Shown here one piece after another: positions 1 to 27,452 of a stretch of 27,452 nucleotides of DNA; position 1 is the stretch's first letter, and every line of letters begins with the position of its first letter. The translations under genes and the position numbers were made by a program. The notes under the pieces are model-generated. The model had not been told where the DNA came from and did not search any database. It saw nothing but the letters and a program-made list of their open reading frames with translations. Source of the stretch: a virus; the IMG/VR virus record IMGVR_UViG_3300009788_000263, positions 1-27,452 of that record; one strand, written 5' to 3'.

Positions 1-360
1 CGCTGAGATTGGCACCGCTGAGATTGGCACGGCGGAGGTCGGCACCGCTGAGCTTGGCACCGCTGAGATTGGCACGGCGGAGGTCGGCACCGCTGAGATT
101 GGCACCGCTGAGATTGGCACGGCGGAGATTGGCACCGCTGAGCTTGGCACCGCTGAGATTGGCACGGCGGAGGTCGGCACCGCTGAGCTTGGCACTGCTG
201 AGATTGGCACTGCGGAGATTGGCACCGCTGAGATTGGCACCGCTGAGATTGGCACGGCGGAGGTCGGCACAGCTGAGGTCGGCACAGCTGAGCTTGGCAC
301 TGCTGAGATTGGCACTGCTGAGATTGGCACTGCTGAGGTCGGCACTGCGGAGGTCGGCAC
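1..360. repeat. 24 tandem copies of a 15-bp unit encoding pentapeptides
   Basis: Positions 1-360 are exactly 24 head-to-tail 15-mers, typified by CGCTGAGATTGGCAC, GGCGGAGGTCGGCAC and CGCTGAGCTTGGCAC. Variation falls at a few fixed columns. The unit equals five codons on the minus strand, so gain or loss of units keeps the frame. Near identity at DNA level suggests recent amplification or slippage. The array continues to the window edge and may be longer. Confidence 0.97.
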
Positions 361-433
361 AGGCACCGTCCTTGCTATCAGCTAGCCACAGCGCGTGCTG
401 CGCCACGATCGTCTGTAGGGCTGCTTTATTCAT
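1..433 (-). CDS. Pentapeptide-repeat protein, C-terminus cut by window edge
   Basis: Reading leftward from the ATG at 433-431, the frame stays open to base 1. It gives 144 visible residues: a 24-residue N-terminal segment with a LWLADSKDG motif, then 24 uninterrupted pentapeptides of the A(D/N/K)LxX type (for example [15 protein letters not shown]). This is the right-handed quadrilateral beta-helix pattern of pentapeptide-repeat proteins, and a helical lead-in followed by a WL...G motif is common in that family. AAAGGA lies 6 nt before the ATG. The start overlaps the preceding Zn-ribbon gene by 8 nt, so translation is probably coupled. Some family members mimic DNA or protect gyrase, but nothing here shows the role of this one. 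The 3' end lies outside the window. The Arg/Leu/Ala-rich frame on the opposite strand is a shadow of the 15-bp repeat. Confidence 0.9.
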
Positions 434-590
434 GGCGCGTCCTTTGCTCGGTGGTGGTGGTGAACTCCTTACCGCATTCGCGGCACTTGCACCGCCCGCC
501 GTAGGCCATGTCGGCCGGCCAGGCGCGGCACAGCGGACACGCCACAACACTCGCCGGCTTTGGGATCGGTGGTTTAACAGCTTGCATCAT
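426..590 (-). CDS. Small Zn-ribbon protein, 54 aa
   Basis: The product has a CPLC pair (C-x2-C) and a second cluster [11 protein letters not shown], a typical treble-clef or Zn-ribbon layout. The likely role is nucleic-acid or protein binding, but no specific function can be assigned. The start chosen is the double ATG at 590-585. It is preceded by GGGAGGA, which is also part of the last codons (TWEEPS) of the upstream gene. It overlaps that gene by 17 nt and the downstream pentapeptide gene by 8 nt. A longer in-frame start at 626 exists but has no better ribosome binding site and would deepen the overlap. Confidence 0.75.
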
Positions 591-860
591 TGCTAGGTTC
601 CTCCCATGTTCCACAGGCTCCTTCAACAGTTATGTCGCACTTGCTGACCGGTTGTCTGTTGTACCACACCAGCTTTCGTACTGCCTCTTGAATGTCGTTA
701 GGGGACGCCCCGCCCGCCCAGAAGCACCACGTCTGACTCTCTTCGACGACTCCGTCGGACCACTCGGTCCGCTCTCGCCAGTGTGCCGGCTTGTCGTGTG
801 CGCCTGTCTGGTCCCACCAGATCACCGCTTGACAAGCCGCCTGGGTTCTGTGTCACTCAT
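574..860 (-). pseudogene. First of three tandem paralogues, split by a 1-nt frameshift
   Basis: From the ATG at 860 the frame reads MSDTEPRRLVKR and then hits TGA. From about base 828 the next frame continues VIWWDQTGAHDKPAHWRERTEW and runs to the stop at 574. Together they match the paralogues at 1088-1372 and 1365-1637, which read ..TEPRRLVKA-x-x-W.. without interruption. Adding one G to AAGCGG (giving AAG GCG GTG) restores a 95-residue protein, close to the intact copies (94 and 90). An in-frame GTG at 825 could restart translation of an 83-residue C-terminal part. The cause may be a real indel or a consensus error in a short G run. The product ends [11 protein letters not shown], whose codons contain the GGGAGGA ribosome binding site of the next gene. 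Confidence 0.75.
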
Positions 861-873
861 GATTTTTCTACTT

Positions 874-1098
874 TCATCCCATTCCCGGTTGACCAACTCT
901 TCCGCTTTTCTTCTTTTCTTCCCACTCAATATCGGCCGTGATTAAGTATGCTAGCTGGCTCCTTCTGCGCAGGCCTGCGTTCGGCGCGTACACGCTCACC
1001 CCGCACGGCAGCCGGTAGTAGCCGCCGATCGCGCACCTCGTAAAGCCTCGCTCCGCGCACTTACGCTCGAACTGCGTGTGTGTGATATCATGCCTCAT
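874..1098 (-). CDS. Hypothetical protein, 74 aa
   Basis: No family recognised. The product has the central pattern GFTRCAIGGYYRLPCGVSVYAPNAG followed by a basic stretch and QLAYLI, then an acidic-basic tail. Its Gly/Tyr-rich core suggests a small compact fold. The start is the ATG at 1098. It sits just after GGGAGGAGG, which is contributed by the TWEEAS codons of the upstream paralogue, and it overlaps that gene by 11 nt. A start at 1134 would read through the upstream gene and is rejected. The gene separates two members of the paralogue family. Confidence 0.7.
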   Translation of the reverse strand: MRHDITHTQFERKCAERGFTRCAIGGYYRLPCGVSVYAPNAGLRRRSQLAYLITADIEWEEKKKSGRVGQPGMG

Positions 1099-1372
1099 TG
1101 CTGGCCTCCTCCCATGTTGCACCCGCGTTGTCAAGCTTCACGTCGTCCCGGGTGATGTTGACGCCTCCGATGTCGACCAGCCAGACGAGCGCGTCTCGTA
1201 TCACCTTCGATAGACTGATGGGCACGCGCCACCGGAACTCTTCCTCTTTGACAAATCCGTCGGACCACTCGGTCCGCGATCGCCAGTGCGCGGGCTTCTC
1301 GGTGATGTCCCTGTCGTCCCAGAAGATCGACGCCTTCACCAGCCGCCTGCTCGTGTGTTTTATTTCAGTCAT
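1088..1372 (-). CDS. Tandem paralogue (WSDG/TWEE family), 94 aa
   Basis: This is the second copy of a small family. Shared landmarks are RRLVKA near residue 10, an aromatic W/F-x-D segment, PAHWRSRTEWSDG near the middle of the N-terminal half, an acidic VKEEE patch with W, and a C-terminal GATWEEAS. Function is unknown. Many Trp and acidic residues and no Cys suggest a small beta-rich domain rather than a metal site. The ATG at 1372 is preceded by GGGAGGA lying in the TWEEPS codons of the upstream copy, and the two genes overlap by 8 nt. A GTG one codon upstream is also possible. Confidence 0.78.
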   Translation of the reverse strand: MTEIKHTSRRLVKASIFWDDRDITEKPAHWRSRTEWSDGFVKEEEFRWRVPISLSKVIRDALVWLVDIGGVNITRDDVKLDNAGATWEEASNEA

Positions 1373-1637
1373 CACTAGGTTCCTCCCACGTTCCAGTGAG
1401 GCCGTTAATCACTACGCTGTCGATCTCGACGTCGATCATTTCGTCATGGCTGAAGATGAGTTCAATCACAGAGTAAAAGATGTTCTTCCGCCCTTCGCCG
1501 ACGGGCCAAAACCACTCATCCTCTTCGACACATCCGTCAGACCACGTCGTGCGTTCCCGCCAATGCGGGTGGTCGTAGTCCGTGGCGTCCAACCACAGTT
1601 CCGCCTTCACCAGCCGCCTGGGTTCTGTGTCAGTCAT
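1365..1637 (-). CDS. Tandem paralogue (WSDG/TWEE family), 90 aa
   Basis: This is the third and most upstream copy. It reads TEPRRLVKAELWLD, then HPHWRERTTWSDGCVEEDEW, a hydrophobic helix-like stretch and a terminal GTWEEPSDD. Its start overlaps the previous stop as ATGA (1637-1634), with GGAGG about 8 nt upstream. Conservation of the C-terminal TWEEPS in all three copies coincides with the ribosome binding site each supplies to the following gene. No function recognised. Confidence 0.8.
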   Translation of the reverse strand: MTDTEPRRLVKAELWLDATDYDHPHWRERTTWSDGCVEEDEWFWPVGEGRKNIFYSVIELIFSHDEMIDVEIDSVVINGLTGTWEEPSDD

Positions 1638-1933
1638 CCCGCCGCCTCCAATCCCAGCGGCACGTAGCCGCTCTCAATCGTGTTCGCCAACCAGACGTCG
1701 GCAATGGCCGTAAACATCACGTGAGCGATGGACACCCTGGGTCCCGTGCCGTCCGCCAATGCCTTGGCTAGCATCCTGTTGCCCAGTCGGCATCGAGCCG
1801 CCTCCGACACGTCGCTTGGCGCGGCATCGTTGGACAGTTTCCAGATCGTCTCCGCCCACTTACACCAATGCGTACACTGGTGCTGGGCCATCCATTCCGC
1901 GGCTCGGGCCGTGTCGGTGTTGGCGTAGGTCAT
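1634..1933 (-). CDS. Hypothetical protein, 99 aa
   Basis: No family recognised. The N-terminal half is Trp/Cys-rich (AEWMAQHQCTHWCKWAETIW), followed by a mainly alpha-helical region with SVSEAARCRLGNRM-like composition and a hydrophobic C-terminal third. The start chosen is the ATG at 1933. It overlaps the stop of the small gene at 1930-2085 as ATGA and follows the purine-rich AGGAGAAGAAAG. A longer start at 1963 would read through that gene. The downstream boundary is an ATGA overlap with the first paralogue. Confidence 0.7.
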   Translation of the reverse strand: MTYANTDTARAAEWMAQHQCTHWCKWAETIWKLSNDAAPSDVSEAARCRLGNRMLAKALADGTGPRVSIAHVMFTAIADVWLANTIESGYVPLGLEAAG

Positions 1934-2085
1934 TGGTCTTTCTTCTCCTGCTCGCGTCCGCAAACCGTACAGCGGTAGACACGCCGACCGTCTTCTTTGA
2001 CGGTCCCGGCGTTATGGACCCTGCGTCCCGAGCCGTGGAACTCATCTTGAGCTACGTGCTCGCAGGAGCATTTCAGAATGGTCAT
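1930..2085 (-). CDS. Zn-ribbon mini-protein, 51 aa
   Basis: This short frame starts at the ATG at 2085. It begins MTILKCSCEHVAQDEFHGSG, continues RRVHNAG and a basic turn, and ends RCTVCGREQEKKDQ. The C-x-C...H and C-x2-C pairs form a plausible zinc site. A small CxC-H...GxRVHN...RCTVC layout is common among phage mini-proteins. AAAGGAG lies 8 nt before the ATG, within a 20-bp block that is duplicated before the gene at 2200-2457. It follows the tRNA-Thr in the same transcription unit and its stop overlaps the next start as ATGA. Confidence 0.82.
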   Translation of the reverse strand: MTILKCSCEHVAQDEFHGSGRRVHNAGTVKEDGRRVYRCTVCGREQEKKDQ

Positions 2086-2100
2086 CGTTTCGCTCCTTTG
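2081..2100 (-). promoter_or_regulatory. Duplicated ribosome-binding/start cassette, copy 2
   Basis: The 20-mer read on the minus strand is CAAAGGAGCGAAACGATGAC. It contains a strong Shine-Dalgarno sequence and the ATG of the 51-aa gene. An identical copy lies at 2453-2472. Sequences outside the 20 bp differ, so the block appears to have been duplicated or conserved as a unit. Confidence 0.85.
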
Positions 2101-2105
2101 CTATG

Positions 2106-2120
2106 TTTAGTATTACTAAA
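2106..2120. repeat. Inverted repeat touching the tRNA 3' end
   Basis: The 15-mer TTTAGTATTACTAAA consists of 7-bp arms around one central base and abuts base 72 of the tRNA-Thr. It may be a processing signal, a short hairpin with A/U-rich stem, or an operator half-site pair. It is AT-rich in a GC-rich setting. Confidence 0.6.
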
Positions 2121-2192
2121 GTGGCCGGCAGGGCTCGAACCTGCAACGTGCTGATTACAGATCAGCGGCTCTGCCGTTTGAGCTACGGCCAC
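2121..2192 (-). tRNA. tRNA-Thr (anticodon UGU)
   Basis: The 72-nt cloverleaf is complete. It has a perfect 7-bp acceptor stem (GTGGCCG/CGGCCAC), D-stem GCTC/GAGC, anticodon stem GCTGA/TCAGC with loop TCTGTAA, a 5-nt variable loop, and T-stem GCAGG/CCTGC with loop TTCGAGC. The anticodon TGT reads ACA (Thr). The next base is T (discriminator) and CCA is not encoded. It lies 7 nt after the stop of the Zn-ribbon gene at 2200-2457, so it is probably cut from a polycistronic transcript. ACA is likely a minor codon in a GC-rich genome, which would fit a codon-supplementing role. Confidence 0.96.
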
Positions 2193-2199
2193 GGGCAGA

Positions 2200-2457
2200 T
2201 CACTCGTCGTCAAACTCATCTTCCGGCCACGGATCGCAAGCCGGGCAGTCGCCGTGGTGTAGCTCAGCTCCGCAATCGCAGTGAGTCCGCGATACCTCGG
2301 GAGTGTGTCCTTCGCCTGCGGCCCAGTGCTTCGCGTCTTCGACCGTCTTGAACCGATGATCTGCTCCGCTCAGCGGATCAACGATCGTCCAGGGTAAGCA
2401 CCTTGCGGCGTGGTGCGTGATTTGGACAACGATCGATCTCTTGATTGTCGGTGTCAT
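2200..2457 (-). CDS. Zn-ribbon protein with acidic tail, 85 aa
   Basis: This is the first gene after the strong promoter at 2500-2527. Its N-terminal part (IVVQITHHAARCLPWTIVDP, then HRFKTVEDAKHWAAG) resembles a small alpha/beta domain. The C-terminal part has HCDCGAEL..GDCPACD, a four-Cys Zn-ribbon, and ends in acidic PEDEFDDE. The function is unknown; such small metal-binding proteins with acidic tails are often early phage proteins acting on host factors, which is inference. AAAGGAG is 8 nt before the ATG, in the 20-bp block shared with the 51-aa gene. Confidence 0.8.
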   Translation of the reverse strand: MTPTIKRSIVVQITHHAARCLPWTIVDPLSGADHRFKTVEDAKHWAAGEGHTPEVSRTHCDCGAELHHGDCPACDPWPEDEFDDE

Positions 2458-2472
2458 CGTTTCGCTCCTTTG
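2453..2472 (-). promoter_or_regulatory. Duplicated ribosome-binding/start cassette, copy 1
   Basis: It is identical over 20 bp to 2081-2100 and includes the Shine-Dalgarno and ATG of the 85-aa gene. The upstream context reads CTACAAAGGAG, which resembles a CsrA-type target (UACARGGA) with one extra A. That is suggestive only. Confidence 0.8.
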
Positions 2473-2499
2473 TAGCTCCCATTGCCCCGGTCTACATTG

Positions 2500-2527
2500 A
2501 TTATATCATATTTCTGATATCAGTCAA
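2500..2527 (-). promoter_or_regulatory. Near-consensus sigma-70 promoter, leftward
   Basis: On the minus strand the -35 TTGACT (2527-2522) and -10 TATAAT (2505-2500) are separated by 16 nt. Transcription would start near 2493, giving a leader of roughly 35 nt before the ATG at 2457. The AT-rich island stands out from the GC-rich surroundings. It would drive the operon running from 2457 to beyond the left edge. Confidence 0.85.
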
Positions 2528-2534
2528 CTGATAT
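2503..2534. promoter_or_regulatory. Overlapping inverted repeats, probable operator
   Basis: A perfect 8-bp inverted repeat ATATCAGT-CA-ACTGATAT (2517-2534) is centred on the -35 element. A second, ATATCA-6 nt-TGATAT (2503-2520), fills the spacer and the -10 edge. The two share the TGATAT half, giving dyads about 14 bp apart. This is the geometry of a repressor operator occluding RNA polymerase. The repressor is not encoded in the window as far as can be seen. Confidence 0.7.
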
Positions 2535-2640
2535 TCCTGAGATTGGCTAAAGTTTTCCGCTGTCGGGGGGGTAGAGCCAGGCACAAAATCAAGCGACTGT
2601 AAGATGCTAGAATTGCCCGGGGGGAATTGCTCGTTTTGGC

Positions 2641-2678
2641 AAAAAAAGAGCCACCTCGCCCGGCTTGGCGAGGTGGCT
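2641..2678 (-). terminator. Rho-independent terminator
   Basis: On the minus strand a 12-bp perfect GC-rich stem (AGCCACCTCGCC with its complement, 2678-2667 and 2660-2649) closes a 6-nt loop. It is followed by C and a run of seven T (2647-2641). It lies about 60 nt after the stop of the gene at 2737-3090 and ends the virion operon before the next promoter. Confidence 0.93.
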
Positions 2679-2736
2679 GGGTGCCCCGTGGGGCAGTGCC
2701 TTCACATGTTTCTGCTTGCTACGAAAAGCCTTACGG

Positions 2737-3090
2737 CTACCCGAAGTACAGCACGCTGAGGACAAAGGCCACTAGCCCCCCGAGAAGTCCGCCTATTACC
2801 ATGCGAGTCGCTAGGTCGGGCCCAGCTTGCGTCTGTGGGCCGGTTACCGCTGGGGTATGATTCCCCACGTTTGCCACCGGAGCCCCGCATGCGACGCACT
2901 GGGGGCTTTCCCGTGACACTACGGCCTTGCAGGCCCGGCAGATCGTCAAGTGAGGGCACTCCTGGACCTCGGACGCAAATATACCCACCTTCTGGGCCAT
3001 TGCGGCAGCTTGGGTCTTGCTGTCGGCCACCACGAATTTGGCGCGGTCGTTGCCGGTCTTCTGGTCGGTGCCGTCTATTCGGTAGATCAT
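2737..3090 (-). CDS. Zn-ribbon protein with C-terminal membrane anchor, 117 aa
   Basis: The N-terminal 45 residues form a small domain (MIYRIDGTDQKTGNDRAKF, then a helical KTQAAAMAQKVG). This is followed by a four-Cys ribbon, C51-x2-C54 and C65-x2-C68, a Pro/Thr linker, and one hydrophobic segment at about residues 97-116 ending in LYFG. Architecture with a cytoplasmic Zn-ribbon tethered by a C-terminal helix suggests a tail-anchored membrane protein. A role in lysis or superinfection exclusion is possible but unproven. GAGGAG lies 7 nt before the ATG. It has its own promoter at 3131-3160 and a terminator downstream, so it is probably a one-gene unit. The gene at 24964-25329 has the same layout. 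Confidence 0.85.
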   Translation of the reverse strand: MIYRIDGTDQKTGNDRAKFVVADSKTQAAAMAQKVGIFASEVQECPHLTICRACKAVVSRESPQCVACGAPVANVGNHTPAVTGPQTQAGPDLATRMVIGGLLGGLVAFVLSVLYFG

Positions 3091-3130
3091 GGCAGTCTCC
3101 TCGCTTCAGGTTACCATGTGCCCCACAGCC

Positions 3131-3160
3131 ACTATACGCATCCCGGCCGGATTTGTTCAA
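3131..3160 (-). promoter_or_regulatory. Putative sigma-70 promoter
   Basis: On the minus strand TTGAAC (3160-3155) and TATAGT (3136-3131) are spaced by 18 nt. The predicted start near 3124 leaves a leader of about 34 nt before the ATG at 3090. It fits the gene at 2737-3090, which also has its own terminator. Confidence 0.6.
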
Positions 3161-3197
3161 GGGGGGGATCGACCGGGAGCAAAGCGGGAACAAAGCG

Positions 3198-3256
3198 GGG
3201 GGAAAGCCATTCCGACAAATAGCGCCGACAAATGGAGTTTGTCGGAATGGTCCCCC
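3198..3256. repeat. Long inverted repeat / strong RNA hairpin between operons
   Basis: A perfect 13-bp inverted repeat, CCATTCCGACAAA (3207-3219) and TTTGTCGGAATGG (3238-3250), encloses 18 nt. A further 6 bp (GGGGGA at 3198-3203 with TCCCCC at 3251-3256) extend it with a 3-nt bulge. The octamer CCGACAAA recurs inside the loop. It lies directly after the last gene of the virion operon, so a terminator or RNA 3'-end stabiliser is likely. The T-run after the stem is weak. An operator role for the nearby promoter is the alternative. Confidence 0.75.
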
Positions 3257-3260
3257 TAGC

Positions 3261-3557
3261 TCACCATTTCAGCCCGGGGCAGCCGGCCAACCCGGTCCGC
3301 AGGCGGGCCATCACGTCGAACCCGATCCGGCACCTGCCACAATGGCATGTCCCGGTAGCCTCCCGGAACTTAGCACACCCCCCACAGATGTGGGTGAGGA
3401 TCCAAGCCGCCTCTGCGGCAGGGTACGGGTCCGGCTCCCTCTTCCGGCTCGGGCAGTTCCGGCGTGGCGGCTTCTCGGCGTTCAGCGGGTAGGTCCAGCC
3501 GCACAGCGAGCACTGCCATTTACCCCTAGGGTCAAGATGAAAGGTGCAGTCGATCAT
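3261..3557 (-). CDS. Cys-rich multi-zinc-site protein, 98 aa
   Basis: The product has nine Cys: C4, C16-x2-C19 in KWQCSLCGWTYPL, C35 in PPRRNCP, C58-x2-C61, and C71-x-C73-x2-C76. This is enough for two zinc sites. The CGWTYPL...PPRRNCP signature looks like a phage-associated small protein, but no function can be named. The ATG at 3557 overlaps the previous stop as ATGA. A TTG six codons upstream would lengthen it and is less likely. It is the last gene before the hairpin at 3198-3256. Confidence 0.8.
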   Translation of the reverse strand: MIDCTFHLDPRGKWQCSLCGWTYPLNAEKPPRRNCPSRKREPDPYPAAEAAWILTHICGGCAKFREATGTCHCGRCRIGFDVMARLRTGLAGCPGLKW

Positions 3558-3994
3558 ATGGCCGTGACCGTGCAAGTTGCAGACGCCCCATAACAGTCAC
3601 CTTGGAAGTCGTCACTGAAAAACGACAGCGCGAGAGAAGAGAACTGGCAATCGATCGGACCGGCTCCTCCCGGGACAGCATCAAACGCTGTCCCAAAAAA
3701 TGCTGGAGCCCCGACGGTAACAAGCACCCTGATGCCCGGCAATAGCTGTAGCAGAACGCTATCAATAACCGGCGACGTGGCGCACAGTTCTTCAGGGAAA
3801 ACGAATTGCCAAACACAGGGCGAGCCCGTTTGCGTCAAAACGAAAGTGCCGTTGTAATCTGAAGCACAGTTTCCGCAACCGTCGTCAACCATTCCGGAAA
3901 TCGTGACACTATACTGAAGCGGTGTGTCGCCATCGCAGACACTACAATCCGCGCCCGGAGTTATCCCCTCACAGCAACACGGATAGCCCGGCAT
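3554..3994 (-). CDS. Cys-rich secreted- or virion-type hypothetical protein, 146 aa
   Basis: It starts MPGYPCCCEG, then C-x2-C in DCSVCDGDTP, a beta-rich segment YSVTISG, and CGNCASDYNGTFVLT, followed by CVW and a C-terminal domain with three further Cys. This CCC-G..C..C..P..Y.V.ISG..C..C...NGT.VL layout is familiar from planctomycete genomes and their prophages, usually unannotated. It has no clear signal peptide. It is probably a small disulphide- or metal-stabilised beta domain in the tail-tip region. GGGAGGG lies about 9 nt before the ATG. Confidence 0.75.
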   Translation of the reverse strand: MPGYPCCCEGITPGADCSVCDGDTPLQYSVTISGMVDDGCGNCASDYNGTFVLTQTGSPCVWQFVFPEELCATSPVIDSVLLQLLPGIRVLVTVGAPAFFGTAFDAVPGGAGPIDCQFSSLALSFFSDDFQGDCYGASATCTVTAI

Positions 3995-4037
3995 ATTAGC
4001 GTCCCTCCCGTCTATTTACGGTTCCCGGTGTTGGATC

Positions 4038-4081
4038 GTTCGACAAGTGTTCGACAAGTGTTCGATCGTTCGGTGCCGAAC
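4038..4081. repeat. Tandem 11-bp repeats and palindrome in a gap
   Basis: GTTCGACAAGT occurs twice in tandem (4038-4048, 4049-4059), followed by GTTCGA (4060-4065) and then the palindrome GTTCGG-TG-CCGAAC (4068-4081). The gap separates the genes at 4094-4747 and 3554-3994. It could be an operator or iteron-like protein site, or fold as RNA between the two genes. No good sigma-70 promoter is visible. Confidence 0.7.
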
Positions 4082-4093
4082 ACCACCCCCCCG

Positions 4094-4747
4094 TTAGGCA
4101 GGACAAGCCATCTGGATACAATCCCAATCATACACGAAGTCCCCGGACCCCGTAGCGTTGTCGTTCCACACGCAGACCACTACGCCGTTGTTATCGCCCT
4201 CGAAGTCGAAGACGTTGTTGACGTCCGTGGGCGTGGTCCGGAGAACGGCGTTCTGGGGGGCCAGGATCGTCACGTTGTCGATTGAGAAGTTGGCGTCGCT
4301 CGTAGCCACGTCACCCCCCTCGTTGATGAGTGCCCGGATGATCGTGGCCTGCGGCCGCGGCTGCTGGATGCACCAGACAATACCGTCGGCTCCGGCGGCA
4401 AGACAGGTAAAGCCGAACCCCTCTTCGTCAAGCGTTGCCTGGTCGATCTTGGGCCCCATTTCGTCATTGAACGAGGGGGTGTCGTCGCCGTCATCGTACC
4501 TGGCGTAGCTCGGTACCTCGTGGGCGAAGGTACAACGGCCGTAAGCCCCGGCGGCGATTGGTTCTGGGCCGAGAATCACGTACATCTTGCCCGGTGTGTC
4601 GTCCACCGGGTTACGGGTCTTGAGGATCGTGACCGAGTTGTTGACCGTACTGCCCCAGACCTCGCGAACCGCGAACGCCACCGCCCCATCGGCGTCGAGA
4701 CAGGGCACCCATTGTAAGTCATCGACGCCCGAAAATCGTGTGCCCAT
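4094..4747 (-). CDS. Hypothetical tail-tip or fibre-associated protein, 217 aa
   Basis: No named family. The protein is acidic and beta-rich, with an opening segment around LQWVPCLDADGAVAFAVREVWG, several Cys in the C-terminal half and a terminal WDCIQMACPA. Its position after the hub and beta-rich genes and before the Cys-rich gene suggests a virion tail component. The ribosome binding site is weak (AGGGAA about 9 nt upstream). A DDGDDTPSF segment may be a linker or calcium-binding loop. Confidence 0.7.
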   Translation of the reverse strand: MGTRFSGVDDLQWVPCLDADGAVAFAVREVWGSTVNNSVTILKTRNPVDDTPGKMYVILGPEPIAAGAYGRCTFAHEVPSYARYDDGDDTPSFNDEMGPKIDQATLDEEGFGFTCLAAGADGIVWCIQQPRPQATIIRALINEGGDVATSDANFSIDNVTILAPQNAVLRTTPTDVNNVFDFEGDNNGVVVCVWNDNATGSGDFVYDWDCIQMACPA

Positions 4748-4778
4748 TAGGAAGTTCCCTAGAGTGATACGGCCGCGG

Positions 4779-6566
4779 TCATTGCAACAGCGCCAACAAA
4801 TCCGCCCAGTTCCGGACAGGTGCCTGCTTGATCGCTGCCGCGCGTTGCCGGCGGAGTTCGGCGTCTTCCCGCTGCTCGTCCAGCTTGCGTCGCTGCCGGT
4901 AAGATATCGTCTCGGTCAAGTCTTCGTCGTTACGGGCAACCAGGGTCGTCGCACCGGATCGGCCGATCGACAACACGATCTGCTGGATCGCGCCGTCCAG
5001 TTCGGCCGCTATCAGTCCGATATAGCGGTTGACCTGCGGATTGGTCTGCTCGTATTCGGCAATGGCACCGTCGATTGCCTGGTCGGCTTCGGCGTCTATC
5101 TCCGCCCCCTTCTGGCGCAACGGCGGATTGAACCCATCGGTTGCCGGTGGGACACCATATCGGGCGTAGATATGCGTTCGGCGTTTTATGACAAGTTCTG
5201 GCGTCTGGATGTATCTGGTCTCGGTGCCCAATTGCCCGATCTGTCGTTCCCGGACGTACCGCTTGATCGCTCCGGTGTCGCGGTGCCGGACGTTGACGGC
5301 GGTCCTCAGACGCAGATCAGCCACTTGCGCGCTGAGTGATTGGAGATTGACCACGGACCCGTTGCCCGCCGCGCCGCCGCCACCGTCGTTCTTGAACATC
5401 GGGTCCTCGAACGTGACGAGCTGATTTACCAGGTCCAGCTTGAATGGACGGTCTACAACCGCGTCGTCACCGTCGGCGACAGGCGCTAGCACAGCTTGCG
5501 TATTGTTGAACGGCGGCCCGGCGCGTCGACACCAGACACCGGACACTCGCGCCGGCTTTCGTTCACGACGGAACACGTCCGGCGGGGTGTTGGCCTTACG
5601 GCGAGTGTCGACCTGTTCGGTGTGTAGGATCAGTAGGTCACGATCGGCCACCAGGTCAGCGGCGAGTCCGCCACCGGGCCCGACGTAACCGGGGATGCGA
5701 ACCGGAGTTGATAGATCGACCTGGTACAAGAAGAAAATGCTCTGTTGTGCAAGCTCGCGATCGGATTCGGCAAAGCCCGGGTACGCCGGCCACATCCCGG
5801 CCGTGAAGCCGCCGTTAGGGGCGTTGGCGTCGGGCGCGTAGGCCAGGTCCTTCAGCGGCTTGAGCGAGCCGTCGCGGTCCTTGCCGACGGCTTGTAAGGG
5901 AAGGTCCGCTTCGTACAGATCGGGCTGTCCCACCGCGGCCACGGCGTCCGGTGTCTCCGGCGGGTCGACGGTTGCGGAGCCGTCGATGATGGCGCCGGGC
6001 GGTAGCTCGGCACCTTCGCCGACCTTGCGGATCGCTAGGCGTTGGTCAAGCTGATTTAGAAGACGGTAGCCACGGTCACCGACCATCGACGCAAGGGCGC
6101 GGGCAGGGACGTCGAAATCCCACTTGACCTCGGGGAAGGAATCGGCCGGCAGGTCGGCAATCCTGGATTCGGCGACGGATTCGCCCATGGCCTCGATACA
6201 AAGCACGGCCAATTCATGTAGCGTCTTGCGGGTCTCATCTTTGATCGCGCCGTCGGGGTGGCGTTGGTTGTACCAGCCGGAGATCTCGCCGAAGGCCCAC
6301 TTCCACCGCCGGTCGAAGATCGACAGCCGCCATATTTGCCCGGCGGCGTTGCGGCGGAAGCTGGCCCGGTCGATCTTGCAGTCGTCGAAGTCGTATCGTT
6401 GCCCCTCGTAGAGAAATATCAGCCGGCCGCCCTCGGCTATGCCGCCGACCTGGGGCGCAATAGTCATAACGGCCACGGCGGGGGATGGGCCGTGGCCGAC
6501 GCTGATAGTACAGTCTAGCACGCGCTCGACACCTGGGAAGAACGCGAGGCCTTGGGGTCCCGGCAT
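4779..6566 (-). CDS. Putative baseplate hub / tail-tip protein, 595 aa
   Basis: The N-terminal third (up to about residue 170) alternates short beta strands, with GGRLIFLYEGQRYDF and LSIFDRRWKWAFGEISGWYN, in a way that resembles hub domains that ring the tail tip. A middle region is rich in loops, and a C-terminal alpha-helical, Arg/Glu-rich segment (from about 530) is likely coiled coil. Gene order (tape measure, distal tail, beta-rich, this) supports a hub. No enzyme motif was seen. Start follows the previous stop by 3 nt with a weak ribosome binding site, so coupling is likely. Confidence 0.6.
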   Translation of the reverse strand: MPGPQGLAFFPGVERVLDCTISVGHGPSPAVAVMTIAPQVGGIAEGGRLIFLYEGQRYDFDDCKIDRASFRRNAAGQIWRLSIFDRRWKWAFGEISGWYNQRHPDGAIKDETRKTLHELAVLCIEAMGESVAESRIADLPADSFPEVKWDFDVPARALASMVGDRGYRLLNQLDQRLAIRKVGEGAELPPGAIIDGSATVDPPETPDAVAAVGQPDLYEADLPLQAVGKDRDGSLKPLKDLAYAPDANAPNGGFTAGMWPAYPGFAESDRELAQQSIFFLYQVDLSTPVRIPGYVGPGGGLAADLVADRDLLILHTEQVDTRRKANTPPDVFRRERKPARVSGVWCRRAGPPFNNTQAVLAPVADGDDAVVDRPFKLDLVNQLVTFEDPMFKNDGGGGAAGNGSVVNLQSLSAQVADLRLRTAVNVRHRDTGAIKRYVRERQIGQLGTETRYIQTPELVIKRRTHIYARYGVPPATDGFNPPLRQKGAEIDAEADQAIDGAIAEYEQTNPQVNRYIGLIAAELDGAIQQIVLSIGRSGATTLVARNDEDLTETISYRQRRKLDEQREDAELRRQRAAAIKQAPVRNWADLLALLQ

Positions 6567-6569
6567 GGC

Positions 6570-7829
6570 TTAAATCGCGGAAGGGGTCCAGGTCTTGTTG
6601 GGCGGTAGATGTATGACGACGTCTTCGAGTTTAGTCAGCGATAGATCGAAGCCGTAGGTTTGAGTAGTTACGCCGAAGGTATCGGTGAAGATGGCGCCCT
6701 TGACCATCGTGATATTAGTGATGGTCCGTGCGGCGTGGCTCTTATCGTGATTGTATTCGGCGGCCTCTGCTATCGTCAGGGTGCCAACCGTGTTGACGCC
6801 CCCCATGTCGTAACAAATCCCGCCGTCGAGTTTGAGCGTATTCACTATGTCGGAGGTAGACCGCAAGGTCATTTCGCCGGCGCTCTGAGTCACCGTGGTC
6901 AGGCTGGCGGCACCCAGATCAAGCGTCCCTCCGGACTTATCCACGACCGGTAAAGTCACCGAGCCGCCGGTGATGACTCTGGCGTCGGTCGGTTGGCTGG
7001 TTGTGTAGCCGATCGCGAGGCTTGCATATTCCGCAGATTCACCTCCGAATATCGCCACGCCGACGTCACCCCTGTTTATTGCGAGCGTATTCGCCCCGTC
7101 GCTGCCCTTCAGGAGAATCGACGGGATACCGGGCTCGGCCCGGGCTCCTGAGCCCAGGACCGTAATCACCTGGGGCTCTGCCCCATGGTCGATCTTGATG
7201 CGTCCGCTGCCGGTGCCCCCGCCTTCACCGATGGTCAATACGCCCGGGTCGATCTTCAGGTATTGTTCCCGGTACTCCGCGTACCCGTTGGCGTTCTGAG
7301 TCGGAAGCCCGATCGTGCCGGTGTATGACTGCTTTATGTCGCAACTTGCCAGTGCCACCCCTGACTGATCGAAACCGTAGAGAATGGGAACTGACGAATC
7401 CTCTATAATGACCTCGTTTGTGTTGACGGGCACGGCGCCTAACGACCAGTTAGCGGCGCTGTCGGCATGGTTCGGCCCCGTTGCGGCCGTGGTGGCCACC
7501 GAACTGACGTCACCGTCTCCGGCTGTGTCAGCAACTAACGTGAGGATGAAGGGGATGCCAGCGATGTCGGCGGTAAAGACGATATCGGGATCGGCATCTA
7601 CCGCTGTAATTTCGGCGTGTTCGGGAACGGTCGACGCATTCCACGCCGCGACCATACCGGCGACAACAGCCGAGACCGTTTCCGTGGCGCCGACCGTGAA
7701 AACCACGTCCTTATTGTTGATCGTGGCGGTCAGCGTATCGGGTTGAGCATTGGCCCATGTGTCGGCCACGGTCTCGGTCTGCACCTGAGCGACCGCAGCC
7801 GCCCCGCCTATCCATCTATTGAGTGCCAT
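6570..7829 (-). CDS. Beta-rich tail protein, 419 aa
   Basis: The protein is almost entirely Gly/Thr/Ala/Val-rich short beta strands. The N-terminal 130 residues look like a small adaptor domain (NNKDVVFTVGATETVSAVVAGMV). From about residue 150 the pattern of regularly spaced strands (ANWSLGAVPVNTNEVIIED, LTIGEGGGTGSGRI, SLTTVTQSAGEMTLRS) suggests a right-handed beta-helix or stacked-turn fibre. A role as tail fibre, tip or cell-binding protein is inferred from fold style and position. AAGGGG lies 5 nt before the ATG. The partial protein at the right edge of the window has a similar style. Confidence 0.65.
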   Translation of the reverse strand: MALNRWIGGAAAVAQVQTETVADTWANAQPDTLTATINNKDVVFTVGATETVSAVVAGMVAAWNASTVPEHAEITAVDADPDIVFTADIAGIPFILTLVADTAGDGDVSSVATTAATGPNHADSAANWSLGAVPVNTNEVIIEDSSVPILYGFDQSGVALASCDIKQSYTGTIGLPTQNANGYAEYREQYLKIDPGVLTIGEGGGTGSGRIKIDHGAEPQVITVLGSGARAEPGIPSILLKGSDGANTLAINRGDVGVAIFGGESAEYASLAIGYTTSQPTDARVITGGSVTLPVVDKSGGTLDLGAASLTTVTQSAGEMTLRSTSDIVNTLKLDGGICYDMGGVNTVGTLTIAEAAEYNHDKSHAARTITNITMVKGAIFTDTFGVTTQTYGFDLSLTKLEDVVIHLPPNKTWTPSAI

Positions 7830-7838
7830 GTTCGCCCC

Positions 7839-8558
7839 TTATGCGTCTATTTGGAATGGTGTTGGATTCGGCCCGGTGTGCGACAGAACTTCCATCACGT
7901 AGGACCAGCTTGTGCGTCGCCTCTGCGAGTTGTCGGCGGGCAGGTGTCGCGTGATGTCGCGCCGTTCTTGGTGCTCTTGTTGTAGTTCGACGGGCTCTGG
8001 AGGCACCGGATACCCGCCCATCTTGACGGCTTCCCCACGTTGGGTAATCGTGATCGGCGACGCCTGTGCGAACGTCTGGGCTATCGGGGCCGCGTTGATC
8101 GATTGTAGGTATCCCCAAACCGGTCCGCCGGTGCCACGTATATTGATGGTCTCGGTCCAGCTTACTACGTCATTAAAGCCGGACTTCAGCAACGCCTCGA
8201 CAACGATATTGTAATCACGGATTGTGGCGTACTCGGCACCGGCGCTTGAGGGGAAACTGGGTCGGGTCGTGACAAGGGTCCCGCTGTTTGTCTCAACGCT
8301 GATGATCCGGTGGGAGGTAGGCCCTTGGTCCGGTGACGTCAGCAGCTCAAGGTCCTTGCCGTCGTCTGCGTAAGCGGCTTCCAGCGCGTTGATAGCGGCC
8401 GTGATCGCCGCCGCCCCGTCGGCTTGCAGCCGGCCTTGAAGGTTCCAACGTTCGCGGACACCGGTCAGGATACCGTTGCTGGAATGCTCGGCCTGCTTGG
8501 TGATAACCAGGGCCACCTCATTGTCGGCGTGTGTGTAGCCGCCGTATTTAACGAACAT
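7839..8558 (-). CDS. Putative distal tail protein, 239 aa
   Basis: It lies directly after the tape measure gene, where distal tail or minor tail proteins usually lie. The N-terminal part reads MFVKYGGYTHADNEVAL, followed by helix-strand elements, and ends in a basic QQEHQERRDITRHL segment. No specific family signature was identified. The ribosome binding site GGGGAG is formed by the last codons (GEP) of the tape measure gene, whose stop overlaps the region between the two genes. Confidence 0.55.
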   Translation of the reverse strand: MFVKYGGYTHADNEVALVITKQAEHSSNGILTGVRERWNLQGRLQADGAAAITAAINALEAAYADDGKDLELLTSPDQGPTSHRIISVETNSGTLVTTRPSFPSSAGAEYATIRDYNIVVEALLKSGFNDVVSWTETINIRGTGGPVWGYLQSINAAPIAQTFAQASPITITQRGEAVKMGGYPVPPEPVELQQEHQERRDITRHLPADNSQRRRTSWSYVMEVLSHTGPNPTPFQIDA

Positions 8559-8559
8559 A

Positions 8560-10548
8560 TTACGGCTCCCCGGCTGCTAGTTGTGCCTGCTCGCGAACCG
8601 CCCCGATCTGCCGATCCGCCTCCCGTTTCGCCAACCGGTTGGTCGCTTCTAATATCTCCCGCTCGAATTCCTTGTCTCCCACGGCGGCACCCTCGATAGC
8701 GGCCTCACCGTCGTTTATCAACCGGATGACTAGCTCGTCTTGACGGCCCGCGGCGGCCTCGGCACCACGGACCTGTCGGTTGAGTTCGCCGATTCGGAAG
8801 TCAGCGCCGAAGAGTCCGCCTGCACCACGCCGGCCACGCTCCTCTAACGCTTCGCCGCCAATGCCGCCGGTCAGGGCGGCCCCAAGTGACTGGACACGGA
8901 TCTCATCTTCTCGCGACCCCCGCCCCGCCTTGACGCGGGCAAACGCGGCCTTTGCCTGTGCCTGCTCGATGCCGGTCAATGCCCCGAATCGCTGGAAAGC
9001 CGAGCGGCTGGCGTTGATCGCCGCGTCGCGTTCGCTCTTCTTCAGGGCGAGCTGCCTTTGTAGGCCGGTCAGTGTCTTCTGTTGTGCGGTAAGCTCAACG
9101 CGCGATTGCTCCTGGGTCACCTCCAAACCTTCCTTGCGGAACCGGAGGACCTGCTGGGCAGCCTGGATGGTGCGGAGGTCGTTGGCGGTACGTTGCGCTG
9201 CCGAGCCGACACCCGACGCGGCTTTCGACGCCGCCAACTCTTCTTGGGCACCACCTAGCGTGGTGATGTTGCGGGCGCGGAAGTCGCGGTTTGCGGCGGC
9301 CTGAATGGTGCCTATCTGCTCATTCGCCGAGAGGCGTATATTGGTGATCCTCTGCCGCTCCGCTTGTCGCTCTTGACGTCGGAACCCGAGTGGGTCGAGG
9401 CCCACCAAACCGGCGGCACCACTGAAGAGACTACTCTCTAACCCACCGATGATGTCCGAGGGGCCGCCAACTTGTGTGCCACCGCCAAATCCGCTTTTCG
9501 CGATTCCCCTACCGGTCTCGTATATCGCGGTCCCCGCCGCGCCCACACCAAATCCCGCAGCCGCTCCAGCGGCGAACGGAGCGGCTGCTGTCCCTGCCGC
9601 CGCCAAGCCACCGCCACCGGCAACCTTCGCCCCCCCCGCACCCACCCCAAGGCCACCAAGGCCTGAGATTACAGGAGGAATAGCCCCCTTAACGGGCCCT
9701 CGCGCCACCTTGCCCCCGACCCCGCCTGCGATGCCGCCGGCGACGGTCACGGCTTGGGCGGTTGCCAGTGTGCCTTGAGCCACGGCGGCTGCCGTTACGG
9801 CTGCCCGGTAGGCTTGCCAGCCTCGGACCAATGCAAGCACCGTTTGGATCGAACCACGGAATACGTCGATCCCGGCTTGCACCTTTAGCAACGAGCGGAC
9901 AAGCTTCTCTATGTCCTTCTCGCCGACGATACCCAGGATAGCTACGCCGCGTGCCACGTTGGCTACACCGGCGGCAACGCCCCGGAACGACGCGGTGAGC
10001 TTCCTGTTTTCGGTGCGAACCTTGGTTTGTGCGTTGCGGAACTCGATCGAGTTGGTTCGCCGTTCGCGGGCAATTGCTCGCTCCGCGTCTTTCGCCGCTT
10101 TCTCCCGCTCCCGGATATTGGCTTCTATCTCTCGGGACTCTTCGCGGAGCAATTGGTCCCGGTTGCGTTGTGCCTCCCGCTCGCCGCGAGCCCTCTCCCG
10201 TTGTGCGTCCCGTTCGCTTCGAGCCAGGTCAGTGCGGAACTTGGCCCGCAGCTTGGCCTCGTTGCGGATGTTGGCCGCAATCTCCGTTGCCTGCTCTTTG
10301 GCCGCTTGCTTGTCAAGCTTGGCCCGCACTTTGACGTTAGCGTCGAGAATCTTTGACTTGGCGGCCTCCGCCTTGGCGACGGCCTTAGCGCCATCGTCGG
10401 CAGCTTTGGCGGTGGCCTTCGAGACCGTATCCTGGGCCTTCTGGGCGGCCTTGGCGGTGTCCTGAAAGACCTTGGCTGTCTTGGGATCGAGCGCCACGCC
10501 TAGCGTGATGACCACTTCCCGGCTGCTGTCACCTACTGCTACTACCAT
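8560..10548 (-). CDS. Tape measure protein, 662 aa
   Basis: This is the longest gene of the tail module. Residues about 1-190 are Ala/Lys/Arg/Glu-rich continuous helix (AKAAQKAQDTVSKATAKAAD, then repeated ER-rich coils). Residues about 190-400 are hydrophobic and Gly/Ala-rich with probable membrane-interacting helices. Residues 400-640 return to coiled coil. This three-part pattern, and its position right after the G/GT chaperone pair, is typical of siphovirus tape measure proteins, which set tail length and pass through the host envelope. At 662 residues it would correspond to a tail of about 100 nm using the usual 0.15 nm per residue rule. No lytic enzyme domain was seen. Confidence 0.9.
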   Translation of the reverse strand: MVVAVGDSSREVVITLGVALDPKTAKVFQDTAKAAQKAQDTVSKATAKAADDGAKAVAKAEAAKSKILDANVKVRAKLDKQAAKEQATEIAANIRNEAKLRAKFRTDLARSERDAQRERARGEREAQRNRDQLLREESREIEANIREREKAAKDAERAIARERRTNSIEFRNAQTKVRTENRKLTASFRGVAAGVANVARGVAILGIVGEKDIEKLVRSLLKVQAGIDVFRGSIQTVLALVRGWQAYRAAVTAAAVAQGTLATAQAVTVAGGIAGGVGGKVARGPVKGAIPPVISGLGGLGVGAGGAKVAGGGGLAAAGTAAAPFAAGAAAGFGVGAAGTAIYETGRGIAKSGFGGGTQVGGPSDIIGGLESSLFSGAAGLVGLDPLGFRRQERQAERQRITNIRLSANEQIGTIQAAANRDFRARNITTLGGAQEELAASKAASGVGSAAQRTANDLRTIQAAQQVLRFRKEGLEVTQEQSRVELTAQQKTLTGLQRQLALKKSERDAAINASRSAFQRFGALTGIEQAQAKAAFARVKAGRGSREDEIRVQSLGAALTGGIGGEALEERGRRGAGGLFGADFRIGELNRQVRGAEAAAGRQDELVIRLINDGEAAIEGAAVGDKEFEREILEATNRLAKREADRQIGAVREQAQLAAGEP

Positions 10549-10549
10549 G

Positions 10550-10870
10550 TCAGCCCCGTGCTAATGCCGCCGTAGACACGTCTCTACCAAGTTTATCTAT
10601 CAACCACCGGATGGTGCCGAAGTTCCGCCGGGTGATCGGGTCGGTTATCTGTCCGCCGCAGGCCTCATGCTCATAGTAGGCCCATAGCGTCCGCCGGTTC
10701 TTCCGGCTCAGCTCCGATAGTCTGCCAACGGCCGGCCGTTGTTCGCCGTATGGGCGCCCTTGGCACTTCGCACACTTCACGCATGGCGGCATTGTACCAG
10801 GCGGCCTCGGGACCTCGACGCCACGGCTGATCTTCCGTTGGCCGGTCTCTTCGTCGATTATCCATGCCAC
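10550..10870 (-). CDS. T part of the tail-assembly chaperone frameshift fusion
   Basis: The visible frame starts at a GTG (10870), but it is open further upstream to the slippery site. The region between encodes LRRGVALLLADPAIASLRCDEC. The product has a CDEC pair in that upstream part, a CVKCAKC cluster and one more Cys (EACGG), a likely zinc-binding C-terminal domain. No ribosome binding site precedes the GTG. The natural product is therefore more likely the -1 frameshift fusion with 10933-11379, about 276 residues in all. It sits between that gene and the tape measure gene, where GT proteins of siphoviruses are found. Confidence 0.8.
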   Translation of the reverse strand: MAWIIDEETGQRKISRGVEVPRPPGTMPPCVKCAKCQGRPYGEQRPAVGRLSELSRKNRRTLWAYYEHEACGGQITDPITRRNFGTIRWLIDKLGRDVSTAALARG

Positions 10871-10932
10871 GCATTCGTCGCACCTCAGCGATGCTATCGC
10901 GGGGTCGGCCAGAAGTAGGGCTACCCCGCGCC

Positions 10933-11379
10933 TTAGTTTTTTGCGTCGTTCTCTTCGCGGACCTCACCCGGCGTCCGGTCGCTCAACGCCGACTCGTATT
11001 CTTCGTCGGCCTTCGTGTCGGTAATATCGTCGGACCACAGCGGATCGATGTCGGTCGCGTCGGTACCGGTAATGATCTTGTACAGTTTGTTGAATAACGC
11101 GACCTTCAGACGGAGGATGGTCTTCTGTGTGATCGGGACGAGCACGCCCTTGCCGTCGCTCAGGTTCCACTCGGTCAGCTTGCCTAGCATCATGTCGGCC
11201 GCTTTGCGGTCGTAGGCCTGGCCGCTCATTTCGTCCGACGCGGCTATCAGGTGGCTGTACTCCTCGGTGAGCATCGGCCGGAACCGAAACCGGAACTCTC
11301 CGTGCAAGCCAATCACCGGCTTGATGTAGCCGGGCTCGGTGTAGCCGTCATCCGGTGTGTAGTTTAGGTTGTTTGTCAT
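10933..11379 (-). CDS. Tail assembly chaperone (G-like), 148 aa
   Basis: Small helical protein just upstream of the tape measure gene. It begins with a short beta segment, then FRFRFRPMLTEEYSHLIAAS and helices ending in an acidic tail TPGEVREENDAKN. Chaperones of this type bind the tape measure protein and recruit tail tube subunits. The last codons are GCA AAA AAC TAA, which contain the -1 slippery heptamer that fuses a minority of product to the T frame. Its ATG overlaps the sulfotransferase stop as ATGA. Confidence 0.85.
   Translation of the reverse strand: MTNNLNYTPDDGYTEPGYIKPVIGLHGEFRFRFRPMLTEEYSHLIAASDEMSGQAYDRKAADMMLGKLTEWNLSDGKGVLVPITQKTILRLKVALFNKLYKIITGTDATDIDPLWSDDITDTKADEEYESALSDRTPGEVREENDAKN
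10936..10942 (-). other. Programmed -1 ribosomal frameshift site A_AAA_AAC
   Basis: Read on the minus strand, the zero frame is GCA AAA AAC TAA, so A AAA AAC fits the X XXY YYZ rule, with a stop directly after. A slip of one base gives AAA AAA CTA AGG CGC and continues without stop to the end of the T frame at 10550. The fusion would be about 276 residues (831 nt translated). Downstream sequence is GC-rich and could form a stimulatory structure. This is the expected place for the frameshift that makes G and GT tail chaperones in many tailed phages. Confidence 0.9.
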
Positions 11380-12017
11380 AAGGGCGATTCCTGAAAGGTA
11401 TAGTGAAACATGTCTATCTCTTCGGCGAATCGGACGGCGACCCGCCGGGCTAACGCATCGGTATAGTAGGTGCTGTAGTGGTCGTGGTTGCTGGCGTTGT
11501 GGTGTGGCAGCGGGGCGTCTATCCCGAGTTCCCCGCAGACGGTTCTCCAGTCGGCTTCCAGGTTCTCGAAGCGACCCACGAAGTCGGGTAGCCAGCGGTC
11601 GCCCCAGCGGAGCCAGTCGAGTTGGCGGTTGGCCTTGGAGTGGCCCTGCTCATTGTATGCGCCAATCGGGTCGATCGCCCCGCGCGTAACCATGCGGATG
11701 TAATTGCGGAAGCCGTCGGGGTTGAGGTTTCGCTTCTGGGATTCGTAATGGAACAAAGAGACCAGCCGGTCCCACGGATTGCGGACGAAGGCGAAGGTAA
11801 AGGCACCGGTAAGCGGGCAGAAAACCCGGCACCGCCCCGCCTCGATGAGAGTCCCGACGTGGCAATGTCCCCACGTTGTGAACCGTGGTTCCGGCTGGTA
11901 TTGGTCGATATGGTTCGGATAACAAAGCTCCTGATAGGTTTCACCGCTGGCCTTTATCGCGGCCCAGATGCTCGATCCGGCGGTCTTAGGCACCCAGAGG
12001 AAAAGGGCTCGCGTCAC
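11376..12017 (-). CDS. PAPS-dependent sulfotransferase, 213 aa
   Basis: Residues 9-17 (VPKTAGSSI) match the 5'-phosphosulfate binding loop, and 78-87 (FVRNPWDRLVS) the 3'-phosphate binding motif with Arg79 and Ser87. The C-terminal NAS...YYTDALARRVAVRFAEEIDMFHYTF pattern is typical of Sulfotransfer_2-type carbohydrate sulfotransferases. It would transfer sulfate from PAPS to a sugar or other hydroxyl acceptor. It interrupts the tail genes: GTG start overlaps the tail tube stop (GTGA) and its stop overlaps the chaperone start (ATGA), so it is coexpressed with virion proteins. No membrane anchor or signal peptide is seen, so it acts in the cytoplasm. Target is unknown. Confidence 0.9.
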   Translation of the reverse strand: MTRALFLWVPKTAGSSIWAAIKASGETYQELCYPNHIDQYQPEPRFTTWGHCHVGTLIEAGRCRVFCPLTGAFTFAFVRNPWDRLVSLFHYESQKRNLNPDGFRNYIRMVTRGAIDPIGAYNEQGHSKANRQLDWLRWGDRWLPDFVGRFENLEADWRTVCGELGIDAPLPHHNASNHDHYSTYYTDALARRVAVRFAEEIDMFHYTFQESPL

Positions 12018-12889
12018 GGGCCGACTACCACCTGGGCTTCGCCCGTGGTGGCGGCGTCCTTGTAGGCCGTCAGGTTGATCGGGATGGTGATTTCAGAACG
12101 GCCGCCGGTTGCCGGCGTCTCGGCACCGCCGGCAACCTTTGTCATGGTGATCTCGTGCGTATTGGTCCCGTCGCCTATCACCAACACGGCTTCCACGCCG
12201 GCAACGTTTCCGTCTATAAGCGCCTTATTTGTGGCATTGTAGGGGAGGGTTGCCGAAAGCGTTACCCGGCGATCGGTAGCCACTGCCTCCGGTATCGTCA
12301 GGCCCATTAGGAACCGGCCGGACTCGACCGCGTTGTCGACCGTGAACGTATACTCCAGACAAGGGGCGGGATCGACCGCGCCGATGACCAGCGTGGAATT
12401 GCCGTGCGACATCGGCAAGGCGGTCGCCGGTTCGGCGACCGCACCGCCGACCGACTCGTCCAGTGCCACGAAGTCACAGGAGGCCTGTAGCAGGCCGCCT
12501 TGCGAACTCGACAGGGTCAACCGGCTCAACTTGCAGCTTGCGTAGGTGAAGACACTCACCCCACGGTCAATAACGAGGGTGACCACCGGCAGCGGTTCTA
12601 CGCCGACTCCAGTGCCGATCCCGGCCGCAAACCACAAGTAGACGAGTTCCGCTGACGTCGGCTCCAAGACAATCGTCCCTTCCACCGTGTGCGGACCTAC
12701 CGCGAGGTCATCTATATCGCGGCCCCTAACTCCGCGCAGCCCTTGTCTCTCCAGGAGGACCTGCCGCTTGGCAAGTGTCTCACTGACGACCGGCATGGGC
12801 AATGCCGTATTGACAGGCGCCCCACCCGCCGTAATGACCATTGACATGTGGGTCTTATGCCCCATAGTCGCTTCAAAAGAGTCTGCCAT
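12014..12889 (-). CDS. Major tail tube protein, 291 aa
   Basis: Beta-rich, with the layout of a tail tube subunit: an N-terminal arm (THMSMVITAGGAPVN), strands with LSRLTLSSSQGGLLQASCDFVALDE, and a C-terminal GRSEITIPINLTAYKD segment. The middle (about 60-180) forms one domain, and 190-291 may form a second Ig-like domain exposed on the tube. It lies between the tail terminator and the chaperones as expected. AAAGG is 8 nt upstream of the ATG. Confidence 0.8.
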   Translation of the reverse strand: MADSFEATMGHKTHMSMVITAGGAPVNTALPMPVVSETLAKRQVLLERQGLRGVRGRDIDDLAVGPHTVEGTIVLEPTSAELVYLWFAAGIGTGVGVEPLPVVTLVIDRGVSVFTYASCKLSRLTLSSSQGGLLQASCDFVALDESVGGAVAEPATALPMSHGNSTLVIGAVDPAPCLEYTFTVDNAVESGRFLMGLTIPEAVATDRRVTLSATLPYNATNKALIDGNVAGVEAVLVIGDGTNTHEITMTKVAGGAETPATGGRSEITIPINLTAYKDAATTGEAQVVVGP

Positions 12890-12904
12890 GATTTGGCCTT
12901 TCCG

Positions 12905-13678
12905 TTATGTTAGGCCACGGGTTTCGCGGCTGGTGAATCGTATCAGTAGGGCGGACGCGAACAGGTTGGCGTGCCACGCACTTGGGATAACGACGTCGGC
13001 CGGCTCGACGACCGCGTTATAAACCGTGGCGACGGCCGACAGCCCTTGGCTGCGGAACGCCATGGCTATCCGTTGCCGCCACAGTGTGAACGTGTCGATA
13101 TCGGCGGCCAGCGTCTTCTCTTGGTTGTCCTTGCCGACGGTAGTGACCAGGACGCCGTAGAGAACGTCGTCAAACGAGGTTACACCGGCCGTCGGCGGCA
13201 TTATCTCGCGTACCGGCGTAATCAGAACGCAGGGCAGCGCGACCACGGGGTTGGCGGTCTCCGGGTCGAACGCCCGTTCTAGCGGCAGCTTCTTGACAAC
13301 CACGCTGTCGTTATCCAGGCCGGCCAGCGTCAGCGACTGGATAACGGCTTGGACCGCTACAAGTATCTGGTAATGCGTCGACTCGTCGCCTGTGGTCACG
13401 ACGAAATAGACGACCGTCGAGATGGCGGACTCAGTCGGACTATCCTTGTCATCCTCGGCCAAGCAGTAGGCGAAGTAATGGCCCGCGGTCAGGGACAGAT
13501 CAACGGTCCCGTCGCCCTCGCGGTCACCGCTGTTTGTCCAGGTGCCGGTGCCAAGCGCTCCGTTAAATGCCATTGTGAAGATGGTATGGTCCGACTCAGC
13601 GTCACCATCCGCGACGGTCGCCGTGGCTCCGGTGCCGTCGGCTTGGTCTGCTACCGTTAGTGTTGGTGTTGCTACCAC
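12905..13678 (-). CDS. Tail terminator-like protein with extra N-terminal Ig-like domain, 257 aa
   Basis: Residues from about 105 to 257 (YQILVAVQAVIQSLTL..., LPCVLITPVREIMPP, DVLYGVLVTTVGKDNQ, TLWRQRIAMAFRSQ) follow the alpha/beta order of tail terminator proteins that end tail tube growth. The first 100 residues are Thr/Gly/Asp-rich beta strands (TLTVADQADGTGATATVADG, YFAYCLAEDD), similar to a fibronectin or Ig-like domain. A terminator is usually about 130-160 residues, so this appears to be a fusion. Position before the tail tube gene supports the call. Confidence 0.65.
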   Translation of the reverse strand: MVATPTLTVADQADGTGATATVADGDAESDHTIFTMAFNGALGTGTWTNSGDREGDGTVDLSLTAGHYFAYCLAEDDKDSPTESAISTVVYFVVTTGDESTHYQILVAVQAVIQSLTLAGLDNDSVVVKKLPLERAFDPETANPVVALPCVLITPVREIMPPTAGVTSFDDVLYGVLVTTVGKDNQEKTLAADIDTFTLWRQRIAMAFRSQGLSAVATVYNAVVEPADVVIPSAWHANLFASALLIRFTSRETRGLT

Positions 13679-13679
13679 G

Positions 13680-14117
13680 CTACCCCTCTACTTGGCTGAC
13701 CGCGTGTTTGGCGATCACGTCGCCGCACGCCCCGATGGTTACGTCGGACATCGCCAGATATTCACGCTGGGCGATGTTACCTTCCGGAAAGCCGAACTGG
13801 TGAACGCCGGCGTATGGAACCACGTCTTTGTCGACGCCCACTTTGAGCGTTTGCCCATCGATCACCTCGTTGATCTGGCCGAGCGTTGCGGCCAACTTCA
13901 GCGTGCCTTCCAGGATCAACAGCGGGTGGGTTGGGCCCGGGTCCTTTCGGGCAGGCCACGCCTCTCCGGCAGCGGTGCGGGATTCGTCGAAATGCTCTTC
14001 TATGCCTTTCAAGATGAGCGGCGCGCATTCCTGCAACGCGGCCGTCATATCCTGCCCGAACGCGGCGGCCAGCGTGTTGAAATCGGCGGCGAACTCTTCT
14101 GCGGTTTGGCGGGGCAT
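13680..14117 (-). CDS. Virion morphogenesis / tail completion protein (Mu gpG-like), 145 aa
   Basis: Contains GEAWPARKDPGPTHPLLILEGTLKLA, which matches the W-P...PLL..G.L segment of the Mu gpG-type tail completion family, followed by a beta-rich C-terminal half (VVPYAGVHQFGFPEGNIAQREYLA). The start chosen is the ATG at 14117, which overlaps the previous stop by one base (TGATG). A much longer frame from 14273 overlaps the previous gene and lacks support. It lies where neck or tail-completion proteins usually lie. Confidence 0.75.
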   Translation of the reverse strand: MPRQTAEEFAADFNTLAAAFGQDMTAALQECAPLILKGIEEHFDESRTAAGEAWPARKDPGPTHPLLILEGTLKLAATLGQINEVIDGQTLKVGVDKDVVPYAGVHQFGFPEGNIAQREYLAMSDVTIGACGDVIAKHAVSQVEG

Positions 14118-14461
14118 CAGGCATACTTCTGCTGTTCGCACAGGGCACGGTGGAATATCGAGGTCGTGCCGTGCCGGGTTTCCGTCAATGACTTTACAGT
14201 CCAGACCTTCGACTCGCTGTCCGTGATGCTGTCGCCCTTGTCTGGTACCATACCTTCGAGCGTAGCCGACCATACTCGCCAGACCTTGACGTTCGGCTGT
14301 AGCCCGAGCTGTCCAGCAAGCGAAGTCTCGCGCTTATCGAGGGCCTGCGTGTCCGCCTTGACGGTAGCGACCGACGTCGACGCAGATTCGTCGGTGTAGG
14401 TCACGGTTTGAATCCCGTCGACGTGCAGGTAGTCTTGCTGAAGATCCTCGAATAGCGTCAT
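14117..14461 (-). CDS. Head-tail connector candidate, 114 aa
   Basis: Starts with a helical segment (LFEDLQQDYLHVDGIQTV), then beta strands with VWRVWSATLEGMVPDKGDSI and VWTVKSLTETRHGTTSIF. The compact beta protein with a helix lead-in resembles head closure or stopper proteins. Overlaps the previous gene by 4 nt and the next by 1 nt. Named by position, not by a recognised motif. Confidence 0.6.
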   Translation of the reverse strand: MTLFEDLQQDYLHVDGIQTVTYTDESASTSVATVKADTQALDKRETSLAGQLGLQPNVKVWRVWSATLEGMVPDKGDSITDSESKVWTVKSLTETRHGTTSIFHRALCEQQKYA

Positions 14462-14685
14462 CCGGACACCGCCCTGCTATGGATTTCAAAGGTTCCGCCA
14501 CCGGCGGCGGCAATCCTCTTATCGAGCATTTCCAGTTCCCGGTAGAGCGAGAGCCGGTATTCGGTGTGGTCGATACCGGTCGCCGCGTCATCCGGTTTGC
14601 CGCCGGCAGCGGTACTGTCGATGTCGGCAAGTATCTGCGCGACGGTTTCCCGCCGGGTCCTCAGGTTTTCAAGTACGGTCGCCAT
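14458..14685 (-). CDS. Small helical head-tail joining candidate, 75 aa
   Basis: Two long helices: residues 3-30 (LENLRTRRETVAQILADIDS) and 40-62 (HTEYRLSLYRELEMLDKRIAAA), ending FEIHSRAVSG. The size and helical hairpin resemble gpW-type head-tail joining proteins, which is a tentative comparison. Its stop overlaps the following start as ATGA. Confidence 0.65.
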   Translation of the reverse strand: MATVLENLRTRRETVAQILADIDSTAAGGKPDDAATGIDHTEYRLSLYRELEMLDKRIAAAGGGTFEIHSRAVSG

Positions 14686-14697
14686 GTTATGCTCCCG

Positions 14698-15012
14698 TTA
14701 ATCGACCATGCTGGCCTGGGGGTCCGCCCAGTCGTCCGATCTAAGCACCGGGCGAGCTTCCAAAAACGCTATGACGGCCGACCGAGCGTCTTCAGCCATG
14801 ATGATGTTAGCCTTTTCGGGGTCGCCGGGCTTCTTGACCTTGGCGCAGGTGACGCGGAATTTCTGGAGAGCGGGCACCGGCTCCGGAACTACCGCTTCAG
14901 CGAGCGGCTTGGCTACGTCGTCATCGTCTACGGCAACCGCCTCGGCTGGGGGCGGTCGCTCGGGTTTCGGGGCCGGAACGTGCGGGGCCGGCTGTCGCTT
15001 CTTTCTGGGCAT
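14698..15012 (-). CDS. Hypothetical protein with Pro-rich N-terminus, 104 aa
   Basis: The first 45 residues are Pro/Ala/Lys-rich and probably disordered (RKKRQPAPHVPAPKPERPPP). The rest is a small alpha/beta domain with FRVTCAKVKKPGDPEKANII and SAVIAFLEARPVL. A strong AGGAGG lies 8 nt before the ATG. It lies directly after the capsid gene, where a small capsid accessory or Ig-free decoration protein could sit. No family recognised. Confidence 0.65.
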   Translation of the reverse strand: MPRKKRQPAPHVPAPKPERPPPAEAVAVDDDDVAKPLAEAVVPEPVPALQKFRVTCAKVKKPGDPEKANIIMAEDARSAVIAFLEARPVLRSDDWADPQASMVD

Positions 15013-15051
15013 TAGCTGCCTCCTAAGTTAGGGCTTTCGGACGGGTGTGGG

Positions 15052-16224
15052 TTATTCGCCCGCGTCAGAATGCACCATGAAGTGGGGATCGACAACGGCC
15101 GGCACGCCCTTTTCGGACGCCTTGAACTGGACCACGATATCCCGACTAAACGCCTCGGGGCTATCCGGGCCCTGCTGCGTGATCGTGATCGGCCAGTTCT
15201 CCATGTACCAGAACGCTTTCTTCGGATTGCCGAACCACCATTGAGCGGCGCTTGATGTCCGGGCCTTGATACGCGGGCTAGTGAGCAACTCGTAAGGCGA
15301 GAGCGTGGACGGGCCTATCGTGATCTCGCCGGCCGCGTTCGTGAGGTTCGGCCGCGAGTCGATTCGCTCGGCACCCAAGATTTGCCGGGCTTTGTGCCGC
15401 AGCGCGGACGGGACGATCAAGGTCGTCGGCAGCACGTCGATCGGCTCGGTGTTGTTCGGGTCGGTCATAGCGTCGAACAGCAACTCGGCCTCGTCAATGT
15501 CGCTCCAATCGGCCAGCACTCCGCTGTGTTGATTGACGATCCCGTGCCCGCCGCTGGCCGCATACGTGTTGAAGCTCGACCCCCTTCGCTTGTAGTTGTT
15601 GGTCTCGCCGAGCGCGACGTCAAGAATCCGGTTATCCTTGCTGATGCCCAGAGAGTTGCCGACCTCACCGGCGCGCGTCAGCACCAAGTGGACGTTGTCG
15701 TGAAAGACGGCTTCCTTCGTGACCGGCACGATGTGACCACGCTTTGGGATCACCGGCGTGTCGATCCAGTCTTCCGCGATGCCGGTCGTCGGGTACAGCT
15801 GCGCCTCGTCAACTATTTCGCTGTCGTCACCGAGAGTGCTCATGCCCGGAATCCGCTCGCCGTTGAGCGTGGTGGGCACGGTCGTGACAAGCTGGTCGCC
15901 GATAAAGGCGGGATTGTCGTAGGCGTCCATGATGGCGCTGTACGCCAATTGTCCGAAGATGTTGGAGAAGACCGAGGTATCGACCGCGCTGTTGGCCTCG
16001 GTCAGCACCATGCCGGTCTCGTGCCGGGGGTTGAGGCTCTCGACCCACTCCCGGCCGACCAACTCTTCCGCCAGGCTCCGGAGCGAAAACTGGCCGAGGC
16101 TCAGGTGCCCCTCTTCCAGCGATTCTTGCATGTGTCGGCAGGTGGCCACGGCGCCGTCCGCCCTGTAAAGCCGGCCGATCTCTCGTGCGAGAGATTGCGG
16201 GCTGGTTCGTCGAAATCGTCTCAT
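15052..16224 (-). CDS. Major capsid protein, 390 aa
   Basis: Length, position and sequence style indicate an HK97-fold capsid protein. Helical N-terminal arm (residues 1-60, with ARDIGRLYR-like amphipathic pattern), then VFSNIFGQLAYSAIMDAYDN, VPTTLNGERIPGM, a GHIVPVTKEAVFHDN strand-loop, NSLGISKDNRILDVALGETN spine-type helix, LPTTLIVPSALRHKARQILG, and WWFGNPKKAFWYMENWPITI near the end. The latter resembles the axial domain of Mu gpT-type capsids. The order portal, protease-scaffold, capsid supports the call. A TAGGGG lies 7 nt before the ATG. Confidence 0.88.
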   Translation of the reverse strand: MRRFRRTSPQSLAREIGRLYRADGAVATCRHMQESLEEGHLSLGQFSLRSLAEELVGREWVESLNPRHETGMVLTEANSAVDTSVFSNIFGQLAYSAIMDAYDNPAFIGDQLVTTVPTTLNGERIPGMSTLGDDSEIVDEAQLYPTTGIAEDWIDTPVIPKRGHIVPVTKEAVFHDNVHLVLTRAGEVGNSLGISKDNRILDVALGETNNYKRRGSSFNTYAASGGHGIVNQHSGVLADWSDIDEAELLFDAMTDPNNTEPIDVLPTTLIVPSALRHKARQILGAERIDSRPNLTNAAGEITIGPSTLSPYELLTSPRIKARTSSAAQWWFGNPKKAFWYMENWPITITQQGPDSPEAFSRDIVVQFKASEKGVPAVVDPHFMVHSDAGE

Positions 16225-16284
16225 AGTTTGCCCCTATGTGAATGTCGTGAAATTGTAGGTTGTAGTGTCGCGTTGCTCCGATGG

Positions 16285-17400
16285 TTATCGCATCTGGGAA
16301 CAGCCGATATAGTCGCAGTCGACGATCTCAGCAGCCGCGCTACTGGCTTTGACGCCAACCACGAGGTGCATTTCCGTGGCGCTGGTAAGCGTCTGGATAT
16401 TGCTTCCGATCTGAACTCCGTCGACGAAGAAGTTGACCTGATTGCCGGTGGTGGTGGTCGGCAGGAACTCGATGCGAAGGGTCTGAAACACACCCCCAGT
16501 GGACGCGACCACAGTACTGGCCGTACCGTTGCCGGTTGCCGGAACCTGGGTGCTGCCGACAGAGCTTTCAACGTTCCACACTCGCGTACCAACGTCGGTG
16601 CCCATCTTGAAAATGATGGCGCCGGAGTAGGTGCCCTTAGGGCCATCCTCGTCGTCTTGCATTGCGTCGCCGGCGCCCACGTCGCTCATTAGTCCGAATA
16701 TTACCATGGCGCGATCGTCGTCTGCCTCAGTGATTGCAAGTTTACACTCGGCAACGAACGGCTTGTTAGCCAGGAACTTGAAGCTCTCCCCAGACGAGAA
16801 GAGATAGGCCTCGTCATTGTCCGTCGCCCCGGTCGTTATGCGGCAGATACGCTTGACGCCATCGGTCGTGATAGCGATAGACCCGCCGTCGGTGACGAGA
16901 ACCTGGAAGCCGGGGACCGGGTAGGCGTTAGCGTCCGAGTAGGTCACCACTAGATCGGTAACGCTGATATTGGAGGCCGTGCCCTGGACCACACCCACTT
17001 CGAGGTGGCCGCCCTGAGCAAGGTGCCGCCGCCCGGCAGTCCCGGACGTAAACAGCGAGTCGTATGTGTCAACAGCTGGCCACACCACATCGGTCTGATA
17101 GGTTTTTGTGACCACGCCGATAGTCCCGTCCGTGGTAATCGTCACGGCGCAGGTGTTGCCATTGTTTGGCGCCACGTCGGCGACCGTGGTAGGCAGAATG
17201 CCGACGTCATGAATGTAGATCGACTGCCCGGCAGTCTGGAAGACAACCGAGGCCAAGTTGGCGTTGGCCGCCAGTTCGGCGATTGTGTAGGCGTCGAACA
17301 TCTGCCTCGGCGACTCCTCGAAGAAATCGGTCTCTAGCGTGTACTCTCGACGCCTCTCGATAAAGTCCGGAAGTTGAAGTAGTTTTACCATGTGCCCCAT
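16285..17400 (-). CDS. Beta-rich virion protein with LamG-like C-terminal domain, 371 aa
   Basis: Residues about 5-40 contain MVKLLQLPDFIERRREYTLE and FFEESPRQMFDAYTI. The middle is beta-rich (VAPNNGNTCAVTITTDGT). From about 190 the protein has the pattern of a concanavalin/LamG-like jelly roll (SGESFKFLANKPFVAECKLA, FQTLRIEFLPTTTTGNQVNF FVDGVQIGSN). LamG-type domains are often used for carbohydrate binding. Located between the scaffold and capsid genes, it may be a head decoration or fibre protein. The ATG at 17391 (fourth codon) is an alternative start with a better-spaced AAAGGA. Confidence 0.65.
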   Translation of the reverse strand: MGHMVKLLQLPDFIERRREYTLETDFFEESPRQMFDAYTIAELAANANLASVVFQTAGQSIYIHDVGILPTTVADVAPNNGNTCAVTITTDGTIGVVTKTYQTDVVWPAVDTYDSLFTSGTAGRRHLAQGGHLEVGVVQGTASNISVTDLVVTYSDANAYPVPGFQVLVTDGGSIAITTDGVKRICRITTGATDNDEAYLFSSGESFKFLANKPFVAECKLAITEADDDRAMVIFGLMSDVGAGDAMQDDEDGPKGTYSGAIIFKMGTDVGTRVWNVESSVGSTQVPATGNGTASTVVASTGGVFQTLRIEFLPTTTTGNQVNFFVDGVQIGSNIQTLTSATEMHLVVGVKASSAAAEIVDCDYIGCSQMR

Positions 17401-17429
17401 AGTCCTTTCGTGTAGTGTTGGTCCGACGT

Positions 17430-17999
17430 CTATCGCCGGAAAACCATAAGCGTGTTCTTAAACCAGACCATGGAGGCGGCGGCGCGTAGTTGCGTCTGTG
17501 CCCCATAGTCGCTGGTGTAGCCCAGTTCGTGGAAGATGCCACGGACGTAGCCGTTATCTCGACAGTTGACGTGACCGCAACCGCCCTGCCCCGGAACCGC
17601 CCAACTGATGACGATCCCCAAACGGTTGTGGGTATGTAGGTTGCCGATAAACGCATCCTGAAACTCGGCCGGGATGTGTTCGCCGACTTCCAACGATAGA
17701 ACCCAGTCGGCCGGCTCGACGAGAACCGGGACGGCTAGGTCAAGTACCTCGCATCGGTCGCCCGCTATCAGCGGTGTATGCGGGTTCCCGTCGTAGCCTC
17801 GGGCGTTGGGCCCGATGGCTTCTACGTTGGCACCCAACCCACAGCCGAAGTCAATCACGGTATGACCACCGATGAACTCTATCAGTGCGGAGGCAAGGCC
17901 GCGATCGTCAACGTGACCCTCGCCCGTGCGGGTCTGCCAGCAGCCATGGTTGTTGACATTAGGCATGCAAGCCATCCAGTGATTCAAGGTACTTAGCAT
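17430..17999 (-). CDS. SAM-dependent class I methyltransferase, 189 aa
   Basis: Motif I is clear: VIDFGCGLGANV (residues 48-59), with the acidic D70 at the end of strand 2 and DWVLSLEVGEHIP (98-110) as strand 4 and following helix. Then ISWAVPGQGGCGHVN and a C-terminal helix region. No target-recognition domain of a DNA methyltransferase and no NPPY motif, so a small-molecule, sugar or protein target is more likely. ATG at 17999 overlaps the glycosyltransferase stop by 7 nt. A GTG at 18020 has no better ribosome binding site. Confidence 0.85.
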   Translation of the reverse strand: MLSTLNHWMACMPNVNNHGCWQTRTGEGHVDDRGLASALIEFIGGHTVIDFGCGLGANVEAIGPNARGYDGNPHTPLIAGDRCEVLDLAVPVLVEPADWVLSLEVGEHIPAEFQDAFIGNLHTHNRLGIVISWAVPGQGGCGHVNCRDNGYVRGIFHELGYTSDYGAQTQLRAAASMVWFKNTLMVFRR

Positions 18000-19084
18000 A
18001 CAGCCACCCTGCGGATGCACTCAGGCTGTTCTGGAGGTGGGACATCAGCCGCCAGATGGGCGGTAAACTCTTCGTCTGTCTCGTTGCCCCATTCGCCCGG
18101 GCACGGCCACGGGGCCGCATCGCCCCAGTGGATCAGAGGCACCTTGGTTGTGGCCATGACCTTTGCGCCCCAGTGGGCGAGTTGGCGGGCAAAGAGCCAA
18201 TCCTCGGGGGCAAACCAACTGTGTCTCGCGCCGTCGTCTCCGATTGTCAGGCGCTGACACGTCTCAAAGCATACGTCATTGACCCATGGCTTGCTCAGGT
18301 CAGCGAGCCAGAGGCCGGTATTCATCAGAAGGCACTTGCCCTCAAGCGTCGGGTCCCACTCTACCAACTCGTCAATCCCGAACGTCTCCGGCAGCCGTGG
18401 CCGCTCGGGTTCATCGCTCTCTGACTTGCCAATCGGGCTACCGCTTTCGTCCATTACGATCGGGGCCGCCAGTTCCTTAATCATCAGGCGGCGGTTGTCC
18501 CAAGCATTGTCGGCGTCGCCGACTGCGGTACTGGTTTTGCCGAGTGGGTCTTTTATCGGGGATACCGCCGACATGACATCCGCCCCGGTGCGCCGCATCT
18601 CATCCATCAAGACATCTAACCAGAACACATCTCGCCTGGGTTCGATGTCATCGTGGATCATCGCGAAATGCGAACACGGCCGCTTGCCGGTCTTGGTTGT
18701 CAGAGCCAAGCCCCATAGGCTGTTGAAGTTCTCGCACAACGCGGAAGACACTTTATCAGCCCGGGTGATATCCAGGCCGTTGAGGCTATGGGCTGCCTGG
18801 GTGGCCTTGGCTATCTTCTCGACTTCCCTGGTATCGGGGTCGGTCAGGACCTTGACAATCGGCTGTAGCACGTCAGGCGGCATCGCTTGTCCCATACCCT
18901 CCGGGCCGCACTCACGCAACGCACCGGCGATCTTGATGTCGGCCGGCACCTTGCTCATGAGCACATCGAGTAGCAGCGTCATTCTCCCGGGTTCGGTTGC
19001 TGTCTGGAAGAACGCGCGCGCAACCCCCATGTTCAGCTTGGCGCTGGACCGGGGCATAGCGAGAAACACATGTGGGCGATTCAT
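17993..19084 (-). CDS. GT-A-like glycosyltransferase, 363 aa
   Basis: Residues 140-146 (FAMIHDD) fit the strand leading to a DxD-type metal site, followed at 254-260 by MNTGLWL and at 292-298 by APEDWLF, with 317-321 LIHWG near the end. This order (D-D, acceptor loop, ED motif, late His) is typical of GT-A glycosyltransferases. A helical region at about 35-125 is not usual and may be an insertion. It would transfer a sugar from a nucleotide sugar donor in the cytoplasm. Coupling with the methyltransferase and location inside the head operon point to modification of a virion or host glycan. AAAGGA lies 9 nt before the ATG. Confidence 0.75.
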   Translation of the reverse strand: MNRPHVFLAMPRSSAKLNMGVARAFFQTATEPGRMTLLLDVLMSKVPADIKIAGALRECGPEGMGQAMPPDVLQPIVKVLTDPDTREVEKIAKATQAAHSLNGLDITRADKVSSALCENFNSLWGLALTTKTGKRPCSHFAMIHDDIEPRRDVFWLDVLMDEMRRTGADVMSAVSPIKDPLGKTSTAVGDADNAWDNRRLMIKELAAPIVMDESGSPIGKSESDEPERPRLPETFGIDELVEWDPTLEGKCLLMNTGLWLADLSKPWVNDVCFETCQRLTIGDDGARHSWFAPEDWLFARQLAHWGAKVMATTKVPLIHWGDAAPWPCPGEWGNETDEEFTAHLAADVPPPEQPECIRRVAVC

Positions 19085-19127
19085 GTGTCGGTATCCTTTC
19101 GTTGTAAGTGGGGTGGGGGTAACGTTT

Positions 19128-19697
19128 TCAACCGGTTACGGCAGCCGCAAACGACTTGCCGTCGGTCACGGGTTTGTTGCTTTTCTCCTCGACGGTAGAC
19201 AGCGGCATCGACCGGGGGCGATCGACGCTGCCGGAATCCCTGGGGAACGACTCGATCAGTTGCAGTTGCAGCTTCTCATCGGTCAGGCCGGCCACCGCTG
19301 CCACCCGGAGCGTTGTAGGGGCTCGGCCAGCGGACTCAAGCAAGTTGCGACAGTGTTCACGCCGTCGTAGGTTGGCGTTGTCGCTACGGAGCCGCTGGAA
19401 GCTCTCGGGCGTCGGCTTTTCGGCGGGCGCCGCGTCGGCTGCGGGTTCGGCGGCCGGGGCTTCACCGGAAACAATGGTTACCACCTTGTCTCGGGCTCGC
19501 ATCAGCTCTTTGATTGCCGCCACTACGGCGGCCTCATCAAGGCTCACATCGTCCAGGACGGCCTGTGCGGCAGTTCTGAACGATACTACGATAGCCTCCA
19601 CTGGATCGGCCGGCGGGGCGTCGGTAACCACGTCGGGCGCAACCAGCGGATCCGCGGGTGCGGCCTCGGGCGGCAGTACTGCGTTCTGTTCTGGCAT
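19128..19697 (-). CDS. Nested in-frame scaffold protein, 189 aa
   Basis: The ATG at codon 166 of the protease gene (19697) is preceded by AAGGAG, 9 nt upstream, with no such site at neighbouring Met codons. It would give a scaffold protein MPEQNAVLPPEAAP..., sharing its frame and stop with the protease. This matches the C/Nu3 arrangement in lambda, where scaffold is the C-terminal part of the protease gene and made in excess. The predicted product has a Pro/Ala-rich first half and a helical C-terminus that would bind the capsid protein. Confidence 0.75.
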   Translation of the reverse strand: MPEQNAVLPPEAAPADPLVAPDVVTDAPPADPVEAIVVSFRTAAQAVLDDVSLDEAAVVAAIKELMRARDKVVTIVSGEAPAAEPAADAAPAEKPTPESFQRLRSDNANLRRREHCRNLLESAGRAPTTLRVAAVAGLTDEKLQLQLIESFPRDSGSVDRPRSMPLSTVEEKSNKPVTDGKSFAAAVTG

Positions 19698-20192
19698 CTG
19701 TCTATACTCCTTACTTTCAAAAAGAGAGTCAGTGGTTGCGGGGTCCGTAACCACGTCTACGCTAAAGACTTCGGTTATGTGATTTACCTGGACGACGTCG
19801 CCTTCCTGTTTCGCGTCTCCGATAGCCTCGTGAGAGAGGCCTAGCATTCCTGGACGTCGCCGCGCGGTTTCCACGATCTGATCGGCCAGCCGGCAACTTG
19901 CCAAATAATGCAGGTCAGCCATCAGGCCGGTCGGGTGTTCGCGGACACGTTCCAGCCACCCGAACTGCTCCGCAATCAGGCGGTCCGAATGACTGTCGGG
20001 GCTACGCTGGCGGTGGTCGCAGTTGACCGTCAGGCCCTCGTAGCGAGGGATTGCCTCTCGTAGGCACGCCTCTCCGTAGACGCGGCCGTTGCGCGACTGG
20101 CGGCCGATCACCTTGACGTTGCGGATAACGCAGGCCTCCGTGTCTACCTGAGCGTCGGGGGAACTAGTGGCTTCAAGTAGTTGGATTTGCAT
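19128..20192 (-). CDS. Prohead protease fused to scaffold, 354 aa
   Basis: The N-terminal 160 residues read NGRVYGEACLREAIP, then NCDHRQ with His60 and GLSHEA with Ser120, the expected His and Ser of the phage prohead protease (S78/U35-like) fold. Residues 166-354 are Pro/Ala-rich and then helical (FQRLRSDNANLRRREHCRNL), a scaffold-type region. This protease removes scaffold from the prohead before packaging. The ribosome binding site AGGAGG lies in the last codons of the portal gene. An internal start for the scaffold alone is visible (see nested entry). Confidence 0.88.
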   Translation of the reverse strand: MQIQLLEATSSPDAQVDTEACVIRNVKVIGRQSRNGRVYGEACLREAIPRYEGLTVNCDHRQRSPDSHSDRLIAEQFGWLERVREHPTGLMADLHYLASCRLADQIVETARRRPGMLGLSHEAIGDAKQEGDVVQVNHITEVFSVDVVTDPATTDSLFESKEYRQMPEQNAVLPPEAAPADPLVAPDVVTDAPPADPVEAIVVSFRTAAQAVLDDVSLDEAAVVAAIKELMRARDKVVTIVSGEAPAAEPAADAAPAEKPTPESFQRLRSDNANLRRREHCRNLLESAGRAPTTLRVAAVAGLTDEKLQLQLIESFPRDSGSVDRPRSMPLSTVEEKSNKPVTDGKSFAAAVTG

Positions 20193-20195
20193 CGT

Positions 20196-22085
20196 CTAGC
20201 CTCCTGCCGTTGTGGCTGGGGTAGTTTGTTGGCCGGCTGCCTGGACCATCGCGGCCGCCCGCTTCCTGTCAAGCCCGACCGCAACAAGCAGTTCGGTGGC
20301 AACTAGCGTGGCGGTGGTGCCTGCCGTAATACCAGCCAGCACATCCTTGACGGCCGTGATCTGGGCGCCGTTAAGCGACACCGTGGCATCTACGTTGTCA
20401 GGGGCCTGGCCCGTGCCATCCGAAGCCGCCGGCTGATTTGCCGCAGGTGGTGGCGTACCGTCGCCTGAGCGCCGCCCTGGACCGGCCGGCGCTATCGGCT
20501 GTTCCCCGAAGTCTGTCGATATCACCTGTTGCACCGCGCCCTGAGCCTGCTCTTGCTCGTGGTCTAGCTCTTCGCGGGCGGACCACGTTTCGGGGGAAAG
20601 CCGGCCGAACTTGAACAGCAGAGCATTGCGTTCGGTCTCTTCTTTGGCGTCACGGACAGCAACGCGAGGCGCTTCAATCTTGATCTCGACAAGCCGCTTG
20701 ATCTGGGCAAACGATAGCTCGAACCCGGCGAACCGGCCGGCATCATGGGCTATGGCCACGACTTTCCAGAGCAGGCTTGTGTAGGCCGCGATGTAGAACG
20801 CTTGCTCGGTCACGGCCATCTTGACGAATGGCGACTCGGCGACCATCGTGCTCGCCATGTTCGCGTTACTGCTGTCGGCTGAAATCATGTACTCCGGCAT
20901 GCTCCACCGGGTGCCGGCGGTACGGAGGACGGCTTGCTCGATGGCTATAAAGTTGGTCGCGTGGGCTGCGCCGTGTGGGCCCGGCTTGTATGTGACACCC
21001 GCGCCGGTATCGAGGGTGGAGCCGGGGGCGTATTCTGTGACACTAGTCTGCTTTGTGCCCTGGCCGTGAGTATGCGTCTGCACTTCGGCGTGGGCATTGG
21101 CTGCGATCATCGGCTTGATCTCGTTCGCTTCGACGCCTGCGGCGTGCTCCCGGATAAAGGCAATAGCGGCTTGGACCGCTGCCCCTCGGGCCGTGTTGGT
21201 GAGCAGCTTCTCCGCGTCGGTCAGCGTCGAGTGGACCGGGTAGAAGTCAGATAGCCCCCGCTTGATCGTCTGGTCGGTGTTAAGCTTGATGTGTTCGACC
21301 CGGGATGCTGGCAGGTAGTCCCAATCCTGAGCGTCGTCGGACCACTGTACGTAGTAGCCGAACACGTTGGTGATATCCCGGGCGTCGGTATGGACGCCGA
21401 ACCGCCAATCACTGGGGCGCCCGTCCCATAGCCCAATACGACGGTCGAGTATCCATTTCTCGATGACGCCAGGGGCGGCCGGCTCCGTGATCTGCTCTGG
21501 CTCTGCTGTGCGAACCGTGACTTGTCCCCCTCCGGTGTGCCATAACGTGGGAATGCCTTCGCCGTCCCGCTTGGAGCGCTGGAATATCTCCCGCTCCATC
21601 GCGCCGGCCCATTTATTGTGGTCAATGAACTCGTCAATGATGTCGTCAACAGCGGAGACCAACGAGGCCGCGAGCGCCGTCGGCTGACTACTGCGCACCT
21701 TCTTGACGACTGCCCGATAGTCGAACCCGGTCCCCATAATGAAGTTTGCCAGGTTGCCCATCACACCGATGGCCGTGGGGGAGGTCTCCAGCAGCAGGCG
21801 CATCCGGGCTCGAATTGTCGTCAAGTCCGACTCGACGTTGATGATCGGCGGCATCCGGCCGTGGTCGCGATCGCCAAGTTGCGCGCCGTGTCCGCCGCCG
21901 ACATGAAAGCCCGTACCGTCGAACCCATGCTGCTCGGGAACCTGGACTAGATCGCCCCAGGACTCTTTGATGGTCCGGACGCTGCCGTCGATCAGCCCCT
22001 GACGCGCGCGGTATTGGGCTGTCTCCAGCAGGAGACGCGCTTCCTCGTGCTGCGCGCGTATGCGCCGCAGTTTACTGTTAAACAT
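20196..22085 (-). CDS. Portal protein, 629 aa
   Basis: The size and sequence pattern are those of lambda-type portals: an N-terminal helix (HEEARLLLETAQYRARQGL), the first core around GVMGNLANFIMGTGFDY, clip and stem regions in the middle with HTHGQGTKQTSVTEYAPGST, and SMPEYMISADSSNANMASTM before a C-terminal helical crown. The last 110 residues are Ala/Pro/Gln-rich. It follows the terminase and precedes the prohead protease, as in many tailed phages. A GGGGCAGGC lies just before the ATG. The last codons carry the ribosome binding site of the protease gene. Confidence 0.9.
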   Translation of the reverse strand: MFNSKLRRIRAQHEEARLLLETAQYRARQGLIDGSVRTIKESWGDLVQVPEQHGFDGTGFHVGGGHGAQLGDRDHGRMPPIINVESDLTTIRARMRLLLETSPTAIGVMGNLANFIMGTGFDYRAVVKKVRSSQPTALAASLVSAVDDIIDEFIDHNKWAGAMEREIFQRSKRDGEGIPTLWHTGGGQVTVRTAEPEQITEPAAPGVIEKWILDRRIGLWDGRPSDWRFGVHTDARDITNVFGYYVQWSDDAQDWDYLPASRVEHIKLNTDQTIKRGLSDFYPVHSTLTDAEKLLTNTARGAAVQAAIAFIREHAAGVEANEIKPMIAANAHAEVQTHTHGQGTKQTSVTEYAPGSTLDTGAGVTYKPGPHGAAHATNFIAIEQAVLRTAGTRWSMPEYMISADSSNANMASTMVAESPFVKMAVTEQAFYIAAYTSLLWKVVAIAHDAGRFAGFELSFAQIKRLVEIKIEAPRVAVRDAKEETERNALLFKFGRLSPETWSAREELDHEQEQAQGAVQQVISTDFGEQPIAPAGPGRRSGDGTPPPAANQPAASDGTGQAPDNVDATVSLNGAQITAVKDVLAGITAGTTATLVATELLVAVGLDRKRAAAMVQAAGQQTTPATTAGG

Positions 22086-22106
22086 GCCTGCCCCGGCGTG
22101 TGTTAT

Positions 22107-22913
22107 CTAGTCACTATCTTTCGCGACCAATGCCATCCTCAGGACGTTAATCTCTTTCTTCAGGTCTAAGATTTCGCTCCCCCGTCTGATGGACTCTTCG
22201 CTCATCTTTACCACCATCTGGGCGGTTTCACTGTCGGAAAACTCCATCGTTCGTTCGGTCTCGGCTGCGGTCAGCTCGGTCCTCAGCAGCCCATTCGCTA
22301 TCCGCAGCCGCTTGGCCTCTTGTTCGGCCGCTTGCAGTTTCACCCATGGGCGGTTGTCCTTGCGCAGTTTGGCGTTCTCAGCTCGTAGTGCCATGGCTGC
22401 CTCAACGTGCTCGTGTATCTCGGTCGCTTGCTTCGCGTTCTCTGCGAGTAAACTGTCTACCTTGAGTTGCAAGCGGGCCGTCTCGCCGTGGCATAGGCCG
22501 CTCGTGTCGAGCGGCACGAATGGGCTCGTCATCCGCTGCACCTCCCTGGCTTTGATCTCCGACGCCACTTGCTTGGCTAACGTGGCCCCGACAATGAACT
22601 CGGGCTCGGGAGTAGCCTCGCCCTTGTAAGCGAAGCGAGTCTTTGCCGGCTCTGTCCCGTGGGCTGTGATGAGCGTCTCGCCATCGTCCAGTAGCTCGAT
22701 GGTCATAAATCGTTCTGGCCCGCTTTTGGGCTTGATAGTTACTTGCAACTCTTGCTTGATGATCGGTAGAGTGACCGACATGCCGAAGTAGTCAACCCAC
22801 GGCGGCTGACCAGTAAATACCGTGGCTTGGAGTTCTGCGTTCTCTTCCCATAGCCGATTAACTTCGGCACGTAGTATCTTGGCCTCGGTGGACCGATTCA
22901 TCTTTGTATCCAT
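22107..22913 (-). CDS. Coiled-coil protein between terminase and portal, 268 aa
   Basis: Residues 5-32 (STEAKILRAEVNRLWEENAE) and about 140-265 (repeated heptads such as RLQLKVDSLLAENAKQATE and LRIANGLLRTELTAAETER) form long coiled coils around a small beta domain (45-110). No known family; the position could suggest a portal or terminase accessory factor, but many such proteins have no known role. The gene starts 1 nt after the terL stop, with GGAG 6 nt before the ATG. The gene at 25568-26203 has a similar coil-plus-beta layout. Confidence 0.75.
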   Translation of the reverse strand: MDTKMNRSTEAKILRAEVNRLWEENAELQATVFTGQPPWVDYFGMSVTLPIIKQELQVTIKPKSGPERFMTIELLDDGETLITAHGTEPAKTRFAYKGEATPEPEFIVGATLAKQVASEIKAREVQRMTSPFVPLDTSGLCHGETARLQLKVDSLLAENAKQATEIHEHVEAAMALRAENAKLRKDNRPWVKLQAAEQEAKRLRIANGLLRTELTAAETERTMEFSDSETAQMVVKMSEESIRRGSEILDLKKEINVLRMALVAKDSD

Positions 22914-22914
22914 C

Positions 22915-24189
22915 TCACGCTCCGATCTCTGCCCGCTGGTCTTCTACCCCGTGGTTGAATACGTGTCGCATCTGCCGAACCGCCATCTCCAGGGCGTCAG
23001 GCCCGTCTTCGTGCTTTGCTACCGGGAAGCCTCTAAGCTGTTCGACTAGCAGCCGGGCACCCGGACTTCCGCGTTTGAATCGAATCTGTCCGCGAGACAG
23101 ATACGGAGTAAGTCCGCCTCGAATACGGACCACTTTATTGATGCGGTTATCGATACCGTAGAAGTTGGGAAACACCTTCGCCTTGAGGGACTCTCGCTCA
23201 AAGTCCTTGACGAGCATCTCTTGAAACTGATTGGTCTCGACTCCGAACGCATGGGGCTCGAACTCCCGGGCCAGCCTGATGCCATCTACCACTATCCGGT
23301 GAGTATCACGCTTCGCTATGTCTGCGTCAACCCACATTACCCCGTGTTTGTCCAGCATCATCATGACGAAGGCCGAGTAATCCGACTTCTCAGTGGCCCC
23401 TTTCGACGGGTCCAGCGTGATGACTCGCCACTGTATTTCGGCCTCGGGCGGCCATTGGTCAAACCATATCGAGTCGCCGAAGTAGGCGCCGTCGAACTCC
23501 GCCCCCTCGACGTCGGTGAACTGTGCTTCATGCTCCTGGGCAAACGCCCGGGCCCCCATGTCACGGTAGGCTGCGTCTAGCTCGCTTTGGGGGATCAGTG
23601 GGTTAGCTGACGTCGGCAGCCGGAACCGTGCCCATGTGTCATCTACGGCTGCCGCGTCCCATTGCTCCTTTAGCCAGTTGTAGCCCGCTGGGGTGGTTAG
23701 CATCATCGACCAGCCCTGCTTGTCGGACAACGCCGGCCGAAGCGACTCGACCCATGCCCGTTTGGATATGAAGGCTGCCTCGTCAATTACCAGGCCGTCT
23801 AGGCCCTCACCTCGCAAGCTACCGCGGTCGGGGTTGTCGGCTGATCTGACGCAGACCGAGCCGCCGCCCGGTAGTTCGATCCGATGGTCCTGTTCGCTCT
23901 TCTCCACCCAGGCACCGCAGCAGGCCGTCTTCAGCAGCCGCCAGATAAGTTGCGTGATGGTGAACGTTGGGCCGACCCACCAGATCGTGCCACCGTCCAC
24001 AGCCCCACGCAACGCCCCGGGCTCAGGTCCGTGGCCCTGTACCGTTGCTATTAGACCCGTTGCCGTTTTCCCCACCCGGCGACCCGAGACGACCAGCTTG
24101 TGCCTCGCCGGACTCTGTAAGATCGGTAATTGGTGCGCCATTGCCGCCGGTAGGCAGACGGTTTGCGTTGCCGTAGAAGTTCCGGTCAT
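22915..24189 (-). CDS. terL: Terminase large subunit
   Basis: The 424-residue protein has an ATPase with Walker A SGRRVGKT (residues 35-42), Walker B DGLVIDEA (131-138, Glu137 catalytic), and coupling motif MLTTPAG (163-169). The nuclease domain has Asp260 in VITLDPSKG, Asp270 in DYSAF, Glu318 in GVETN and the acidic HEDGPDALE (393-401). This is the motor that packages DNA into the prohead through the portal. The start at 24189 overlaps the small subunit by about 170 nt. An alternative ATG at 24141 (Met17) leaves 24 residues before Walker A and is equally plausible. Confidence 0.96.
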   Translation of the reverse strand: MTGTSTATQTVCLPAAMAHQLPILQSPARHKLVVSGRRVGKTATGLIATVQGHGPEPGALRGAVDGGTIWWVGPTFTITQLIWRLLKTACCGAWVEKSEQDHRIELPGGGSVCVRSADNPDRGSLRGEGLDGLVIDEAAFISKRAWVESLRPALSDKQGWSMMLTTPAGYNWLKEQWDAAAVDDTWARFRLPTSANPLIPQSELDAAYRDMGARAFAQEHEAQFTDVEGAEFDGAYFGDSIWFDQWPPEAEIQWRVITLDPSKGATEKSDYSAFVMMMLDKHGVMWVDADIAKRDTHRIVVDGIRLAREFEPHAFGVETNQFQEMLVKDFERESLKAKVFPNFYGIDNRINKVVRIRGGLTPYLSRGQIRFKRGSPGARLLVEQLRGFPVAKHEDGPDALEMAVRQMRHVFNHGVEDQRAEIGA

Positions 24190-24493
24190 GCTCGACCACC
24201 ACCTTTATCTCGCTCTTGCCGGTCGTCTCGATTTCCTGCTTGTCGGCCTGCCCGAGGTACTGCTTGCCCATCCAGACACCCATTGTGCGGTCCCCCTTCT
24301 TCAGCATCCGGTATTGCTGCCGGCGAATACTGGCGCAGAACAGTAGCCGCCCCCTTTTAAGGACACCCGCAAAACGCCGCTCAATGGTATCCTCCGAGCA
24401 GTCACACAAGGCCGCTATTTCCGGGGTCGTGCAACCGATCCTCAGCGCCCGCAGGACAAGCTTTGGATCAATGTCTAACTTAGGTCTACCCAT
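24023..24493 (-). CDS. terS: Terminase small subunit
   Basis: 156 residues. An N-terminal helix-turn-helix at about 22-41 ([19 protein letters not shown]) is followed by helices [18 protein letters not shown] and [12 protein letters not shown], the pattern of small terminase subunits that recognise packaging DNA. The C-terminal 55 residues are Gly/Asn/Ser-rich and overlap the terL start region. The start taken is the ATG at 24493, with AAAGG 8 nt upstream; a Met two codons earlier is too close to it. The gene overlaps the end of csrA by 8 nt. Confidence 0.85.
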
Positions 24494-24668
24494 GCCCATC
24501 GCCTTTGCACACGAGCAGTTCGCTGCGGGCTATCGCCACTTCTCGGGGTGCGTCTATTCCGAGGCGAACGGACAAGTGCCCATCGTAGTCACTTATCTTC
24601 ACGATAACTATGGTGATAGTCTCGCCGATGAGGATCCGTTCGTTTACCTTCCTTGTCAATACTAGCAT
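24486..24668 (-). CDS. csrA: CsrA/RsmA-type translational regulator
   Basis: The 60-residue protein matches CsrA end to end: [16 protein letters not shown], then ITIVIVKI, a short loop, [11 protein letters not shown] and [10 protein letters not shown]. Leu4 and Arg6 in beta-1 and Arg48 in beta-5 occupy the positions of the usual RNA-contacting residues. CsrA dimers bind GGA in hairpin loops near ribosome binding sites and repress or stabilise mRNAs. The ATG at 24668 gives the canonical N-terminus; another ATG two codons upstream is directly next to the Shine-Dalgarno. That site, TAGGAAGGA, contains two GGA triplets, so autoregulation is possible. The gene overlaps terS by 8 nt. Confidence 0.93.
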
Positions 24669-24685
24669 GGTCATTCCTTCCTAGG

Positions 24686-24964
24686 TTAGGCCCCCCCATC
24701 GGGTGTCCTCGCGTTCGTGTCTGATTGCGTCCAGACGATGACCGGCTCCTGCGAGTATGCTTCCATGATCTTCGACTGTACGATCTGCCCGGTGGTCCCA
24801 GCGAAGGCTTCGACGCTTACCCCGTCATCCGGCTTGGGTACGGCGTCATCATCCCAAAACCCTACCGCCTTACAGCGGGCGACGTGGCTGGTCGGCAGAC
24901 ATGCGATGCCTTGAGGCGTCGGGGCGCAGGTCAGTGCGATATAGTAGTTCTGTGGTTCGCTCAT
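24686..24964 (-). CDS. Hypothetical protein, 92 aa
   Basis: No family recognised. The product begins MSEPQNYYIALTCAPTPQGI, has CLPTSHVARCK in the middle, an acidic DDDAVPKPDDG stretch, and a C-terminal IVQSKIMEAYSQEPVIVWTQ. The ATG at 24964 overlaps the previous stop by one base (TGATG). A longer frame from 25180 runs through the previous gene and is rejected. It is the last small gene before csrA. Confidence 0.7.
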   Translation of the reverse strand: MSEPQNYYIALTCAPTPQGIACLPTSHVARCKAVGFWDDDAVPKPDDGVSVEAFAGTTGQIVQSKIMEAYSQEPVIVWTQSDTNARTPDGGA

Positions 24965-25329
24965 CAGTAGTCTCTCATCGCTATGAAGAGGAAGCTGGCA
25001 ACTAACGCTACCATCCCTGTCGCGATAACGACTATGTTCGCCGTCACCCACTTGCCTATCTCGCGAATTTCCTCGCTCGAGCACCTGAGGCACACCCCGC
25101 CAGTGCGTCCCGACTTCTCCCCCCACCAGCCGTAGTTGTACGTCGAGATTATCTCCGCCACCGGTAACTCTCGATAGCACCGCGTGCAGACCGTCTTATC
25201 CGGCTCGTCCCGCAAAAGATGCAAGACGATAGCCCCTCCTTTGAGGCTGTACTCCACGTCCGCCGGGACATCTATCACTGTAAAGGGTGGGTATTTCTCC
25301 CCTTTGCGTGGTTTGTCTGTCTCGCTCAT
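24964..25329 (-). CDS. Zn-ribbon protein with C-terminal membrane anchor, 121 aa
   Basis: Two Cys pairs, C48-x2-C51 and C80-x2-C83, flank a GWWGEKSGRTGG loop, followed by a single hydrophobic helix at about 95-117 (ANIVVIATGMVALVASFLF). The N-terminal 45 residues are soluble with TVIDVPADVEYSL. The tail-anchored zinc-ribbon layout is like that at 2737-3090, although the sequences differ. Function is unknown. The ATG at 25329 overlaps the previous stop as ATGA and follows GAGGTGAGGAG. Confidence 0.8.
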   Translation of the reverse strand: MSETDKPRKGEKYPPFTVIDVPADVEYSLKGGAIVLHLLRDEPDKTVCTRCYRELPVAEIISTYNYGWWGEKSGRTGGVCLRCSSEEIREIGKWVTANIVVIATGMVALVASFLFIAMRDY

Positions 25330-25571
25330 CTCCTCACCTCCGGTTCCAGCCCTATATCTGGTGCCTGACGTATCCGCTGGCTGAGTACGGCGGCATCGGA
25401 CCACGTGAAGCTCAGGTCCTCGTTCGATGCGTAGCGTCCCAGCGTCCTAAGTGTATCGGCACGGCTGGCTTCGTCGTAGAGGAACACGTAACGTTCCGAA
25501 CCCTTTACCAGCGCCAATACGTTGACGCCTCCGCTCGGCGAGAGTTCCTTGATTCGGTCCCGGATCGTCAT
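25326..25571 (-). CDS. Hypothetical protein, 81 aa
   Basis: No family recognised. The pattern is alpha/beta: a helix (IRDRIKELSP), strands VLALVKGSERYVFLYDE, a helix around ADTLRTLGRYAS, and DLSFTWSDAAVLSQRIRQ. Both ends overlap neighbours as ATGA, so it belongs to the same coupled operon as the coiled-coil gene before and the Zn-ribbon gene after. Confidence 0.75.
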   Translation of the reverse strand: MTIRDRIKELSPSGGVNVLALVKGSERYVFLYDEASRADTLRTLGRYASNEDLSFTWSDAAVLSQRIRQAPDIGLEPEVRR

Positions 25572-26203
25572 GGCTTCACAACCTCGATCGTGAACCCTAG
25601 GGAAATAGCCGTGGCTCCTAGGAAACTATCGATACCCAGTCCGCTGATTCGCCGCTCGGTAACCCTGAGCTGTCCCTTGGGCACGGCCGCGCCCTCCTGA
25701 GTCTCGCACCACTCCGGCAAACCAGGGCCCTGGAACAGTATATCATATTCTCCGCTTTCCAGGGTGCCGACCATACGCTTCACGTACACCCTATCGGGCA
25801 GCCCCAAAGTTCCTTGACGGTAAGACAATGCGAATATGGGGTTCACGGTAACGCGGCACTTCCGGTTGCCTGACGTAGATGTCGATGCAACGCTCTCGCC
25901 CTTGCTTTCCGCGACTAGCTGTTTATTGCGGCTTACGAGCCGTTTATTCCGTGCCTTCAGTTCCCCCGCTTCGACCCGATACGCCTTCGCCCTATGCCAG
26001 AACCAACCGGTCACCATGATTAAGTCGCCATCGTCCGGCGGGGCCTCGGTCTGAAATTCGTCGGCCTCTTGCTCCCGTTGGAGGTGTCTGTTTGCGGCCT
26101 CCAATTGTCCCACCCGATCTTGTAGCCCCTCTGCTTTTTTCCGCAGCCTTTCCTTCTCCAGTAAGTGCTGATCCCACTCCTCGAATTCCATTTGCACCTT
26201 CAT
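25568..26203 (-). CDS. Coiled-coil plus beta domain protein, 211 aa
   Basis: Residues 5-45 (QHLLEKERLRKKAEGLQDRV) and 70-105 (EAGELKARNKRLVSRNKQLV) form coiled coils, followed by a beta-rich C-terminal domain (CRVTVNPIFALSYRQGTLGL, DRVYVKRMVGTL, TAISLGFTIEVVKP). No known family. Similar in style to the coiled-coil gene at 22107-22913, where the domain order differs. GGGAGGG lies about 9 nt before the ATG. The stop overlaps the next start as ATGA. Confidence 0.75.
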   Translation of the reverse strand: MKVQMEFEEWDQHLLEKERLRKKAEGLQDRVGQLEAANRHLQREQEADEFQTEAPPDDGDLIMVTGWFWHRAKAYRVEAGELKARNKRLVSRNKQLVAESKGESVASTSTSGNRKCRVTVNPIFALSYRQGTLGLPDRVYVKRMVGTLESGEYDILFQGPGLPEWCETQEGAAVPKGQLRVTERRISGLGIDSFLGATAISLGFTIEVVKP

Positions 26204-26244
26204 GGCCTCGCCCTCCCATTGGAGTATTGCCCCGCGTTGGTTAC

Positions 26245-26577
26245 CTAGCCACCGAGCAGATTAGGGGACTGCTCGGCGTTGCGGATGTTCAGTGTGCCGG
26301 TTACTGCCCCGCCCGCGGCTGCCAGTGTCACCGTGATTTGGTCCGTTGACTCGATCGGGAGAAAGTGCGATGGTATCCGCCCGGGTCCTGCGTCGGTGAT
26401 TGCGACCAATATGTCAGTCGTGCCGTCACTGATGAGAAGCGAACCGGCGGTAGGCGCGGCGTCATAGCTGAAGAGCACGTCCGCGAGCCGGTGCTTGCCA
26501 TTCCCCTGGGCAGTCGTGGTGGCTATAGCCGCGGTATCGACGGCGGGTGCGTGGACTGTCCAACCTCTAATAGTCAT
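26245..26577 (-). CDS. Small beta-rich structural candidate, 110 aa
   Basis: Gly/Ala/Thr-rich beta strands (TIRGWTVHAPAVDTAAIATT, LADVLFSYDAAPTAGSLLIS, QITVTLAAAGGAVTGTLNI) without Cys pairs. The style is that of small phage decoration or fibre-associated proteins. It follows the larger beta-rich protein by 12 nt with AAAGGA 8 nt before the ATG, so the two are coexpressed and may assemble together. No family recognised. Confidence 0.75.
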   Translation of the reverse strand: MTIRGWTVHAPAVDTAAIATTTAQGNGKHRLADVLFSYDAAPTAGSLLISDGTTDILVAITDAGPGRIPSHFLPIESTDQITVTLAAAGGAVTGTLNIRNAEQSPNLLGG

Positions 26578-26589
26578 GGGTATGATCCT

Positions 26590-27452
26590 TTATAGCTTGC
26601 CCGGGGTTGCCCCGGTGAGTGATAGTCCTATCCCGATCCCGCCTTTGGGGATCGCGAAGAACGTCCAGCCGGTGTTTCCCGTGCCGTCCTCAAATCCCAG
26701 CAACGGCGTGGTTCCGTCGGAACGAAAGCAGTTCCAACCGATGCCGGTCTGTGCTCCGGTAAGTGCCACGTTTTGCATCTTGCAGTGAAACGCGGTATTG
26801 GTGCCGCTGACGTTATTGATCGTTAGTGCCGCACTGGCAGCCATGTCGAGCAGCGCGTCCGGCTTGCCTTGAATCAGCAAGTTGCCGTCCACGGTCCAGG
26901 TCCGGCCGTCCAGGTTGACGGTCGCCACGTCCGAGCCGGCCTCTAGTATCAGGTCGCCGCCGTTGGCCGTTTTTAGGTCAGAGCTACCCGGGTCCCAGGT
27001 GGCTCCGCTCTGTACGGCGAAGCCGTCGCAAGTATCGATGTCCGCTGCTTGGGTGAACGTCCCTCCGGCGATGACGATCGCTTCTAAGTCGGGTGCTACG
27101 CCGTTACCATCGGTGTACGTGGCGTTGGCAGTGAACGTGATGACGCCCGTGCCCTTGGTGTAGGTGACCGTGCCTCCGCCGTCTGTTATCGTGAGATTCG
27201 CTGCTAGCGAGAAGTTGGGGTTGGCGCTATTGGTGATCGTTAGCGCGTCGGTTGCGCTTGCCTCGTAGGTCAGGTTGCCGGCAAAGACGTAGGTTCCAGC
27301 GCCCGGGGCCCATGTCCCGGCCGTGTCGGTCGTGAATATCTTGCCGATCGGGTAGCTGCCCGGTGCAATCGGGTCGGTCTCATTACCTACCAGCAGCTCT
27401 AGGGTACTGCCGGCTGCGAACGTCGCTCCGTTGTTGGTGGTGATACCCTTGC
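26590..27452 (-). CDS. Beta-rich structural protein, N-terminus beyond window edge
   Basis: On the minus strand the frame is open from the right edge (first whole codon at 27450) to the TAA at 26590, giving at least 286 residues. The apparent start at 26928 is an internal GTG. The visible sequence is a regular series of short strands (GAGTYVFAGNLTYEASATDA, GGTVTYTKGTGVITFTANA, LDGRTWTVDGNLLIQG), typical of beta-helix or stacked-turn fibres. It ends in a compact domain with Cys and Trp. Candidate tail fibre, spike or head fibre; the style is shared with the protein at 6570-7829. Confidence 0.8.
   Translation of the reverse strand, partial: KGITTNNGATFAAGSTLELLVGNETDPIAPGSYPIGKIFTTDTAGTWAPGAGTYVFAGNLTYEASATDALTITNSANPNFSLAANLTITDGGGTVTYTKGTGVITFTANATYTDGNGVAPDLEAIVIAGGTFTQAADIDTCDGFAVQSGATWDPGSSDLKTANGGDLILEAGSDVATVNLDGRTWTVDGNLLIQGKPDALLDMAASAALTINNVSGTNTAFHCKMQNVALTGAQTGIGWNCFRSDGTTPLLGFEDGTGNTGWTFFAIPKGGIGIGLSLTGATPGKL

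Follow-up and report, generated by a model that had tools for sequence, protein, structure and literature searches.

A glycosyltransferase-methyltransferase gene pair beside the capsid genes of a putative planctomycete phage, with a sulfotransferase gene in its tail region

In the literature found, glycosylation of virion proteins by phage-encoded enzymes is described for a few mycobacteriophages. Che8, Corndog and Myrna are reported to glycosylate virion proteins (PMC12363180), the acceptors are the capsid and the tail tube (PMC11600133, PMC12363180; citing Freeman et al. 2023), and cluster O phages carry an O-methyltransferase gene in tandem with three glycosyltransferase genes (PMC11600133). 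The function of phage sulfotransferases is stated as unclear (PMC10580990). The locus analyzed here is similar to the mycobacteriophage systems in encoding a glycosyltransferase (GT) and, as in cluster O, a methyltransferase (MT) in tandem. It differs from them in that the two genes lie inside the head operon next to the major capsid protein (MCP) gene, while the glycosyltransferase genes of Che8 are at the right genome end, and in that a sulfotransferase (ST) gene is present. Two Che8 proteins were rejected as homologs of the GT, gp110 with an hhalign probability of 0.7% and gp109 for lack of sequence homology.

The window, that is, the whole analyzed stretch of 27,452 bases, is an IMG/VR virus record; a sibling contig in IMG/VR, IMGVR_UViG_3300028610_000622 (41,522 bases), is 99.99% identical to it over the region. 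The gene order on the minus strand is TerL (22915-24189), a coiled-coil protein, the portal, the prohead protease (19128-20192; phrog_29592, E 9e-10, and weakly phrog_207), GT (17993-19084, 363 aa), MT (17430-18020, 196 aa, GTG start), a LamG-type protein (16285-17400), MCP (15052-16224; PF25209, E 7.3e-15), head-tail genes, the tail tube protein (12014-12889; PF18906, E 1.4e-23), ST (11376-12017, 213 aa, GTG start), putative tail assembly chaperones (10550-11379) and a TMP-like protein. The three enzyme ORFs are intact, co-directional within this head-to-tail operon and overlap or closely follow their neighbors, in agreement with an earlier note on this DNA. That note had placed GT and MT in tandem between protease and capsid, which holds except that the LamG-type gene separates MT from the MCP gene, and ST between tail tube and chaperones; ST does adjoin the tail tube gene, while the chaperones are assigned by position only. 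The product of 10933-11379, directly downstream of ST, matches no family in Pfam or PHROGs, and its homologs come after the tail tube in ten relatives. No signal peptide was seen on the enzymes when the translations were judged by eye. The GC3 of the three genes (0.70-0.75) is covered by the values of the structural genes (0.68-0.82), so that their composition gives no sign of a recent acquisition.

With the MCP as the anchor, relatives were found at 53 loci in IMG/VR and, at 37-49% identity, in bacterial MAGs, of which 12 are planctomycetes, Pirellulales among them, and one has just "bacterium" as its label. The window virus thus probably belongs to a lineage of tailed phages infecting planctomycete bacteria, the host being suggested by these MAGs. 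The relatives share a plan of portal, minor head protein, protease (syntenic in most of the MCP loci), LamG-type or 155-aa decoration-like protein, MCP, adaptors, tube, chaperone-like genes and TMP. Of 50 MCP clusters, 25 have a LamG-type protein between protease and MCP; where it is missing, the slot holds a 155-aa protein, one of which matches phrog_122, a head decoration family. The LamG-type protein is a candidate capsid decoration protein and, like the MCP and the tail tube, a candidate acceptor.

The GT has no match in Pfam at E<=1, and profile searches of PDB sequences with GT and with ST found nothing. All three enzymes had few or no matches among annotated phages, so IMG/VR was used to collect relatives. 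By structure only, GT can be described as a GT-A-like glycosyltransferase. Its AlphaFold model has an overall pLDDT of 60, with residues 1-98 and 323-363 below 50 and a core (residues 120-200 and 230-320) mostly at 77-96 by ten-residue block. Foldseek puts this core among GT-A enzymes: the top PDB match is the collagen galactosyltransferase COLGALT1 (9evj, E 1.8e-6), others are RmlT, mimivirus R699 and STIV A197, and in BFVD the core matches GT2-like phage proteins (E 4e-8). The TM values are low because the N-terminal third is unmodelled. GT thus shares its core fold with COLGALT1 and the GT2-like phage proteins, but has no detectable sequence relation to any solved structure, and its family, unlike these, is often fused to a methyltransferase domain. 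In an alignment of nine sequences the H-x-D and E-D-W motifs are invariant; the former (residues 144-146) keeps the second Asp and is not a strict DxD, and the latter resembles, and may correspond to, the xED motif that inverting GT2 enzymes carry. Judged from these sequences, GT founds a phage family that has no Pfam model.

To characterize the surroundings of this family, IMG/VR was scanned with the alignment of GT sequences, capsid genes playing no part in the selection, and the best 80 of 98 loci were taken. In these best 80 of 98 loci, 70 of 82 GT copies have an MCP homolog within 3 kb on the same strand, as do 54 of 66 clusters formed at 90% identity. Since short contigs inflate the 3-kb count, the test was redone on contigs of at least 30 kb, where, among the matches listed, GT lies by the MCP gene in 12 of 15 cases against about 2.2 expected (P about 3e-8, approximate because the null model combines random placement with a strand factor of 0.75 that we chose). 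The neighboring capsid types differ: some are window-like, some are protease-MCP fusions and some are HK97-like (phrog_10). The order protease-GT-LamG-MCP is repeated in L092 and L095, but such arrangements do not form one clade in the GT tree; a single origin thus finds no support, and GT genes may have been recruited to this slot repeatedly. The recurrence of GT paired with a methyltransferase by capsid genes of unrelated phages suggests that the virions of many of them may be decorated with modified sugars made by the phage itself. In place of a methyltransferase, five GT relatives located by capsid genes have a SPASM domain, which is radical-SAM associated, as fusion partner (L145:7489-9075, L147:7705-9276, L155:7839-9467, L137:3880-5508 and L164:5826-7613).

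The MT gene overlaps the GT gene by 28 bp. Its product scores below the cut-off of PF13489 (E 6.5e-4, 19.9 bits; cut-off 27), carries motif I as VIDFGCGLG and has relatives that are 42-48% identical, one homolog (L079) being over the cut-off. Score, motif and homologs together point to a class I SAM-dependent methyltransferase. Among the matches listed, a Methyltransf_24-type domain is present on 39 GT ORFs (near-copies included), in some at the N-terminus and in most at the C-terminus, while in L158 the MT family of the window itself is fused C-terminally to GT. Fusions at both ends and with two methyltransferase families indicate that GT-MT fusion arose more than once. In two further loci (L149 and L084) a window-type MT is found upstream and a GT downstream of the MCP gene. 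Given the capsid-gene proximity and the fusions in either order, GT and MT are a recurrent cassette of the head module. In a subclade of planctomycete-type phages, the region from portal to protease also contains a different apparent sugar transferase, to which a PF13489 methyltransferase is joined or next to which it lies downstream (L012:6905-8446, L015:667-2148, L065:6815-8357); by eye this sugar transferase is heptosyltransferase-like and it has no Pfam match.

The ST gene overlaps both the tail tube gene and 10933-11379 by 4 bp. The protein is over the cut-off for PF03567 (Sulfotransfer_2; E 5.7e-8, 33.6 bits, cut-off 22) and matches phrog_3347 (E 2.9e-22). The two PAPS motifs, 5'-PSB (PKTAGSS) and 3'-PB (FVRNPWDRLVS), are kept in the alignment. 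The AlphaFold model has a pLDDT of 81, and the best 50 Foldseek matches in PDB are all sulfotransferases. Family, motifs and predicted fold hence identify ST as a genuine PAPS-type sulfotransferase, which shares motifs, fold and size with the phage sulfotransferases of Sulfotransfer_2 and phrog_3347 and differs from them in its location between tail tube and putative chaperone. Sulfation by a phage enzyme within the tail module had been called rarely described, which is true of the literature found (PMC10580990) but not of occurrence: 204 IMG/VR stretches encode an ST relative. The closest of these are 42-45% identical. In three (L167, L169 and L170) ST lies among genes that are tail-like by size and order, not by family match; the fourth, L168, belongs to the contig of the planctomycete-type phage L069, where ST lies in the tail region near a GT1-family gene. 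In L040, which has a window-type MCP, the portal is flanked by an MT, located between portal and protease, and by a weakly matching ST (PF03567, E 2.6e-4), and in the prophage record MZ188970 an annotated ST lies between terminase and head-completion genes. Other ST relatives occur in replication regions and in glycan regions. In some phage contigs (L174, L184, L173, L175, L176 and L212), a single stretch holds four to eight ST-family ORFs.

With moderate confidence, we interpret GT and MT as a head-module cassette for virion glycosylation, and ST as a glycan-tailoring gene acquired separately. GT would be a cytoplasmic GT-A enzyme that takes a nucleotide-sugar of the host as donor and, at about the time of assembly, places a sugar on a head protein, presumably the capsid or the LamG/decoration protein encoded next to it. 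MT would methylate this sugar or its neighborhood, so that capsid or decoration proteins would bear an O-methylated sugar. ST would take PAPS from the host and sulfate a glycan hydroxyl; a tail protein, or the glycan made by GT and MT, would be the most plausible site. The data show the genes, their families or folds, their positions and the recurrent coupling of GT with MT by capsid genes, from which we infer which proteins are modified, which sugar is donated, in what order the enzymes act and whether ST acts on the virion at all. For GT and MT, action on a head protein is suggested by MCP adjacency, the methyltransferase fusions, the fold similar to COLGALT1, which is a protein glycosyltransferase, and the mycobacteriophage precedent. 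The virion-directed role put forward by the earlier note is in this respect strengthened, the same slot being occupied by GT in other phages.

Alternatively, the enzymes could remodel host surface glycans during infection, for receptor masking or superinfection exclusion, and their place in the operon could mean no more than that they are expressed late; we regard this as rather unlikely. Phage ST genes are often flanked by glycosyltransferases, a nucleotide-sugar epimerase and methyltransferases: when 100 neighbors of phage STs were scanned in PHROGs, those recognized were mainly glycosyltransferases and MT-like proteins of the glycan-cluster type, which counts against a virion role, and the idea that virion genes generally neighbor phage ST was rejected, a place in the tail region seeming to be the less common case. 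One planctomycete genome has an ST-type gene adjoining MT- and GT-like genes, and L171:1-11900 is a phage glycan island in which a window-type MT and an ST overlap and which also holds another MT, another ST and several GT-like genes. However, the close tie of GT to capsid genes across capsid types and the fusions to MT would not be expected from host-glycan remodelling, and no flippase or Gtr-like partner was recognized in a partial scan of the 41.5-kb sibling record.

It is also improbable, slightly more so, that the genes are unrelated morons, with the GT-MT pair acting on one acceptor and ST on a different, non-virion substrate. In its favor are the empty ST slot of the relatives and the absence of a second locus with GT and ST among those fetched, both detailed below, and the ST relatives in replication and glycan regions. 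Twenty five of the 50 MCP clusters show both protease and LamG-type gene, and in only three of these (L091, L092 and L095) is the gap occupied by a GT; L052 has a split protease there and the remaining gaps are 19 to 301 bp. In none of the ten clusters where both tube and chaperone are seen is there an ST between them (gaps of -100 to 288 bp). L010 and L011, closer relatives by MCP (45% and 43%), have none of the three enzymes at these slots. Relatives with homologous LamG-type protein, MCP and tube thus do without the enzymes, which are therefore accessory. Relatives lacking the enzymes while having identical targets had been named in the earlier note as evidence against modification; in those found, the targets are homologous, not identical. 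GT and ST do not occur together at any fetched locus outside this phage, the loci being bounded by flank and contig ends, whereas MT-type genes accompany ST at 14 fetched loci, and GT with MT is recurrent. The search for the same trio in related phages, which had been suggested as a check, yielded no second example among the fetched loci, and the trio was rejected as one module. The GT-MT pair is thus well supported by comparison of genomes and the trio is not; the shared pathway that had been proposed for all three enzymes finds no support in these data. On the other hand, the tail-region ST relatives in three phages, the one with a GT1-family gene in a phage of the same lineage (L168) and the ST and MT on either side of the portal in L040 are not what unrelated morons would lead one to expect.

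Glycosyltransferases of the GT-A type participate in some phage DNA glycosylation, but hypermodification of DNA bases by GT and MT is very improbable and was rejected, as no TET/JBP oxygenase, hydroxymethylase or base kinase was matched among the proteins scanned (part of the 41.5-kb sibling record, which may itself be incomplete), GT has no Pfam match and GT tracks capsid genes.

If virion glycosylation by a head-module cassette is correct, it would be a common trait with a genomic marker, namely the GT family by a capsid gene, often with MT fusions, in dozens of phage lineages, and phage sulfotransferases would gain a concrete hypothesis, the tailoring of a tail or virion glycan. The broadest version, that the virion of this phage bears a glycan which the phage itself assembles, methylates and sulfates, and that the cassette by capsid genes represents a widespread, undescribed virion-glycosylation system in many phage lineages, is doubtful at present.

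The window has several other features, all on the minus strand. A csrA gene (24486-24674; PF02599, E 4.2e-19) lies directly upstream of the terminase genes, and a gene for a pentapeptide-repeat protein (2-550; PF00805, E 1.2e-47) runs off the window end. There are also three small paralogous ORFs (574-825, 1088-1375 and 1365-1637), 33-42% identical and without Pfam match, and a tRNA-Thr (TGT) gene (2120-2192).
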